Shown here: positions 1 through 64,000 of the stretch, in pieces
Numbering within the stretch: the first letter of the stretch is position 1
How the letters are laid out: every line of letters begins with the position of its first letter
NCBI RefSeq assembly: GCF_008831155.1
Contig: NZ_WBKB01000001.1
Span: 124,001-188,000, forward strand
Length of the DNA stretch: 64,000 nt
Reading direction: 5' to 3'
DNA from: Gulosibacter chungangensis
GTDB lineage: Bacteria > Actinomycetota > Actinomycetes > Actinomycetales > Microbacteriaceae
Notes under the pieces: generated by a model
Database searches by the model: none
What the model was told of the DNA's origin: nothing
What the model saw: the letters and a program-made list of their open reading frames with translations, nothing else
Position numbers and translations under genes: made by a program

Positions 1-923
1 GCCGTGTAGTACTCGGTCTGCTGTTCCTTGGACGGCGCTTCATCGCGGTCTAGGAACATGAATTCGGTGCGGAAGAGTCCGACACCCTCGGCGCCGTGCG
101 CGAGCGCGACCTCCGCATCCGCGGGCTTGCCCACATTGGCGAGCAATGCGACCGGCGTGCCATCGGCCAGCGCACCGGGTGAGAGCGGGGCCGATTCGAT
201 TTCAGCCTGGCGCTGCTGTTCGGCCCGCGCCGCGGCAAGTTCTTCCTCGGTCGGGTCCACGATCACGAGGTTGCGCCCCGCATCCACCACGAGCTGCTGC
301 CCCTCGGTAATCTCATCGGCGCCCGCCACCGCAACCACGGCCGGAAGCCCCTTCTCAGCAGCAATAATCCCGGTGTGCGCCTTCGGGGAGCCGTCGCGAG
401 TCACGAAGGCGAGGACCTTATCGAGGTCGAGCTTGGAGGTATCCGCCGGGGCAAGATCCACCGCCACGAGGATGAACGGCTCATTTCGCGAGGGCACCTC
501 GGGTACCGGCACGCCACTGAGGTGCGCGCGGATGCGCTGCGAAATGTCATTCAGGTCGGTCGCGCGCTCCGCCATATACCCGCCAAGCGCCTTGAGCGTT
601 TCGGCGTATGAGGCAAACGATTCAAAGACGGCCCGTTCCGCCGTCTTGCCGCCCGCAATCCCATCCCCCACTAGCTGCGCAATGGACGGGTCCGCCGCCA
701 TCATCGACTGCGCATCCAGCACCTCTTTGAGCGAACCATCGGCCTCGGCTGCGCGGGCCGCAAGATCGGCCTGCACCACAGCGATGGATGCATTCGCCCT
801 CTGCTGCTCCGCGCTCACGTCACCGGTAAAGGCGACATCCTTTGGTTCCGGCAAAGGTGCGGGCATTCGCACCGCAGCCCCGATTGCAACTCGTGATCCA
901 ACACCAAAACCCTGTAGGTCCAT
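1..923 (-). CDS. ptsI: PTS enzyme I (phosphoenolpyruvate–protein phosphotransferase), 3' end outside window
   Basis: General sugar-PTS enzyme that autophosphorylates from PEP and passes phosphate to HPr in the cytosol. About 307 N-terminal codons are present; the usual length is about 570, so the PEP-binding barrel continues beyond the left edge. Seen: an N-terminal start reading MDLQGFGVGSRVAIGAAV, the swivelling-domain phospho-His region around residues 175–185 (GSPKAHTGIIAA), and the beginning of the PEP domain with GVGLFRTEFMFLDR. The start at 923 is an ATG with a GAGG ribosome site just upstream. The residues around the active His differ from the usual G-G-x-T-S-H-T-A pattern, although the His itself is present. 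It is divergent from the next gene. Family assignment is firm; whether the odd active site alters function is unknown. Confidence 0.93.
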   Translation of the reverse strand, partial: MDLQGFGVGSRVAIGAAVRMPAPLPEPKDVAFTGDVSAEQQRANASIAVVQADLAARAAEADGSLKEVLDAQSMMAADPSIAQLVGDGIAGGKTAERAVFESFASYAETLKALGGYMAERATDLNDISQRIRAHLSGVPVPEVPSRNEPFILVAVDLAPADTSKLDLDKVLAFVTRDGSPKAHTGIIAAEKGLPAVVAVAGADEITEGQQLVVDAGRNLVIVDPTEEELAAARAEQQRQAEIESAPLSPGALADGTPVALLANVGKPADAEVALAHGAEGVGLFRTEFMFLDRDEAPSKEQQTEYYT

Positions 924-994
924 GTTTGCCTCGCGTCCTCGCCAGTTAACAGATCGTCATGCGAGTGTAAGGATTTACCTCGTACGCTGGCTGG

Positions 995-2242
995 GTGAGT
1001 GATAATCGGGAACACGAATTGTCAACCGCGCGGGCCACCATCTTTCCGCCCTATCCCAACGTCGAGGAAGACGCCGGGTTGGGTAAGAAGCTGGGGGCAT
1101 TCGTCCAGTGGGTGCAAGCAACGCGCCCGCTTCGCGCGATACAGCACTGGACCGCGCGAAGAGGCGGTACCCTCGCCGGTGGTATGGCCTATTCCGGGTT
1201 GTTTTCGGCCTTTGCCGCACTGCTGGTGTTTTTCTCGGTCGCGGGACTGGTGCTCGCCAAGAACGAAGACCTGTTGCTGCGGATCATCGATTCAATCGCC
1301 GAGTCCGTCCCCGGGCTGATCGGTGAAACCGGGGTCATTAGCACCGACACCCTGCTCAGCCTCGAGACCACCGCATCCTTCACCGCCGCCGGTATTCTCG
1401 CGCTGGTCTCCACGCTGTGGACCGCGCTCAATTTCTTGAACGGTGCGCGGCTGTCGATACGTGCGATGTTTGATCTGCCCACCAAGACCGAGCGCAGCTT
1501 CGTCAAGATGAAGCTCGTCGATTTGCTGCTGCTCGTGCTCTTCGGGGTGGGGCTCGCGATCTCGGCGGTGCTGACCGCCGCCAGTTACGGTGTCGTGGCC
1601 TGGCTGCTGCGGGATGTGCTGCACCTTGAGATCTCGGGCTTTGTGAATGGTGTGATCGGCTTCGGTTCGATCATCATCACCCTGCTCTTTGATGCGCTCG
1701 TGGTCGCCGCGATGCTGCGCACGCTTTCGGAGGTGCGCATCCCGCTGAACACTCTCTGGCAAGCGGCGCTGCTCGGGGGCATCGCAATCACCGTCCTCAA
1801 GCAGCTCGGTTCACTGCTGCTGGGCGGTGCCTCATCCAACCCGCTGCTGGCGACCTTCGCGACCCTCATCGGTGTGCTGATCTTCTTCAATTTCATCTGC
1901 ATGGTGCTGCTGATTTCGGCGGCCTGGGCGAAGGTGACGATGGATGATGTGGGTCAGGCTCCGAGGCTGCTCACGGCTGAAGAGGCGGATGCGATTGCCT
2001 CGGTGACCGAGCTAAAGGCGCGACGCGAGCGGCTCGCGGCGGATCGCATCCGAGTGCTCGAAGAACTCGATGCGACCCCGCGTGGCAAGCGCCGCAAACT
2101 GCGACGAGAATACGAAAAAATCGTGCAGGAGCAGGAGGCGCTCGAGCAGGAGGCGCTCGAGCAGCGGCTCGGCTATGACCCCACCGAGGCCCACGCTCAC
2201 CGCAACGGCATCGACCCTGACGACGTGCAGATCCGCCGGTAG
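995..2242 (+). CDS. YihY/BrkB-family inner-membrane protein
   Basis: Multi-pass membrane protein of the YihY (formerly putative RNase BN)/virulence factor BrkB family; its molecular role is not established. The 415-residue product has several long hydrophobic segments between about residues 65 and 330, with the family-typical GGMAYSGLFSAFAALLVFFS stretch near residue 65. After the last membrane segment there is a charged tail of about 85 residues. Near residues 375–390 of the tail a 15-bp tandem duplication gives EQEALEQEALEQ, likely coiled coil. The start is GTG at 995; no strong ribosome site is visible. It is divergent from ptsI and lies 14 bp before the exonuclease gene, so the two are probably cotranscribed. 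Family confident, function unknown. Confidence 0.88.
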   Translation: MSDNREHELSTARATIFPPYPNVEEDAGLGKKLGAFVQWVQATRPLRAIQHWTARRGGTLAGGMAYSGLFSAFAALLVFFSVAGLVLAKNEDLLLRIIDSIAESVPGLIGETGVISTDTLLSLETTASFTAAGILALVSTLWTALNFLNGARLSIRAMFDLPTKTERSFVKMKLVDLLLLVLFGVGLAISAVLTAASYGVVAWLLRDVLHLEISGFVNGVIGFGSIIITLLFDALVVAAMLRTLSEVRIPLNTLWQAALLGGIAITVLKQLGSLLLGGASSNPLLATFATLIGVLIFFNFICMVLLISAAWAKVTMDDVGQAPRLLTAEEADAIASVTELKARRERLAADRIRVLEELDATPRGKRRKLRREYEKIVQEQEALEQEALEQRLGYDPTEAHAHRNGIDPDDVQIRR

Positions 2243-2256
2243 ATACACTGGGGCCC

Positions 2257-4226
<1,970 letters not shown>

Positions 4227-4239
4227 GGAACACATCCCG

Positions 4240-5025
4240 ATGCCAAGCCCCGGCAAGCATGCCCTGCCCGGATACGACGGGAACGTGCGCGACACCCTCG
4301 TCATCATCCCGACCTATAACGAACGTGAGAACGTCGAATCGATCGTCGGGAAGGTGCTGCGCGCATCCAACCGCGTGGATGTGCTGATTGTGGACGACGG
4401 ATCCCCCGACGGCACCGGCGAGGTCGCCGACCGGATCGCGGCGCAGAACGAACGAGTGAAGGTCCTGCACCGTACCGGCAAGCAGGGTCTTGCCAGCGCG
4501 TATCTGCAAGGCTTTGAGCTCGGCCAGGAGCACGGCTATCCGTATCTCTTTGAGTTTGATGCCGATGGTTCGCATCCGGCCGATCGACTTCCGGCGCTGA
4601 TCGACGAACTCGACGGCGGCGCGGACCTCGTGATCGGGTCGCGCTGGGTGCCCGGCGGCGCCACGGAACACTGGCCGCTGTCGCGCAAGCTCCTCTCGCG
4701 AGCTGCGAGCGTCTACTGCCGCCTCGCACTGAAATCGAAGATACGCGATATTACCGCTGGATACCGCGGGTATCGCGCCAGCGAACTTCGCAAGTTTGAT
4801 CTTGCCCCGGTAGGATCGGCTGGTTACTGCTTCCAGATCGAAATGGCTTGGATGTTCGAACGCGTTAGAAAGCGCGTGGTCGAAGTACCAATTACATTCA
4901 CTGAGCGTGAGCTCGGTCAATCGAAGATGTCTCGCGACATCATCGTCGAAGCCATGTGGCGTGTGACGTCGTGGGGACTCGGCTTTCGCACGCGCGGCCT
5001 GGAATACCGGTTCACCGGTAAATAG
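4240..5025 (+). CDS. Polyprenol-phosphate mannosyltransferase-like GT2 glycosyltransferase (Ppm1/DPM1 type)
   Basis: Family-2 glycosyltransferase predicted to transfer mannose from GDP-mannose to polyprenol phosphate, giving the lipid donor for lipoglycan or protein mannosylation at the membrane. Seen: [16 protein letters not shown] near residue 20, the nucleotide-binding [14 protein letters not shown] near 50, the DxD-like [10 protein letters not shown] near 106, and GSRWVPGG near 130. The 261-residue length matches the catalytic-only form without C-terminal membrane helices. The start at 4240 has AAGGAA 9 bp upstream; the same frame is open further upstream inside trpS but without a good ribosome site. 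Substrate is inferred from family similarity. Confidence 0.85.
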
Positions 5026-5066
5026 AAGTCGAAACCTCGGCTCCTACCCTGCCCGAAAGCTGTTTC

Positions 5067-5693
5067 ATGTCTGAGAACTCACGCGCCCGTTTCGAAGTGG
5101 AAACACGACTGCCCACCGAACACGGTGAATTTCGCGTTCGGGCCTACACCGACACGGTGACCGGTGACCTCCACCTCGCGATCATCTCGGGCGACCCGAA
5201 ACCTGGCGCACTCGTGCGGCTGCACTCGGAGTGCCTCACCGGTGAAGCGTTCGGCTCGCTCAAGTGCGAGTGCGGCCCGCAGCTGGATGCGGCGCTGCAC
5301 GAGATTCACGAACACGGCGGCGTCGTCTTCTACCTGCGTGGCCACGAGGGTCGCGGGATAGGCCTGCTCAATAAACTGCGTGCCTACCGTCTCCAGGAAG
5401 ACGGTCTCGACACGGTGGATGCGAACCTCGCCCTGGGTCTTCCGGCCGACGCCCGCGAGTACGCGGCAGCCGCTTCGGCGCTGCTCGACATGGGTCTCAC
5501 GAGTGTGCGACTGCTCACGAATAACCCCGCAAAATCCGCGGCACTCACTGCCCACGGGGTGGAAGTCACCGAGCGGGTCCCCCTCGAAGTCGGCCGAAAT
5601 GCGATTAACGACGATTACATGCGTACTAAAGCCCTCCGCATGGGGCACCTACTAAGCGACACCGCCGGTCACCCCGACCGACTCGCCGAGTAG
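5067..5693 (+). CDS. ribA: GTP cyclohydrolase II
   Basis: First committed step of riboflavin synthesis: GTP to 2,5-diamino-6-ribosylamino-4-pyrimidinone phosphate, formate and pyrophosphate. The 208-residue protein is a stand-alone cyclohydrolase with no fused DHBP synthase domain. The three zinc-binding cysteines are at 55, 66 and 68 ([18 protein letters not shown]), and the GTP-binding loop [11 protein letters not shown] is at about 90–100. Further conserved segments include LTNNP near 151. It sits alone between the mannosyltransferase and an ABC exporter rather than in a rib operon, so it may supplement a bifunctional RibBA elsewhere; that is inference. Confidence 0.94.
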
Positions 5694-5708
5694 CAAACAC
5701 AGGACCCA

Positions 5709-7604
5709 ATGAAACCCAGCACTTCCCGCGCATCCCTGAAACAACTCTGGCCGTACCTCTTCGCTGACAAGCGATCAATGTCGGTCATCATCGTCATCTC
5801 GATCGTGGGCAGTGCCTTCTCGCTCGCCCAGCCCATCCTGATGGGCCTGCTCGTGCAGCGCGTCGAGGCTGGCGAATACACCTCGTGGATCGTTTGGTTG
5901 CTGATCGCGGTGGTCATCATTGCGGCGCTGCTCTCGGGTCTGCAGCACTTCCTGCTGCAGCGCACCGGTGAGCGGATCGTGCTAAATGCCCGCCGGATGC
6001 TGGTACGGAAGCTCTTGCGGCTCCCAATTGCAGAGTTCGATGCGCGCCGCACGGGGGATCTCGTCTCCCGCGTCGGGAGCGACACGACGCTCCTGCGCGC
6101 CGTGCTCACTCAGGGCTTGATCGAGGCGATCGGCGGCATGCTGACCTTTATCGGGGCGATCATCGCGATGATCTTCCTCGACTGGGTGCTGTTCGTGATC
6201 ACCTTCACCTGCATCGTGGTTTCCCTCGGGATCGTGCTGTTCCTGTCTCGCAAGGTGATGGCTGCATCCGCCGCCGCGCAGGAAAAGGTTGGCGAGCTGA
6301 CCGCCTCGGTGGAGCGCGCCATTTCGTCGATGCGTACGCTGCGCGCCTCGGTTGCGACCGAGCGCGAAGAGGCAAAGGTGATGGCGGATGCGGAGGGCGC
6401 GTACCGACGCGGGCTCGACATTGCGGCAATCTCGGCCGTGATGGTGCCGGTGTCGATGCTCGCGCTGCAGCTTTCGCTCGTGGCCGTGCTCGGCGTTGGC
6501 GGCGTGCGGGTGGCGGCCGGTGAGACGCCGATCGCCTCGCTGATCGCCTTCATCATGTTCCTCTTCATGATGATTACGCCACTGGGATTGATGTTCGGCG
6601 CGATTTCGGCCGTGGCTTCGGCCCTCGGCGCCCTCGGGCGGATCGAAGAGATCAATAGCCTGCCCGATGAGGACGCCGATGATCGCGAGTTCGGTCCGCT
6701 CGTAACCCTGTCCGGGCCCGCCAACGCTGCTGCCGAGCCCGCGGCTGCGGCGCTCGAGTTTGAGTCGGTTTCTTTCCGCTACCCGGACAACGTCGTACGC
6801 GCCGCACGGGCCAAGGCGGATGCGCGCGACCGCTTCGACCGCTACGTCACGCAGACGGGTCGGGCGGCAAAGAAGGCCGCTGAGGAGCTGCTGGCAATTG
6901 ATGAGTCCGCCGAGATTGACTCGCCACTCGTGCTCGAGGAGGTGTCATTCGAGGTCCCGCGCGGTCGCAAGATCGCGCTCGTTGGCCCGTCCGGCGCCGG
7001 GAAGTCGACCTCGCTCGCCCTGATTGAGCGGTTCTATGACCCCACCGCCGGTGCAATCCGGCTCGGCGGCGTTGACCTGCGCTCGCTCGACCGACACGAG
7101 CTGCGCGCACAGGTCGGCTATGTGCAGCAGAACTCCCCCACCCTCGCGGGCACCATTCGCGACAATCTGCTCCTCGGGCGCCCCGATGCATCCGATGAGG
7201 AATGCGCCGCGGCACTGCGCGAAGTGAACCTTGGCGATGTGCTTGACCGTTCCCCGCTGGGGCTGGATGCGCAGGTCGGCGAGGCGGGCGTGCGGCTGTC
7301 CGGTGGTGAGCAGCAGCGGCTCGCGATTGCGCGGACGCTCCTCGCCGCCCCACCCATCCTGCTGATGGATGAGTCGACTTCCGCCCTCGATGGCCGCAAT
7401 GAGTCGCTCATCCGCGAGGCGCTGGACCGCGCCTCCGAGGGCCGCTCGATGGTGATGATCGCGCACCGGCTGTCGACCGTGGTGGATGCGCACCAGATCG
7501 TCGTCCTCGACCAGGGTCGCGTAGTCGGCCGCGGCACCCACGAGGAACTCCTCGAGACCACCCCGCTATACCGCCGCCTAGCCCAGCACCAGCTCCTCGC
7601 CTAA
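5709..7604 (+). CDS. ABC exporter, fused membrane and ATPase domains (BmrA/MsbA-like half transporter)
   Basis: Type IV ABC exporter half-transporter expected to act as a dimer; substrate unknown. The N-terminal ~300 residues hold six membrane helices. The ATPase domain has Walker [10 protein letters not shown] near 425, the signature LSGGEQQRLAIART near 530 and Walker B ILLMDESTSALDG near 550. Odd: between the A-loop strand (FESVSFRYPDN, about 350–360) and the next conserved strand (VLEEVSFEVPRG, about 407) there is an inserted charged helical stretch of some 45 residues, Ala/Arg/Asp-rich, where most exporters have only a few. The start at 5709 lies 15 bp after ribA. Drug or lipid export is possible but not shown. 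Confidence 0.88.
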   Translation: MKPSTSRASLKQLWPYLFADKRSMSVIIVISIVGSAFSLAQPILMGLLVQRVEAGEYTSWIVWLLIAVVIIAALLSGLQHFLLQRTGERIVLNARRMLVRKLLRLPIAEFDARRTGDLVSRVGSDTTLLRAVLTQGLIEAIGGMLTFIGAIIAMIFLDWVLFVITFTCIVVSLGIVLFLSRKVMAASAAAQEKVGELTASVERAISSMRTLRASVATEREEAKVMADAEGAYRRGLDIAAISAVMVPVSMLALQLSLVAVLGVGGVRVAAGETPIASLIAFIMFLFMMITPLGLMFGAISAVASALGALGRIEEINSLPDEDADDREFGPLVTLSGPANAAAEPAAAALEFESVSFRYPDNVVRAARAKADARDRFDRYVTQTGRAAKKAAEELLAIDESAEIDSPLVLEEVSFEVPRGRKIALVGPSGAGKSTSLALIERFYDPTAGAIRLGGVDLRSLDRHELRAQVGYVQQNSPTLAGTIRDNLLLGRPDASDEECAAALREVNLGDVLDRSPLGLDAQVGEAGVRLSGGEQQRLAIARTLLAAPPILLMDESTSALDGRNESLIREALDRASEGRSMVMIAHRLSTVVDAHQIVVLDQGRVVGRGTHEELLETTPLYRRLAQHQLLA

Positions 7605-7687
7605 CTCGCTGCGGCATTCGGTCACGAGCGATACAGTTGAGAGATCGTTGTTTGCAGTGAGGATGCTGTTGTGAGGGAGGCTGAGCC

Positions 7688-8542
7688 ATGTCACGAGTGA
7701 CATCACGCCGCAAGGCTGTGCTCGTTCGCGCGGGGGCGCCTTCTCGACCGAAGCGCGAAACCCTCGCCGGTGAAGAGCCGCTCGAGATCCGCGTAAACGG
7801 CAAACCTCTCGCGGTGACCATGCGCACGCCGGGGCACGACTTCGACCTCGTCGCCGGGAACCTCGTCTCGGAAGGGTTCCTCGGCCAACAACATGATCTC
7901 GCGACCATGCGCTACTGCGCCGGCAAAAATGAAGACGGCGAACAGACCTTTAATGTGATCGACGCCGCGGTAATCGGTCTCGATCCCGCCAGCATCGCCG
8001 AACGCAAAGTGGTTACCACCAGCGCCTGCGGTGTCTGCGGCACCACCTCGATCGACGAGGTGCGAAGGCAGTCGCGCTTCGGTTCGCAGACGGCCGAGGT
8101 ACGCGTCCAAGCCGATGTGCTGCTGGACCTGCCCGACCGGCTGCGGGAGGCGCAAAAACTTTTCGACTCTACCGGCGGTCTGCACGCGGCGGGCCTGTTC
8201 ACCATCGACGGTGAACTACTGTGTGCCCGCGAAGATGTCGGCCGACACAACGCCGTGGACAAGGTGATCGGCTGGGCGCTGCGTGAAGGCAAGCTGCCGC
8301 TGCGCAACACCGTGCTGCAGGTCTCGGGTCGCGCATCCTTTGAACTCGTACAGAAGAGCCACCTCGCGGGCATCCCGATCATGAGCGCCGTGAGCGCGCC
8401 ATCTTCGCTCGCCGCCGATCTCGCCGACGAGGTCGGCATCACCCTCGCTGGTTTCAGCCGTGGCGATCGAGTCACGCTCTACACCCACACCGAACGCGTT
8501 GAGGTCGCGGAGGACCTCGTGACCGAAGGAGTATCCGCATGA
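7688..8542 (+). CDS. fdhD: Formate dehydrogenase accessory sulfurtransferase FdhD
   Basis: FdhD carries sulfur from a cysteine desulfurase (IscS in E. coli) to the bis-MGD cofactor of formate-dehydrogenase-type enzymes, which they need for activity. The 284-residue protein has the CxxC motif in TTSACGVCGTTS near residue 114, the N-terminal RPKRETLAGEEPLEIRVNG segment, and the conserved GGLHAAGLF and REDVGRHNAVDKVIG motifs in the second half. Its ATGA stop/start overlap with the downstream molybdopterin oxidoreductase strongly suggests that enzyme is its client. The start at 7688 has GGGAGG about 10 bp upstream. An 83-bp gap separates it from the ABC exporter and probably carries the promoter. 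Confidence 0.95.
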   Translation: MSRVTSRRKAVLVRAGAPSRPKRETLAGEEPLEIRVNGKPLAVTMRTPGHDFDLVAGNLVSEGFLGQQHDLATMRYCAGKNEDGEQTFNVIDAAVIGLDPASIAERKVVTTSACGVCGTTSIDEVRRQSRFGSQTAEVRVQADVLLDLPDRLREAQKLFDSTGGLHAAGLFTIDGELLCAREDVGRHNAVDKVIGWALREGKLPLRNTVLQVSGRASFELVQKSHLAGIPIMSAVSAPSSLAADLADEVGITLAGFSRGDRVTLYTHTERVEVAEDLVTEGVSA

Positions 8543-10911
8543 CCGTCCAGAATCTCAGCAATCCCACCACCAGCGGGCCGATTGCCGAGCCGCCGAAGCC
8601 GCAGAAGCCTTATAAGTCACCGGTCGAGGACATCAACGAGGACAATCTCGTCGTCTCCGAGCCTGCGCACGCTGCCGCCGGCCTCACCGGTGTCGCGGTC
8701 GCTTTCCAGCGCGGCCTGCAGCAGGGTGGCGTCACCCGTACGGTGCGCTCGATGTTCCGCATTAACCAGCGCGACGGCTTCGATTGCCCGGGCTGCGCCT
8801 GGCCGGAGCCGCAGGGCAAGCGCAAGCCCGCCGAGTTCTGCGAGAACGGTGCGAAGGCCTTCGCCGAGGAGAACACCAAGCGTCGCGCCGACCGCGATTT
8901 CTGGGCCACCTATTCGATCGAGGACCTGCGCGATAAGACCGAGTACTGGCTCGGCCAGCAGGGGCGGATCACCGAGCCAATGATCATCCGCCCGGGTGAG
9001 ACGCACTATTCCCCCATCCCGTGGCAAGAGGCCTTCGACCTGATTGGTGAACGCATCCGCGCCACCACCCCCGACCGCACCGTGTATTACACCTCGGGTC
9101 GCACCGCGAACGAGACCGCGTTCCTCTACCAACTCTTCGCGCGCTCGGTCGGCACGAACAACCTGCCCGACTGCTCGAATATGTGCCACGAGTCTTCCGG
9201 CAGCGCCATGAATCCGACCATCGGTGTCGGTAAGGGTACGGTCACCCTCGAGGACATCCACAACGCCAAGCTCGTCTTCGTGGTCGGCCAGAACCCGGGC
9301 ACGAACCACCCACGGATGCTCTCGGCGCTCGACGAATGCCGCAAGAACGGTGGCAAGGTCGTCGCCGTGAACCCGCTGCCGGAAGCCGGCCTGCTGAACT
9401 TCAAGGACCCGCAGACCCCCGAGGGCCTGATCGGTAAGGGCGCGAAGATTTCGGATGAGTTCCTCCAGATCAAGGTCGGCGGTGACCTCGCGCTCTTCCA
9501 GGCCTTCGGGCACCTGCTGCTCGCCTATGAGGATGCCGCCCCCGGCACGATCGTGGATCGGGAATTTGTCGAGACCCGCACCGAGCACTTCGAGGCCTAC
9601 CGCGAAGCCCGCAAGCACATCGATTGGGATGAGACCGAGCGCGCCACGGGCCTGACCCGCGACGAGATCGCGAAGGTTGCGCGGATGCTCGCCGACTCGG
9701 ATGCGACCATCATCTGCTGGGCGCTCGGCGTGACCCAGCAGCCGCACTCGGTGGACACGCTGCGCGAATTCATTAACATCCTGCTGCTGCAGGGCAACTT
9801 CGGGAAGCCCGGCGCCGGGGCCTGCCCCGTGCGTGGCCACTCGAATGTCCAGGGCGACCGCACGATGGGGATCTGGGAGAAGCCCGCCCCCTGGCTGCTG
9901 GATGCGATCGACAAGGAATTCGGCATCACCTCGCCTCGCGAGCACGGCTACGACTCAACCGAATGCATCGAGGCATTCGAGCAGGATGAGATCGACGTAT
10001 TCGTGTCCATGGGCGGCAACTTTGCCCTCGCGAATGCCGAAACTGAGCGTCTCGAAGCGGGGATGCAGCGGGCCGGTTTGACGGTGCACGTGTCGACCAA
10101 GCCCAACCGCTCGCACGTGGTGCACGGCAAGACTTCGCTAATTCTGCCTACCCTCGGCCGTACCGACATCGACGATAAGCACCCCGGTGGCGTGCAGGTG
10201 CTGTCGGTGGAGGACTCAATGTCGATGGTGCACACGACGCAGGGCCGCCTGAAGCCGGTCTCTGAGCACCTGCTGTCGGAACCCGTGATCATCGCGCGCA
10301 TGGCGGAGGCTACCTTCGGCCCCGATCACGTCATCAACTGGCGGGAGATGGGCGAGGATTACGACGTGATCCGCGACCGGATCTCGCGCACCCTGCCCGG
10401 CTTCGAGGACTTCAACCGCCGCGTGCGCCAGCGAAACGGCTTCCAGTTACCCTCGCCCCCGCGCGACACCCGCACCTTCGCGACGCCCACCCAGCGCGCG
10501 CAGTTCACGGTGAGCCCACTCGAGTACCTCGACGCACCCGAGGGCTACCTGATCCTTCAGACGATGCGCTCGCACGACCAATACAACACCACGTTCTACG
10601 GCCTCGACGACCGCTACCGCGGCATCAAGAACGGCCGCCGCGTGGTCCTCGTACACCCGGATGACCTGGCGGAGTTGGGCTTCAAGGATCGCGACATGGT
10701 CAATGTGGTGAGCGTCTTCCGCGGTGAGGAGCGCCGGGCGGATGCATTCCGACTGGTCTCGTACCCGACGGCACGCGGCTGCGCGGCCGCGTACTTCCCC
10801 GAGGCCAACGCCCTCGTGCACCGCGACCTCAAGGCCCGGGAGTCCAACACCCCCGGTTTCAAGGCGATCACCGTACGCTTCGAGCCCGTCGACGCCCCGC
10901 AAATGTCCTAA
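8539..10911 (+). CDS. FdhF/YdeP-family molybdopterin oxidoreductase
   Basis: Large molybdenum enzyme of the YdeP branch of the formate-dehydrogenase-H superfamily, 790 residues, cytoplasmic (no Tat signal). The N-terminal region has FDCPGCAWP (Cys 83 and 86) followed by a third Cys in PAEFCENGAKAF; this differs from the four-Cys cluster motif of FdhF, so the Fe–S content is uncertain. The molybdopterin-binding core follows (TSGRTANETAFLYQLFARSV, then NMCHESSGSAMNPTIGVG with the family's CHESS motif near 218), and a C-terminal MGD-binding domain. The natural substrate of YdeP proteins is unknown (acid resistance has been linked to E. coli YdeP). Overlaps fdhD by 4 bp and is followed by a three-copy 32-bp repeat. 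Confidence 0.9.
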   Translation: MTVQNLSNPTTSGPIAEPPKPQKPYKSPVEDINEDNLVVSEPAHAAAGLTGVAVAFQRGLQQGGVTRTVRSMFRINQRDGFDCPGCAWPEPQGKRKPAEFCENGAKAFAEENTKRRADRDFWATYSIEDLRDKTEYWLGQQGRITEPMIIRPGETHYSPIPWQEAFDLIGERIRATTPDRTVYYTSGRTANETAFLYQLFARSVGTNNLPDCSNMCHESSGSAMNPTIGVGKGTVTLEDIHNAKLVFVVGQNPGTNHPRMLSALDECRKNGGKVVAVNPLPEAGLLNFKDPQTPEGLIGKGAKISDEFLQIKVGGDLALFQAFGHLLLAYEDAAPGTIVDREFVETRTEHFEAYREARKHIDWDETERATGLTRDEIAKVARMLADSDATIICWALGVTQQPHSVDTLREFINILLLQGNFGKPGAGACPVRGHSNVQGDRTMGIWEKPAPWLLDAIDKEFGITSPREHGYDSTECIEAFEQDEIDVFVSMGGNFALANAETERLEAGMQRAGLTVHVSTKPNRSHVVHGKTSLILPTLGRTDIDDKHPGGVQVLSVEDSMSMVHTTQGRLKPVSEHLLSEPVIIARMAEATFGPDHVINWREMGEDYDVIRDRISRTLPGFEDFNRRVRQRNGFQLPSPPRDTRTFATPTQRAQFTVSPLEYLDAPEGYLILQTMRSHDQYNTTFYGLDDRYRGIKNGRRVVLVHPDDLAELGFKDRDMVNVVSVFRGEERRADAFRLVSYPTARGCAAAYFPEANALVHRDLKARESNTPGFKAITVRFEPVDAPQMS

Positions 10912-10913
10912 AG

Positions 10914-11010
10914 CTCCCTGAGTAGGCGAAGCTGTATCGAAGGCGCTCCCTGAGTAGGCGAAGCCGTATCGAAGGCGCTCCCTGAGTAGGCGAAGCCGTA
11001 TCGAAGGGCG
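10914..11010 (+). repeat. Three tandem copies of a 32-bp repeat (GAGTAGGCGAAGCCGTATCGA family)
   Basis: Units 10914–10945, 10946–10977 and 10978–11010 are nearly identical; unit 1 has one substitution and unit 3 one extra G. A partial inverted copy (CTACTCAGTGAG) follows immediately, so the array can fold and may end transcription of the two convergent genes that meet here. Related copies in opposite orientation lie at 62495–62614 and near 25746. Confidence 0.9.
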
Positions 11011-11014
11011 CTAC

Positions 11015-12223
11015 TCAGTGAGCTTCGGCGGCCCGCACGCGGGCTTGGCGGATGCGCACGAACACTTCGGTGCCCGCGGTCGGGAGTTCCTCCGACTGGA
11101 CTCGTGCGAGCAAGCCGCTGCGAAGGCGCGCGAGCACGGCCGAGCCGTCGCCGACGAGCGACTCCACCGCATCCTGCAAGACTGGCCCGCTCGCCCCACC
11201 ATTCGACGCATCGTCACAGGTCAGCTCGACCCGATCGGGTGCGGCAAGTAGGAGTGCGCTGGCCCCGGTGACAAGTCCCGGCTCAGTCTCGAGCCCATGC
11301 AGCGGGATCCGCAGCCCCGACTTCGTTTTGAACGCTTGGGCTTCGAGATGGCCGGGCACCCGTGCCAGGCCTGCAAACGCGGCCGCAAACTTGCTGGCCG
11401 GGGCCCGCTGCAGGTCGCAAGTGGCGAGCTCTTCAATGACCTTGCCATCGTCAATCACGATGATCCGGTCGGTCAGCCGCACCGCATCCACCAAGTCGTG
11501 GGTGACGAGCAGCAGCGACAGGCCCCGGTCTTGCACCTGCTGCGCCGCGATCTCGCGGACCTCGACCGAAGCATCCACGTCGAGCGCCGCGAAGGGCTCA
11601 TCGAGAAAGAGCGTGCTGGGGTCAGTGGCGAGCGCGCGGGCGAAGGCGATGCGCTGACGTTCACCGCCGGAAACTGAACGAGCTGAGGCCGAGGCGAGGT
11701 GGCCTACGCGTACCGCTTCGAGCATCCGCCCGGCGATTTCGCGTGCCTGCTGTTTCGATTTCCCGGCCGAGCGAGGACCGAAGGCGACGTTATCGAGCAC
11801 GCTGAGGTGTGGGAAGAGCAGGCCGTCCTGCGCGATGAACCCCAAGCCACGCGCCTCTACCGGGGTGCTTCGCCAGGGTTCCCCGCCAAAGCGGACCGTG
11901 CTGTCCTGTTCGAGCGTCGCGAGCCCGGCGAGGCCAGCGAGCAGTGTGGATTTGCCGCAACCATTGGCCCCGATCACACCGACTCGTTCACCAGGCCGCA
12001 GGCGCAAGTCGATATCGAGGGTGAAGCGGTCGCGCGCAACCACCACCCGCCCCTCGATCACGGCAGCATCGCTCGCGAGGTCGCCCGTGGCCGCTTTCGA
12101 GGTCACCGCTGACCGGGCATCCGCCCCGGTCGCTCGGGCGGAAGCACCAGGGACGCGAGCCCGAACCGGCTTCGCTGACCAACCGTTTGCTGTTGCTTCA
12201 CTCACAGTCCATTCACCCGCCAT
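11015..12223 (-). CDS. modC: Molybdate ABC transporter ATP-binding protein
   Basis: ATPase that drives molybdate import with ModB. The 402-residue protein contains Walker A GANGCGKST near residue 85, the signature SVSGGERQRIAFARAL near 185, Walker B STLFLDEPFAALD near 207, and a C-terminal TOBE/Mop-like domain (final ~100 residues) as in ModC. The start at 12223 overlaps the end of modB by 22 bp; the first ~50 residues are an Ala/Arg-rich extension before the ATPase fold, so a later start is possible. Last gene of a minus-strand modABC operon facing ydeP tail to tail. The TOBE domain and neighbouring cofactor genes favour molybdate over tungstate or sulfate. Confidence 0.88.
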   Translation of the reverse strand: MAGEWTVSEATANGWSAKPVRARVPGASARATGADARSAVTSKAATGDLASDAAVIEGRVVVARDRFTLDIDLRLRPGERVGVIGANGCGKSTLLAGLAGLATLEQDSTVRFGGEPWRSTPVEARGLGFIAQDGLLFPHLSVLDNVAFGPRSAGKSKQQAREIAGRMLEAVRVGHLASASARSVSGGERQRIAFARALATDPSTLFLDEPFAALDVDASVEVREIAAQQVQDRGLSLLLVTHDLVDAVRLTDRIIVIDDGKVIEELATCDLQRAPASKFAAAFAGLARVPGHLEAQAFKTKSGLRIPLHGLETEPGLVTGASALLLAAPDRVELTCDDASNGGASGPVLQDAVESLVGDGSAVLARLRSGLLARVQSEELPTAGTEVFVRIRQARVRAAEAH

Positions 12224-13044
12224 CCTCGTACTGCGATCAGGACCGCCACCGCCGAGGCCACCAAGATTACCGCGAGCGCATAGGCCTGTTCCGGGCCGCC
12301 AACTGCGCCGTTGAACACCGAGTAGATCGCGAGCGGCATGGTGCGTGTCACTCCTTCAACATTGCCTGCGAAGAGTGCCGTGGCACCGAATTCCGCGAGG
12401 GAGCGGGAGAAACTCATGGTTGCCCCAGCCGCAATTGCGGGGCGAATAAGCGGCAGTGTCACACGCCACAGCACACCGTTGCGGGAGGTGCCGAGCGTGC
12501 GGGCGACCGGTTCCAGTCGCGGGTCGAGGGCACGGACTGCCTGCTCGACCGAAATCACCAGAAAAGGTAGCGCCACGAAGACCTGTGCGATCACGACCGC
12601 TGGGGTGGTGAACGGCAGTGTGATGCCGAGCGTGCTCAGCCAAGAACCCAACAGTCCGTTGCGGCCAAACAGGGAAAACAACGCGAGGCCACCCACAAGC
12701 GGCGGCATCAAAAGCGGCACGAGCACGAGCGCTCGGGACACATTCGCGACCCGTGAGCGGGCCCGAGCGATAGCCATGCCCAGCGGCACGCCGACCACGA
12801 CGCACACCAGGGTGGCAATCAGCGCCGTCCCGAATGAGAGCCCCAGTGCTGCGAGCACCGCTGAGGACATCAGCACACTGGGGAATTCCGCCCAGTTCAC
12901 GCGCAGCAGCAGCGCCACCAGGGGCGCCACGATCATCAGTAGGGCCACAACCGCGAGCGCGCTAATGGGCCAGGGGGTGTGCCCCTGGCCCATTGTGCGT
13001 CGCCGAACTGCAGCCTCAGTGGGCTGCGGGGTGATTACCGTCAC
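12202..13044 (-). CDS. modB: Molybdate ABC transporter permease
   Basis: Integral membrane subunit forming the molybdate channel. The 280-residue product has about six hydrophobic segments and the cytoplasmic EAA coupling motif near residues 170–190 (VEQAVRALDPRLEPVARTLG). The GTG/ATGA-type 4-bp overlap with modA upstream and the 22-bp overlap with modC downstream show a tight operon. About 30 N-terminal residues precede the first helix. The CysT/ModB subfamily is clear, and the context with ModA and cofactor genes sets the substrate. Confidence 0.9.
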   Translation of the reverse strand: MTVITPQPTEAAVRRRTMGQGHTPWPISALAVVALLMIVAPLVALLLRVNWAEFPSVLMSSAVLAALGLSFGTALIATLVCVVVGVPLGMAIARARSRVANVSRALVLVPLLMPPLVGGLALFSLFGRNGLLGSWLSTLGITLPFTTPAVVIAQVFVALPFLVISVEQAVRALDPRLEPVARTLGTSRNGVLWRVTLPLIRPAIAAGATMSFSRSLAEFGATALFAGNVEGVTRTMPLAIYSVFNGAVGGPEQAYALAVILVASAVAVLIAVRGWRVNGL

Positions 13045-13829
13045 GGAATAATGAGGCCCGCTTCTTCGAGCACCGCGGTGCCCGCTTCCGAGCGAACGTA
13101 CTCGACGAAGGCCGCCGCGTTCGGGTTATCGCTCAGCACCGTGATCGGGTAGCGGTTGACAACCTCGTCCGCTTTTTCGGGCGTGATCTCTTCGAGGTCA
13201 CCGCTGGAAGTCACGAGGTCCGAGTGGTAAACGATTGCGGCATCCACCTCATCGAGTTCTGCCTTGGCCAGGACGGCCGAGACACTGGTCTCCTCGGTTG
13301 CGCCGGTGATTTCGAGGTCGTTAAGTTTCAGCAACTTCTGCGTCGCCGAGCCACAGGGCACCTCGACGGCGCAGATCGCGACCGTCAGGTCGGGATTATT
13401 GGCGAGGTCAGCAAGTCCGGTGATGTTCTTGGGGTTCCCCGCCTGCACCGCAATCACGAGGGTGTTCTCGGCGAAGACACTGAAGTCGGTTTCAACGCCA
13501 GCTTCGGCGAGCGGTTCGGCGCTCGGCTCACTCGCGAGCGCGAGCACGTCTACCGGTGCGCCCTCAATGACCTGCTGCACGAGGGCTTGCGAACCACCGG
13601 TCACGAGCGGATTGATTTCCACGCCGGGGTTTTCGGCCTGGAAGTCTTCAATGATCGTTTCGAAGGCTTGGGTGAGGGATGCTGCGGCCAGGATGTTGAT
13701 CGCCTCACCGTTGCTTTCGGTCGTGTCGCCGGTGGCATCGGGTTCATTCCCGTTGGATGCACAGCCACTCGCACCAAAGAGCAGGGCAACCCCTGATAGC
13801 ACAGCAAGTCCGGTCCGCAAACGTTTCAT
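13041..13829 (-). CDS. modA: Molybdate ABC transporter substrate-binding lipoprotein
   Basis: Extracytoplasmic molybdate-binding lipoprotein. The start at 13829 gives MKRLRTG followed by a hydrophobic signal and the lipobox FGASGC, so the mature protein is lipid-anchored; an AGAGGA ribosome site lies 8 bp upstream. An upstream in-frame start at 13877 would put a hydrophilic stretch before the signal and is less likely. The mature part contains the ModA-type INILAAASLTQAFETIIEDF and VTGGSQALVQQVIEGAPVDV segments that bind the oxyanion. Divergent, with a 93-bp gap, from the moeB-like gene, so both promoters must lie in that short interval. Confidence 0.92.
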   Translation of the reverse strand: MKRLRTGLAVLSGVALLFGASGCASNGNEPDATGDTTESNGEAINILAAASLTQAFETIIEDFQAENPGVEINPLVTGGSQALVQQVIEGAPVDVLALASEPSAEPLAEAGVETDFSVFAENTLVIAVQAGNPKNITGLADLANNPDLTVAICAVEVPCGSATQKLLKLNDLEITGATEETSVSAVLAKAELDEVDAAIVYHSDLVTSSGDLEEITPEKADEVVNRYPITVLSDNPNAAAFVEYVRSEAGTAVLEEAGLIIP

Positions 13830-13922
13830 CGCTGAGATCCTCTCGATTGGGGTGCCCACGGTGGCCGCCGTCTGCATCCAACCCTAGCCAGTTTGCGGCC
13901 CGGTTCCGATAAGTTGGGACGC

Positions 13923-15053
13923 ATGTCTTCCCATTCTGAGCAGCCCTCCGCCGAGCACCTGGATCGCCAGGCTCGGCACGTGCGCCTGCTCGGTTATGGA
14001 CAGCCTGGGGTATACCGCGCACGGACAGCAAAGGTCACAGTGGTCGGTGCGGGAGGGCTCGGTTGCCCCGCGCTGCAGGTGCTCGCCGCATCCGACGTCG
14101 GTGAGCTGACAATCATCGATGACGATGTCGTGGAGCGCTCGAATCTCGCGCGGCAGACGCTCTTCCGGGAGACCGATATTGGCCGTCCCAAGGTCGTAGC
14201 CGCGATGGATGCGCTGAGCAGGTTGCGACCGGAGGTCACGGTTCTCCCCCGCCAAGTTCGGCTCGATGCGGGTAATAGTGAGGAGCTGTTGGCCTGGGCA
14301 GATGTCGTGATTGACACGACCGACCACTGGCCCACTCGTTTTGCCGTGGCAGATGCGTGTCTGGCGCTCGGGGTGCCGCTCGTATGGGGCAGCGTTGTCT
14401 CTTGGGATGGCCTGCTCACGGTTTTCGCCCCGGGGTCGGGGAATCCAACGCTGGCGGATCTCGTGGATCGCGAGCAACAACTGCGAGCCGAAGCGCCTAA
14501 TTGCGCGACCGTGGGGGTATTCGCGCCGCTGGTCGCCGAAATTGGCAGCGCCATGGCGGGCGAGGCGCTGCGAATCGTGACGGGCTCGGGTTCCCCGCTC
14601 GTTGGGGTGGTGCGCTCCTGGAACGGCCGCACCGGCAGGGTGCGGGAGCTGCCGCTTGCGGCGCAGGCACGGGCCACCGAACAAGTGCCGACCGCGAACC
14701 CGAATCCAAACCCAAACCCAAACCCAAACCCAAACATCCGACCCGAGGAGCGCATCCTGGATGTCCGCCCCGCCGCGCATCCAGATCTCTCGATCAACCA
14801 CAAATACACGCACCTGCCGCTCGAGACCATTGCCGAGCACGTCGCGCAAGGCCGGATTGAGCTGCTGCCGCTCGACGAACCGCTCGTGATCGCCTGCGCC
14901 CAGGGCCCGCGCGCTCGCTATGCCGCCGAACTACTGGCCGAGGCCGGCGCCGAATCGGTGCGCACCCTACCGGGTGGTGTACCGGCGCTCACGGCACTAT
15001 TTGCGACGCCATCTTCCCAAGCACTACCCACCCACGCCGAGGAGCCCCGATGA
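13923..15053 (+). CDS. MoeB/MoeZ-like adenylyltransferase with C-terminal rhodanese-like domain
   Basis: E1-like enzyme that adenylates the C-terminal Gly-Gly of a sulfur carrier (here probably MoaD encoded nearby) for sulfur transfer in molybdopterin synthesis. The ThiF domain (about residues 10–245) has the nucleotide loop VVGAGGLGCPA, IDDDVVERSNLARQTLF and DTTDHWPTRF. The zinc-binding CxxC pairs typical of E. coli MoeB are not seen. A linker of alternating Asn-Pro (about residues 259–271) joins a rhodanese-like domain whose candidate catalytic Cys is in LVIACAQGPRARYAAELL. The start at 13923 gives MSSHSEQ. It overlaps moeA by 4 bp. MoeB, MoeZ and ThiF cannot be told apart by sequence alone, but context favours molybdenum cofactor. 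Confidence 0.87.
   Translation: MSSHSEQPSAEHLDRQARHVRLLGYGQPGVYRARTAKVTVVGAGGLGCPALQVLAASDVGELTIIDDDVVERSNLARQTLFRETDIGRPKVVAAMDALSRLRPEVTVLPRQVRLDAGNSEELLAWADVVIDTTDHWPTRFAVADACLALGVPLVWGSVVSWDGLLTVFAPGSGNPTLADLVDREQQLRAEAPNCATVGVFAPLVAEIGSAMAGEALRIVTGSGSPLVGVVRSWNGRTGRVRELPLAAQARATEQVPTANPNPNPNPNPNPNIRPEERILDVRPAAHPDLSINHKYTHLPLETIAEHVAQGRIELLPLDEPLVIACAQGPRARYAAELLAEAGAESVRTLPGGVPALTALFATPSSQALPTHAEEPR
14697..14735 (+). repeat. Hexanucleotide AACCCA repeat encoding an (Asn-Pro) linker
   Basis: Six Asn-Pro codon pairs plus a final Asn; the last four pairs are identical AACCCA units. The track sits exactly between the ThiF and rhodanese domains. Because the unit is 6 bp, changes in copy number would alter linker length without shifting the frame. 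Confidence 0.9.
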
Positions 15054-16300
15054 TTCCCTTTGCCGATCAGTTGATTCGCGTGCTGGATGCCGCAATGGCA
15101 ACCCAGACCGAGAAGGCTCCCGTGCGGCTGCCGCTGCAGCAGGCCTTAGGACTCGTGCTCGCCGAAGACGTGCACACGACGGTGGCGCTACCCGGTTTCG
15201 ATAATTCCGCGATGGACGGCTTCGCGGTACGACGCGAGGATGTCCTCGACGCTACGTCGGAGGCGCCGGTTCGGCTGCGCGTGGTGGCGGATATTCCGGC
15301 AGGCTCGGGTGAGAACCCTCCACTTGGGCCGGGCGAATGTGCCCGCATCATGACCGGTTCCCCTGTTCCGGGCGATGCCGACGCGGTGGTGCCCTTCGAG
15401 AAGACCGTGCAGGGCGTCGATATTAGTGACGAAGCCGCGACCGAGGTCGAAGTGATCGAAGTCCCGAAGCCCGGGGCGAACATCCGCCTGGCCGGCGAGG
15501 ATGCTCCCGCGGGAGCGCTCGTGGGAAGAACTGGCGATCGACTCGGGGCGCGCATCCTTTCGGGAATTGCCGCCGCCGGCGTCGCCGAAGTGACAGTGCA
15601 TGCCCGGCCGCGCGTGGCGGTGATCACCACCGGCGACGAGGTGATGGCGCCCGGAAGCGCCCTCGAATACGGGCAGATTTTTGATTCGAATACCACGCTC
15701 GTAGCGAGCCTCGTTGCCGAGTGTGACGCCGAAGTTGCGGTGCAGGAACACGTCGGCGACGGCCCACGTGAGTTTGCGGATGCGTTGGCCCGCGCTGTCG
15801 AAGCCGAGGTGGATGTGATCGTCACCACCGGGGGCGTGAGTGTAGGTGCGTTCGATGTCGTTCGCCTCACCTTTGAGGGTGATCCGGAGGTCTCCGGGGT
15901 GAGTTTCGACAAGGTCGCGATGCAACCCGGCAAGCCGCAGGGGTTCGGGAAGCTCCCCACCGGGCAGCTCGTGTTTGCATTACCCGGCAATCCGGTCAGT
16001 GTCTTCACCTCCTTTGAGGCGTTCGTAAAACCGACCCTGAGCATCCTCGCCACCGGTGAATTTTCCCGCACGGAGTCGAGCGCGATCGCGGTCGAGCGGT
16101 GGCGCACCCCACCGGGCCGGATGCAGTTCATGCCGGTACGCTTCTCCCAAGCGGGCGAAGTCGTTCGCGCCACCTCCGGCGGTTCCGGTTCGCACCTCGT
16201 GAGCCGCCTTTCCGCGGCCGAAGCAATCGCCCTAGTTCCCGCCGAAGTGGAAGAAGTCCAGCCCGGCGACCGCCTCAAGATTTGGGAGATCCTGCCATGA
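15050..16300 (+). CDS. moeA: Molybdopterin molybdenumtransferase
   Basis: Inserts molybdate into adenylated molybdopterin, the last general step of Moco synthesis. The 416-residue protein has the full MoeA domain order: MoeA N-terminal with PGFDNSAMDGFAV near 45–57 and RIMTGSPVPGDADAVVPFE near 100–118, the MPT-binding domain with VITTGDEVMAPGS near 187, VTTGGVSVGAFD near 262, and the ALPGNPVSVFTSFEAFV motif near 308, then the C-terminal beta domain. Coupled by ATGA overlaps to the moeB-like gene upstream and moaC downstream. A partner Mog/MoaB adenylyltransferase is not in the window. Confidence 0.95.
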   Translation: MIPFADQLIRVLDAAMATQTEKAPVRLPLQQALGLVLAEDVHTTVALPGFDNSAMDGFAVRREDVLDATSEAPVRLRVVADIPAGSGENPPLGPGECARIMTGSPVPGDADAVVPFEKTVQGVDISDEAATEVEVIEVPKPGANIRLAGEDAPAGALVGRTGDRLGARILSGIAAAGVAEVTVHARPRVAVITTGDEVMAPGSALEYGQIFDSNTTLVASLVAECDAEVAVQEHVGDGPREFADALARAVEAEVDVIVTTGGVSVGAFDVVRLTFEGDPEVSGVSFDKVAMQPGKPQGFGKLPTGQLVFALPGNPVSVFTSFEAFVKPTLSILATGEFSRTESSAIAVERWRTPPGRMQFMPVRFSQAGEVVRATSGGSGSHLVSRLSAAEAIALVPAEVEEVQPGDRLKIWEILP

Positions 16301-16836
16301 GTGAATTCACGCACCTGGACCGCGCCGGACACGTCCGGATGGTCGATGTCACCGACAAAGTCCCCACGGTTCGCAGCGCCACCGCGCGTGGTTTCGTGCG
16401 CTGTTCGCCGCCGGTGGTACAGGCGCTGCGCGACCAGACCGTGCCGAAGGGTGATGTGTTCGCGACGGCCCGGATCGCGGGGATTGCCGCGGCGAAGAAG
16501 ACTCCCGAGCTGCTGCCGCTTGCGCACGTCATCGGTGTGCACGGTGCCCACGTCGAGGTTTCGCTGCTTGAGGACGGTGTGACGATTCGCTCGACCGTGC
16601 GCACCGCCGACCGCACGGGCGTCGAGATGGAGGCGCTCACGGCGGTCTCGGTCGCGGCGCTTTCGGTCGTGGACATGGTTAAGGGCATCGATAAGTCGGT
16701 GTCAATCGAGCGCATTGAACTGGTGGAGAAGACCGGCGGTAAGTCAGGTATGTGGCGCCGCGCGGGCGACAATACGGCGCCGTTTACCGGTGCAATTCCG
16801 GTGATCGATCGCAATGCGTTGGACGGGAACGAATGA
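16297..16836 (+). CDS. moaC: Cyclic pyranopterin monophosphate synthase
   Basis: Converts the MoaA product (3',8-cyclo-GTP) to cyclic pyranopterin monophosphate. The 179-residue form starts at ATG 16297, which overlaps the moeA stop in ATGA; longer readings into moeA lack MoaC similarity. Conserved segments: HLDRAGHVRMVDVTDK at the N-terminus, RIAGIAAAKKTPELLPLAH near residues 60–80, GVEMEALTAVSVAALSVVDM near 109–128, then KGIDK and GGKSG. In place of the usual C-H of the family PLCH motif it has PLAH. Followed by an ATGA overlap with the DUF6457 gene. Confidence 0.95.
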   Translation: MSEFTHLDRAGHVRMVDVTDKVPTVRSATARGFVRCSPPVVQALRDQTVPKGDVFATARIAGIAAAKKTPELLPLAHVIGVHGAHVEVSLLEDGVTIRSTVRTADRTGVEMEALTAVSVAALSVVDMVKGIDKSVSIERIELVEKTGGKSGMWRRAGDNTAPFTGAIPVIDRNALDGNE

Positions 16837-17117
16837 CGAGCGGCGCCCGAGGAATCCCCGATGGTCTGCGTGAGTGGGTCGAGTTTGCCGCACCGCAGCT
16901 TGGGGTAGACGCTGCTGAGGTCCCGCTGGATGCGCTGCTCGGCATGACTGGAATTGTCGCCCACGGTGTGGTGCGGCCGGCGGCTCCGGTGAGTGCGTAC
17001 ATCCTCGGCCTTGCGGTGGGGCGTGGCACAATCTCATCAAACGAGGCGGGCGACGCGCTCTTACGGAGTCTCGTGACACAGTGGAATGCGCAGAAAGATA
17101 GTGATTTGGATGCGTGA
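16833..17117 (+). CDS. DUF6457-like small protein in molybdenum cofactor operon
   Basis: A 94-residue acidic helical protein of unknown function. The sequence (WVEFAAPQLGVD, then VAHGVVRPAAPVSAYILGLA) resembles the DUF6457 domain, which in other actinobacteria occurs alone or fused to MobA-type guanylyltransferases; the match is from memory of the family. The ATG at 16833 overlaps the moaC stop by 4 bp. Its last codons and stop fall inside the first of three 13-bp repeats. The tight operon position between moaC and moaD suggests a role in cofactor maturation or nucleotide attachment, but this is inference; no MobA is present nearby. Confidence 0.65.
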   Translation: MTSGARGIPDGLREWVEFAAPQLGVDAAEVPLDALLGMTGIVAHGVVRPAAPVSAYILGLAVGRGTISSNEAGDALLRSLVTQWNAQKDSDLDA

Positions 17118-17139
17118 TTTGGATGCGTGATTTGGATGC
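17101..17139 (+). repeat. Three tandem 13-bp repeats at the DUF6457/moaD junction
   Basis: GTGATTTGGATGC occurs exactly three times (17101–17113, 17114–17126, 17127–17139) and a fourth unit begins GTGA. The first copy holds the DUF6457 C-terminus and part of its stop, and the third holds the moaD start codon. Each unit contains a GTG and an ATG, and 13 bp is not a multiple of three. Confidence 0.95.
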
Positions 17140-17369
17140 GTGAAGTCAGGTTGTTTGCGGCCGCGGCGGATGCAGCGGGCACTGAGTCGGTGGCGCTCGC
17201 GGCTGCCACTGTGGAGGAGCTTCGGGCTCGGCTTGTCGAGAAGTTTGGTGACGAGTTCTCGCGAGTGTTGGCACAGTGCTCGCTACTCGCGGACGGTGCC
17301 AAGGTCGCCTCTGGCCCGCTGCCACAAGGCGCCACGGTGGATGTATTGCCACCGTTCGCGGGCGGCTAG
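17136..17369 (+). CDS. moaD: Molybdopterin synthase sulfur-carrier subunit
   Basis: Small ubiquitin-like protein that carries the thiocarboxylate sulfur used by MoaE to form the dithiolene. With the ATG at 17136 it has 77 residues (MREVRLFAAAADAAG…) and ends in PPFAGG; the terminal Gly-Gly is required for adenylation and thiocarboxylation. A GTG at 17127 in the same frame would add three residues. It lies 18 bp after the DUF6457 stop, inside the 13-bp repeat array, with no clear ribosome site, so translation is probably coupled. The matching moaE is 3 kb away on the other strand, beyond the IS remnants. Confidence 0.88.
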   Translation: MREVRLFAAAADAAGTESVALAAATVEELRARLVEKFGDEFSRVLAQCSLLADGAKVASGPLPQGATVDVLPPFAGG

Positions 17370-17465
17370 ACGTTCCGGGTTCACCGGGCGATCTCCGCCC
17401 GCCGCGAGCGTCCCGCCCTCCGGATGCTAGTCGGTACGGGCGCGCCGGAGGATCCCAACCCATAT

Positions 17466-17528
17466 TCGAAACTCGATTTTCTTTTCGACACCATTAGGCT
17501 TTTTTATTGTGCATACGCTCGAGTTTCG
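17466..17528. repeat. Inverted TCGAGTTTCG motif before the IS graveyard
   Basis: CGAAACTCGA at 17466–17475 and its reverse complement TCGAGTTTCG at 17519–17528 flank 43 bp. The 13-mer CGCTCGAGTTTCG (17516–17528) recurs exactly at 19035–19047, on the far side of the IS remnants and truncated regulator. It could be a deletion scar, a regulator site or chance. The rest of 17370–17572 shows no gene. Confidence 0.55.
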
Positions 17529-17572
17529 GTAGGCTTGGTGTTAGTAACCAATCCTGTGGGAGGTGATCCACC

Positions 17573-17872
17573 ATGACCGTGTCCGCCCCAATGTCCCCGT
17601 TCGATGACGAAGGCGACGACGCATTCAATGCCGCACTCCACATGGCCGCGGTCACCCAGCTCCGCCTCGACGGCGAAGGCGCCAACTACCTCGCAAAACA
17701 ACTCGAGCGCGGCAAGACCAAGAAAGAAGCCCTCCGCCTGCTTCGCCGACGACTATCCGATCGAGTGTACAAAGCCATGCGCCGGGACCACGCCATCACA
17801 TGTACGCCACGTGCAGCCGAACCAATGCCGCTGCGAAATCAGCCCGGCCACGATCACGCGATCGCAGCTTGA
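17573..17872 (+). pseudogene. IS110-family transposase, C-terminal remnant
   Basis: A 99-codon frame whose residues 20–70 (ALHMAAVTQLRL, then QLERGKTKKEALRLLRRRLS) look like the C-terminal end of IS110-family transposases, in which ~400 residues including the DEDD and Ser-containing domains are normal. Only this tail is present, so it cannot be a working transposase. It does begin with an ATG behind an unusually strong ribosome site (GGGAGGTGATCC, about 5 bp upstream), so a short peptide could be made. The last ~25 residues do not match the family and may derive from the junction with the adjacent IS3 fragment. Assignment rests on remembered family patterns. Confidence 0.6.
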
Positions 17873-17875
17873 CAT

Positions 17876-18455
17876 AGGAGCATCGCGGAGCTCGACCGCC
17901 CATCACGATGACCCAGAAAATTGCGTTTATAGACGCGAACAAGGCCGACTACGGGGTCGAGCCAATCTGCCGCGCGCTGGTCGATACCGCCGCGGAGATT
18001 GCCCCGTCTAGCTATTACGCCGCTAAAACGAGGCCATGGTCCGACCGCGCGATCCGTGATCTAGAACTCTCGGCTTCGATTACCCGGATCCACAAGGAAA
18101 ACTTCGGGGTCTACGGGGTACGGAAGATCCGCGCAGAACTCCGACGCGAGGGGGAACAGGTCGCGGAATCCACCGTGCGAAGACTCATGAAAGCCCTCGG
18201 GTTACGCGGTATTCCACGAGCGAAGGGCCCGAAAACGACGAAGCCGGCACCGGAAACCGATCGGCCAGTGGACTTGGTGCATCGGCAGTTCACCGCCTCC
18301 CGACCAAATGAGCTGTGGGTGGCAGATCTCACCTACGTTCGAACATTCTCGGGGTGGGTGTATGTCGCGTTCGTGCTCGACGTGTTCGCCCGTGTCATTG
18401 TTGGTTGGCAGGTATCGACTCGGTTGTATACCGATTTGGCGTTAGACGCGCTACG
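17876..18455 (+). pseudogene. IS3-family element remnant (OrfA tail and truncated OrfB transposase)
   Basis: The frame from ATG 17908 reads as an IS3-family OrfB: MTQKIAFIDANKADYGVEPI, then NFGVYGVRKIRAELRREG near 70, and the first catalytic Asp region PNELWVADLTYVRTFSGWVY near 130. It stops being OrfB-like after YTDLALDAL near 18450, so the second Asp and the Glu of the DDE triad are missing. Immediately upstream, another frame reads SIAELDRPSR and stops at 17909–17911, overlapping the OrfB start in ATGA as in intact IS3 elements; this is the last piece of OrfA. Both ends are therefore lost, and the right break joins directly to the Lrp-like gene. Confidence 0.8.
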
Positions 18456-19027
18456 CTTTGGATGCGTCCGCGGTCGCGGCACTTGAACGGCTCGGGCGGT
18501 TTTCGCGCGAGGATGCGCAGCCGCTTCGAGAAGAGGATCGCGCGCTCATCCCGCTCCTGTTTCGCAACGGTCGCGCGAGTGTGAGCGAAATCGCCACCGA
18601 ACTTGACGCCCACGCGAGCACGATTTCCCGCCGCCTCAACCGCGTGCTCGCTGACCCACGGATTTCGCTTCGTTGCGATATCGCGCCGGTCGTGTTGCAG
18701 CAGCCGATCAGCTGCCAGTGGTTCTGCCGATTACCGCCGGACCGGCATGCCGCCGCCTTCAAGATGCTGCGCGAGTTTCCAAACCTCCGTTTTTGCGCAT
18801 CCACAACCGGGCAAACAAACTTCACCTTCGTCATCTGGGTGGGTTCGCCCGATGAAATCTTTGACGTCGAACGGCGCGTGGTTGAGCAGATCACTGATCT
18901 TTCAATCGCTGAAAACTCGGTCACCGCGAGGTTTCACAAACGCATGGGCTGGCCCCTCGACGCGCGGGGGCGTCGTACCGGCGAACCGGTTCTTCCGGCA
19001 TTCTTCACCGGGCGACAGACGTCCTAG
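18456..19027 (+). pseudogene. Lrp/AsnC-family transcriptional regulator, 5' truncated
   Basis: About 190 codons of an Lrp/AsnC regulator: a winged-helix segment (LIPLLFRNGRASVSEIATEL, then HASTISRRLNRVL) near residues 30–65 followed by a RAM-type ligand domain (CDIAPVVLQQPISCQWFCRL and FTFVIWVGSPDEIFDVERRV). Actinobacterial proteins of this two-module type are usually about 300 residues or more; here the coding similarity starts right at the IS3 break, so the first helix-turn-helix half and native promoter are gone. The remaining frame is open to a TAG at 19025. It could be expressed from IS sequence, but loss of function is likelier. It may once have controlled the adjacent moaA. Confidence 0.7.
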
Positions 19028-19034
19028 ATTAGCG

Positions 19035-19047
19035 CGCTCGAGTTTCG
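19035..19047 (+). repeat. Second copy of CGCTCGAGTTTCG, right of the IS graveyard
   Basis: Exact match to 17516–17528. The pair flanks the IS110/IS3 remnants and truncated Lrp gene; this copy lies about 80 bp before moaA. Confidence 0.6.
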
Positions 19048-19126
19048 ACGCCCTAGATTCCAGCGCACCGTAGAGCCGCGAATCAACACCGACTGCTAGG
19101 GTGAGCAGCCACTGGAGGTACCCACG

Positions 19127-20194
19127 ATGTCACCGAGCAACACCGGCATTCAACGGCTGCCGTCAACCGGGCTCGTCGATCAACGACAGCGCGCGCTGCG
19201 CGACCTGCGGATTTCTGTGACCGATCGCTGCAACTTCCGCTGCGTCTACTGCATGCCGAAGGAAATCTTCGGTCGGGACTACCAGTTCATGGAGCGCGAA
19301 GAGCTCCTCAGCTTCGAAGAAATCACCCGCGTGGCACGCATCGCGCTCGACCTCGGCGTCACCAAACTCCGCCTCACTGGCGGCGAGCCACTCCTACGTC
19401 GAGGCATCGAAGACCTCATCCACGAGTTGGCGCAGCTGCGCACCCTCGAGGGCAAGAAGCCCGATATCGCCCTCACCACGAACGGCTCGGCGCTTCGCAT
19501 CAAGGCCCAGGCGTTGAAAGACGCCGTTCTCGACCGCATCACTGTCTCCGTGGATTCCCTCGACGACGCCAAATTCCAGGCCATGAATGATGTGCGTTTC
19601 CCGGTAGCGCGGGTGCTCGACGGGATCGCCGCGGCCCAGGAGGTCGGGTTGGGCCCGATCAAGATCAACACGGTGGTCAAGCGCGAAACGGTCGACGAGA
19701 TCCTGCCCCTCGCCGAACACTTCCGCGGCACCGGCCACATCCTGCGATTCATCGAATACATGGATGTCGGTGCGTCAAACGGCTGGATACTCGACGAGGT
19801 GGTTCCCTCTGCCGAGGTCGTCGGGCTCATCAGTAAGGTGCATCCCCTCCGGCCACTCGAGCCCAACTCGGTGGGCGAGACTGTGCAGCGCTGGGAGTAT
19901 GTCGACGGCCAAGGCGAGATCGGTGTGATCTCAAGCGTCACCCGCGCCTTCTGCAGCACCTGCACGCGCGCCCGCATTTCTGCCGAGGGCAAGGTCTACA
20001 ACTGCCTCTTTGCCGAACAGGGCTTTGATCTCCGGGCGCTACTGCGCAGCGGTGCCTCCGACCTCGAGGTCACAAGCGCCCTCACCGGTGTGTGGCAGCG
20101 CCGCGACGACCGCTACTCGGAGCTGCGCGCGGGCCTCCTCGACCACGGCAAACCCACCCGCAAGCACATCGAAATGTCGTATATCGGCGGCTAG
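19127..20194 (+). CDS. moaA: GTP 3',8-cyclase (radical SAM)
   Basis: First step of molybdenum cofactor synthesis, rearranging GTP to 3',8-cyclo-GTP. The 355-residue protein has the radical-SAM cluster [11 protein letters not shown] (Cys 35, 39, 42), SAM-binding [10 protein letters not shown], and the C-terminal second 4Fe–4S site ([20 protein letters not shown]). It ends in the conserved YIGG. ATG 19127 has GGAGGT 9 bp upstream. Promoter presumably in the 99 bp after the truncated regulator. Its stop overlaps the convergent moaE stop by 4 bp. Confidence 0.96.
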
Positions 20195-20610
20195 ACAATC
20201 CCCACCCAGTTGGTGGCACCGTCGACAGTGTGCTGGCGCTTCCAGACCGGTAGTTCTGCTTTCACCGCCTCCACGAGCGCGCGACACACCTCAAACGCAT
20301 CCGCACGGTGCGCCGAGGCCACACAAGCCACGATCGCAATATCGCCAACCGCGAGCGTGCCGATGCGGTGACTGACCGCGATATCCAGCCCCGGCGCATC
20401 CATCCCCGCGGCAATCTCGCGCAGTCGTGATTCGGCGTCGGGATGCGCGAAATAGTCGAGCTGGCTAACCTCGCCGGTTGCTCCCGGATCGTGATTGCGC
20501 ACGATGCCGGTGAAGGATGCAACGGCCCCATTTTCGGGTCCGCTCACGGCTAGCGCGTGGCGGGCAAAGTCGAGGGGCGCCTCGGAGATTTCGGCAATGT
20601 GTACCGTCAT
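20191..20610 (-). CDS. moaE: Molybdopterin synthase catalytic subunit
   Basis: Large subunit of molybdopterin synthase, transferring two sulfurs from MoaD thiocarboxylate to cyclic pyranopterin monophosphate. The 139-residue length is normal. Seen: [16 protein letters not shown] near residue 27–42, [33 protein letters not shown] near 80–99, and the active-site region [11 protein letters not shown] near 115–125 with the conserved Lys. It is convergent with moaA (stops overlapping by 4 bp) and its ATG overlaps the nicotinamidase stop, so it is transcribed from that gene's promoter. Confidence 0.94.
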
Positions 20611-21179
20611 CGCTCGACCACTTCTCCCCCAGCCGCGCGGACTTCCGCGAGCGCCGCAACCCGAGATTCCTCCCCCACCGCCGAGGTGAGCGCGTCGAGG
20701 ACCCGCACCTGCAGCCCTGCCGCCAGGGCATCCAAGGCCGAAGCTCGAACGCAGTGATCGGTCGCGATGCCGACGATATCGAGATCCTCAACATCGCGCG
20801 AGGCGAGAACCTCGATGAGGTTTTGGCCGGCCTTCGTGACCCCCTGGAATGCCGAATAGTGCGGCGCGCCCTGCCCCTTGCGCACCTCGATATCAATGAA
20901 TGAGGTGTCCAGGCCCGGGTCGAATTCGGCACCGGGAGTACCCGCTACGCAGTGCCGCGGCCAGGAGTCAACAAAGTCTGGTGTCGCCGCAAAGTGTCCG
21001 CCGTTGTCACTGTCGGCGTCGTGCCAGTCGCGTGAGGCGAGCACCACCGAGTAGTCATCCGCGTGTTCCCGCAGGTGCGCGGTGATGTCCTTCGCTACCT
21101 GCGCACCGCCGGCGGTCGCGAGCGCGCCGCCCTCAGTGAAATCGTTCTGCACGTCAACAATCAGGAGAGCTCTGGCCAT
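20607..21179 (-). CDS. pncA: Nicotinamidase (isochorismatase-like hydrolase)
   Basis: Hydrolyses nicotinamide to nicotinate for NAD salvage. The 190-residue protein has the Asp-Lys-Cys triad: D9 in LLIVDVQNDF, Lys in VRKGQG near 99, and Cys in GIATDHCVRASALDA near 142. The metal site SRDWHDADSDNGGHF near 50–63 is the PncA signature that separates it from other isochorismatase-like hydrolases. It overlaps moaE by 4 bp and lies 23 bp after dacB on the same strand, so dacB–pncA–moaE may be one transcript. Confidence 0.9.
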   Translation of the reverse strand: MARALLIVDVQNDFTEGGALATAGGAQVAKDITAHLREHADDYSVVLASRDWHDADSDNGGHFAATPDFVDSWPRHCVAGTPGAEFDPGLDTSFIDIEVRKGQGAPHYSAFQGVTKAGQNLIEVLASRDVEDLDIVGIATDHCVRASALDALAAGLQVRVLDALTSAVGEESRVAALAEVRAAGGEVVER

Positions 21180-21202
21180 CTCACCATTGTCGCCGATTCG
21201 CG

Positions 21203-22588
21203 TCAGTTATTCGACAGGCTGCCGCCGCAGTCCCAGGTCGCCGCGGCGATCGCATCCAGCGCATTGCGATTCGCGATGCCCACGGTCTGTGAACCGTCCG
21301 GGTTTGCGACCGGCACGAAGATGGCAAAAATCAGCTGCTCGCCGTCGGCGGCTTCCATTACCCCGGCAAGGGCATAGACCTGATCAATCCAGCCGGTCTT
21401 TGCGGTAATTGCGCCCGCCGGCACGGCAGCGAGCCGGTCTTTGAGCGTCCCGGTGAGCGCATTCTCGGGCAAGAAATCAAGCAGGAAGCCGAGATCATCC
21501 TGGTTGCCGTTGATCAGCTGCAGAATCTCCACGATCAGCGAGGCACTCGCGCGGTTATCCCGCGACATCCCCGAGCCATCGGCACCTTCGAACCCCGCGG
21601 CGTCGATACCGAGTTCCGCAAGCGACTGCTCTGCCCCCGCATCCACCGCCGCGAAGGTGTCCCCGGTGCCGCGTTCGATCGCCACGAGCCGCGCGAGCGT
21701 CTCCGCCACCACATTGTCGCTATCGACCAGCACGTATTCGACGAGTTCCGAGACCGGTTGCGACCAGACCTCGGCGATGGGTTCCGAACCGGGCTTGATC
21801 TGGATGCTGGTGTCAACCGTGGCGCCCAGGGCGCCGGCAAAATCTGCCGCGGCATCTTCTGCCGGAGTGTTCGTGCGGGGTGAATAAATACTGTTCGCGC
21901 TGGTGCGACCGGCATCGGTCATCAGCGCCGTGATCGGCGAAATGTAGCCGTCCCGGCGTTCCTTATCGTCCCAAGTCTCGTGCCAGGCATCCCCGCCGTA
22001 AAGCGAGGTATCGAAACCCACTGCGGTCGCGCCGCCAGCCGCATTGACCGCATCCGTAAGCTCCTGCAGAGATGCGGTGGCGCCGGTGTAGTAGCTCGTG
22101 GTGCCCGATTTCAGGGTCACATCTCCTCCGCCGACGATCACGACGCTGCCGGGCTCCGTGCCCGGATACACGCGGGTGGGGATGCGGTAATCCGGTCCCA
22201 GCGTCGTCAGCGCACTGACGCTGGTAACGAGTTTCATGACTGAAGCGGTTGGATGCGTACCCTCGGGTCGTTCTTCGAAGAGCACCTCGTTCGTATCGGC
22301 ATCAATTATCAGCCCGTGGAAGTCCAGCGCTGCGGAGCTGCCGGTCACATCCCGAATGGAACAGGTGCGCACGGGTGAGGAGAGTTCAGCGGTCGGCTGG
22401 GTTGCCGCTTCGAGCAGCTGCGCTGAGGGCGCTTCGGTGTGTTCCACGGCCGCTTCGGTACGCCAGTGGGTGGCTGCGGCCGCACCACCAAGCCCCGCAC
22501 CGGCGGCCAGCGCCAGGGTGAGTACGCTGCCGAGGAGGAACCTGCCGATGCCGGCTGCTCGACTGCGCTCGCGTACTCGTTTACCCAC
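21203..22588 (-). CDS. dacB: D-alanyl-D-alanine carboxypeptidase/endopeptidase (PBP4 type)
   Basis: Low-molecular-mass penicillin-binding protein of peptidase family S13, trimming peptidoglycan peptides outside the membrane. The 461-residue product has an N-terminal signal/anchor (hydrophobic residues 16–38), then the active-site SxxK as S116–K119 (TASVMKLV), the SDN motif in VDSDNVVAE, and the KTG motif in ITAKTGWIDQVY. A large inserted domain between SxxK and SDN is normal for the family. GTG/ATG start at 22588 is preceded by the divergent region shared with the universal stress gene. Confidence 0.92.
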   Translation of the reverse strand: MGKRVRERSRAAGIGRFLLGSVLTLALAAGAGLGGAAAATHWRTEAAVEHTEAPSAQLLEAATQPTAELSSPVRTCSIRDVTGSSAALDFHGLIIDADTNEVLFEERPEGTHPTASVMKLVTSVSALTTLGPDYRIPTRVYPGTEPGSVVIVGGGDVTLKSGTTSYYTGATASLQELTDAVNAAGGATAVGFDTSLYGGDAWHETWDDKERRDGYISPITALMTDAGRTSANSIYSPRTNTPAEDAAADFAGALGATVDTSIQIKPGSEPIAEVWSQPVSELVEYVLVDSDNVVAETLARLVAIERGTGDTFAAVDAGAEQSLAELGIDAAGFEGADGSGMSRDNRASASLIVEILQLINGNQDDLGFLLDFLPENALTGTLKDRLAAVPAGAITAKTGWIDQVYALAGVMEAADGEQLIFAIFVPVANPDGSQTVGIANRNALDAIAAATWDCGGSLSNN

Positions 22589-22756
22589 CGTGATCCCCTC
22601 AGTAGCGGAAACCCACCATCATTAAGACTATCTGTATCGCATGCGCACTCACGCACATTACCTTTCAAGTTGGAGTCACTACGCTGAAATAACAAGCCGT
22701 TACCAGGCAATCTACGTCGGTAATGACCCACATTGCACCTCACGGAGGAGGACCCC

Positions 22757-23602
22757 ATGGCCGGTCGAATCATCGTTGGAATCAATGGCTCCCAAGCCGA
22801 CGACAATGCCGTTGCTTGGGCCGCACGGTATGCAGCTCGCGAAGGTGGTTCGCTGCTGATCTTCAGCGTGATCGACCCCTCACCTCGCGGCGCGAATGTT
22901 GACGAGGTTGAGAAGTGGGCCAACGACCTGCTCGCGAACCACGCCAAGGCCGCCCGTGAGATCGCGCCGAGTGTGGAGCTTCGCACCGAAGTGCAGCGCA
23001 GCCACAGTCTCCCCGAGAGCTTCGAGTTCATTTCCGAAAGCGCTGACCTTCTTGTTATCGGAAGCGACACCGATGGCACCGGCAAGGGTTCCCGCAACCC
23101 CGGCAGCGTCCGCATCGCGGCTGTGAGTAAGGCCCCGGTTGTCGCGGTGCCGCAAGTGGATGTGACCGAGCGACGCGGTGTCGTGGTCGGTACCGACGGT
23201 TCGGAAGTCTCCACTAAGGCACTCGAGTTCGCAGCGGCGGAGGCGCAAGCTTCTGGTGAACCGCTCATCGCGGTGATCTCTTGGCAGAGCGACGTGGCCT
23301 ACGGCTACGGCTACGCCTACGCCTTCGCGTATGTGGACGATTTCCAGAAGGCGATGCAGGAGAGCTGCGCGGATGAGCTCAACACCGCGCTCAAGGGTGT
23401 CGAGGAAAACTACCCCGACCTTGAGATCCACAAGATCATTGTTGAGGGTCGCCCGGCGGATGCCCTCGCCGACCAGGCCAAGAAGGGTCGCCTCCTCGTA
23501 GTCGGCTCGCACGGCCGCGGCGCCTTCCGTCGACTGCTGCTCGGCTCGGTGAGCCACGAGCTCCTCCAGGAAATCTCACTACCCACGGCAATCGTCCGCT
23601 AA
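22757..23602 (+). CDS. Universal stress protein, two tandem UspA domains
   Basis: Cytoplasmic ATP-binding stress protein. The 281 residues make two UspA folds, about 1–140 and 145–281. The second keeps the nucleotide motif G-x2-G-x9-G-S (VGSHGRGAFRRLLLGSVS near 255–272). In the first the equivalent (SDTDGTGKGSRNPGS) is altered. An unusual Tyr-rich stretch (AYGYGYAYAFAYV, near 193–205) arises from repeated TACGSC codons. ATG 22757 follows GGAGGA by 7 bp; an in-frame GTG/ATG at 22733 lacks such spacing. A strong terminator follows. Likely dormancy- or redox-induced in actinobacteria, by analogy only. Confidence 0.9.
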   Translation: MAGRIIVGINGSQADDNAVAWAARYAAREGGSLLIFSVIDPSPRGANVDEVEKWANDLLANHAKAAREIAPSVELRTEVQRSHSLPESFEFISESADLLVIGSDTDGTGKGSRNPGSVRIAAVSKAPVVAVPQVDVTERRGVVVGTDGSEVSTKALEFAAAEAQASGEPLIAVISWQSDVAYGYGYAYAFAYVDDFQKAMQESCADELNTALKGVEENYPDLEIHKIIVEGRPADALADQAKKGRLLVVGSHGRGAFRRLLLGSVSHELLQEISLPTAIVR

Positions 23603-23611
23603 CGACGGACC

Positions 23612-23652
23612 GCAGCGGCCGCCGCAGACTTCGTGTCTGCGGCGGCCGCTGC
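23612..23652 (+). terminator. Intrinsic terminator of the universal stress gene
   Basis: A perfect 18-bp stem (23612–23629 with 23635–23652), 5-nt loop TTCGT, then ATTTTCC. The stem is almost wholly G+C, so it should be very stable. Confidence 0.9.
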
Positions 23653-23776
23653 ATTTTCCGGACGCTATCAGCTGCTGTGGGCGGAACCCACCAGCATCGG
23701 TATGCACCTGACACCGCCAACGCAGTCGAGGGCCAACCGCGCGGTTTAGTCACTGAGCCCCACTAGACTCGCGAAC

Positions 23777-24937
23777 ATGAGTGATCTCAACGGTAAATCA
23801 ACAGCCGAGACCGGCACGAGCGGCGCATCCGCCCCGAAGACACCGCTTCCCCTGCGCAGTAAACCCTCGCAGTTCATCTCCACGGCAGTCGCCCGCCCGC
23901 TCTCCGCCGGATTCGCGCTCACCGTCGGTGGTCTCTTAGCGATTCTGCTGGCCCTGGCGATCTCGGATCTATCGTCCATCCTGATCTCCACCGCACTCGC
24001 CCTGTTCATCGCCCTCGGGCTTGACCCGGTGGTGCGGATGATCGAACGCTGGGGAGCTTCGCGGCAGTGGGCGATCGTCATTGTTTCGGCGGTGATCGTG
24101 CTCGCGTTCCTCGCCATCATTGGCCTCCTGGTGCCAATCATCGCAAGGCAGATCGTGTCGTTCGTCCAGGATCTGCCTTCTATTATCGCTGGCTTCCAAG
24201 GCTCCGAAGTCTATAGCTGGCTCATCGAATACTTCGGAGATGGCATCGCATCGCTCGTCCAGCAGGTGCAAGAGTTTGTCTTGAACCCCAGCACCCTCGC
24301 GTCAATCGGTGGTGGTGTGCTGCAGGTCGGTGCGGGTGTGATTGGTGGCGCTTCCACCGGCATTATCGTGTTCGTCCTCACGTTGTACTTCACCGCCTCG
24401 CTCGATTCGATCAAGCAGGGCTTCTACCGCTTGGCACCCGCCTACTCGCGACCACGCGTTTCCGACATCACCGAACGCATCACACAGTCGGTCGGTTCTT
24501 ATATCAAGGGCATGGTCATTCTCGCGTTCTTCAACGCGGTGCTCACGGGTCTGCTCTACACCTTCCTGGGATTACCGTTCCCCCCGCTGGTGGCCGTGGC
24601 GGCGTTCTTCATCACGATCATTCCGCTGATCGGTTCGGTCGCCTTCTGGGTAATCGGGACCGGGCTGGCACTCTTCGCCAGCCCCATCGGCGCGCTCATC
24701 TTCGCAATCGTGTACCTGATCTACATGCAAATCGAGGCCTATGTGCTGACACCCCGCGTGATGAATCGGGCCATTTCAGTGCCCGGAGCGCTCGTTGTGA
24801 TCGGTGCGCTCGTCGGCGGTACCCTGCTCGGGTTCCTCGGGGCTCTCGTCGCGATCCCCGTGACGGCCTCGATCCTGCTGATCATTCGCGAGGTCGTGGT
24901 GCCGCATCAGGATGCGCAAACCGAGCCGGGTTTCTAA
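23777..24937 (+). CDS. AI-2E-family (TerC/PerM-like) membrane transporter
   Basis: Membrane protein of the AI-2E (UPF0118/PerM) family, whose members include AI-2 exporters and Na+/H+ antiporters; the substrate cannot be told from sequence. The 386 residues have about eight hydrophobic segments, with family-typical ALFIALGLDPVVRMIERWGA near residues 75–95, GSYIKGMVILAFFNAVLTGL near 240, and a C-terminal PRVMNRAISVPGALVVIGAL near 328. The N-terminal 40 residues are hydrophilic. It has its own promoter region (24 bp after a gap holding the preceding terminator) and ends at a bidirectional terminator. Confidence 0.87.
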   Translation: MSDLNGKSTAETGTSGASAPKTPLPLRSKPSQFISTAVARPLSAGFALTVGGLLAILLALAISDLSSILISTALALFIALGLDPVVRMIERWGASRQWAIVIVSAVIVLAFLAIIGLLVPIIARQIVSFVQDLPSIIAGFQGSEVYSWLIEYFGDGIASLVQQVQEFVLNPSTLASIGGGVLQVGAGVIGGASTGIIVFVLTLYFTASLDSIKQGFYRLAPAYSRPRVSDITERITQSVGSYIKGMVILAFFNAVLTGLLYTFLGLPFPPLVAVAAFFITIIPLIGSVAFWVIGTGLALFASPIGALIFAIVYLIYMQIEAYVLTPRVMNRAISVPGALVVIGALVGGTLLGFLGALVAIPVTASILLIIREVVVPHQDAQTEPGF

Positions 24938-24960
24938 GTCTCGGCATCCGTGCGGGACAA

Positions 24961-25000
24961 GAAACGACCGGGCTGGATGCGCATCCAGCCCGGTCGTTTC
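24961..25000. terminator. Bidirectional terminator, perfect 40-bp palindrome containing GGATGC
   Basis: Bases 24961–24980 are the exact reverse complement of 24981–25000. The stem reads GAAACGACCGGGCTGGATGC, so hairpins on either strand end in …GTTTC. It lies between convergent genes. The inner 13 bp (CCGGGCTGGATGC) are shared with the tRNA-Thr terminator at 25560–25595. Confidence 0.92.
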
Positions 25001-25014
25001 GGTCGCGTCAGTGC

Positions 25015-25044
25015 TTATTCAGCAGCAGCTTATTCAGCAGCGGC
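25015..25044. repeat. 15-bp tandem duplication spanning a stop codon
   Basis: TTATTCAGCAGCAGC and TTATTCAGCAGCGGC are adjacent. On the minus strand each ends in GAATAA, so the membrane-protein gene has two in-frame stop codons 15 bp apart. Confidence 0.85.
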
Positions 25045-25413
25045 GACCTCGTTTTCGTTCTTCCAACGACGAGCGTTGATGAAGGAACGAACGCCGACCA
25101 CGATGTACACGATCAGCAGCACGAAGGTGATGGTGCTCGCGATGATCGCGGCGGGGCGTTCGGCGGTACCGGCGAAGAGTTCACCGAGCTTGAACACGTT
25201 CATGGCCGTGCCGATGATGCCGAGCAGCGCAAATACGAGTGCGATGTGGATGCCGATCTTCTGGTTCTTCAGGCCGATGAGCCCGGAGATCAGGATGAGT
25301 GCGCCGAGGATCGCCGGGATCAGCGCCGTCCAGCTCGCGAACGAAGTCACGATGTAGGACACCAGGCCAACCAGGATGAGGATGATTCCGAGGCCAATGG
25401 TAATGCGAGGCAT
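25030..25413 (-). CDS. Small four-helix membrane protein, unknown function
   Basis: A 127-residue hydrophobic protein with four predicted membrane helices (about residues 4–24, 28–48, 54–76 and 87–107) and a charged C-terminus (RRWKNENEVAAAE). No catalytic or binding motif is visible. ATG 25413 has AAGGAAA a few bases upstream. Monocistronic: ahead lies the tRNA-Thr terminator and behind a bidirectional terminator. The gene ends in a 15-bp duplication that repeats its stop. I do not recognise a family; similar small membrane proteins are common in Microbacteriaceae. Confidence 0.75.
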   Translation of the reverse strand: MPRITIGLGIILILVGLVSYIVTSFASWTALIPAILGALILISGLIGLKNQKIGIHIALVFALLGIIGTAMNVFKLGELFAGTAERPAAIIASTITFVLLIVYIVVGVRSFINARRWKNENEVAAAE

Positions 25414-25559
25414 TTGTTTCCTTTGCAGTCTGAAACGCTGGGCTGGCTCTGGCGCTGCCGAGCACGCCTGAGGACACAGCGCGGAAGTACTACCGAGCCT
25501 ATCGTGTCGACGCCCTCGCCCGCACGGCAGGCTCGGTCAGGGCAGCCCCAGAAACTAAA

Positions 25560-25595
25560 CCCGGGCTGGATGCTGTGGTCAGCATCCAGCCCGGG
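25560..25595 (-). terminator. Terminator of tRNA-Thr
   Basis: On the minus strand, a 15-bp perfect stem (25581–25595 with 25560–25574) and 6-nt loop are followed by TTTAGTTTC. The stem is built on GGCTGGATGCT, closely matching the terminator at 24961. Confidence 0.88.
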
Positions 25596-25601
25596 TATCG
25601 G

Positions 25602-25674
25602 AGCCGCTTACCAGAATCGAACTGGTGACCTATTCATTACGAGTGAATCGCTCTACCGACTGAGCTAAAGCGGC
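25602..25674 (-). tRNA. tRNA-Thr (anticodon CGT)
   Basis: A 73-nt cloverleaf: acceptor GCCGCTT pairs with AAGCGGC, D-arm GCTCAGTCGGTAGAGC, anticodon loop CTCGTAA with anticodon CGT, T-loop GTTCGATTC, discriminator T; CCA is not encoded. It reads ACG codons. Confidence 0.95.
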
Positions 25675-25703
25675 CGGCCGCGCACCGAAGCAGGCGACAC
25701 GCA

Positions 25704-25734
25704 ACTATAACGCATTTTGAGTGGGTGGTGCCAA
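25704..25734 (-). promoter_or_regulatory. Candidate tRNA-Thr promoter
   Basis: On the minus strand TTGGCA (25729–25734) and TATAGT (25704–25709) are 19 bp apart (18 if the −10 is read one base earlier). The TGCGTTATAGT block is identical to that ahead of tRNA-Pro. Start near 25697 leaves a leader of about 23 nt. Confidence 0.5.
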
Positions 25735-25745
25735 TCCTGCTTGGG

Positions 25746-25764
25746 TACGCCTACGGCTACTCAG
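25746..25764 (+). repeat. Single copy of the GATACGCCTACGGCTACTC repeat family
   Basis: TACGCCTACGGCTACTCAG, matching the core of the arrays at 10914 (opposite strand) and 62552. It sits next to the stop of the secreted hydrolase gene. Confidence 0.7.
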
Positions 25765-25770
25765 CAACCT

Positions 25771-27414
25771 CTAGCAGGTGAGTCCGTATTCGGGGACGGT
25801 GCCGTCAATGAAGTAGTCATCCACGGTGCTAACGATGCACGCATCCCCCTGGCTGTAGGCAATGTGCCCTTCGCCTTCGAACTCGACAAGCACGCCGGAT
25901 TCGAGCTGCTCGGCAACCGCCTCCGCCCACTTCAGTGGCGTGGCCGGGTCGTTGGTCGTCGCAACCACCAGCACCGGCGCGGCCCCCGCACCGGTAACCG
26001 GTTCTTGCGACTCCACGCGCGACTTCACCGGCCAGTTTTCGCAGGTGAGGTCGCCCACCTGCATCTCGAGCTCGGAAAGTTCGCCACCGAAGAGTGTCAC
26101 GTCGGCGAGGCGCTCGTTGTAGTCACGGATGCGCCCTTCGTCGGTGACGAGCGGGTAGTCGAGGCAGTTGATCGCGGGGAATGCCTCGAACATGTTGGAG
26201 TCGTAGCTGCCATCGGGCATCCGGCCGTAGTAGGAATCCGACAGCGCAAAGAAGACCGAGGGATCCTGGTCCTGCATCCACGCCTCGAAGGCCGCCGTGA
26301 GGTAGGGCCAGCTGTCCTCCGAGTACAGGGCCGCGGAGATCGCCGTCTGGATCACACCGGAGGTAAAGATCCGGCCATCGGTGTGGACCGGCAAGGTCTC
26401 GTCAACCTCATCCATGATCGCCTGAATCTCATCGATCACGCCGTCCACTCCGCCGCCGCTATTGAACGGGCAGTCGGCACCGGTCAGGCAGTCTTCGAGG
26501 TACACGAGCGTGGCATCCGCGAATTTCTCCTGTTGGTCGACGACCACGTCAAACATCGGCACGGTCGGGTCGGTGGCACCGTCCAGCACGATTCGGCCGA
26601 CGCGGTCCGGGAAGCGGTCGATGTACTGGGCGCCGATATCGGTGCCGTAGGACAGGCCAAAGTAGGTCAGCGAAGTGTCCCCGACGATCGCACGGAGCAT
26701 ATCGAGGTCGCTCACGGTGGACTGCGTGTCCACGTATTCGAGCAGCGGACCGGTGTTTTCGAGGCAGTCCGCGCCGAACTGGGCCGCCTGCTGGCGCCAC
26801 CATTCGAAGGCTTCCTCGTCGGTCATGTCGGCTGCGTTCTCCGGAACGCCGTAGAGGAAGTCATCCATACCGGCGTCGTCGCGGCACTCGACCGCGCTTG
26901 AGTAGCCGACACCGCGCGGGTCCCACCCCACGATGTCAAAGTTCTCGCGCAGGTCTGCCGAGAAGAAATAGTCACCGCTGAGCCCGACAAAGTCGGTGCC
27001 GCTGCCGCCCGGGCCACCGGGGTTGGTAAACATCGAGCCCTGCGCCTGCCCGGTCGCGGGAAGCCGCACGAGGGCGAGCTCGATCGGCTCGTGCTCTTCC
27101 GGGTCTTGCCAGTTCATTGGCGCTGACACCGTGGCACACTCCACTTCGTCCGGGTAGGCACGATCTGCCGGACAGACACCCCACTCGGCGGACTGCTCGT
27201 AATACTCGACCAGTGCAGCATCGAGGTCCCCGTAGAGATCTCCCTTACCCTGCGCTTCGCCGCGTTCATTCGGGCTGATTGACGAGTCCGAGGGGTCGCT
27301 GGGCGCGGTGAGTTCCTGAATCATCACGCAGCCGCTAAGCGCCATCGTCGCGACCGTCGCCATCGCACCGGCGGCCAAGAGTCGGCCCCGCTTGCGCCGG
27401 GAGTGTGCGGTCAT
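25771..27414 (-). CDS. Secreted alpha/beta hydrolase (tripeptidyl-aminopeptidase-like lipoprotein)
   Basis: Predicted exported serine peptidase/esterase of the TAP-like alpha/beta-hydrolase group. The 547-residue product starts with a Lys/Arg-rich signal and lipobox MALSGC (lipid-modified Cys 29), then a low-complexity linker. The catalytic fold has the oxyanion-side PGGPGGSGTDFVG near 150, nucleophile elbow LSYGTDIGAQY (Ser near 252), and the C-terminal TAP-like domain with ATTNDPATPLKWAE (Asp) and EGEGHIAYSQGDACI (His). It overlaps holB by 4 bp downstream of it. In streptomycetes such enzymes trim tripeptides; the substrate here is unknown. Confidence 0.88.
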   Translation of the reverse strand: MTAHSRRKRGRLLAAGAMATVATMALSGCVMIQELTAPSDPSDSSISPNERGEAQGKGDLYGDLDAALVEYYEQSAEWGVCPADRAYPDEVECATVSAPMNWQDPEEHEPIELALVRLPATGQAQGSMFTNPGGPGGSGTDFVGLSGDYFFSADLRENFDIVGWDPRGVGYSSAVECRDDAGMDDFLYGVPENAADMTDEEAFEWWRQQAAQFGADCLENTGPLLEYVDTQSTVSDLDMLRAIVGDTSLTYFGLSYGTDIGAQYIDRFPDRVGRIVLDGATDPTVPMFDVVVDQQEKFADATLVYLEDCLTGADCPFNSGGGVDGVIDEIQAIMDEVDETLPVHTDGRIFTSGVIQTAISAALYSEDSWPYLTAAFEAWMQDQDPSVFFALSDSYYGRMPDGSYDSNMFEAFPAINCLDYPLVTDEGRIRDYNERLADVTLFGGELSELEMQVGDLTCENWPVKSRVESQEPVTGAGAAPVLVVATTNDPATPLKWAEAVAEQLESGVLVEFEGEGHIAYSQGDACIVSTVDDYFIDGTVPEYGLTC

Positions 27415-28601
27415 CGGGGTCCTCCATCCGGCCCTGCGGCCTGTGCAAGTCTTGCGACGTAACCAACCAATAAGCCTTCCAGCGCCAAAGTTGGCGGCAC
27501 ATTCGCGGCAAGCCGCTCACGTACGAGGCTGATGTCCTCAATGCTAGCCATCGTTTGGGACGGCTCGCCTGTGCGTGCGGCAGATTCAATTTCGGACCGC
27601 CGGGACTCGTTCACGAGGGGGACGCCCGCCTCCAACTGCAGCATGAGAGTGTCACGCCACAGCGACTGCACATCGGTCAGGATGCGATCAACGCCGTCGA
27701 GCGTGGCCCGCTTGGCACGCCGTTTCTGGTTCTCCTCGAGTTCCCGAAACACTCCCCGCAGCTGCCTGGGGATGGCCTGGTTCGGTTCCAGCCCGAGCGA
27801 GCGGAAGGTCTCCTGCCGCTCTTTTTCGTCGCGGTCTTGGGATGCTGCTTTGCCATCTTCGTCAGCGATCGTCACCCACTCGGCGGCTTTGCGAACGGCA
27901 TCCCCCACACCACGCAGCGCGAGGACCCCGTCGAGCGCACGCTCGCGGCGTGCCCAAGCCTCCGGTGTGGTGACGAGCCGCGAGGCCATCCCCACGTGAC
28001 TTTGGGATTCCGCCGCGGCCCGCTGCGCAAGCTCCTCGCTGACCCCGTGGCGCCGTACCAGCAGCGCCGCAACATCCGCCACCGCCGGGGTATGCAGCCC
28101 GACCGTGCGCACGCGCGAGCGAATCGTTGGCAGCAGGTCGGTGACACTCGGCGCGCAGAGCACCCAGACGGTAGTGCGCTCGGGTTCCTCGATCGCCTTG
28201 AGAAGGGTGTTCGAAGTGCGCTCCATCATGCGATCGGCGTCCTCTACGACAATCACGCGATAGTTCGCGTTCATTGGCGAGCGGGATGCGCGGGCCACCA
28301 GTTCGCGCGCGGTCTCGATCGTGATGATGAGGGTTTCGGTAACCACCGCCGTCAGGTCCGGATGTGAGCGGGAGCGCACCTGCAGGCAGGACTGGCATTC
28401 GCCGCAGCCACCGTCCGGGCACAGTAACGCCGCGGCGAAGGCATAGGCCGCGGTGGAGCGGCCGGAACCCGGCGGGCCGGTGATGAGCCAGGAGTTGGTG
28501 AACGCTTGCCGATCCTCGGAGCCCGGCCGCGAACCGCGAACCGCGCGCTGCAGGGTCTCGACCGCCTGCGGCTGGCCGATGACCTCGTCCCAGACGCTCA
28601 C
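27411..28601 (-). CDS. holB: DNA polymerase III delta' subunit
   Basis: Clamp-loader subunit of the replicative polymerase. The 396-residue protein begins MSVWDEVIGQPQAVETLQ and has a P-loop GPPGSGRST near residue 42 in which the usual Lys is Arg, as expected for the non-ATPase delta' subunit. The zinc module CPDGGCGECQSC follows near 62–73, and the sensor segment VIVVEDADRMMERTSNTLLK near 120 is typical. Start is GTG 28601 overlapping the tmk stop (GTGA). The tmk–holB pair is a conserved bacterial gene order. Confidence 0.93.
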   Translation of the reverse strand: MSVWDEVIGQPQAVETLQRAVRGSRPGSEDRQAFTNSWLITGPPGSGRSTAAYAFAAALLCPDGGCGECQSCLQVRSRSHPDLTAVVTETLIITIETARELVARASRSPMNANYRVIVVEDADRMMERTSNTLLKAIEEPERTTVWVLCAPSVTDLLPTIRSRVRTVGLHTPAVADVAALLVRRHGVSEELAQRAAAESQSHVGMASRLVTTPEAWARRERALDGVLALRGVGDAVRKAAEWVTIADEDGKAASQDRDEKERQETFRSLGLEPNQAIPRQLRGVFRELEENQKRRAKRATLDGVDRILTDVQSLWRDTLMLQLEAGVPLVNESRRSEIESAARTGEPSQTMASIEDISLVRERLAANVPPTLALEGLLVGYVARLAQAAGPDGGPR

Positions 28602-29242
28602 GCGCCGACCTCTCGGGCCGCGAGCGCCGCATCCACCCTGGCCTGTACCAGCTCGGCGATGGCCTCGGGTGCGAGGGATGCATCCACCACGAGAAAGCGG
28701 GAAGGTTCGGCCGCGGCAAGTTCGAGGAATTTCGCGCGCACCCGCTCGTGGAAGTCGCGGCTTTCGGCTTCGAGTCGATCAAGCCCGCCCCGCTGCGCGG
28801 CCACCCGCTCTCGGCCGGAGACCGGGTCGATGTCGAGCAGCACCGAGACATCGGGCAGTAACCCTTCGGTGGCCCAGAGTGAGAGGTCGCGGATCTCTTC
28901 GGCCCCGAGGTCGCGCCCCGAGCCCTGATAGGCCACGGAGGAATCGAGATAGCGGTCCTGCAGCACGATCGCGCCGCGTTCGAGTGCGGGGCGCACCCGG
29001 GTGGCGATGTTATTGGCGCGGTCTGCCGCGTAGATCAGTGCTTCTGCGCGCGGGACGATTTCGTTCTCGCTGTGCAGCAGCACTTCCCGCAGTGCGAGCC
29101 CGAGGTCGGTACCGCCCGGTTCCCGGGTGTGCAGCACCTCGAGTTCGCGCCCACGCAGGTATTCGGTGAGGAGGGCGACCTGGGTGGATTTGCCCGCCCC
29201 GTCGCCGCCCTCAAAGGTGATGAAGAGCCCGCGTGTGGTCAC
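28598..29242 (-). CDS. tmk: Thymidylate kinase
   Basis: Phosphorylates dTMP to dTDP. The 214-residue protein has P-loop FEGGDGAGKST near residues 9–19, the DR-x motif DRYLDSSVAYQG near 97, and a lid region with Arg and Gln (GRERVAAQRGG). ATG/GTG start at 29242 lies 8 bp after topA on the same strand. Operon order topA–tmk–holB–hydrolase on the minus strand is close to that of other actinobacteria. Confidence 0.94.
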   Translation of the reverse strand: MTTRGLFITFEGGDGAGKSTQVALLTEYLRGRELEVLHTREPGGTDLGLALREVLLHSENEIVPRAEALIYAADRANNIATRVRPALERGAIVLQDRYLDSSVAYQGSGRDLGAEEIRDLSLWATEGLLPDVSVLLDIDPVSGRERVAAQRGGLDRLEAESRDFHERVRAKFLELAAAEPSRFLVVDASLAPEAIAELVQARVDAALAAREVGA

Positions 29243-29250
29243 CGTGCCGA

Positions 29251-32049
29251 TTAGCTTTCCTCAGTCTGGTCGGGTTTTGCCGCAGCGGTTTTCGCTGCGG
29301 TGGTCTTTGCTGCGGTGCTCTTCGCTGCAGTCGTCTTCTTGGCGGCAGGCTTTTTCGCGGCCGGCTTCTTAGCAGCTGCTTTCTTGGCAGCCGGCTTTTT
29401 GGCCGCCGTGGTGCGCTTCTTCGCCGGACCCTTCGCGCGCTTCTCGGCGATCATTTCAACCGCACGCTCGAAGGTGACCGCCATCGGGTCGGTACCCCGG
29501 GGCACCGTGACGTTCGTCTCACCGTCAGTGACGTAGGGCCCGAAGCGGCCGTCCTTCACCTTGATGGGCTTTTCGGAGACCGGGTCCGGTTTACCGAAAT
29601 CAAGCAGCACAGACTTCGACTGCTGCCCGCGATACTTCGGCTGTGAGAACAGTTCCAGGGCACCGGCCACGTCGATCGTGAAGATCGAGTCTTCGTCGGG
29701 CAGCGTGCGGGTCTCGGTGCCCTTCTTCAGGTAGGGACCGTAGCGCCCGTTCTGAGCGGTGATCTCATTGCCGCTTTCCTCATCGGTGCCCACGACTCGT
29801 GGCAGCGACAGCAGCTTCATCGCCTCTTCGAAGGTGACGGCTTCCGGCACCATCGATTTGAAGAGGGATGCGGTGCGCGGTTTGGGTGCGGCGGCTTTCT
29901 TCTTTTTGGTCCCGTCGTCTTCCGGTGCCGGCAGCACTTCTGAGACGTACGGCCCGAAGCGGCCGTCCTTAACGACGATGTCGTGGCCGGTCTCGGGATC
30001 CTGCCCGAGCACCCGGTCGGTGACCACCGGCGCGTCAATGAGTTCTTGCACCTTGGTGGTGGTGAGCTCATCCGGTGCGAGGTCCTCCGGAATATTGATC
30101 CGGCGCGGTGTCGCATCCTCCGCGGCGCCGTCTTCGACCACCTCAATGTACGGACCGTAGCGGCCAATGCGCAGGGTCGCGTTCTCGGTGAGCTTGGTCG
30201 AGTTGATCGCGCGGGCGTCGATCTCACCGAGGTTGTCGATGACTTTCCGCAGACCCGGGTGGTCCTCGCTCCCGAAGTAGAACTCACCTAGCCACGCCGT
30301 CCGGTCCTGCTCACCCGAAGCAATGTTGTCAAGGTCGGCTTCCATCTGCGCAGTGAAGTCGTACTCCACGAGCTCCTCGAAGTGCTCTTCGAGCAGTCGC
30401 ACCACGCTGAACGCGGTCCATCCGGGCACGAGCGCATTGCCACGCTTTTTCGCGTAGCCGCGGTCCATGATCGTGGCGATGATGGATGCGTAGGTCGAGG
30501 GACGACCGATGCCGAGTTCGTCGAGCACCTTCACGAGGCTCGCTTCGGTGTACCGCGGCGGCGGGCTCGTCTCATGCGACTTGGCTTCGGCACCCTCAAC
30601 GGCAACCTGCTCGCCTTCCTTGAGGGGCGGGAGCTTCGCTTCCTTATTTTCGGCGCCACCCTCGCGGGTTTCGTCGCGACCCTCCTCATAGGCGGCGAGG
30701 AAGCCGCGGAAGGTGATGACGGTACCGGAGACCTGATATTCACTGGTCGTTGGGCTGATCGTGCCATCGTTATCGGGGAGATCGATGGCCGAGCCGGCGA
30801 GCGTTACCGTAGCCGTTTGCCCCTTCGCGTCGGCCATCTGGGATGCGACCGTGCGCTTCCAGATCAAGTCGTAAAGCTTGCGCTCAGTGTCGCTGACGCC
30901 GACGAGATCCCCGGGCCGCGTAAATTCGCTTCCGGCGGGACGGATGGCTTCGTGGGCTTCCTGCGCATTCTTCGCGTTCTTGCCGTAGTAGCGCGGCTTC
31001 TCGGGCACAGTATCGGCGCCGTAGAGTTCCGCGGCCTGCTTGCGCGCGGCGCTAATTGCCTGCGTGGACAGGTTCGCAGAGTCGGTACGCATATAGGTAA
31101 TGTGACCGTTCTCGTACAGCGACTGCGCAACCGACATCGTCTGTCGTGCCGAGAAGTGCAGCTTACGAGAGGCTTCCTGCTGCAGGGTTGAGGTCGTGAA
31201 CGGGGCCGCCGGGCGACGCGTATAGGGCTTGGACTCAACCGAGGTGACGGTGACCGTGACTTGCCCGGCTTTAAGCGCTTCCTCCAGTGTGGTCGCGGCA
31301 GGTTCCCGCAGCACCAACACGTCGTTCTTCAGCTGACCGCTGTCGTCAAAATCGCGACCGGTGGCAAGTCGCTGACCACCGAGCTTGGTCAGCCGAACGC
31401 CGAAGCCTTGCCCCGCGGCGTTGAGGTCCGCATTCACACCCCAGTAGGTCGCGGCGACGAAGGAAAGACGCTCGCGTTCGCGGTCGACGATAAGTCGGGT
31501 CGCGGCAGACTGCACTCGGCCAGCTGACAGCCCCGGGCCGACCTTGCGCCAGAGCACCGGTGAAATCTCGTAGCCGTAGAGGCGGTCGAGGATGCGGCGG
31601 GTTTCCTGCGCGTCGACGAGGTGCGCGTCGATATCGCGGGTCTGGTCCTTGGCAGCTTCGATCGCTTCTTGCGTGATTTCGTGGAAGACCATGCGCTTGA
31701 CCGGCACCTTGGGCTTCAGCACTTCCATCAGGTGCCAGGCGATCGCTTCACCCTCGCGGTCTTCATCGGTTGCGAGGATGAGTTCGTCGGCCTCTTTGAG
31801 CGCCCGCTTCAACTCGGTGACGGTCTTCTTTTTCGCGTCGGACACCGCGTAGTACGGCTGGAAGCCGTTTTCGACATCCACCGAGAACTTCCCGAGCGAG
31901 CCCTGTTTTTGCTCTGCGGGCAGGTTTTTGGGCTCAATGAGGTCCCGGATGTGGCCCACCGATGCCATGACGGTGTAGCCAGCACCGAGGTATTTCGAGA
32001 TGCTCTTGACCTTGGTGGGTGACTCGACGATTACGAGTGAGTTCGACAA
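29251..32049 (-). CDS. topA: DNA topoisomerase I
   Basis: Type IA topoisomerase relaxing negative supercoils. The 932-residue protein has the TOPRIM domain from the start (SLVIVESPTKVKSISKYLG and ATDEDREGEAIAWHL), the active-site Tyr in HITYMRTDSANLS near 317, and four C-terminal repeats of the FGPYV type instead of zinc fingers. A Lys/Ala/Pro-rich tail of about 50 residues (KKPAAKKAAAKKPAAKK) is the actinobacterial form important for processivity. The start codon is TTG at 32049, with AGGAAC 8 bp upstream and a TATATA-containing −10 region at 32085–32090. Confidence 0.95.
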   Translation of the reverse strand: MSNSLVIVESPTKVKSISKYLGAGYTVMASVGHIRDLIEPKNLPAEQKQGSLGKFSVDVENGFQPYYAVSDAKKKTVTELKRALKEADELILATDEDREGEAIAWHLMEVLKPKVPVKRMVFHEITQEAIEAAKDQTRDIDAHLVDAQETRRILDRLYGYEISPVLWRKVGPGLSAGRVQSAATRLIVDRERERLSFVAATYWGVNADLNAAGQGFGVRLTKLGGQRLATGRDFDDSGQLKNDVLVLREPAATTLEEALKAGQVTVTVTSVESKPYTRRPAAPFTTSTLQQEASRKLHFSARQTMSVAQSLYENGHITYMRTDSANLSTQAISAARKQAAELYGADTVPEKPRYYGKNAKNAQEAHEAIRPAGSEFTRPGDLVGVSDTERKLYDLIWKRTVASQMADAKGQTATVTLAGSAIDLPDNDGTISPTTSEYQVSGTVITFRGFLAAYEEGRDETREGGAENKEAKLPPLKEGEQVAVEGAEAKSHETSPPPRYTEASLVKVLDELGIGRPSTYASIIATIMDRGYAKKRGNALVPGWTAFSVVRLLEEHFEELVEYDFTAQMEADLDNIASGEQDRTAWLGEFYFGSEDHPGLRKVIDNLGEIDARAINSTKLTENATLRIGRYGPYIEVVEDGAAEDATPRRINIPEDLAPDELTTTKVQELIDAPVVTDRVLGQDPETGHDIVVKDGRFGPYVSEVLPAPEDDGTKKKKAAAPKPRTASLFKSMVPEAVTFEEAMKLLSLPRVVGTDEESGNEITAQNGRYGPYLKKGTETRTLPDEDSIFTIDVAGALELFSQPKYRGQQSKSVLLDFGKPDPVSEKPIKVKDGRFGPYVTDGETNVTVPRGTDPMAVTFERAVEMIAEKRAKGPAKKRTTAAKKPAAKKAAAKKPAAKKPAAKKTTAAKSTAAKTTAAKTAAAKPDQTEES

Positions 32050-32250
32050 ATTGACGTTCCTCTATGCAGTAGGACGGTACCTCTTATATAGCGGGGGCAG
32101 ATTCGAGGCGACGGCTGTGCGCCGAACATTTTTGGCGGCGCGTACCTGGGCACCATACAACAAGATTCCCGAGAGAAATGAGCCGCAATGAGATTTTGGA
32201 CGGTGGATACACGGCCCAGATTCGTGCTTTCGCGCCGCAAATTGTGGATG
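32050..32250. other. topA upstream region, no gene
   Basis: About 200 bp between vapC and topA. A minus-strand TATATA at 32085–32090 is a plausible −10, giving a leader of about 29 nt for topA; no convincing −35 or operator was seen. The remaining sequence to vapC is locally AT-richer than its surroundings and shows no coding frame. Confidence 0.45.
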
Positions 32251-32679
32251 TTAGTCGCGGTGCGGATTGATCCAGCGAACAGCGCCAAAGCGGGCAAAGT
32301 CGCTGTCAAATGAGCAGATACCCGTGCCATATTCGATCGCGAGTGCCGCCAGGTGGGCGTCAGGAATGAGGTTGCCTCGAAGATCACCCTGGACGATCAG
32401 CCCTCCGAGAATTTCATGATGTCTGCGCCCAGGTGTGGGTACCCAAACTTGGTCCGCATCCAGCCAATCAGTGACGATACTCCAGGCATCAGCCGGGCTC
32501 AGTGGGTTCGCGCTTACGCGGGGATGGGTGATGATGCGTTGAAACGCCATCAATGAGGCCCATGGCAATCCAACCCGTTCGGGACCGTTCATGGCGCTGT
32601 TGAGCCACTGCAGAGCCTTTGAATGGAAGTGGGATTGCTCGTCTACTGCATACAGCAGCACGTTGGCGTCAACAATCAC
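32251..32679 (-). CDS. vapC: PIN-domain toxin (VapC family)
   Basis: Predicted ribonuclease toxin of a type II toxin–antitoxin pair. The 142-residue PIN domain begins MIVDANVLLYAVDEQ with the first catalytic Asp at 4; the later acidic residues are in NLIPDAHLAALAIEYG near 103 and CSFDSDFARFG near 120. The start is GTG 32679, overlapping the vapB stop (GTGA). The length and ending (RWINPHRD) are those of the actinobacterial TA-system VapC group. The target RNA, often tRNA or 23S rRNA, cannot be predicted. Codon use and local AT content suggest acquisition. Confidence 0.9.
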   Translation of the reverse strand: MIVDANVLLYAVDEQSHFHSKALQWLNSAMNGPERVGLPWASLMAFQRIITHPRVSANPLSPADAWSIVTDWLDADQVWVPTPGRRHHEILGGLIVQGDLRGNLIPDAHLAALAIEYGTGICSFDSDFARFGAVRWINPHRD

Positions 32680-32915
32680 CGGCCGCCCTCCGCGTCATAC
32701 TCATCCAGGAGTTCGAGGGTGTCAGCGATGTTCGTGACATCGACGCGCAGCCCAACGTTGGCTGTGCGCTGTTGAAAAGGCACAGGTTCTTTCCGTGGAT
32801 TGAGACCTGCCCGAGCGAGTTCGTTGACGGCTTCGCCGAGACCAATCCCGCGTTCTCGACGCAATTGTTCTGCCGCTGCTGCAACCGCCGGATCAAGCCG
32901 TACCGTGGTCCTCAT
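32676..32915 (-). CDS. vapB: VapB-type antitoxin
   Basis: A 79-residue partner of the PIN toxin. The N-terminal RTTVRLDPAVAAAAEQLRRE, then GIGLGEAVNELARAGL, is a ribbon–helix–helix DNA-binding pattern, followed by a short acidic C-terminus (DTLELLDEYDAEGGR) that would fill the toxin active site. GTG/ATG start at 32915. It probably represses its own promoter in the 62 bp separating it from the Tad operon's last gene. Family name is by pattern and pairing. Confidence 0.85.
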   Translation of the reverse strand: MRTTVRLDPAVAAAAEQLRRERGIGLGEAVNELARAGLNPRKEPVPFQQRTANVGLRVDVTNIADTLELLDEYDAEGGR

Positions 32916-32977
32916 GGGCGAAGGATAGCACTAGAGAATCAGTAATCTCGCATCATTGATGCATGTGTTTGAATGCA

Positions 32978-33358
32978 CTATCTCGGCAGTCCTGCCCGTG
33001 CGGATGCGGTGATGGTGAACCAGCCAAGGTCACGGCTTACGGTGACCACACTTTCGATGCGGGTTGCCGTGCACGCCTGCAGACTGGCCTGGTGTAGCGA
33101 GGCCACCACCTTGGCCCGACCACAGGCGTCTCCCGGAATCCGGTTTGATGCGGTATCTGCTGCGGCGAGCGCTGCGGCATCGGCTGCGACCGAAGCTGCG
33201 GTGTGGGCCGCAAACACCCCGACCACCCCGATGAGTGCGATCGCGATCGCCGCGGTCGCGCCGATGATGCCTAAGGCCAGGGTTGAGCCCGCCCCAACCT
33301 CTCCTGCGAGCGCCCCTGTCCACCGTCGGGCTAGCCATCGGTGTCGCGCAGCGCACAT
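32978..33358 (-). CDS. TadE-like protein at the end of the Tad locus (Rv3654c type)
   Basis: Small membrane-anchored pseudopilin-like protein, 126 residues from ATG 33358, which has GGAGG 7 bp upstream. The N-terminus has a positively charged leader, then AGEVGAGSTLALGIIGATAA and a hydrophobic helix to about residue 50, ending in an Ala-rich VAADAAALAAADTA stretch typical of Tad-associated TadG/TadE-like proteins. Longer readings to 33736 are Arg-rich noise overlapping tadE in another frame. It overlaps tadE by 28 bp. Probably a minor structural or assembly component of the Flp-type pilus. Confidence 0.8.
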   Translation of the reverse strand: MCAARHRWLARRWTGALAGEVGAGSTLALGIIGATAAIAIALIGVVGVFAAHTAASVAADAAALAAADTASNRIPGDACGRAKVVASLHQASLQACTATRIESVVTVSRDLGWFTITASARAGLPR

Positions 33359-33747
33359 GATCTTCCCTCCGCTCGAATCGACGTTGACAGGCCCGCGATG
33401 ACCAGCGGTGCCGACACCAAAGCGCAGCGAAACTCGCCCGAATCCCAGGTCTGCAGGCTTGCGCCCGCTCCGGCGATCGACAGCGCCGACTCCGCGGCAT
33501 CGCCGCGCGCGGACAGGCGTGCCGCTTCCCCGGCCGCATCCTGCACGCGAACGTAGGCGCCGGAGCTCACCACCGCACCAATGCACATTGTCAACACCAG
33601 CACCACGGCGGGAACGGCGGCTGCGAACTCGGCTGCCACTGAACCGCGCTCTGCCCGAAGGCACACGACTCGCAAGCACCAGGCTGGCAAGCACCTGCCC
33701 TTCCGCAGCCGCACGGCTCGCAGCCGCCATCCCCACCCCGTCATCAT
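33331..33747 (-). CDS. TadE-family minor pilin (Rv3655c type)
   Basis: A 138-residue TadE-like pseudopilin. After a basic Cys-containing leader it has the prepilin-like site ERGSVAAEFAAAVPAVVLVL near residues 34–53, with the +5-type Glu and hydrophobic helix, then a short periplasmic domain with two Cys that could form a disulfide. The ATG overlaps the pilin stop by 4 bp. Processing would require a prepilin peptidase, which is not in the window. Confidence 0.82.
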   Translation of the reverse strand: MMTGWGWRLRAVRLRKGRCLPAWCLRVVCLRAERGSVAAEFAAAVPAVVLVLTMCIGAVVSSGAYVRVQDAAGEAARLSARGDAAESALSIAGAGASLQTWDSGEFRCALVSAPLVIAGLSTSIRAEGRSCALRDTDG

Positions 33748-34010
33748 GACTGGAAGGCGCTCACGACGAGATCTTCGATGATCGAAGCGACCGCATCCGA
33801 TTGTACGACCATCACGAGCACCCCTGCCAGAGCAACCGCGGCCATGATGACAATGGCGTATTCGGCTGTTTCGGCGCCGTCTTCCTCGTGTTTGATGCGA
33901 TCAAGCAGCGCTCGCCCGCGCGCTTTCAGGGTCGTGCGTGCGTTGCCAGTGTTGGGTTCCATGTCAGTGTGGGATTGCGGGTCGGTATTGGTTTCCAGGT
34001 TGGTGTTCAT
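33744..34010 (-). CDS. Flp-type major pilin (DUF4244, Rv3656c type)
   Basis: An 88-residue prepilin. A Thr/Asn-rich N-terminus of about 43 residues precedes the processing region EEDGAETAEYAIVIMAAVAL, with cleavage expected after the Gly and Glu at mature position 5 (ETAEYA), followed by one hydrophobic helix and a short tail. The long leader resembles actinobacterial DUF4244 proteins. ATG 34010 has GGAAAGGAC upstream. It is separated by 58 bp from the F protein, the largest gap inside this operon, which may allow its own higher expression. Confidence 0.85.
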   Translation of the reverse strand: MNTNLETNTDPQSHTDMEPNTGNARTTLKARGRALLDRIKHEEDGAETAEYAIVIMAAVALAGVLVMVVQSDAVASIIEDLVVSAFQS

Positions 34011-34068
34011 GTCGGTCCTTTCCTCGGTGGATGCACGGCACGATTAGGCGCTGGGTTCGGCTGCGGAT

Positions 34069-35022
34069 TCAAAGCAGCACCTGCCCCAGCACGGCAATAA
34101 CGATCGGGGCAACCCCGAGCGCAAGAAACGCGGGCAGGATGCACGCCCCCAGCGGCAGCATGAGCTTTACCTCGAGCTGGGCGGCGGCTTTTGCCGCGGC
34201 GGTCCGGGCTCGTCGTCGCTCGAGGGTGGCTTCTGACCGCAAGAGGTCGGATGCGGGTACGCCGGCCCGAGTGGCAAGTTCCAGCACCGGTTCGGCTCGC
34301 TCGACTCCGGACGGCGCCAACTGCCAATTTCGTAGGGTGTCGCTGACTGCGGTGCGTACCTTTGCCGCCGAGTTGCCGCCGAGCATCCCCATCGCTACGA
34401 GGTCGAGGCCGAATCCCGGCGTGGCTGGGCGAGCCGTCGCGGTCTTGACGAGTCGGCGGTTCCACCACCAGCCGAGCAGCATGAGCACCCCGCCAATCAG
34501 CAACAGCACCCAGCCGATAGGGCCGCCGAGAAGAACCCCAAGCGGATTGAATCCGAGCAGGGAACCAAGGAGGAAACCGACTAGCGGCAGCGCCAAGACG
34601 ATCCGGCTCGTAGCCTGCGGGGAAGCGAGCGCGATTGCCACTTCGCGTTCAGACTGGCCAATGTCCCGGAAGCCAGCGGCAAGTTCGCGCAGCGCTGGGC
34701 CCAACGGCGCACCTGTGGTTTCGGCCAGTCGCCAGGTGGCGCCGAGCGCACGCCAAGCGGCATTCGGATGCACCCGCAAGAGTTCCGCAGCATCGGCCCC
34801 CGCGCGGATCTCACGGGCAATTTGGCCTTCGACTGGTTCCGCCGGTGCCTGACGCTTACGCTGCCAAGGCCACCGACGCGGTGGTTTCTGAAACTGTGAT
34901 TTCGAGAATTCAGCGAGCTGATTCCAAGCGTTCGTGGGTGCGCCGCCACCCGCAAGGAGCGCCGCAAGCCGTTCTACCACGGCAGCCGCTTCCTCAGCCG
35001 GGTAGGTGTCGTTGCCATTCAT
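34069..35022 (-). CDS. Type II secretion F-domain protein (TadB/TadC)
   Basis: Inner-membrane platform protein of the Tad pilus. The 317-residue protein has a cytoplasmic N-terminal helical region (about 1–145), two adjacent membrane helices (LALPLVGFLLGSLLG and WVLLLIGGVLMLLGWWW, about 165–210), a second F-domain-like stretch and a C-terminal helix (GACILPAFLALGVAPIVIAV). Actinobacterial Tad loci normally have two separate F proteins (Rv3658c and Rv3657c); here one gene fills the space. It overlaps tadA by 4 bp. Confidence 0.85.
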   Translation of the reverse strand: MNGNDTYPAEEAAAVVERLAALLAGGGAPTNAWNQLAEFSKSQFQKPPRRWPWQRKRQAPAEPVEGQIAREIRAGADAAELLRVHPNAAWRALGATWRLAETTGAPLGPALRELAAGFRDIGQSEREVAIALASPQATSRIVLALPLVGFLLGSLLGFNPLGVLLGGPIGWVLLLIGGVLMLLGWWWNRRLVKTATARPATPGFGLDLVAMGMLGGNSAAKVRTAVSDTLRNWQLAPSGVERAEPVLELATRAGVPASDLLRSEATLERRRARTAAAKAAAQLEVKLMLPLGACILPAFLALGVAPIVIAVLGQVLL

Positions 35023-36131
35023 GAGCGCTCCAATTTCGCGCCGCTGCGAACACTCGTGATGCGCAGCCTCCCGGCATCATCGAGCCAGAACTCCCCCATA
35101 TCCACGAGCTGCCGCACACCCTTGTGCCGTTCCACGTGCATCACCAGATCAATCGCCGACACGGTCTGCCGAGCGATCGCGCCTGCCGACATATCCGCGA
35201 GCGCCCCGAGCGCTTCCAAGCGCGCCGGCACATCGTGCAGCGAGTTCGCGTGCAGGGTTCCCGCCCCACCGTCGTGCCCGGTGTTTAGCGCTGCGAGCAG
35301 TTCCCGAAGTTCCGCGCCTCGACACTCACCAAGCACGAGCCGGTCCGGCCGCATCCGCAACGATTCCCGTACCAGCCGTGCCAGCGGAATCTCCCCCGCG
35401 CCTTCCACGTTGGCTTGCCGCGCTTCCAACGACACCACATGCGGATGCGCAATCCGCAGTTCGGCGACGTCCTCGATCACGACGATCCGCTCATCCTTCG
35501 CGGCTTCGCCAAGGAGCGCGCCCAACAGCGTGGTCTTCCCCGAACCGCCAGCGCCGGTAATAAGCAGGTTCGCGCGGTCAGCAAGCGCTCGGCGCACGAG
35601 CTCATCCGCTTCGGAATAAAAGAATCCGGCGGCCCGCAGATCATCAAAACTGGGGCGGATCGTCCGCGGTGCCCGAATCGACAGCAGAGTGCCGCTGGTG
35701 GAGACCGGTGGCAGTACCGCATGCGCCCGAATCCCATCGCCAATCCGCACATCCACCGTCGGCGAAGCTTCGTCCAGGTGTCGACCGCCCGCCGCGATTA
35801 TCCGCACCGCCAACTCCCGTAGCGCCCGCTCCCCCGGTGCTCGCCACGACCGATCCTGCTCGAGACCGTTGCCGCGATCCACCCACAGTCCGGCCATGCC
35901 GTTGACGAAAATATCGGTGACCTCACCGTCCGCGATGAACCCTGCCAGCGGTCCGAATGCCTCCGCCTCCCCGCGAGTGAGCGCCCGCCGCTCGCGACGC
36001 GCATCCTCGCGACCGGGAATGGGTACGAGATCCACCTGTGCGGGGCGCTCCGCGGCCGGCCGAACGACGAACCGCTCGGGCGCATCCGTCGCGTATTCGG
36101 GTGCATACTCCGGTGCAAATTCGGTGTTCAT
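35019..36131 (-). CDS. tadA: Tad pilus assembly ATPase (TadA/CpaF type)
   Basis: Hexameric secretion ATPase powering pilus assembly. The 370-residue protein has the N-terminal domain (FIADGEVTDIFVNGMAGLWV near 64), Walker A TGAGGSGKTTLLGALLG near 196, the Asp box VVIEDVAELRIAHPHVVSLE near 222, Walker B LVLGECRGAELRELLAALNT near 250 and the His box GTLHANSLHDVPARLEALG. The N-terminus has a short tandem EFAPEYAPEYA. First gene of the minus-strand operon; the divergent 266-bp region carries a perfect inverted repeat. The MinD-like Ssd gene often found upstream is absent. Confidence 0.9.
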   Translation of the reverse strand: MNTEFAPEYAPEYATDAPERFVVRPAAERPAQVDLVPIPGREDARRERRALTRGEAEAFGPLAGFIADGEVTDIFVNGMAGLWVDRGNGLEQDRSWRAPGERALRELAVRIIAAGGRHLDEASPTVDVRIGDGIRAHAVLPPVSTSGTLLSIRAPRTIRPSFDDLRAAGFFYSEADELVRRALADRANLLITGAGGSGKTTLLGALLGEAAKDERIVVIEDVAELRIAHPHVVSLEARQANVEGAGEIPLARLVRESLRMRPDRLVLGECRGAELRELLAALNTGHDGGAGTLHANSLHDVPARLEALGALADMSAGAIARQTVSAIDLVMHVERHKGVRQLVDMGEFWLDDAGRLRITSVRSGAKLERS

Positions 36132-36397
36132 GGCGGCAACCCTAGAAAGCTCCGGGCCCGACCGCTTGGCTCCCCTCTACACCTGTGGATGACGCCGCAT
36201 CCACAGGCCAAATGCACGCCATCAGCCCACCAATAAATGACCGCTCAATACGCATTCCTGCCGCAGATTCATTGGCAACTCGGCAAATAAATGAATCCCG
36301 CGCGCACAAACCGCGCCAAATTGCCAGATTCTCGAAGCGAGTTGCGACCAAGCGGGCCTAGATTCACGGCAGTGCAATTTTGGCAAGGAAGGCAATC
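36132..36397. promoter_or_regulatory. Divergent regulatory region between Tad operon and amine oxidase
   Basis: 266 bp with no supported gene. It contains a perfect 10-bp inverted repeat CCTGTGGATG/CATCCACAGG (36182–36191 and 36198–36207, 6-bp spacer) and two direct AATAAATGA motifs about 55 bp apart near 36231 and 36287. The palindrome is placed to serve either divergent promoter; no −10/−35 pair stands out. Confidence 0.6.
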
Positions 36398-37774
36398 ATG
36401 CAAGAGATCACTCGTGACGTCGTCATCATCGGGGCCGGTCCCGCAGGGCTCACCGCGGCACGCAGACTCACTCAGGCCGGCAAGTCGGTTGCTGTCCTCG
36501 AAGCTCGCGACCGCGTCGGTGGCCGCACCTGGTCCGACACCATCGACGGTGCATTCTTCGAAATCGGTGGCCAGTGGGTTTCCCCCGATCAGACCGCAAT
36601 CTCGTCCCTCGCACAGGAGCTCGGGCTCGAACTCTTCGACCGCTACCGCGAAGGCAAGGCCGTGTACCTCGCCGCCGACGGCAGCCGCACCGAATACGAC
36701 GGCGACCTGCCCGTAGGTGAAGAAGCCCACGCCGAGATGGAAAAGCTCCGCAAGGAACTCAACCGCCTCGCCGACGAAATCGACCCCGCAGCACCCTGGG
36801 ACCACCCCCGTGCCGCTGAATTCGACAAGATTTCTTTCGAAGACTGGCTGGGCACCATCAGCGAGAACGAGGTCGCCCGGAACACCACCGCGCACTTCAT
36901 CGCCGGTGGCATGCTCACGAAGCCCTCGCACACGTTCTCGTTGCTGCAGGCTCTGCTCATGGCGGCTTCGGCCGGCTCCTTCGACAACCTGCTCGATGAG
37001 GACTTCATCCTCGACAAGCGCGTGGTCGGCGGCATGCAGTCGGTCTCGCTGCGCATGGCGGAAGAGCTCGGTGAGGATGTCTTCCTGAACAACCCGGTTC
37101 GCACGCTTCGTTGGGCGGATGCTGGCCCAGGCCAGCCGGCCGAGGTCACCGCGATCGCCGATCACGTGACCGTCCACGCGCGCCACGCGATTCTCGCGAT
37201 TCCGCCGAACCTCTACTCGCGCATCCAATACGAACCGGCGCTGCCGCGCACACAGCAGATCGTCCACCAGCACCACTCGATGGGCCTCGTAATCAAGGTG
37301 CACGCCACCTACGAGACGCCGTTCTGGCGCGAGCAGGGCCTCAACGGCACCGGTTTCGGTGTTGGGCACATCGTGCAGGAGCTCTACGACAACTCCAACC
37401 ACGGTGAAGACCGCGGCACGCTCGTGGGCTTTGTGGTCGACGTCACCGCAGAGAAGATGTGGGCACTCCCGGAGGCCGAACGCAAGGAAACCATCCTGCG
37501 CTCGATCGCGAACTACCTCGGCGAGGAAGCCATGCATCCAGTCGCGTTCTACCTCTCCGACTGGGGTGCCGAGGAGTGGACCCGCGGCGCCTATGCCTGC
37601 AGCTACGACCTCGGTGGGCTCAGCCGCTGGGGCGCAACCCAGAACCTCCCCGTAGGCCCGATCTATTTCGCAAGCTCCGATATCCAGGGCATCGGCTACC
37701 AGCACGTCGATGGCGCGGTGCGGATTGGTGGCGATACCGCAAAGCGGATTCTTGACGGCGAGGCAGCTTCGTGA
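36398..37774 (+). CDS. Flavin-containing amine oxidase (putrescine-oxidase-like)
   Basis: FAD-dependent oxidase of the monoamine/polyamine oxidase family, converting an amine to aldehyde, ammonia and H2O2. The 458-residue protein has the dinucleotide fold VVIIGAGPAGLTAARRL, the motif EARDRVGGRTWS near 45, FEIGGQWVSPDQ near 62, and the C-terminal FAD-contact region YFASSDIQGIGYQHVDGAVR. The pattern resembles Kocuria/Rhodococcus putrescine oxidase. ATG 36398 has AAGGAAGG 5 bp upstream. ATGA-type overlap with an APC permease and proximity of an acyl-CoA synthetase support amine catabolism; the exact substrate is inferred. Confidence 0.85.
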   Translation: MQEITRDVVIIGAGPAGLTAARRLTQAGKSVAVLEARDRVGGRTWSDTIDGAFFEIGGQWVSPDQTAISSLAQELGLELFDRYREGKAVYLAADGSRTEYDGDLPVGEEAHAEMEKLRKELNRLADEIDPAAPWDHPRAAEFDKISFEDWLGTISENEVARNTTAHFIAGGMLTKPSHTFSLLQALLMAASAGSFDNLLDEDFILDKRVVGGMQSVSLRMAEELGEDVFLNNPVRTLRWADAGPGQPAEVTAIADHVTVHARHAILAIPPNLYSRIQYEPALPRTQQIVHQHHSMGLVIKVHATYETPFWREQGLNGTGFGVGHIVQELYDNSNHGEDRGTLVGFVVDVTAEKMWALPEAERKETILRSIANYLGEEAMHPVAFYLSDWGAEEWTRGAYACSYDLGGLSRWGATQNLPVGPIYFASSDIQGIGYQHVDGAVRIGGDTAKRILDGEAAS

Positions 37775-39360
37775 GCGCACCAACCACCAAAAGCCTGACC
37801 CTCAAGGGGCTTTCGGCGGGCAAAATCGGTGCGATGGCGGGCGCCGTCATCGGTATCTCCTGCATCGCGCCCGCCTACACGATGACCTCGGGGCTCGGCC
37901 CGACCATCGCCGAGGCGGGCTTGCAGACCCCGGTGATCCTGCTGATCGGGTTCATCCCGATGCTCTTCGTGCTGATGGGCTACCGCGAGTTGAACAACTC
38001 AATGCCCGACTCCGGCACCACCTTCACCTGGTCGGCACGCGCCTTTGGCCCGTGGATCGGCTGGATGAGTGGCTGGGGTCTGGTCGCCGCCACGGCGCTC
38101 GTGCTCTCGAACCTCGCCGCGGTCGCGGTCGACTTCCTCTTTATTGGGCTCTCGCAGATCTTCAATAATCCGGATATCGCCGACCTCACCCGCAACCTGT
38201 GGATTAACATCCCGATCGTCGCGGTGCTTACCGCCGCGGCCGCTTATATCGCCTATCGCGGTGCCGAAGAGACCAAGCGCCTGCAGTACGTGCTGGTCGG
38301 TCTGCAGGCGATCGCGGTGGTCTGGTTCCTCGTGGCCGCCACCGTGAAGATCATCCAGGGTCAGGCCTATGACTTCACGCCCGTGACCCTCGACTGGTTC
38401 AACCCAGCACTCGTCGGCGACGGCACCACCTTCAGCTTCTCTACGCTGGCGGCCGGTCTCTCGCTTTCGATCTTCATGTACTGGGGTTGGGATGTTGTGC
38501 TCACCATGAACGAGGAAACGAAGGACCCGCGTCGCACCCCGGGCCGCGCGGCCCTGCTCACCATCGGCATCATCGTGGTCACCTACCTGCTCGTGACCAT
38601 CGTGGTCCTCGCCTACGCGGGATACGGCACGGAAGGCCCCGGTGCGGGTAACCCCGAGAACCAGGAGTCGATTTTCGCCTCCCTCGCACCCGAGATCATG
38701 GGGCCGTTCGCGCTCATCATGTCGATCGCGATCTTCGCGAGTTCCTCGGCCTCGCTGCAGTCCACGCTGGTCTCTCCCGCCCGTACCTTGCAGGCCATGT
38801 CGCACTACGGTGCGGTGCCGAAAACCTTCGGCAAGCTTTCGAAGTTCAAGACGCCCGGCACCGCAACCTTCTGGGCAGCGGCGGCATCGGTGATCTTCTA
38901 CGTGATCATGCGCGTGGTGTCGGAGGATGCACTGTGGGACACCATCACCGCGATGGGCATCATGGTGTGCTTCTACTACGGCATCACCGGTTTGACAGCG
39001 TTCTGGTACTTCCGCGGCACCTGGTTCGAAAACATCGGCAATTTCTTCCGACGCTTCCTGCTGCCACTGCTCGGCGGCATCACGCTGCTGGCGATGTTCG
39101 TGAAGACGCTCTTCGACTCGACCGACCCCGACTACGGTTCGGGGAACGCGGTCTTCAGCACGGTGTTACCGGATGGCACACACGAGGGTGGCGTCGGCGT
39201 GGTCTTCTTCGCCGGGATGCTCATCCTCGGTGCCGGGGTCATCTTGATGCTCCTGCAGGCGATCAAGCATCGCGGGTTCTTCCGGAGTGAAGAGATCGAG
39301 GTCGGTTCGGTCTTGCAGGAGACCGACATGGTCCCGTTCGTTGCGGAGGACGCGAAGTAA
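37771..39360 (+). CDS. APC-family amino acid/amine permease
   Basis: Twelve-helix secondary transporter of the amino acid–polyamine–organocation superfamily, 529 residues. The first helix carries the substrate-binding motif GAVIGISCIAPAYTMTSGLG near residues 26–45. Later helices include FSFSTLAAGLSLSIFMYWGW near 220–240. A GTG start at 37771 overlaps the oxidase stop by 4 bp, so import and oxidation of the same substrate are likely coupled. The last 40 residues are hydrophilic. A weak hairpin near 39375–39421 overlaps the end of the convergent tetR-like gene. Confidence 0.87.
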   Translation: MSAPTTKSLTLKGLSAGKIGAMAGAVIGISCIAPAYTMTSGLGPTIAEAGLQTPVILLIGFIPMLFVLMGYRELNNSMPDSGTTFTWSARAFGPWIGWMSGWGLVAATALVLSNLAAVAVDFLFIGLSQIFNNPDIADLTRNLWINIPIVAVLTAAAAYIAYRGAEETKRLQYVLVGLQAIAVVWFLVAATVKIIQGQAYDFTPVTLDWFNPALVGDGTTFSFSTLAAGLSLSIFMYWGWDVVLTMNEETKDPRRTPGRAALLTIGIIVVTYLLVTIVVLAYAGYGTEGPGAGNPENQESIFASLAPEIMGPFALIMSIAIFASSSASLQSTLVSPARTLQAMSHYGAVPKTFGKLSKFKTPGTATFWAAAASVIFYVIMRVVSEDALWDTITAMGIMVCFYYGITGLTAFWYFRGTWFENIGNFFRRFLLPLLGGITLLAMFVKTLFDSTDPDYGSGNAVFSTVLPDGTHEGGVGVVFFAGMLILGAGVILMLLQAIKHRGFFRSEEIEVGSVLQETDMVPFVAEDAK

Positions 39361-39382
39361 CCTGCCTCTGATTCCACGCCCG

Positions 39383-40066
39383 TCACTCGTTTGCGATCTT
39401 CGGATGCGAGTGGCGGGCGTGAAGTCCATCCAGCATCGCCTGCAGTCCGAGGTCGAAGGTGATCTCCCCCGTATTCAATTCCGAGTTCGCCACGACCTCG
39501 TCGTGCGCCCGCACGATCGCGGTGAGGATCGGTGCCGCCTGCGCGTGTACGCCGGTGGCGTAAATATCCGAGGGGGCCGCCGCGTCAAATGCCGCCCCGA
39601 AGATAAACGATTCCAAGGCTGAAATGGTGTGCAGCACATCCCGCACCCGCCAGCCCTCGGCGCGCAACCCATAGGCAACCCGCTCATACATGCGCGCCGA
39701 GACTTCCGCGTCCCGCAGCGGCACGGTCGCGGTAATCTCCACAAACCAGGGATGCTCGCGCAGCAGCCGATAGTAGCTCCAGGCCCAGCGCTCGGTCGCG
39801 GCCCGCCAGGGCTCGGTCCCAAAGCCAGAGGCGTCCAGCTGCTGGGCAATGGACTCTTGCACCCACGAGAGAATGGTCGCGCGCGAGTCCGCATGGTTGT
39901 AGATGGCGCTCGGTGCGACCCCGAGGCGTTCCGCGAGCGCACTCACGGTGAGTGCTTTCAAACTGCCAGTGCGCAACAATTTGATCGCCGCATCGGTAAT
40001 TTTTTGTCGCGTCAGTACCGCCTCGCGCGGGCGACCCGCGCTGCGCTTGGTCCCATTCGGGTTCAT
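39383..40066 (-). CDS. TetR/AcrR-family regulator
   Basis: A 227-residue one-component repressor. The helix-turn-helix is LKALTVSALAERLGVAPSAI followed by YNHADSR, at about residues 36–62. The C-terminal ligand domain (TetR_C-like, rich in Trp and Ala) would bind an effector. It is divergent from the acyl-CoA synthetase across 104 bp and convergent with the permease, so likely targets are the synthetase promoter, its own promoter and perhaps the oxidase promoter. Effector unknown. Confidence 0.88.
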   Translation of the reverse strand: MNPNGTKRSAGRPREAVLTRQKITDAAIKLLRTGSLKALTVSALAERLGVAPSAIYNHADSRATILSWVQESIAQQLDASGFGTEPWRAATERWAWSYYRLLREHPWFVEITATVPLRDAEVSARMYERVAYGLRAEGWRVRDVLHTISALESFIFGAAFDAAAPSDIYATGVHAQAAPILTAIVRAHDEVVANSELNTGEITFDLGLQAMLDGLHARHSHPKIANE

Positions 40067-40170
40067 CTGGCTTCGTTGCCCCCTTCCGTGTCGACGTTAA
40101 CCTGCATCCGTCGCTTAGGGCATACACTGGCCACGCGAAGAAGCATTTCCAACGATAAGTGAGGACAAGG

Positions 40171-42138
40171 ATGTCAGCACCAGAAGGCGACAAGATCGAA
40201 AAACTGATCAACCCGATCGAGACCTACCCGCCCAGCCCAGAATTCATTGCCGGCACCAAGATTCCCGCGGACATTCGGGAGCATGCAGAGGCCGACCGGC
40301 TCGAGTTTTGGGCAGAGCAGGCAAGAACGCTCGAGTGGGAAACGCCCTTCACGCAGGTGCTGGACTGGTCGAATCCACCATTCGCAAAGTGGTTTGCGGA
40401 CGGCAAACTCAACGTCGCGGTGAACTGCGTCGACCGCCACGTGCACGCTGGTCGAGGCGACAAGGTTGCGATCCACTGGATCGGCGAACCGGGCGATACT
40501 CGCACCATCACCTACAACGATCTGTACCGCGAAGTGCAGCGGGCCGCGAATATGCTCGAGGATCTCGGCATCAAGTCCGGCGACGTGGTCACGCTCTATC
40601 TGCCGATGCTCCCCGAAACGATCGTCGCGATGCTCGCCTGCGCCCGCATCGGTGCCACTCACTCGGTGATCTTCGGTGGATTCTCATCCAGCGCCATCCG
40701 CTCACGCGTGGACAACTCCGGTGCCAAGCTCGTGATCACCGCCGACGGTTCGCTCCGCAAGGGACGCAAGTTCCCGCTCAAGGAAACCGTGGATGAGGCG
40801 CTCGCCGAACCCGGTCACTCGGTCGAGAACGTGATCGTGATCAAGCGCGCGGACAAGGAAATTGACTGGCAGGAAGGCCGCGATCTCTGGTGGCACGACG
40901 CGATCGCCACCACCGCCGAGAAGCACGAACCGCAGGCCTTCGACGCCGAGCATCCGCTGTTTATCCTGCACACCTCTGGCACCACCGGTACCCCCAAGGG
41001 CCTGTGGCACTCCACCGGTGGCTATCTCACGCAGGTGGCGTTCACATTCCGCACGAGCTTCGACCTGCGCGATGACGATGTGTTCTGGTGCTCTGCCGAC
41101 GTCGGCTGGGTAACCGGCCACAGCTATATCGCATACGGCCCGCTTGCCAACGGTGCGACCCAGATCATGTACGAGGGCGCCCACGATTACCCGAGCCTCG
41201 ACCGCTGGTTCGAAATCATCGAGGAATACAAGGTCACTACCTTCTACACCGCGCCCACTGCGATCCGCGGCTTTATGAAGAGCGGTCGCGAGATTCCGCT
41301 GCGCCACGACCTCTCGAGCATCCGCCTGCTCGGCTCGGTCGGTGAGCCAATCAACCCGGAAGCCTGGGAGTGGTTCCGGGAGGTGATCGGCTCCGATCGC
41401 GCCCCGATCGTCGACACCTGGTGGCAGACCGAAACCGGTTCGCACATCATCACGCCCATTGCCACCTTGGATGCGCTGAAGCCCGGTTCGGGCCAAAAGC
41501 CGGTCCCCGGGGTGGTCGTTGAAGTAATCGATGAGCAGGGCAATCGCGTGAACCCCGGTGAGATGGGACTGCTCACCATCACCGAGCCGTGGCCCTCAAT
41601 GGCCCGCGGCATTTGGGGAGATGAGCAGCGGTTCATTGAGACCTATTGGTCGCAGTTCCCCGGTCGGTACTTCGCCGGTGACGGCGCGGGTGTGGACCTC
41701 GACGGAGACCTGTGGCTACTGGGCCGCGTCGACGATGTGATGAACGTCTCCGGCCACCGCCTGTCCACCACCGAAATCGAATCCACCCTTGTGGACCACG
41801 ATCTCGTGGCCGAGTCAGCCGTGATCGGTGCGGAGGATGAAACCACCGGCCAGGCGGTCGTCGGCTTTGTGGTGATCAAGGATTCGCAGCGTGAGGCAGC
41901 CTCGCAACTGGATGTGGAGGCCGAGTTGCGGGCCTTCGTCGCCAAGCGAATTGGCGCGATCGCCCGCCCGCGACAGCTCTATGTCGTCGCGGAACTACCT
42001 AAGACCAGATCCGGCAAGATCATGCGCCGCCTTTTGAAGAATGTTGCCGATGGGAAACCCGCCGGCGATACCTCCACCCTCACCGATGCATCCGTGATGG
42101 CCGTGATCGAAGAGCAGGTACTCGCCCGCCAGGCCTAG
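40171..42138 (+). CDS. acsA: Acetyl-CoA synthetase-like acyl-CoA ligase
   Basis: AMP-forming ligase activating acetate or a related short acid to its CoA ester. The 655-residue protein has LHTSGTTGTPKGLWHSTGGY near 264, the acetyl-CoA synthetase motif VDTWWQTETGSHIITP near 412, GRVDDVMNVSGHRLSTTEIE near 524, and the acetylatable Lys in KTRSGKIMRR near 611. The Trp in DTWWQTE indicates a small-acyl pocket. The ATG at 40171 has GAGG and AAGG sites upstream; an in-frame start 12 bp earlier has none. A strong terminator follows. It may use acids formed by amine breakdown or serve general acetate use. Confidence 0.92.
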   Translation: MSAPEGDKIEKLINPIETYPPSPEFIAGTKIPADIREHAEADRLEFWAEQARTLEWETPFTQVLDWSNPPFAKWFADGKLNVAVNCVDRHVHAGRGDKVAIHWIGEPGDTRTITYNDLYREVQRAANMLEDLGIKSGDVVTLYLPMLPETIVAMLACARIGATHSVIFGGFSSSAIRSRVDNSGAKLVITADGSLRKGRKFPLKETVDEALAEPGHSVENVIVIKRADKEIDWQEGRDLWWHDAIATTAEKHEPQAFDAEHPLFILHTSGTTGTPKGLWHSTGGYLTQVAFTFRTSFDLRDDDVFWCSADVGWVTGHSYIAYGPLANGATQIMYEGAHDYPSLDRWFEIIEEYKVTTFYTAPTAIRGFMKSGREIPLRHDLSSIRLLGSVGEPINPEAWEWFREVIGSDRAPIVDTWWQTETGSHIITPIATLDALKPGSGQKPVPGVVVEVIDEQGNRVNPGEMGLLTITEPWPSMARGIWGDEQRFIETYWSQFPGRYFAGDGAGVDLDGDLWLLGRVDDVMNVSGHRLSTTEIESTLVDHDLVAESAVIGAEDETTGQAVVGFVVIKDSQREAASQLDVEAELRAFVAKRIGAIARPRQLYVVAELPKTRSGKIMRRLLKNVADGKPAGDTSTLTDASVMAVIEEQVLARQA

Positions 42139-42161
42139 AATTCGACGTAACGAGTCGGCAC

Positions 42162-42200
42162 AGAGGTGGTGTCGCAGTGCAGAACTGCGACACCACCTCT
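42162..42200 (+). terminator. Intrinsic terminator of the acyl-CoA synthetase gene
   Basis: A perfect 16-bp stem (42162–42177 with 42185–42200) and 7-nt loop, followed by AACATTTCT. Confidence 0.88.
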
Positions 42201-42434
42201 AACATTTCTGTATCACTGACCGGCCGACAGCGCGCAAGATAGTGGGATAGCGCCGTATTTCATCTGTAGAATTCTCAAGAGCATTGAGATGAGACCTAAC
42301 AAGTTGCATCAATTATATCCTGATGAACCGATTGATCAGGAATGAGATAAAATGATTCTCATACAGATTGGCAGGGTCGCTAATCTGTCTATGCTGATAT
42401 TCCCGATACAACGATGTGTCTTGGAGGTAGATAG
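42201..42434 (+). promoter_or_regulatory. AT-rich, palindrome-rich promoter region of the amino acid ABC operon
   Basis: No gene. A promoter-like TTGGCA (42368–42373), 16-bp spacer, TATGCT (42390–42395) is flanked by CAGATT/AATCTG arms (42365–42370, 42382–42387). Further upstream are TCTCAA/TTGAGA (42273–42289), CCTGAT/ATCAGG (42319–42340) and ATGAGA/TCTCAT (42342–42362). The base composition is far lower in GC than the surrounding DNA. GGAGG at 42424 serves the first gene. Confidence 0.65.
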
Positions 42435-43214
42435 ATGCCCAATAATGGCGCCGCTGCGGGTGCTGGCCGACCGAAAGTCGCGCTCGACAATATTCGCAAA
42501 TCATACGGCGATCACGTCGTGCTCGATGACGTAACCCTGCACGTGCAGCAGGGTGAGGTGATTTCAATCATTGGCCCCTCGGGAGCCGGTAAGAGCACAT
42601 TCCTACGATGCACCAACCTGCTTGAGATGCCCGACGCCGGGCGCATCCGGGTGGGCGACCACGAAATCGATACCAGCCAGCGAATTGGTGACAAGCAACT
42701 CGAACGGCTCCGCCGCACCACCGGCATGGTGTTCCAATCTTTCAACCTCTTTCCGCACAAAACAGCACTCGAAAATGTCTCGCTGGGGCAGCGTCGCGTC
42801 TTAGGTCGTTCGAAAGAGGAAGCGGATGAGCGCTCCCGTCAGCTGATCGACCGCGTTGGCCTCTCGGACAAATACGACGCCTACCCGGGACGGCTCTCGG
42901 GTGGCCAACAGCAGCGCATTGCCATCGCGCGTGCCCTCGCAATGGATCCCGAAGTGATGCTCTTCGACGAGCCCACCTCCGCGCTCGACCCCGAAGTTGG
43001 CCTCGAAGTGCTCGCCGTAATGCAGGAGCTCGCCGAATCGGGTATGACCATGATGGTGGTTACGCACGAGATCGAGTTCGCCCGCAATGTCGGTGACCGA
43101 CTCATTGTGATGGCCGACGGCGGCATCCTCGAGGAAGGCGACCCGACCGAGGTCATCACCAATCCGAAGAAGGAGCGCACCCAAAAGTTCCTGCGGGCGG
43201 TGGTACACCGATGA
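42435..43214 (+). CDS. Polar amino acid ABC transporter ATP-binding protein
   Basis: GlnQ/HisP-type ATPase, 259 residues, energising the two permeases that follow. Walker A is [15 protein letters not shown] near 44–58, the Q-loop [18 protein letters not shown] near 98, signature [15 protein letters not shown] near 155, Walker [17 protein letters not shown] near 177, and the switch His in [12 protein letters not shown] 42435 has GGAGG 6 bp upstream. A GTGA/ATGA overlap couples it to the first permease. Substrate class (polar amino acid or opine) is from family. Confidence 0.92.
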
Positions 43215-43849
43215 ACGCGTTCTTCGCGGCACTGCCCGCAGCCCTCGGCACAACGCTGCTGGTGACGGTCGTATCGCTGGCGATCGGCTGCCTCGCGGCA
43301 TTTCCGCTGATGCTGGCTCGCGTATCTGAGAACGCCATCCTGTCGAACTTCGCAAAACTCATCATCGAGATCATTCGCGGCGTACCGCCGGTGGTCTGGG
43401 TGTTTGTGATTTATTTCGGTATTCAGATCGGTGCTTTCCGATTCGCGCCCCTACCCACCGCGATCATCGCGTTCTCGCTGATCACGGCGGCGTATATCGC
43501 GGAGGTTTACCGCGGTGGGTTCCTTTCGGTGAAGTCCGGCCAGTTTGAAGCGGCCGCCGCAATCGGTTTGAACAAAACTCGCACCTTCATTGACGTGATC
43601 TCCCCGCAAATGATTCGCGTGGCGATTCCGGGCGTCGTGACCTACGCCGTGGGCCTGCTCAAAGACACCTCAATCATGTCGATCATCGGCGTGGTGGACA
43701 TCGTCTTTGTCGCCAGCCGAGCCATGCGCTCGACTGGGGATGCGATCACCCCGTTCCTCATCGCGGCACTGCTCTACATGGTGATTTCGATCCCACTGGG
43801 GCTCCTCGGCCGTCGCCTGTACACGAGCATGAAGAAGAAGGTGGCCTGA
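43211..43849 (+). CDS. Polar amino acid ABC transporter permease 1
   Basis: A 212-residue HisM/HisQ-type permease with about five membrane helices. The coupling EAA segment is [20 protein letters not shown] near 108–127. The 4-bp overlap with the ATPase and 1-bp gap to the second permease indicate equal expression. With the second permease it forms the heterodimeric channel. Confidence 0.91.
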
Positions 43850-43850
43850 G

Positions 43851-44582
43851 ATGTTTCTGCAACAGTGGATCGAATGGCTGCCACAGATGCTCGTGGGGCT
43901 CGGCACGAGCCTGATCGTTACGATCATTGCGATCGCCATCGGGTTCCCCATCGGGGCGTTGCTTGGCATCGGTACCGAAGCCAAGGCGAAGTGGCTGCGA
44001 ATTGTGTGCATCGCCATCGTGGAATTCGGACGCGGGGTACCGGCCCTGGTGTTCCTGTACCTCGTGTACTACGGCCTGGCGAACTTTGGGCTCACGCTCA
44101 CGAGTTTCTTGGGTGCCGTTGTCGGTATCGCGCTCACCTCGGCGGCCTACTCCAGTGAGCTCTTCCGTGCCGGTTTCGAAGCCGTCCCGCGAGGCGAACG
44201 TGAGGCCTCCAAGGCTCTCGGTATGAACTACTTCTACACCATGTGGGATGTGGTCATTCCGCAGGGTATGCGCATCGCGCTGCCATCGCTCATCGGGCTG
44301 TCCATCATGATGTTCCAGGCCACGGCGCTCGCCTACCAGATCGCGCTTCCAGAAGTGCTTTCCCAGGCCTACAGCATTGGCACCCGGACCTTCCAGTACT
44401 TCTCGGCGCTGTCCCTGGCCGGTGTCCTCTACCTCGTGATCACGATTCCGCTGAGCTACCTGTCACAGCACCTCAGCGGTGGCAAGAAGGTTGGTGGCGG
44501 TCGTACGCGTCGAAAGTCGAAGCGGAAGTCCTCGGTGGTACCGACCACCACGGCCGTCCCCGTCTCCCAAATCCCCCACTAA
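43851..44582 (+). CDS. Polar amino acid ABC transporter permease 2
   Basis: A 243-residue permease, second half of the channel. The EAA segment is PRGEREASKALGMNYFYTMW near 113–132, after helices that include VEFGRGVPALVFLYLVYYGL. The C-terminal 35 residues after the last helix are very basic (GGRTRRKSKRKSSV), longer than in most HisQ proteins and perhaps membrane- or nucleic-acid-contacting; no function is claimed. Followed after 51 bp by the binding protein gene. Confidence 0.9.
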   Translation: MFLQQWIEWLPQMLVGLGTSLIVTIIAIAIGFPIGALLGIGTEAKAKWLRIVCIAIVEFGRGVPALVFLYLVYYGLANFGLTLTSFLGAVVGIALTSAAYSSELFRAGFEAVPRGEREASKALGMNYFYTMWDVVIPQGMRIALPSLIGLSIMMFQATALAYQIALPEVLSQAYSIGTRTFQYFSALSLAGVLYLVITIPLSYLSQHLSGGKKVGGGRTRRKSKRKSSVVPTTTAVPVSQIPH

Positions 44583-44633
44583 ATCAACAACTTTCCACAA
44601 ACCGAACGTTATCCATTCAATAAGGAATATGAC

Positions 44634-45479
44634 ATGACGAAACGAATCAAGCTCGGCGCAACTCTGGCCGCTCTCGGCCTCGGTGCGGCGTTCGCCCTTA
44701 CCGGTTGCGCCAGCGGCGGTGGCGGCAGCGAAGTCGCTGAAGACTGCGTCCCCGCCCACGCCGACCTCCCAACCATGACCGCCGGGGTCCTCACCGTTGG
44801 CATCTCCGACATGCCGCCGCTTGTCACCCCCTCGGGCGACGCTGGCTTTGAGGGCCTCGACGCCGACATCATTACCGGTTTTGCCGAGGCCGAGTGCCTC
44901 TCGATCGAACCGGTCAACGTGGGCGCCACCGCCGCGGTGACCTCGGTCGAGCAGGGCCGCGTGGACACCTCCCTCGGCGGCTGGTACCGCACCGAGGCTC
45001 GCAACGAGGTTGTCACGATGAGTGGCCCGATGTACCTCGACGGCCTGATCGTCGCCGCCAACGACCCCTTCTCGACCTTTACTGAACTTGAAGGCATGAA
45101 AGTTGGTGTCGTTCAGGGCTACAACTTCGAAGAGGACCTGCGCGATGTTTTCGGTAGCAACCTCTCGACCTACCCCGAGCCCACGCTGCTCGCTGAGGAC
45201 CTCTCCTCCGGTCGTATCGACGCGGCCTTCGACGTCTCCAGCGCCGCGCTGATGTACGGTGACGCCGTGATTTCGGTGCTTGAACCGGACCCGCGCGTCG
45301 CGGTCTCGGAGCTCCCGGCACAGACGGGTCTGCCTTTCCAGAAGGGTAAGGATGCGCTTGTCGAAGCCTTCAACGAGCACCTGACGTCGCTGCACGAGTC
45401 GGGCGAGATGGCCACCCTCCTCGAGAAGTGGGACCTCGACCCCTCACTCGCTGAGGTTGGTGAGCCCCGCTTTAGCTAA
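44634..45479 (+). CDS. Amino acid ABC transporter substrate-binding lipoprotein
   Basis: Family-3 extracellular solute-binding protein, 281 residues. Signal peptide with lipobox FALTGC (lipidated Cys 25), Gly/Ser linker, then two lobes with GVLTVGISDMPPLVT near 50 and FEGLDADIITGFAEAECLSI near 70. The usual ligand Arg is likely in the GGWYRTEAR segment near 117. Placed last in the operon, behind GGAATA-type spacing, and followed by a strong terminator. Ligand unknown; the SBP_bac_3 family binds polar amino acids, opines or amines, and proximity to the amine block is suggestive only. Confidence 0.9.
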   Translation: MTKRIKLGATLAALGLGAAFALTGCASGGGGSEVAEDCVPAHADLPTMTAGVLTVGISDMPPLVTPSGDAGFEGLDADIITGFAEAECLSIEPVNVGATAAVTSVEQGRVDTSLGGWYRTEARNEVVTMSGPMYLDGLIVAANDPFSTFTELEGMKVGVVQGYNFEEDLRDVFGSNLSTYPEPTLLAEDLSSGRIDAAFDVSSAALMYGDAVISVLEPDPRVAVSELPAQTGLPFQKGKDALVEAFNEHLTSLHESGEMATLLEKWDLDPSLAEVGEPRFS

Positions 45480-45487
45480 GCGACCAT

Positions 45488-45532
45488 AAAAAGATCCTCG
45501 GACCGACAATCTGTCGGCCCGAGGATCTTTTT
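45488..45532. terminator. Bidirectional terminator
   Basis: AAAAAGATCCTCGG pairs with CCGAGGATCTTTTT, continuing after one mismatch with CCGACA/TGTCGG and a 3-nt loop. U-runs on both strands serve the convergent binding-protein and RidA genes. Confidence 0.93.
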
Positions 45533-45533
45533 G

Positions 45534-45995
45534 CTACTCGTAAGCCACCGTAACTTCGAGTTCCACGGGTGAGTTCATCGGAAGTACCGCGACACCCACC
45601 GCCGAACGGACGTGTTTGCCTGCGTCACCAAAGACATCACCGAGGAGTTCTGAGACACCATTGGCAACCTTGGGCTGGTCGGTGAAGGATGCATCCGAAG
45701 CCACAAAGACCGTGACCTTCAGTACCTGGGTGACGCGATCAAGATCGCCGATGGCCTGCTTGATGGCCGCGAGGGCGTTCAGCCCGGCGACTGCGGCAAG
45801 TTCTCGCGCTTCATCGGTGGAGACTTCGGCACCGACTTTGCCGGTGCTTGGCAGCTGACCCTCAACGAACGGCAGCTGACCCGAGGTGTAGACGAGCCCC
45901 TGGTGCACGATCGCGGCCACGTACACGCCAGCGGGAGCGGCCACCGGTGGCAGGCTCACGCTCAGCTGACCCAGCTTTTCTTCGACACGACCCAT
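45534..45995 (-). CDS. RidA-family protein
   Basis: Member of the YjgF/YER057c/UK114 family; RidA proper deaminates reactive enamine/imine intermediates from PLP enzymes. The 153 residues include YTSGQLPFVEGQLPSTGKVG near 36 and the conserved substrate Arg in KHVRSAVGVAVLPMNSPVEL near 127–146. It is about 20 residues longer than E. coli RidA at the N-terminus. Start overlaps the DUF4177 stop in TAATG, so the two are translationally coupled. The RidA–DUF4177 pair divergent from a class A PBP is a common actinobacterial arrangement. Confidence 0.88.
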   Translation of the reverse strand: MGRVEEKLGQLSVSLPPVAAPAGVYVAAIVHQGLVYTSGQLPFVEGQLPSTGKVGAEVSTDEARELAAVAGLNALAAIKQAIGDLDRVTQVLKVTVFVASDASFTDQPKVANGVSELLGDVFGDAGKHVRSAVGVAVLPMNSPVELEVTVAYE

Positions 45996-46177
45996 TAGTT
46001 TTGCTCCTCAGTTTCAAGTGGACGCTTCATGTAGGCGGCTGAGCCGCCCTGCTCGTTTACGACAATTTGCACGAGTTCCCACCCCTGCTTGCCCCAATTG
46101 TTCAGGATTGCGCCCGGAGTGTGTACAGGCAACGGTGTAATGAAGTATTCCCACTTTTGTGCAGCGCGATTTTCCAC
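45995..46177 (-). CDS. DUF4177-family small protein
   Basis: A 60-residue protein with the DUF4177 pattern: KWEYFITPLPVHTPGAILNN near residue 8 and WGKQGWELVQIVVNEQGG near 28–45. Function unknown. It starts with ATG 46177 and is coupled to RidA through a TAATG overlap. The 109-bp divergent interval to the PBP gene must hold promoters for both directions. Confidence 0.85.
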   Translation of the reverse strand: MENRAAQKWEYFITPLPVHTPGAILNNWGKQGWELVQIVVNEQGGSAAYMKRPLETEEQN

Positions 46178-46286
46178 TGAGCGGCCTTTCGTCGACGTGG
46201 TCAGGCGTCTCAGCGTGAGGCGCTAGCAGCGAACCGAAGCTGAGAGTCCGTAACCGTACAGGTGATTTCGTTTTACCCTAGTTGCT

Positions 46287-48797
46287 ATGTCTATGAACTC
46301 CTCGACTGCGCCAAAACGCAATGTCCTAGCCACGGTGCTGGGCATGCTGGGCATGAGCGGTATCGCTGGTGTCCTCGTTGCGGCGCTGATCACTCCGGTA
46401 ATCGCGGTGGCCGGCGTTGCCGCGAACTCCACGATTACCCTGTTTGAATCCCTTCCTTCTTACCTGCAAATCCAGCCGCTGCAGCAGAAGACTGAGCTCT
46501 ACGCGAACCGCGACGGCGAACGCGAAAAGATTGCCGAGTTCTACTCGCAGAACCGCGTCGAAGTGCCGCTTGATCAGATCTCGCCTTACGTACCGGCAGC
46601 GGCAATCTCCACGGAGGACCCGCGCTTCTACGAACACGGCGGTGTGGATGTCATTTCGGCCGCTCGTGCCCTCGTGGTCGGTTTGGTCGGCGACGACGGT
46701 GGTGGTGCATCCACCATCACGATGCAGTACGTGCGTAACCAGCGCGTACAGGCGGCAGAGGCCATCCTCGACCCGGTTGAACAGCAGCAAGCCTACGAAG
46801 AGGCGACCGAGGTGTCCATGGGCCGCAAACTCCAGGAGATGCGCCTCGCGATCGGCGTCGAACAGCAGTATCAGGACAAGGACAAAATCCTCGAGGGGTA
46901 TCTCAACATCGCGCTCTTCGGCGGCACCGTCTACGGCATTGAGTCGGCAGCGCAGTATTACTTCGGCAAGCCCGCCGCTGATCTGACGCTTGCCGAGTCG
47001 GCGACCCTCGTCGGCATGGTGCAGAACCCCAACGCCTTCCGCATTGACTACGAGGAGAACCTCGAAGACAGCACGATGCGCCGAAACTACGTGCTCATGC
47101 GCATGGAGGACGAGGGCGCGATCACGACCGAAGAGTATGAAGAGGCGATCGCTACCGAGATCGTCCCGAACATTACGCCGACGCAGCACGGCTGTATGAA
47201 CGCGGAAGAGAACTCGCAGTTCTTCTGTGACTTCGTACAGAAGACCATCCTGAACGACCCGGCCTTCGGCGCCACTTACGAAGAGCGTCTGTTCAACTTC
47301 CAGACCAAGGGCTACCAGATCGACACCACGCTCGATCTGGACCTGCAGGCTGACGTCACCGAGGTCATCGACGCGAACGTTCCGCAGTCACTTGACTACA
47401 TGGACATCGGTGCGGCCGCCTCGGTCGTCCAGCCGGGCACGGGACACGTACTCGCGATGCAGCAGAACAAGGAGTTCGACGAGACAGATGCTGCCGCGGA
47501 TGACCCGACCCTGACCTCGGTGAACTACAACACCGACTACAACTACGGTGGTTCGAGCGGTTTCCAGGTGGGGTCGACCTACAAGATCTTTACCCTCGCG
47601 AACTGGTTGCAATCGGGGCACTCGCTCTACGAGACGGTGAATGCTGCTTCCACGTCCTTTAACCTCGCCAACTTCCAAGACTCGTGTAATGGCCCATACG
47701 GCGGCACTTATACGCTGCAGAATTATGCGGGAGCGAAGTACGGTTCGATGAACGCCATCGACGCCACGCGAAACTCGATCAACACGGCCTATATTGCAAT
47801 GGGTGAGAAGCTCGACCAGTGCGTCACCCGTGACATCGCAATGTCGCTTGGCGCCCACCGCGCCGACGGCCAGGAGAACGAATCCAACGTCGCGGCAATT
47901 CTCGGTACCAACACCATCTCGCCGCTGGCCATGGCCACCTCGGTAGCCGCGATCGCAAACGGTGGCGTCTCCTGCTCACCAATCGCGATCACCAAGATCA
48001 CGCTGCGCGACGGCACCGAAATTGCACCGCCGGAGAGCACCTGTGAGCAGGCCATTAGCCCAGAAGTTGCGGCTGGTGTTTCCCATGCCATGGAATCCGT
48101 GATGAATAGCGGTACCGGTACCGCGTCGAACCCGGGCCTGGGACCGATCATCGGTAAGACCGGTACCGCCGACAACGACGTGCAGACGTGGATGATCGCA
48201 GCGACCACCGGTGTCGCCTCGGCAGTCTGGGTCGGTAACGTCCAGGGGAAGACCTCGGTCGCAAACGCTGGCCACTACAGCACCCGTCACGTGATCACGC
48301 GAGCGATCATGAACCACGCGATCCCCGAGTACGGTGCGGAGGACTTCCCCGAGCCACCCGCGGAGTCGCTGAAGGTTGAGAACGTCATGGTGCCGGATGT
48401 TCGCGGCATGACGGTCTCCGAGGCCACCTCGACCCTCGAGGCAGCTGGCTTTAGCGTCACGGTTGGCAGCGAAACCAACTCAGATGAAGCCGCAGGCACG
48501 ATTGCGGTGACCAACCCATCCCCGAACACCCGCGCCCCGGAGGGTTCGACCGTGACCATCCGCCCGTCAAATGGCAAGGGCTCCGACGGCAGCTCACAGG
48601 TCGAAGGCGTACCGATGCCAAGCATCACGGGCATGACCAAGGATGAGGCGGTCTCGGCCCTCTCCGAGGCTGGACTCGGTGATATTGGTGTGACGTTCAA
48701 GTGGAACGGCCCCGAATCGGGCACGGTGTCGAGCACCACCCCAAGTGCGGGCTCGAATGTGTCGCCAAACTCAGAAGTGGTGATTCAGGCTGAGTAA
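46287..48797 (+). CDS. ponA: Class A penicillin-binding protein with two PASTA domains
   Basis: Bifunctional peptidoglycan synthase. The 836 residues contain a short cytosolic tail, one membrane helix (about 28–50), a GT51 glycosyltransferase domain with catalytic Glu in ISTEDPRFYEHGGVD near 108, then a transpeptidase domain with SxxK as GSTYKIFT near 430, SxN as RNSINTAY near 494, and KTGTADN near 622. Two PASTA repeats follow (VPDVRGMTVSEATSTLEAAG near 702, and MPSITGMTKDEAVSALSEAG). TACCCT at 46274–46279 is a −10-like box only a few bases before the ATG, so the mRNA may be nearly leaderless. The stop is overlapped by the phosphoesterase frame. Confidence 0.93.
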   Translation: MSMNSSTAPKRNVLATVLGMLGMSGIAGVLVAALITPVIAVAGVAANSTITLFESLPSYLQIQPLQQKTELYANRDGEREKIAEFYSQNRVEVPLDQISPYVPAAAISTEDPRFYEHGGVDVISAARALVVGLVGDDGGGASTITMQYVRNQRVQAAEAILDPVEQQQAYEEATEVSMGRKLQEMRLAIGVEQQYQDKDKILEGYLNIALFGGTVYGIESAAQYYFGKPAADLTLAESATLVGMVQNPNAFRIDYEENLEDSTMRRNYVLMRMEDEGAITTEEYEEAIATEIVPNITPTQHGCMNAEENSQFFCDFVQKTILNDPAFGATYEERLFNFQTKGYQIDTTLDLDLQADVTEVIDANVPQSLDYMDIGAAASVVQPGTGHVLAMQQNKEFDETDAAADDPTLTSVNYNTDYNYGGSSGFQVGSTYKIFTLANWLQSGHSLYETVNAASTSFNLANFQDSCNGPYGGTYTLQNYAGAKYGSMNAIDATRNSINTAYIAMGEKLDQCVTRDIAMSLGAHRADGQENESNVAAILGTNTISPLAMATSVAAIANGGVSCSPIAITKITLRDGTEIAPPESTCEQAISPEVAAGVSHAMESVMNSGTGTASNPGLGPIIGKTGTADNDVQTWMIAATTGVASAVWVGNVQGKTSVANAGHYSTRHVITRAIMNHAIPEYGAEDFPEPPAESLKVENVMVPDVRGMTVSEATSTLEAAGFSVTVGSETNSDEAAGTIAVTNPSPNTRAPEGSTVTIRPSNGKGSDGSSQVEGVPMPSITGMTKDEAVSALSEAGLGDIGVTFKWNGPESGTVSSTTPSAGSNVSPNSEVVIQAE

Positions 48798-49731
48798 GCA
48801 ACCGCTACTTCGCAATATTCTCGTCGGGGCCGCTGGCATCTTTGCTGGCGGCCTCGCCGTTATTGGCTGGGCTGCCGGCATTGAGCGGCGCCGTTTCGTG
48901 CTGCAGCGCGAGGAACTTGCCATCCTGCCGCCGGGCAGCGACCCCATCACCGTGCTGCACTTGGCCGACCCCCACCTCGCTCCAGGCCAGCGCAAGAAGG
49001 AACGGTTCGTACATTCGCTGCTGGACCTTGAGCCGGATCTGATTATCGCCACCGGCGACAATCTGGGCCATCAGGATGCAATCCCCCACCTCGCGCGGAT
49101 GCTCGAACCGTTCCGCGGCATCCCCACGCTGTCAGTGTTCGGTTCCAACGACTACTACGGACCGGTGCTGAAGAACCCCTTCACCTACCTGCTCCCGAAG
49201 CGCCCCCACACCAAGCGCGAGCGCGACCTCGATGAGGTGGCCTTGCGGGCGCTGCTGATGGATGACCTCGGCTGGGTCGATCTGACCAACCGAGCCGAAA
49301 TTATTCAGGCCGGCGGGCTGCGCATCCGAGCACTCGGTGTGGATGATCCGCACATCAAGGTGGACCGGCTCCCGCAGGCGCTGGCTGCGCTCGATGAGGT
49401 GTCGCAGGACGCCGAGTGGGATCTCACCCTTGGGCTCGTCCACTCGCCGTATCAGCGCATCCTCGACCCCTATGTGGCTGAGGTGGGGGTGGATGCGATC
49501 TTCGCCGGGCACACTCACGGCGGGCAGGTATGTCTGCCGGGCGGTCGGGCGATCGTGGCGAATTGCGATCTTCCGGTCGAGCAGGCCGGGGGCCTGTCGG
49601 CGTGGGATGCAGGCGGAAGGTCAGCGCCGCTGCAAGTTTCACGCGGACTCGGCACCTCGATCTATGCCCCGGTGCGGCTGTTCTGCCCGCCCGAGGCCAC
49701 GCTGCTGCGGCTGTTACCGAAAGAGCGCTAA
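48790..49731 (+). CDS. Membrane-anchored metallophosphoesterase
   Basis: Calcineurin-like phosphoesterase, 313 residues if started at CTG 48790. Metal motifs: VLHLADPHLAPGQ near 58, DLIIATGDNLGHQD near 85, FGSNDYY (GNxD-type) near 117, LVHSPYQR near 216, FAGHTHGGQV near 239. The frame upstream of GTG 48898 stays open and encodes a Gly/Ala-rich hydrophobic helix, then AAGIERRRFVLQREELAIL, which is the expected N-terminus for actinobacterial members. No ATG, GTG or TTG occurs there; the only near-cognate start before the in-frame stop is CTG 48790, overlapping the ponA stop. GTG 48898 would give 277 residues without the helix. Substrate unknown. Confidence 0.85.
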   Translation: MSKQPLLRNILVGAAGIFAGGLAVIGWAAGIERRRFVLQREELAILPPGSDPITVLHLADPHLAPGQRKKERFVHSLLDLEPDLIIATGDNLGHQDAIPHLARMLEPFRGIPTLSVFGSNDYYGPVLKNPFTYLLPKRPHTKRERDLDEVALRALLMDDLGWVDLTNRAEIIQAGGLRIRALGVDDPHIKVDRLPQALAALDEVSQDAEWDLTLGLVHSPYQRILDPYVAEVGVDAIFAGHTHGGQVCLPGGRAIVANCDLPVEQAGGLSAWDAGGRSAPLQVSRGLGTSIYAPVRLFCPPEATLLRLLPKER

Positions 49732-49784
49732 CACTCGACTACCGCGCGAAAACACGCCGGTATGCATCCCCTAAGATTTTGCGT

Positions 49785-49790
49785 TATAGT
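49785..49790 (+). promoter_or_regulatory. Candidate −10 of tRNA-Pro promoter
   Basis: TATAGT within TGCGTTATAGT, the same 11-mer found before tRNA-Thr. Start near 49797 gives a ~19-nt leader. No good −35 is visible. Confidence 0.45.
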
Positions 49791-49815
49791 CTTCTAGTTG
49801 TCATTTTGACGACAT

Positions 49816-49892
49816 CGGGATGTGGCGCAGTTTGGTAGCGCACGTCGTTCGGGACGACGGGGTCGCAGGTTCAAATCCTGTCATCCCGACCA
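49816..49892 (+). tRNA. tRNA-Pro (anticodon CGG)
   Basis: A 77-nt cloverleaf including encoded CCA: acceptor CGGGATG pairs with CATCCCG, D-arm GCGCAGTTTGGTAGCGC, anticodon loop TTCGGGA (anticodon CGG), T-loop GTTCAAATC. Its last 15 nt (49878–49892) are duplicated at 51338–51352 on the other side of an IS481-family element. Confidence 0.96.
49878..49892 (+). repeat. Left 15-bp target-site duplication (CTGTCATCCCGACCA)
   Basis: Exact direct repeat of 51338–51352. It is the 3' end of tRNA-Pro, so the tRNA remains intact after insertion. Confidence 0.93.
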
Positions 49893-49900
49893 TTGTGAAG

Positions 49901-49932
49901 TCTCGGGACATCGTTCACTCGATGTCCCGAGA
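49901..49932 (+). terminator. Terminator-like hairpin inside the left IS end
   Basis: A 13-bp perfect stem (49901–49913 with 49920–49932) followed by TTTCTTTG. It overlaps the terminal inverted repeat and probably ends tRNA-Pro transcription in the present arrangement. Confidence 0.8.
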
Positions 49933-49955
49933 TTTCTTTGTTTTTGGCGCGGGTA

Positions 49956-50007
49956 TGTGTCGCGTCATCGTTCCGGTTTTCCGGTTGCTGTGTCGCGTCA
50001 TCGTTCC
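49956..50007 (+). repeat. Left-end transposase-binding-like repeats
   Basis: TGTGTCGCGTCATCGTTCC at 49956–49974 and TGTGTCGCGTCATCGTTCC at 49989–50007, 33 bp apart, matching the right-end iterons in inverted orientation. Confidence 0.8.
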
Positions 50008-50019
50008 GCGATGCCGGTG

Positions 50020-51192
50020 CTATTTGCGGTGTTTGGGTTGGTAGTCCTTCGCGGGGTCGATCGTGAATTCCGCGATAATTTCGCCGCCGCGTCGGCTGAT
50101 GACCATCACGTTGGGGCCGTTTACCAGCGCGATCACGCGCGTACGGTTATGGGCCCGGCCAATGCCAAGGTGTCGGAGTTTGCCGGCGTAGCGAAGTGTC
50201 ATCACACCGGCGCCATCGATGGTGTCGTACCGCACTCGCCATTGCTGGTCCGTGGTATCGAGTCGGGGGAAGTCCTTGATGCCGCGATGGTAGACCTCGT
50301 GGGGTGTGGCACGGTTCAGCGCCCGATGGGGACGCTCGGTGTTGTAGACGGCTCGAAAGTCGTCTAACAGCAGCTGCAGGTCGGCGAGGGTGTGTGGGGC
50401 AGCCCGGGCGGCCAGCCAGCGTTTCAGGGTTTGGTGGAATCGTTCGATCTTGCCCTGGGTCGTGGGGTGGCCGGGACGCCCGTTTTTCTGCTCGATGGAC
50501 AGGTCTGCGAGTAATTGTTCGAAGGCGTTGGGTTGGAAGTTTTGGCCGTTCGCGCCGCGCGCGAGGCGGGTGGTGTAGACCATGCCGTTATCGGTCAGGG
50601 TCGCTGCGGGCAGGTCATACGTATCGGCGGCGGCAAGGAAGCTGTCGATCACGATCGGGCCGGTGACACGCTCGTGGGGGCTGGCGTGTAGCAGGAATCG
50701 GGCGTGGTCATCGAGCCAGGAGATGATCTCGATGTCGGTGCCGTCTGCGAGCTGCCAGTGGGTGAAGTCGGATTGCCACAGCCCGTTCGGGGCGTCGGCT
50801 TCGAACCGGTGCCAGCTTGATCGGGGACGTTTCTGGGGTTGTGGGGTGATGGCCTCGCCCGCGCGTAGGATTCGCCAGATCGTTGCTGGTGAGGGCCGGT
50901 GCTCGGGTGGGAGGCGGTCATGGATTGATTCCGCTCCGGCGTCGAGACCTTGGGCGACGAGGTGTTTACGTAGCTCCAGGATGCGGTCGCGGACTGGTTG
51001 CGGGGTGGCGTTGGGATTGTGGTGGGGTGCGCGTGAGCGGGGCTCGAGTCCTTCGAGGCCGTGGGTGTTGTAGCGCGAGAGCAGGGTACGGATCCAGCGG
51101 GTGGTGACGCTGAATTGGGTGGCGGCGTCGGTGATGCTCAGGCCGCCTTCGATGATGGCCAGGACGATGGCCCGGTTTTTGGAGTAGGTCAC
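50020..51192 (-). CDS. IS481-family transposase
   Basis: DDE transposase of the IS481 group, 390 residues from GTG 51192. N-terminal helix-turn-helix (AIIEGGLSITDAATQFSVTT and WIRTLLSRY), then the catalytic core: first Asp in GLWQSDFTHWQLADG, second in ATLTDNGMVYTTR, Glu in GKIERFHQTLKRWL. All three residues are present. The frame is open up to 51279, but that extension translates the right-end iterons, and family members usually start near the helix-turn-helix, so 51192 is preferred. No ribosome site is clear. The stop at 50020 lies about 130 bp from the left end. Confidence 0.9.
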   Translation of the reverse strand: MTYSKNRAIVLAIIEGGLSITDAATQFSVTTRWIRTLLSRYNTHGLEGLEPRSRAPHHNPNATPQPVRDRILELRKHLVAQGLDAGAESIHDRLPPEHRPSPATIWRILRAGEAITPQPQKRPRSSWHRFEADAPNGLWQSDFTHWQLADGTDIEIISWLDDHARFLLHASPHERVTGPIVIDSFLAAADTYDLPAATLTDNGMVYTTRLARGANGQNFQPNAFEQLLADLSIEQKNGRPGHPTTQGKIERFHQTLKRWLAARAAPHTLADLQLLLDDFRAVYNTERPHRALNRATPHEVYHRGIKDFPRLDTTDQQWRVRYDTIDGAGVMTLRYAGKLRHLGIGRAHNRTRVIALVNGPNVMVISRRGGEIIAEFTIDPAKDYQPKHRK

Positions 51193-51217
51193 GGGTGTTG
51201 AGGATGCCGTGTTTGGT

Positions 51218-51333
51218 GGAACGATGTCGTGCGACAGTGAACGGAATGGTGTCGTGACACATGGTGTGAACGATGTCATGCGACATGTAGGGAACGATGT
51301 CGTGCGACAGGGGTGAACGATGTCGTGAAACCA
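51218..51333 (-). repeat. Five iterons at the right IS end (~24-bp spacing)
   Basis: GGAACGATGTCGTGCGACA-like units start at 51218, 51243, 51267, 51291 and 51314, i.e. every 23–25 bp. The regular spacing puts them roughly on one DNA face after two turns and suggests cooperative transposase binding. They precede the transposase start and could also autoregulate it. Confidence 0.85.
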
Positions 51334-51337
51334 GACA

Positions 51338-51352
51338 CTGTCATCCCGACCA
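51338..51352 (+). repeat. Right 15-bp target-site duplication
   Basis: Exact copy of the tRNA-Pro 3' end (49878–49892), followed directly by a terminator hairpin that was presumably the original tRNA terminator before insertion. Confidence 0.93.
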
Positions 51353-51388
51353 AAAAATCGCGGGAACTTTCGGGTTCCCGCGATTTTT
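51353..51388. terminator. Bidirectional terminator (ancestral tRNA-Pro / acetyltransferase)
   Basis: AAAAATCGCGGGAAC (51353–51367) pairs perfectly with GTTCCCGCGATTTTT (51374–51388), loop of 6 nt. T-runs on both strands. Confidence 0.92.
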
Positions 51389-51399
51389 CATTTGCCGCA

Positions 51400-51918
51400 T
51401 TACAGCTGCCGAGTAAACGCGACGCGGTGCTCGCCGGGGCTGTCGTAGTTCGCCCAGCCGAGCACCCGCGTCCCGTCGATGTCGTATTCCCGGTTCCCCA
51501 GGCTTTCGAACCCCATCGCGCGATGGAAAGCCTGCGACCTCAGGTTCCCGACGCTCGTGACGCAATTGACCTCAGTGCATCCTTTGGCTCGTATCTCGGC
51601 GAAGAAGCGCTCGTAGAGCTGGCGAGCGAGACCCGCCTTTCGGTGGTCGGGATGGATGCCCACAAAGTGGATATAGGCCACCTCCGGGCGATCTTGCGAC
51701 TGGAAACCGACGAGGAAGCCCGCGAGTGCGCCAGAGTCGTCTTCGACCAGGGTGGATGTACCTGAAAAGTGCTGGACAAAGAGCCGCGGCAAGAGGGAAG
51801 CGAGTTCGGTCGCGTTCGGAGTACCCCACCATGCCGGGATCGCGGAGACCATCGCGAGGTGATCGGCTTCGGTAGGACGGCGGAAGGTGAACGATGTTGA
51901 CTCGCCATTGAGATGCAT
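51400..51918 (-). CDS. GNAT-family N-acetyltransferase
   Basis: A 172-residue acetyl-CoA-dependent acyltransferase from ATG 51918. The fold runs through SFTFRRPTEADHLAMVSAIP at the N-terminus, VAYIHFVGIHPDHRKAGLAR near 85 with the acetyl-CoA loop R/K-x-x-G-x-A, and QAFHRAMGFESLG near 130. Substrate unknown. A longer frame to 51996 adds 26 residues without family similarity. It ends at the bidirectional terminator next to the IS element and begins next to the VAO gene's 3' end; probably monocistronic. Confidence 0.87.
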   Translation of the reverse strand: MHLNGESTSFTFRRPTEADHLAMVSAIPAWWGTPNATELASLLPRLFVQHFSGTSTLVEDDSGALAGFLVGFQSQDRPEVAYIHFVGIHPDHRKAGLARQLYERFFAEIRAKGCTEVNCVTSVGNLRSQAFHRAMGFESLGNREYDIDGTRVLGWANYDSPGEHRVAFTRQL

Positions 51919-51960
51919 ATCACCAGTGTATTTGGCCCTGTCGCGTGCGAATACCGACGC

Positions 51961-51994
51961 GGGCCCACAAATCCTCGGTGAGGTTTGTGAGCCC
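51961..51994 (-). terminator. Hairpin after the VAO-type oxidase gene
   Basis: GGGCCCACAAATCCTC and GAGGTTTGTGAGCCC form a ~14-bp imperfect stem with a 3-nt loop. No T-run follows on the minus strand, so termination strength is uncertain. Confidence 0.55.
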
Positions 51995-52020
51995 ACACCG
52001 ACGAGCTCTGCAGCAACTAA

Positions 52021-53631
52021 TTATTTATTGCGCAATCGCTCCGGCCAGATTCCCGACTTTCCAGGGTTCAGAATTCCATTGGGGTCCAGCGCATCTTTAA
52101 TGCGCTCGTGGGATCGACGTTGAATGTGGTTATTAAAGCTATAGGTTTCAGCAACTTGATCCGCAAGTACATTGTGCGCTCGATAGATTCCATACCCTTC
52201 TTCAGCACCAGCGCGAATAAGCTCACGCGTCATATCGAGCGTTTCTTTACGACTTGCTGGGTCTGCGGTGTCATACAGCGGCAAACAAATGTGGTGCATC
52301 TCACGCAGGCCAATAATGAATTGCGCAAGATAGTCGATGCCGTGGTCGTCGCTGATTCGCTTCGTATCTTCATATTGCTTCGCGGCGTCCTCACCACTGG
52401 GCGCTGACACCGGGGCGTAGAAGAAGTGGCCAGCGTTCGGGAACCAGTCGAATACCGCGGCGGAGTGACGGTTCGGGACACCGGTGTTCAGTTCATGACG
52501 GGCGTTCAGCAGCTCGCTCGCACGATCACCCTCGCGAAGTGGGAGCGTCTCATTCGTCTCGAACCGCGCGCCGGGGATCTGCAAATAGGCGTCACGGATC
52601 ATTTCGATGTACTTGTCGATCTGCCAGCGAGGACCGTAGCAGGTGCCATACACGATCCAGTGCCCGATACCGAGTTCATCCACCATGCGCTGCTTCGCTT
52701 CATCAGTCAGCGGGCCGGGCTCGGTCTGCCACTCTTCACGCTTCGACACGCATGCGGCATCGAAGGTAACGTTTCGCACGATCGGTGCCGCCTGAAGCGG
52801 TGCCATGCCGATCCGCAGCGGCAGCGTGGTCTCCATGATCGCCGGGAGATCGTCTTCGTTCTCGAAGTAGATCGCGAAGCTCAGCATCTCGGGAGGTGTC
52901 GGCATGAGCTGCATCCCCATGCGGGTGCAGATACCGAAGTTCGACTGCTCGAACAGCCCTTCAATCGATGGCCCCAACTGGCCCGGGTAGAGATGCCAAG
53001 CTTCCGAGCCGGGTAGCCCGCCCATACCGGTCCGCAGCACTTCCCCGTCAGCCAGGACTACCTCCATCCCGCACCGCCACATCGAGTGGTCGGCATAGGG
53101 GGTGTAGCCCACACCATGCTCCATGGTGTTGCCCATGACGCTGCCCCAGTCGAGTTCGGCGGGGTCAATCATGAGTTTGGCACCCGAGTCTCGAACCGCT
53201 TCATACAGGGTCTTGTAGTCCACCCCCGGCTCGACAACGGCATAGGCGAGCTTCTCGTTGATTTCGAGCACACGGTTCATACGCTTACCCAAGTGGAGCA
53301 GGACCGTCCCCGTGAGCATGGGTGATGAGCCACCGTATCCGAGGTTCCGGCCGCCGGAGAACGCGTGCAGCGGGATGCCATATTTATTGGCAATACGAAC
53401 AATCACCTGAACGTCTTCCGTGCTGCCCGGCCAGATAACCGCACTGCCCTTGAATTCATCACCGTCGGTGACGGGGAATTTATCATCATATTCGCTGACG
53501 GTGGCTTCATCTACGCGCACGTATTCGCTGCCGATAGTTTCACTAAACTCGCTTATCGCATTTGCGAACTGCTCGGCACTAACCCCATCCGGGAGCGTGC
53601 GAAAATTCATTTGATCGATAGTTTGTGACAT
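52021..53631 (-). CDS. VAO-family phenol oxidase (eugenol/vanillyl-alcohol oxidase-like)
   Basis: FAD-dependent oxidase/dehydrogenase of 4-substituted phenols, 536 residues, close in pattern to Rhodococcus jostii eugenol oxidase (526). FAD domain: WPGSTEDVQVIVRIANKYGI near 68 and FSGGRNLGYGGSSP near 95; substrate domain: NTMEHGVGYTPYADHSMWRC near 171. The covalent-flavin His is kept (WFPNAGHFFYAPVS near 396), as are the phenolate-binding Tyr-Arg pair (GYGIYRAHNVL near 485) and QFIIGLREMHHICLPLYDTA. It could oxidise vanillyl alcohol, 4-alkylphenols or allylphenols to aldehyde, vinyl or alcohol products; the exact substrate is open. A CGAAA-containing half-site resembling the AraC operator lies upstream. 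Last gene of the aromatic cassette. Confidence 0.9.
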   Translation of the reverse strand: MSQTIDQMNFRTLPDGVSAEQFANAISEFSETIGSEYVRVDEATVSEYDDKFPVTDGDEFKGSAVIWPGSTEDVQVIVRIANKYGIPLHAFSGGRNLGYGGSSPMLTGTVLLHLGKRMNRVLEINEKLAYAVVEPGVDYKTLYEAVRDSGAKLMIDPAELDWGSVMGNTMEHGVGYTPYADHSMWRCGMEVVLADGEVLRTGMGGLPGSEAWHLYPGQLGPSIEGLFEQSNFGICTRMGMQLMPTPPEMLSFAIYFENEDDLPAIMETTLPLRIGMAPLQAAPIVRNVTFDAACVSKREEWQTEPGPLTDEAKQRMVDELGIGHWIVYGTCYGPRWQIDKYIEMIRDAYLQIPGARFETNETLPLREGDRASELLNARHELNTGVPNRHSAAVFDWFPNAGHFFYAPVSAPSGEDAAKQYEDTKRISDDHGIDYLAQFIIGLREMHHICLPLYDTADPASRKETLDMTRELIRAGAEEGYGIYRAHNVLADQVAETYSFNNHIQRRSHERIKDALDPNGILNPGKSGIWPERLRNK

Positions 53632-53735
53632 ATCTATACAACTCCTTTGTTGCTTAATTTCAATTGACCACTATTGGCGCCGATAACGCTACGCAAGAAT
53701 GCGCCCTCGCGAGTGCTATTTCGTAAACCGGCTAG

Positions 53736-54719
53736 TCAGTGGTTAAGCGTGTCCGAAGGACGTTCGCCAAACTCGCGTGCATATTGCGCCGCGAAGCGCC
53801 CCAAATGGCTAAACCCATACCGTCGTGCAATATCCGCTATCTGCACGCTGCCAGATTCCGCGTGTTGCAGCACCTCACGCACCTTTGAAAGCCTCAGCGT
53901 GAGTTGATATTGCATTGGACTCTGCCCTATCGAGTCCCGAAATGCGTTCTGCAGCGTCCGCCCGCTGACCCCGGACACCGCGGCGAGTGTTTCTAGCGAG
54001 ATCGGGGCACCTTCTGAAACATGAATCACGGTCTTTGCACGTTCGAAGACGCTCAGCTCGTCGGCAGCGAGCACGGGGGCGATTTGGGCAGGATGCGTGG
54101 AGCGCAAGAACCATTCTATGATGGTCTTCCCCAAATAATCAGCGAGTGCATCGTTGAGCCCACCGGGCTGCGCTGTCCCGTTGAATACTCGTTGCACCAA
54201 CTTGAACCACACCAGGCCAGCACCATGGCTCACATCGATGGTTGTCCCGAGTTCAACGGGCGACGTAAGCGGCCCACCAAACACTTGCTGCGCAATTTCT
54301 TCAACTGTCCGCCGCCGCATCTTGATCGCCAAGATGATGGTGGGCCGCTCGAATCCGCTGAATTCGGTTGGCACATCCGGTCCATACACAGCGGCACGAA
54401 ACACATTCGCCTCGACTCTGGTATCCCCAACGAGTGTGCGAAACGCTCCCGTCAGTGCAACGTTCACGTGGTACCAGTTCTCATAGGGTTCGGTATCAAC
54501 GCGCACGCCGTGTGCGTAGTGGAATGTACCGATCGAAACTGGACCGACTGTGGCCGAGGTCGCCGCAAAGACGAAGTCCGCTTCCCGAGTCATGGGATGC
54601 ACAATGTGCGGATGAAACAGTCGGTTTCCGATCAGTTCTGCGTCATCCACCGACCCGGTGCGGTGGATTTCTCGCATCTGCAAGATCTCCCCGTCCGGTT
54701 CAAGTGCTCGAGAATTCAT
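53736..54719 (-). CDS. AraC/XylS-family transcriptional activator
   Basis: A 327-residue regulator with an N-terminal AraC-binding-like (XylS/FeaR type) effector domain and a C-terminal double helix-turn-helix from about residue 222: ISLETLAAVSGVSGRTLQNA, then FRDSIGQSPMQYQLTLRLSK and IADIARRYGFSHLGRFAAQY. It lies between the oxidase and oxygenase operons on the same strand. XylS-type activators bind direct repeats spaced 21 bp; such a pair occurs at 57019–57060 before the oxygenase operon, making this the likely target. Effector probably an aromatic compound; inferred. Confidence 0.9.
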   Translation of the reverse strand: MNSRALEPDGEILQMREIHRTGSVDDAELIGNRLFHPHIVHPMTREADFVFAATSATVGPVSIGTFHYAHGVRVDTEPYENWYHVNVALTGAFRTLVGDTRVEANVFRAAVYGPDVPTEFSGFERPTIILAIKMRRRTVEEIAQQVFGGPLTSPVELGTTIDVSHGAGLVWFKLVQRVFNGTAQPGGLNDALADYLGKTIIEWFLRSTHPAQIAPVLAADELSVFERAKTVIHVSEGAPISLETLAAVSGVSGRTLQNAFRDSIGQSPMQYQLTLRLSKVREVLQHAESGSVQIADIARRYGFSHLGRFAAQYAREFGERPSDTLNH

Positions 54720-54785
54720 CGGCTGAACTCCTCTTCGGATGATCGTCTACTGAACGAATAATTGAGGTAAGCACGGCGACCTGTT

Positions 54786-54818
54786 AGAGCCCTCGCCAAC
54801 GGTTCGGTTCGGGCTCTT
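54786..54818 (-). terminator. Possible terminator after the flavin reductase gene
   Basis: AGAGCCC and GGGCTCT enclose a 19-nt loop region; no T-run follows on the minus strand. It may partly separate the oxygenase operon from the regulator gene. Confidence 0.45.
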
Positions 54819-54827
54819 GAACGGTTG

Positions 54828-55322
54828 CTATGCACCCACCAGGTGGAAATTGCGGCGATCGTACACAAGTCCCGCTGCGTCATCCCGCATACGAATGCCT
54901 TCGACTTCCAAGAAGAGCACCGTGTGTGTGCCCTGTTCGACGCTATTCGCGACTCGACCCGCGAGCGCGACCCGCGCATCCCGCAATACCGGAACTCCGC
55001 TTAGGTCTTCCCAAAGGTCCCACTCAAAGCGTTCTGCCATCGGGACATTCGTCTGACCCGAGAAGTGTCGAGCGAGCTCTTCCTGCTCACCCGCAAGAAT
55101 GTTGAGCCCCATCCTCCCGTTCTTCACGAAGATGTCGCGCGTTGCGCTCTTGCGGTTTACGCACACGAGCACCGTGGGCGGTTCGTCCGTGACCGAGCAG
55201 GCTGCGGTGACAGTCAGCCCGAGTCGGCCGTGGTCGCCCGCCGTCGTGATGATGTTGACGGCGGATGTGCGGCTCGACATTGCCTGTCGAAATTCGCGTT
55301 GGAATGGTGTGAGTTCGTTCAT
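54828..55322 (-). CDS. NAD(P)H:flavin oxidoreductase (StyB/HpaC type)
   Basis: Small flavin reductase that would supply FADH2 to the oxygenase two genes upstream. The 164 residues show the flavin-reductase-like fold: FRQAMSSRTSAVNIITTAGD near 11, GLTVTAACSVTDEPPTVLVC near 35, the GMNILA-equivalent MGLNILAGEQEELARHFSGQ near 72, and the C-terminal GLVYDRRNFHLV motif that marks HpaC/StyB-like proteins. It overlaps the EthD-like gene by 4 bp. Operon position with a StyA-like protein supports the StyB role. Confidence 0.9.
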   Translation of the reverse strand: MNELTPFQREFRQAMSSRTSAVNIITTAGDHGRLGLTVTAACSVTDEPPTVLVCVNRKSATRDIFVKNGRMGLNILAGEQEELARHFSGQTNVPMAERFEWDLWEDLSGVPVLRDARVALAGRVANSVEQGTHTVLFLEVEGIRMRDDAAGLVYDRRNFHLVGA

Positions 55323-55639
55323 GATTTCGTTCCTTCCGTCACGGCGTAATCGAGAACGATTGCGCCACCGGTGGCGTAATTGGGTACGTCTTGCGCAACG
55401 GCTTGCCCTTCAGGCGAGCCCATTGCGTTCGCAAAGTCTTCTGCCGATGCAAACTCCGCTTCAAACACGGCGAAGTACGGGGCGGGTGTGCCATCCGCTT
55501 GCGGTGAGACATTAGTGGTGTACTGCCAGCGGATTAGTCCAGGCAATTTCGCGGCCAGCGGGAGGTGCGTTGCTTCGTAATACGCGGTGAACGCATCTCG
55601 GTCGGTGGGCTCGGGATAGAGCACGACAAGTTTGTGCAT
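55319..55639 (-). CDS. EthD-family dimeric alpha/beta-barrel protein
   Basis: A 106-residue EthD-like protein. Pattern: MHKLVVLYPEPTDRDAFTAY, then YEATHLPLAAKLPGLIRWQY near 19–40 and FAVFEAEFASAEDFANAMGS near 56–76, with the conserved His and Pro-Gly-Leu. The family ranges from EthD of the ether-degradation cluster to lactone isomerase-like proteins; EthD's own role is unresolved. Here it sits between oxygenase (18 bp gap) and reductase (4-bp overlap), so it is an integral part of the oxygenase operon and might act on the oxygenase product. Confidence 0.85.
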   Translation of the reverse strand: MHKLVVLYPEPTDRDAFTAYYEATHLPLAAKLPGLIRWQYTTNVSPQADGTPAPYFAVFEAEFASAEDFANAMGSPEGQAVAQDVPNYATGGAIVLDYAVTEGTKS

Positions 55640-55657
55640 GGTTATCGCTCTTTCTTG

Positions 55658-56890
55658 TTATGCGTTGACCGTGGACTTGGTCGCTTCGATGGCGGCACGA
55701 ACTCGCTCGGTCGATCCGAGCAGATCCATCTGGCCGATCGGGTTATTGAAGTTTTCAGTGAAGCGGTCGGCGAGTTCGCGGTTGTGCACCATCGCGGAGA
55801 ACAGCTCTGGGATCTGCTCGGCGGGCGGGCCGATGATGGTGTTGATCCAATTGGTGGCCGCTTCCAGGCGTTCAGCGCGTCGGCGCGCGACCTTCTCCAT
55901 AAACCGGCGGTCGAAGACTTTGTCCTCGGCGATCGCATCCGCAATCACCTTCGCGGAGTACGCCGCAGAATTCGCTCCCTGGGCCTGCACCGGGTCCACC
56001 GTCATGTGGATGTCGCCCAGCGCGAGCAGGAATTTTCCGTTGGGTAGCTCAACAAAGTCCTGTCGCATTGCAGGTGGGAAGGCCCCCTGCAGGATGTCCT
56101 TCTCACCTTGGAGTCGGAACTCGTCTTCGTTGATACGCGCGTACATCGGCGGGTAGTACTCCCGCAGAATTTCCAGGGTCTTTTCGCGGTACGCAGCCGG
56201 GTCATCGGCGTACTTCTGATCGGTCAGCACTTCCTGCGGTCCACCGGGAACGCTTTCAAACAGCAGTGCCATCACCTTCCCAGAGAACGACCACATCGGA
56301 ATGGCGAGCAGTTCACCGACCCCCGGCACAACGTTCACACCGACACCATTAGGCTCAAGTCGTTCGACACCGTGCCAGAAACCGACAGCAAGCTTGCGTG
56401 CCGGGGCAGAGAACGGCGACAGTTCTGGTCGCTTCGGGAAGATCGCACTAATGTCACCCTTACCTGCCGAGACTACGACGAGGTCGTATTCGTCGGTGAG
56501 CGCATCCACATCTTCGCGGAACAGCGTGCCGTACACGAAACGGCCGCCCCGTTCTTCGAAGTCTTGCATGAGCTTTGGCAGCATGATTCGGTAGTCGACC
56601 ACTGCGGAAGGCTTCGTGAAGTCGCCAAAATACTCGCGGTCTTCACCCCAACCGTTGTAGTGGTAGTGACGAATGTACTCATAGTCTTCGCCGACCCAGT
56701 GGTTGATACCGAGTTCTTCTTCAATCGCTCGGGTGACGTGCATGTGCGCCACACTGTTCATGACGGGGCCATTTGCGACTTCCTCGCCGGTGCGGTTCGT
56801 GTAGATCGTGACGTCAAGGTCTTGCTTCCGCAGGTGCAGGCCGAGGTGGAGCCCTGCGATGCCGGAGCCGACAATTGCGATAGTGGTCAT
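55658..56890 (-). CDS. Styrene-monooxygenase-type FAD oxygenase (StyA-like)
   Basis: Group E flavin monooxygenase that epoxidises vinyl aromatics or oxidises indole using FADH2 from a separate reductase. The 410 residues begin with TTIAIVGSGIAGLHLGLHLR, continue with VMNSVAHMHVTRAIEEELGI near 43–62, IRHYHYNGWG near 73, KPSAVVDYRIMLPKLMQDFE near 92, and the second FAD site LALGDIHMTVDPVQAQGANS near 290. At positions aligned to StyA 46/48/50/73/76/96 it has N-V-H-Y-H-S, the residues I recall as marking styrene rather than indole monooxygenases. First gene of the operon, behind the 21-bp direct repeat. ATG 56890, AAGGAAG upstream. Confidence 0.9.
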   Translation of the reverse strand: MTTIAIVGSGIAGLHLGLHLRKQDLDVTIYTNRTGEEVANGPVMNSVAHMHVTRAIEEELGINHWVGEDYEYIRHYHYNGWGEDREYFGDFTKPSAVVDYRIMLPKLMQDFEERGGRFVYGTLFREDVDALTDEYDLVVVSAGKGDISAIFPKRPELSPFSAPARKLAVGFWHGVERLEPNGVGVNVVPGVGELLAIPMWSFSGKVMALLFESVPGGPQEVLTDQKYADDPAAYREKTLEILREYYPPMYARINEDEFRLQGEKDILQGAFPPAMRQDFVELPNGKFLLALGDIHMTVDPVQAQGANSAAYSAKVIADAIAEDKVFDRRFMEKVARRRAERLEAATNWINTIIGPPAEQIPELFSAMVHNRELADRFTENFNNPIGQMDLLGSTERVRAAIEATKSTVNA

Positions 56891-57290
56891 AAGTGACTTC
56901 CTTCGTTGAACACGAATTGCGAGCTGTTAGCTTCTTCGTCGGTAACTGATGCTCGTGAGCGGCTTTGCTCTCTCGTGGTGAAAACTAAGTTACGAGCGAA
57001 CGCAACGGCCAAATGTCGCTTTCGCAAAACGGATATTGACTTTCGCAAAACGGATACTGCACAGGTCTTGATCTGTCTCGGAGCCATCCCTACTGATAGA
57101 CTTGCAATTCTGTGCGGCCAATCCGAGCCGCCTGTCATTCGTAACGTCCCCCGCCCGCGATCTCATTGCATCGCGCAGGCGCGCTCTCATCAACAGTGTT
57201 TGTGCCTAATTCGCACCGCGGTTGCCGCAGGGATCAGCCATTCCAGGCTGCATGTTCGTTGCGTGCAATCCGAAAGGCACCCACACGTCT
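56891..57290. promoter_or_regulatory. Intergenic region upstream of the oxygenase operon and helicase
   Basis: 400 bp without a supported gene. It contains the tandem AraC-site candidate (57019–57060), a TAACTT −10-like box on the minus strand about 30 bp nearer the oxygenase, and the 5' leader of the DEAD-box helicase. A helicase-frame extension to 57222 is possible but has no good ribosome site. Part nearest the oxygenase is lower in GC. Confidence 0.6.
57019..57060 (-). promoter_or_regulatory. Tandem 21-bp direct repeat, likely AraC/XylS operator
   Basis: CTTTCGCAAAACGGATA occurs at 57019–57035 and again at 57040–57056; the full 21-bp units match at 18 positions. The period is exactly 21 bp (two helical turns), the arrangement bound by XylS-type activators. 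The repeats lie about 130–170 bp upstream of the oxygenase ATG. Confidence 0.8.
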
Positions 57291-58751
57291 ATGACGTCCA
57301 CTTCTTTTGCCGAGCTCGGCGTTCCCGCCGACCTCGTTGCAGTCCTTGCGGCTGCGGATAAGACCAGCGCGTTCCCGATCCAGCAGGCCACGCTTCCTAG
57401 CACGCTCGCCGGGAGGGATGTGCTCGGTCGCGGTAAGACCGGCTCGGGGAAGACCCTCGCCTTTTCAATTCCGCTCGTTACCCGCGTCGCCGAGCTGAAG
57501 CGCGCATCCGGTGAAGGCCGCCGCCCCAAGGGGCTCGTACTGCTGCCCACCCGTGAGCTCGCCACGCAGGTCGCGAATGTGATCACCCCGCTCGCTGCCG
57601 CCCGTCGGCTCAGTGTCGCCACCGTCTTTGGTGGGGTGAAGCAGGGTCCGCAGGAGCGTGCTTTCCGTCAGGGCGTTGACATTCTCGTCGCTTGCCCGGG
57701 TCGTCTCGACGACCTGATGAAGCAGGGTATTGCTGACCTGCGCGATGTTGAGGTCACCGTCCTCGACGAAGCCGACCACATGGCTGACCTCGGCTTCCTG
57801 CCCGTCGTGACGCGCATCCTGAACGCCACCCCGACTGGGCGCCAGCGACTGCTGTTCTCAGCCACGCTCGACAACGGTATCGACAAGCTCGTCAAGCGCT
57901 ACCTGCGCAACCCCATCGTGCACTCGGTGGACGAGGCGAACTCCCCCGTCGCGGCAATGACCCACCACGTATACGAGGTGGCTTCCACGGCAGAAAAGAC
58001 GAAGCTTGTGCGTACGCTCGCGAGCGGCACCGGTCGCCGCATCCTCTTTATGCGCACCAAGCACCAGGCGAAGAAGCTCGCGCGCCAGCTCACCGCCGCG
58101 GGCATCCCGGCGGTTGACCTGCACGGAAACCTCTCGCAGAACGCGCGTGACCGCAACCTCGCGGCCTTCTCGAGCGGCGAGGTGCGTGTGCTGGTGGCCA
58201 CCGACGTGGCCGCCCGCGGTGTGCACGTGGACGGCATCGAGCTCGTCGTGCACGTTGACCCGCCTGCCGAGCACAAGGCGTACCTGCACCGTTCGGGCCG
58301 TACCGCCCGAGCAGGTGCCGAGGGCGACGTTGTGACCATCATGCTCCCCGAGCAGCGCCAGGACACCAAGCAGCTGCTGCGTCGTGCGCAGATCTCGGTT
58401 GCCCCGCGCCCGGCAAACTTCCAATCAGATTTCGTGCTCGAGCTCGTGGGTGAGCAGGCCCCGCATGTGGCACCGGTTCCCGGTGGTCCCGGCGTCGGTA
58501 ATGAGCCGAAACAGCAGCCTGCTGGCACTTCCAACGGTGCGAACGCCCGCCGCAAGCGTGCCGCGCGCGCACAGCGCGGACAGGGCGCTGGTGGCGGTGG
58601 CGGCCAGGGCGGTCGCGCTCAGGGTGCACGTTCGCAGGGTGCACGTTCGCAAGGTGCTGATGTCCGCAGCCAAGAAGGCCGCACCAGCCAGGGCGCCCGC
58701 GGTGGCCGCAGCCAGTCGTCGCGCCAGCCACGCCAGAACGCTTCGCGCTAG
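57291..58751 (+). CDS. DEAD-box RNA helicase
   Basis: ATP-dependent RNA helicase, 486 residues from ATG 57291. Q-motif FPIQQATLP near 28–36, Walker A GKTGSGKT near 49–56, PTRELATQV near 86, DEAD box VTVLDEADHMADLGF near 160, SAT LLFSATL near 190, and domain-2 motifs VATDVAARGVHVDGIE and HRSGRTARAG. The C-terminal ~100 residues are Gly/Arg/Gln/Ser-rich with two tandem 15-bp copies (GARSQ twice), an RNA-binding-type tail. Similar to RhlE/CsdA-like proteins; cold-shock or ribosome assembly roles are possible but not shown. Ends in a region of repeated ATTGCCG palindromes. Confidence 0.92.
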   Translation: MTSTSFAELGVPADLVAVLAAADKTSAFPIQQATLPSTLAGRDVLGRGKTGSGKTLAFSIPLVTRVAELKRASGEGRRPKGLVLLPTRELATQVANVITPLAAARRLSVATVFGGVKQGPQERAFRQGVDILVACPGRLDDLMKQGIADLRDVEVTVLDEADHMADLGFLPVVTRILNATPTGRQRLLFSATLDNGIDKLVKRYLRNPIVHSVDEANSPVAAMTHHVYEVASTAEKTKLVRTLASGTGRRILFMRTKHQAKKLARQLTAAGIPAVDLHGNLSQNARDRNLAAFSSGEVRVLVATDVAARGVHVDGIELVVHVDPPAEHKAYLHRSGRTARAGAEGDVVTIMLPEQRQDTKQLLRRAQISVAPRPANFQSDFVLELVGEQAPHVAPVPGGPGVGNEPKQQPAGTSNGANARRKRAARAQRGQGAGGGGGQGGRAQGARSQGARSQGADVRSQEGRTSQGARGGRSQSSRQPRQNASR

Positions 58752-58771
58752 ATTCTTCGGGCCCAGCGTCT

Positions 58772-58912
58772 CGTACCCATTGCCGTAATCGCTAGGCACT
58801 GCCCATACTTCAGCAATGCTTGCGGTTTTCGGCAATGGGTACGAAGCGAACCATTGCCACTCGCTGTTGCCATTGCCGATGCATTAGCCACATGTAGGGC
58901 TAACGGCAATGG
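58772..58912. repeat. Cluster of ATTGCCG/CGGCAAT inverted repeats between convergent genes
   Basis: CGTACCCATTGCCG (58772–58785) is the exact inverse of CGGCAATGGGTACG (58830–58843). A second pair, CCATTGCCG (58870–58878) and CGGCAATGG (58904–58912), follows, with an extra CCATTGCCA at 58851. The region can form large hairpins with 44- and 25-nt loops. It lies between the helicase and SRPBCC genes, whose stops face each other. Confidence 0.85.
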
Positions 58913-58922
58913 GCGAGTACTG

Positions 58923-59516
58923 CTAGCTCTCGTCGTCTTCGGGTGCGCCCTCGTCTTCGAAGGGGTCTTCAGCCTCCCAGGCGTCGTCCGGGTCGTAGTC
59001 GTCTTCAACGAGCTCGGCGAGCGCCTGCACCGACTCCTTAAAGGTGTCGAGGGGGAAGTGCGGGAACGTGTTGTTCGCGAGCCACTCCTCATCGACAATG
59101 TCTTCCCAGTCGTAGATCAGCGTGACGTAGGTGGACTCATCGTCTTCGGCTTCGAGTTCCCAAGTCCACTGCTGGCCAAGCGGAACATCCCGCGGCTCGC
59201 TCTGCGGCTTCCAACCGATCACGACGTCTTCCTCGTAGCGTGTCACGATGTTTTTCATCGTGTACGCGCCACCCTCTGAGTCGGCGTACATATTGAGCGT
59301 GAACTCATCCCCCACCGCTGCAATCAAATCAGTTGAATCCGACTGCGGGGCACGGTTCATTTCTTTTGGGTCGAGTTCCGCATGCCGTGAAGGGTCACGC
59401 AGAATCGCAAAGATCTCCGAAGCTGGCGCATGCACGAGGCGACCAACCGATAACGTGAGGCCCTCGAGCAACACGCTCTCCGCATCCACTCGTTCGAAAA
59501 ATTGGTCCTCGGTCAT
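58923..59516 (-). CDS. SRPBCC-family protein with acidic C-terminus
   Basis: A 197-residue START-like (SRPBCC/polyketide cyclase) fold: GRLVHAPASEIFAILRDPSR near 25–44 and YTMKNIVTRYEEDVVIGWKP near 84, then a Trp-rich strand and final helix TFKESVQALAELVEDDYDPD. The C-terminal ~25 residues are nearly all Asp, Glu, Ala or Pro. The fold binds hydrophobic ligands in a cavity; no specific function can be assigned. ATG 59516. It stands alone, ending at the palindrome cluster. Confidence 0.75.
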   Translation of the reverse strand: MTEDQFFERVDAESVLLEGLTLSVGRLVHAPASEIFAILRDPSRHAELDPKEMNRAPQSDSTDLIAAVGDEFTLNMYADSEGGAYTMKNIVTRYEEDVVIGWKPQSEPRDVPLGQQWTWELEAEDDESTYVTLIYDWEDIVDEEWLANNTFPHFPLDTFKESVQALAELVEDDYDPDDAWEAEDPFEDEGAPEDDES

Positions 59517-59598
59517 CGCTATTCCCCTCTCGGTGACGCGCCAAATCCAGGCGCGCTCGACGGTCTCTCCCCGAACAGCCTAGGCGCGAATCCGCCGA

Positions 59599-60222
59599 CT
59601 AGAAGCGTAAAACTGGCTGAGATTCCTCGACGTCGCTCGCGAGACGGCCGCCCGACTCCCGAAGGTAACACTGACCACAGAGCGACTCGTAGGTCACGTG
59701 TTCGCCGTCAATCGCGACCTGGTCACCGTCGAAAATGAACCGGCCATCGACCACGCGTCCGTTCATGATCGCCTTGCGTCCGCAGCGGCAGATGGTCTTG
59801 AGCTCTTCGATCGAGTGCGCGATCTCAAGCAGCCGCCGCGAACCCGGGAATGCGACGGTCTGAAAATCGGTGCGGATGCCGTAGCAAAGCACCGGAATCC
59901 CATCCAGCACCGCGATCCGGAAGAGCGCATCCACCTGCGCTGCGCTCAAGAACTGTGCCTCGTCGACGAGCAGGCAAGACATTTTCGTGCCGCCTGCCAG
60001 CGTGTGAAACTGCTCGCGCGGGTCATCGTCGACGTCGATGAGGAAGTCGACCTTGCGGTCCATCCCCAACCGCGAAGAGATCGAGTCAGCCCCCTTCGTA
60101 TCGACCACGGGCTTCGCGAGCAACACCTTGTGCCCGCGCTCCTCGTAGTTGAAGGCCGTCTGCAGCAGCACGGTCGACTTCCCCGAGTTCATCGCCCCAT
60201 AGCGAAAATAGAGCTTGGCCAC
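59599..60222 (-). CDS. tdk: Thymidine kinase (type II)
   Basis: Salvage kinase phosphorylating thymidine/deoxyuridine. From GTG 60222 (GGAAGGAAA ribosome site 6 bp upstream) it has 207 residues: P-loop FRYGAMNSGKST near 6–17, CLLVDEAQFLS near 90, the lasso-domain zinc Cys in KTICRCGRKA near 150 and SLCGQCYLRE near 190. Length and motifs fit the tetrameric type II enzyme. The open frame to 60330 adds Arg/Ser-rich residues unlike the family. Downstream of uridine kinase on the same strand, 43 bp apart, so pyrimidine salvage genes are grouped. Confidence 0.93.
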   Translation of the reverse strand: MAKLYFRYGAMNSGKSTVLLQTAFNYEERGHKVLLAKPVVDTKGADSISSRLGMDRKVDFLIDVDDDPREQFHTLAGGTKMSCLLVDEAQFLSAAQVDALFRIAVLDGIPVLCYGIRTDFQTVAFPGSRRLLEIAHSIEELKTICRCGRKAIMNGRVVDGRFIFDGDQVAIDGEHVTYESLCGQCYLRESGGRLASDVEESQPVLRF

Positions 60223-60265
60223 GGACGGTTTCCTTCCGGTTCTGTGAGATTGGATGCGCGGCTGG

Positions 60266-60898
60266 CTAAGAGCGTTGCGCGAGGTTCGCGACGTTCGCCG
60301 CGAGCCCGCCCGCGATGGTCTCGAGCGCAACGTGGTTGTGTCCGCCCTCCGGGATGATCACGTCCGCCCAGACCTTTGAGGACTCCACATAGCGTTCGTG
60401 CATCGGCTTCACGGTCGCGAGGTACTGTTCCTCGACGGATTCGATCGTACGACCTCGCTCGAGCACATCGCGTTTGATTCGACGCAGGATGCGCACATCC
60501 GCGTCGGTCTCGACGAACAGTTTGAGGTTAAATCGCTTTCGCAGTTCTTCCTCGTGCAGCACAAGAACGCCCTCAATGAAGACGATCGGCGCCGGCTCGA
60601 CGCGAACAGTCTCATCGGAACGGTTGTGCTCGGCGTAGTTGTAGACCGGTACGTCGACGGCACGACCCTCGATCAGACGGTCGAGGTGGTCCACAAGCAG
60701 CGAGGTCTCGAACGCGGCCGGCTCGTCATAGTTGATCCGGCTGCGCTCGTCCCAGGTCAGCTCGTCGCGTCGGCAGTAGTAGTTGTCGTGGAAGATGAGC
60801 GCGGCATCCGCCCCAAATCGTTCCGCGAGCGAACGTGCGAGGGCTGTTTTCCCACTCCCAGAACCGCCCGCGATCCCGACAACGATTGGCGCGCTCAT
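60266..60898 (-). CDS. udk: Uridine kinase
   Basis: Phosphorylates uridine/cytidine. The 210-residue protein from ATG 60898 has the P-loop VVGIAGGSGSGKTALARSLA near 6–25, IFHDNYYCRRDELTWDERSR near 38, the DHPxAF-equivalent INYDEPAAFETSLLVDHLDR near 58, and PIVFIEGVLVLHEEELRKRF near 100 plus KLFVETDADVRILRRIKRD. It begins 5 bp after the mqo stop. Longer readings upstream run into mqo in another frame and are unlikely. Confidence 0.92.
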   Translation of the reverse strand: MSAPIVVGIAGGSGSGKTALARSLAERFGADAALIFHDNYYCRRDELTWDERSRINYDEPAAFETSLLVDHLDRLIEGRAVDVPVYNYAEHNRSDETVRVEPAPIVFIEGVLVLHEEELRKRFNLKLFVETDADVRILRRIKRDVLERGRTIESVEEQYLATVKPMHERYVESSKVWADVIIPEGGHNHVALETIAGGLAANVANLAQRS

Positions 60899-60903
60899 CC
60901 GAC

Positions 60904-62394
60904 TTAGGGAATGCGCGTAATGCCGAGCACCTCGGCATTTTCGTTCTGCACGCGCTTGGCGAGTTCGGCGTCGTCGTTCAGCTTCTTGCCGTACTCGGGC
61001 ACGAGTGCCTTGATCTTCTTCTCCCACTCGGCAGACTTCTCAGGGAAGCAGCGCAGGGCCAGCTTGATCATGACTTCCGGCGCCACCGAAGCGCCCGGGG
61101 ATGCACCGAGCAGACCCGCAATCGAGCCGTCAGCCTTCGCGACCACTTCGGTGCCCATCTGCAGCACAGCCTTGCCATTGGCGTCCTTCTTCATCACCTG
61201 CACGCGCTGGCCGGCGGTGATGAGGCGCCAGTCCTCGCGCTTGGCTTCCGGCATGAACTGCAGGACTTCTTCGAACTTCTTGGCGTCGGATGCGGCGAGC
61301 TGGCCCACGAGGTAGCTCACGAGATCGAAGTTGGTTGCGCCGACGCCGAGGTAGGTCGGGATGTTCCCGGGCCGCAGCGCCTTGAACATGTCCAGCAGCG
61401 AACCCTGCTTGAGGTACTTCGTGTTGAACCCGGCGTAGGGCCCAAACATGAGCGCCTTCTTGCCGTTTACCACGCGGGTGTCGAGGTGCGGCACCGACAT
61501 CGGCGGGGCACCAACGGCAGCCTTGGAGTACACCTTGGCCTGGTGCTTTGCGACGACCTCGGGGTTGTCGGTGCGGAAGAACTGGCCCGAGATCGGGAAC
61601 CCACCGAAACCATTGACCTCGTCGATGCCCGACTTCTGCAGCAGGTTGAGTGCGCCACCACCGGCGCCAACGAACACAAAGCGGGCGTGCGTGACGTTCT
61701 TCTGCCCCTTATTGGCACCGCTACGAACCTGCGTAGCAACCTGCCAGATAGCGTCGGGGCGCTGACGCAGGTCGATGACCTCGGTACCGAGGCGCACCAC
61801 GGTGCCCTTTTCGATCGTGTTCTGGATGAGCAGGCGAGTGAGCGAACCAAAGTCAACGTCGGTGCCCTGCGGGACATAGGTCGCGGCGAAGACTTCATCC
61901 TTCGCGCGGCCCACCATCAGCGACGGTGCCCACTCAAAAATCTTGGCCGGGTCCTCGGAGTATTCCATGGTCGAGAACAGCGGCTGGTCCTTCAGCAGCT
62001 CATACCGACGGCGGAGGAAGTCAACGTTACCTGCACCGGTGACGAAGGTCATGTGCGGAACCGGATTGATGAACTTGCTCGGCTCCGGAAGATCACCGCG
62101 CTGCACGAGCGTGGCCCAGAGTTGCCGCGAGATCTGGAACTGCTCATTGATGGCGAGCGCCTTGGTGATGTCGATCTTGCCGTCTTTTTCCGGCGTGTAG
62201 TTCAACTCACAGAAGGCCGTGTGGCCGGTACCGGCGTTGTTCCACGGGTCCGAAGACTCCTGGGCCACGTCGTCGAGTCGTTCGATGATCTTGATCGACC
62301 AGTCGGGCTCGAATTCATTGAGGAGTGTGGCCAGCGTTGCCGACATCACACCGCCACCAATTAGGACAGCGTCATAAATCTTCGGGTTCGTCAC
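60904..62394 (-). CDS. mqo: Malate:quinone oxidoreductase
   Basis: Peripheral membrane FAD enzyme oxidising malate to oxaloacetate with quinone as acceptor; the main malate-oxidising route in many actinobacteria. At 496 residues it is normal length. FAD loop YDAVLIGGGVMSATLATLLN near 7–26, SSDPWNNAGTGHTAFCELNY near 47, NPVPHMTFVTGAGNVDFLRR near 109, and the C-terminal GLLGASPGASVAPEVMIKLA near 436. GTG 62394 is preferred to GTG 62400 because the predicted transcription start falls on it (leaderless mRNA). Confidence 0.93.
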   Translation of the reverse strand: MTNPKIYDAVLIGGGVMSATLATLLNEFEPDWSIKIIERLDDVAQESSDPWNNAGTGHTAFCELNYTPEKDGKIDITKALAINEQFQISRQLWATLVQRGDLPEPSKFINPVPHMTFVTGAGNVDFLRRRYELLKDQPLFSTMEYSEDPAKIFEWAPSLMVGRAKDEVFAATYVPQGTDVDFGSLTRLLIQNTIEKGTVVRLGTEVIDLRQRPDAIWQVATQVRSGANKGQKNVTHARFVFVGAGGGALNLLQKSGIDEVNGFGGFPISGQFFRTDNPEVVAKHQAKVYSKAAVGAPPMSVPHLDTRVVNGKKALMFGPYAGFNTKYLKQGSLLDMFKALRPGNIPTYLGVGATNFDLVSYLVGQLAASDAKKFEEVLQFMPEAKREDWRLITAGQRVQVMKKDANGKAVLQMGTEVVAKADGSIAGLLGASPGASVAPEVMIKLALRCFPEKSAEWEKKIKALVPEYGKKLNDDAELAKRVQNENAEVLGITRIP

Positions 62395-62400
62395 CCACAC

Positions 62401-62428
62401 AGTCTATGACAACTCGGCGCTATGTCAG
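62401..62428 (-). promoter_or_regulatory. Candidate mqo promoter giving a leaderless transcript
   Basis: Minus-strand −35 CTGACA (62423–62428), 16-bp spacer, −10 TAGACT (62401–62406). +1 would be at about 62394, the first base of a GTG codon. No ribosome site is seen before either GTG. Confidence 0.55.
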
Positions 62429-62494
62429 TGCGGCGATTGCATCACCGCACTGACACGGCATTGTGCACCGGCTGCGCGGAAATCCCTCGAACGA

Positions 62495-62614
62495 TCCCCG
62501 AGTAGGAGCGAAGCGACGTATCGAGGCGCGTCCGGAGAATCACCGCACCTCGATACGCCTACGGCTACTCGGTGAACGGAAGAGATACGCCTACGGCTAC
62601 TCGGTGAACGGAAG
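62495..62614 (-). repeat. GATACGCCTACGGCTACTCGG repeats, two direct plus one inverted copy
   Basis: Two 31-bp identical units (62552–62582 and 62584–62614) have a 32-bp period, the same period as the array at 10914. An inverted relative (GAGTAGGAGCGAAGCGACGT, about 62501–62525) can pair with the first unit. The array follows the asd stop and lies before the mqo promoter, so it may act as an asd terminator. Confidence 0.9.
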
Positions 62615-62615
62615 G

Positions 62616-63710
<1,095 letters not shown>

Positions 63711-63786
63711 TCAACGGATCAGCGGTGGCGTGGATGTGCATTGGCACGTGAAGCTCAAGAGTACCGCGCCGGTGCGTTGTTGGTAA

Positions 63787-64000
63787 CTAGCGGCCGGTGC
63801 CGGCGTAGACCACGGCCTCGGATTCGCCATCGAGACCAAACGCGGTGTGAATCACGCGGGCTGCCTCGGGAACGAGGTCGGCGCGGGTCACGATCGAGAT
63901 GCGGATCTCGGAGGTCGAGATCATGTCGATGTTGATGCCGGCGGTCGACAGGGCGTCAAAGAGCGTGGTCGAAACACCGATATTGGTGCGCATCCCGGAG
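63787..64000 (-). CDS. lysC: Aspartate kinase, C-terminal end (5' part outside window)
   Basis: The last ~71 codons of aspartokinase: the second ACT domain with MRTNIGVSTTLFDALSTAGI, then NIDMISTSEIRISIVTRADL and a C-terminal AFGLDGESEAVVYAGTGR. This regulatory part binds lysine/threonine. The reading frame stays open to the right edge. Position directly upstream of asd supports the call. In actinobacteria an internal start usually yields a separate beta subunit, which would lie outside this window. Confidence 0.92.
   Translation of the reverse strand, partial: SGMRTNIGVSTTLFDALSTAGINIDMISTSEIRISIVTRADLVPEAARVIHTAFGLDGESEAVVYAGTGR

Follow-up and report, generated by a model that had tools for sequence, protein, structure and literature searches.

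The window, the whole stretch of 64,000 nucleotides of the Gulosibacter chungangensis genome that was analysed, carries a cluster of five genes on the minus strand. In the direction of transcription, these encode a StyA-like two-component flavoprotein monooxygenase with a Smoa_sbd domain (the oxygenase, 55658–56890), an EthD-family protein, the conserved second gene (55319–55639), an HpaC/StyB-like flavin reductase (54828–55322), an AraC/XylS-family regulator with AraC_binding_2 and two-HTH domains (53736–54719) and a VAO-family oxidase (52021–53631). The regulator gene lies downstream of the reductase gene on the same strand, and its product is the probable binder of the boxes described here.

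Upstream of the oxygenase gene, a repeat unit (CTTTCGCAAAACGGATA; TATCCGTTTTGCGAAAG in the operon sense, on the minus strand) is present as two exact copies at 57019–57035 and 57040–57056, 21 bp from start to start, as the preliminary description had reported, and the regulator gene starts 2.3 kb away, also as reported there. Extended to 20 bases, the two copies share 19. Each contains a candidate operator box (TATCCGTTTTGCGAA, minus strand), proximal at 57021–57035 and distal at 57042–57056, located 28 and 49 bp, respectively, before a TAACTT hexamer (56987–56992, minus strand) that is probably the -10 element of the oxygenase promoter. A second TANNNT is found 5 bases beyond TAACTT, 33 bp after the box, and no sigma-70 pair reached the scan threshold in 56880–57290. 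The proposed -10 is overlapped by a weak stem resembling a terminator (GTTGCGTTCGCTCGTAAC followed by TTAGTTTTCA, minus strand, 56989–57006); the same scan found 2 such sites against 0.6 expected.

The VAO gene is preceded by a single candidate box (TAGCCGGTTTACGAA, of the form TAGCC-N5-ACGAA; 53720–53734, minus strand), directly after the regulator gene, with a probable -10 hexamer, TAGCGT (53686–53691, minus strand), 28 bp after it. The weaker match before this gene in the preliminary description, 11 of 14 positions by eye between CCGGTTTACGAAAT and CCGTTTTGCGAAAG, was recovered inside this box. A weaker second box match, with a score of 11.7, lies at the start of the VAO gene.

In the 3.24-Mb assembly the exact repeat unit is present only at these two sites. 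Allowing up to 3 mismatches gave 7 matches in the assembly, the 2 exact copies and 5 with 3 mismatches, against 6 for the backward control; in the window this search returned only the 2 copies, against 0.15 expected, and 2 were reached in 1 of 100 shuffles. Exact tandem 17-mers are not unusual in the window: at periods of 5–60 there are 11 runs of 17 or more, several of them belonging to shared arrays, and 5 dinucleotide shuffles gave none. The repeat alone is therefore weak evidence and we placed the weight on conservation in relatives. Other repeats in the window include direct repeats with a 32-bp period at 10913–11007 and 62552–62614 (runs of 20, 42 and 31 matching bases), a 13-bp tandem repeat, GTGATTTGGATGC, at 17101–17143 (run of 30) and a 6-bp tandem repeat, CCAAAC, at 14706–14735 (run of 24).

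The degenerate class of the box occurs 4 times in the genome, with 3 occurrences in this cluster; the fourth lies inside long open frames, without a -10 at 24–34 bp. A loose form gave 4 real matches in the genome versus 5 in the backward control, and the box with up to 1 mismatch gave 13 matches in the window versus 5.6 expected. No wider regulon was found in this genome.

From its 8th codon onwards, the oxidase matches the proteins of PDB entries 7pbg/7pbi with 100% identity over 529 aa. It has E152, L153 and the covalent-FAD residue H395, the residues printed for the G. chungangensis 4-ethylphenol oxidase in Table 1 of PMC7617285. From the sequence and these residues, 7pbg is identifiable as the Gulosibacter 4-ethylphenol oxidase.

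The oxygenase scores 473.6 bits against the StyA styrene monooxygenase equivalog NF045732, below the curated cut-off of 550, and is thus a StyA relative rather than the equivalog. It shares 42–47% identity with its nine best plasmid-borne matches, several of which are annotated StyA, and only 30–32% with Acinetobacter and Burkholderia proteins. The latter we take to be iif-type indole oxygenases, a reading of our own, as no product is printed for them. An indole (iif) cluster was the first idea from the gene set and was rejected: the oxygenase identities, nearer to the StyA-annotated matches, and the link to a 4-ethylphenol oxidase led us to prefer a phenol route, although indole may be a substrate of the oxygenase. 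The oxidase presumably produces 4-vinylphenols, which the StyA-like enzyme could epoxidize, and the gene set suggests a route from 4-ethylphenol through 4-vinylphenol to the epoxide under one regulator, with a 4-alkyl- or 4-vinylphenol probably acting as the inducer. The cluster would thereby tie a solved enzyme, the 4-ethylphenol oxidase, to its likely partner monooxygenase, pathway and regulator.

An IS481-family transposase gene (50020–51279) sits beside the cluster. The oxygenase is 66–68% identical to proteins of Leucobacter and of another family, against 59–60% for its own genus, and the G+C content is 0.56–0.60 over 52–57 kb compared with 0.59–0.67 around it, ranges that overlap. The transposase neighbour, oxygenase kinship and G+C content raise the possibility that the cluster may have been acquired.

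The regulator comprises an N-terminal AraC_binding_2 sensing domain (PF14525, E 9.8e-20) and a C-terminal domain with two helix-turn-helix motifs (HTH_18, PF12833, E 1.6e-18; HTH_AraC above its cut-off). The DNA-binding domain shares 42% identity with XylS over 101 residues, the region of the second helix-turn-helix (FxHLGRFAxxYxxxFGExPSDTL) being especially alike. In an eight-protein alignment that includes XylS, H293, G295, R296 and F297 (XylS numbering) are invariant.

We compared the upstream regions (at most 300 bp each) of 84 oxygenase genes, consisting of the best 80 of 103 loci together with the window and loci L019, L020 and L022. The box was found in 6 of the 7 regions with an AraC match (E 1e-5, a cut-off that misses more distant regulators) versus 0 of the 77 without one, seven loci having less than 2.5 kb downstream, such that a regulator may lie beyond the stretch. 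The seventh AraC-bearing region, L022, has its box before VAO instead. The opposite strand of the 84 regions contained no box. The L103 region comprises only 2 upstream bases, and the L026 annotation begins at query residue 26, which shifts its upstream region. The strict box arose by chance in at most 0.15% of shuffles (7 single-region sets, 2000 each, that strand).

A single box, TATCC-N5-RCGAA, is present in ten other genomes, before the oxygenase in nine and before VAO in two, one genome having both. In Microbacteriaceae it precedes the oxygenase in L019, L020, L021/L025, L024 and L026, and VAO in L024 and in L022, where the first half reads GATCC. Leucobacter chromiiresistens NS354 (L024) matches the window in its five genes and their order, with a box before oxygenase and VAO and weaker second box matches in its leader (scores of 9.6 and 9.3). 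Oxygenase, EthD, reductase and regulator make up the gene set of L020, L021/L025 and L026, while the L019 cluster has no reductase match. In L022 the genes run regulator, VAO, oxygenase, EthD, and the reductase match is only a distant one. Over the whole cluster loci, L019, L022 and L024 each gave one extra match to the loose box; the others gave none. Comparison with relatives, proposed as a check in the preliminary description, upholds the box but not its tandem arrangement: the relatives have one copy per gene, which means that a doubled box is not the rule.

The box-bearing relatives mostly have the closest oxygenases. L022, at 48% identity, has the regulator and a box before VAO; other oxygenases at 46–50% have neither regulator nor box. 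Oxygenase matches were obtained in 4 of 11 genus genomes (1e-100) and 6 of 299 family genomes (1e-60), own genome included in each, and in 1 of 10 genomes from the genus of G234 and 4 of 60 from the family of G749. One of the six from the own family, G018 (L023), yielded neither a regulator match nor a box over 16 kb. VAO matches were found in 3 of 398 family genomes (1e-150), own included, and in the own genome only among 394 class genomes (1e-200). The VAO box is present in all three genomes where VAO sits in the cluster, in keeping with the earlier suggestion that both promoters answer to one regulator, which would bind at each. A more distant VAO (G007, 58%) has no loose box in 4.6 kb, a stretch from which the cluster genes are absent.

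The position of the box relative to the promoter is also conserved within the family. TANNNT follows the box in all nine Microbacteriaceae promoters, at 28 bp in six, 29 bp in two and 30 bp in one, and no other offset between 5 and 89 has the hexamer in more than two of the nine; this set includes three near-identical Gulosibacter sequences, and the motif was first spotted by eye in the promoters that also gave the nine-of-nine spacing. Leave-group-out scores at ±20 to 22 bp were negative in the eight promoters other than that of the window oxygenase, and the second copy is thus peculiar to the latter among the nine.

A regulator alignment search of 396 order genomes gave four with a match, own included, and hence three genomes of another family. 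All three carry oxygenase, EthD, reductase and regulator genes. Counting both strands over 16–16.5 kb, there is exactly one loose box per genome, located before the oxygenase; two of these boxes match the window box at 15 of 15 positions and the third at 14 of 15. A fourth genome from the other family, reached via the oxygenase (4 of 57 in that genus), has a 15/15 box and a regulator gene behind, cut by the locus end. The box was predicted out-of-sample in the other family and held in 4/4, such that box, AraC gene and oxygenase are found together in two families. By contrast, the 28–30 bp spacing, also predicted out-of-sample, failed in all four (0/4): their sole TANNNT between 5 and 74 bp lies at 50, 50, 50 and 51 bp. 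The four promoters share TTGTGT 18 bp before the hexamer, which may be a -35. The two spacing classes differ by 20–23 bp, approximately two helical turns, and with boxes at 28 and 49 bp the doubled form in the window holds both helix-equivalent positions. All four of these loci (L123–L126) also keep TTGTGTGC and GGTARATTC in the stretch that separates the box from the oxygenase start, with GTCGGACATCGACGTC conserved there too, closer to the start codon.

The box is very likely the operator of the local AraC/XylS-type activator, common to the oxygenase and VAO promoters, and the comparison thus supports the AraC/XylS operator reading of the preliminary description. We propose with considerable confidence that the two 15–17 bp copies are sites for the AraC/XylS-type activator encoded behind the oxygenase genes, which would recruit RNA polymerase. 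Each site would offer a TATCC and an RCGAA half-site spaced by roughly one turn, fitting the two helix-turn-helix motifs of the regulator. From its site close to a promoter that has a -10-like hexamer but lacks a consensus -35, the activator would bring RNA polymerase to the oxygenase operon, which probably includes the regulator gene and would then generate positive feedback, and the single, less perfect box would place the same activator at the VAO gene. The proximal copy occupies the Microbacteriaceae position and the distal copy lies two helical turns upstream, as does the only copy of the other family, and both would present the activator on the same DNA face.

What the second copy contributes is less certain. 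Of the eleven genomes compared, only this one has the tandem, and the extra copy could be either redundant or additive in effect. There is a real, somewhat less than even, chance that the proximal box is the working operator and that the distal box arose by a recent tandem duplication of 21 bp and affects expression hardly or not at all, which would be compatible with our main reading of the box. The agreement between the copies extends to spacer bases that vary between relatives, and no position at ±20 to 22 bp scored above zero in the other eight promoters. However, the distal position is, within 1–2 bp, that of the sole box in four other-family genomes, where a site plausibly works, and the 21-bp spacing holds the distal copy on the same face. 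A more speculative possibility, which we put forward tentatively, is that the reversed XylS-type box can function at two alternative positions separated by about two helical turns, that families keep one or the other, and that the window, with both, is a natural intermediate of operator relocation by tandem duplication. The promoters with the box near, far or at both positions provide a natural experiment on the distance of an AraC-type activator from RNA polymerase.

It is improbable that the boxes are bound by another regulator encoded elsewhere, instead of the AraC-type protein of the cluster. The regulators of the relatives are only 35–42% identical to that of the window, a point in favour of this alternative, but the box follows the AraC gene across the upstream regions and is present in 4/4 further genomes with the gene. 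In addition, both the region of the second recognition helix and the GGATA half-site are conserved between XylS and the window. That the repeat, which sits between two divergent genes, serves the DEAD-box helicase gene or another plus-strand feature can practically be dismissed, as the box accompanies oxygenase or VAO in relatives and not the helicase, for which 7 loci from 6 relatives (E 1e-10) gave no match on the other side, and L120–L122 gave none either.

We compared the proposed operator of the cluster activator to known AraC-type systems. PMC5481539 describes two 15-bp direct repeats for XylS at Pm, 21 bp apart and of 4-6-5 structure. The Pm boxes are TGCAAGAAGCGGATA and TGCAAAAAATGGCTA, and on the plus strand the window box reads TTCGCAAAACGGATA, or TTCG-N6-GGATA. 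Both window copies therefore contain the GGNTA B half-site as GGATA, while the TGCA A half-site is replaced by TTCG. With XylS/Pm of the TOL plasmid pWW0 the window shares the 21-bp direct-repeat spacing, the GGNTA half and the HLGRFA region of the regulator. The XylS-type layout put forward in the preliminary description stands as to the 21-bp spacing, which is restricted to the window oxygenase promoter, with a single box before VAO and in relatives compared to two at Pm. It does not stand as to orientation: rather than running forward with the B half-site beside the -35, the TATCC (= GGATA) half faces away from the oxygenase gene, and the box would be reversed relative to its gene if GGATA corresponds to the XylS-type B half-site. 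The distance from box to -10 is 21 bp at Pm, for the hexamer that we presume to be its -10, versus 28 bp in the window.

To our knowledge, MarA-type proteins lack a sensing domain, whereas the window regulator carries AraC_binding_2. According to PMC12052159, MarA/SoxS/Rob class I promoters have a reverse box upstream of the -35 (-56 to -85) and class II promoters a forward box (-36 to -55). If the -10 hexamer spans -12 to -7, the distal window box (-76 to -62) falls inside the class I range with the reverse orientation as well, and the proximal box (-55 to -41) falls inside the class II range with only the orientation of class I. A further parallel is CphR of Rhodococcus sp. YH-5B, an actinobacterial AraC-type activator of a phenol-oxidising two-component monooxygenase. 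PMC6205950 gives two imperfect 15-bp repeats, TGCA-N6-GGNTA, lying forward at -35 to -69 with the A half upstream of B and the last sub-motif overlapping the -35 by two bases. A literature search found no paper on the operator described here, with subscription papers mostly outside its coverage and absence thus unproven. The oxygenase promoter represents a compact candidate for an alkylphenol-inducible promoter in actinobacteria.

Finally, two Leucobacter loci (L027 and L028), with oxygenases of 49–50% identity and no AraC match in the stretch, share a different sequence, TTGCGCTTTCACGCACGCGAGTTGTCTTTCCGGCAG, located some 154 to 118 bases before the oxygenase, which is perhaps the operator of another regulator.
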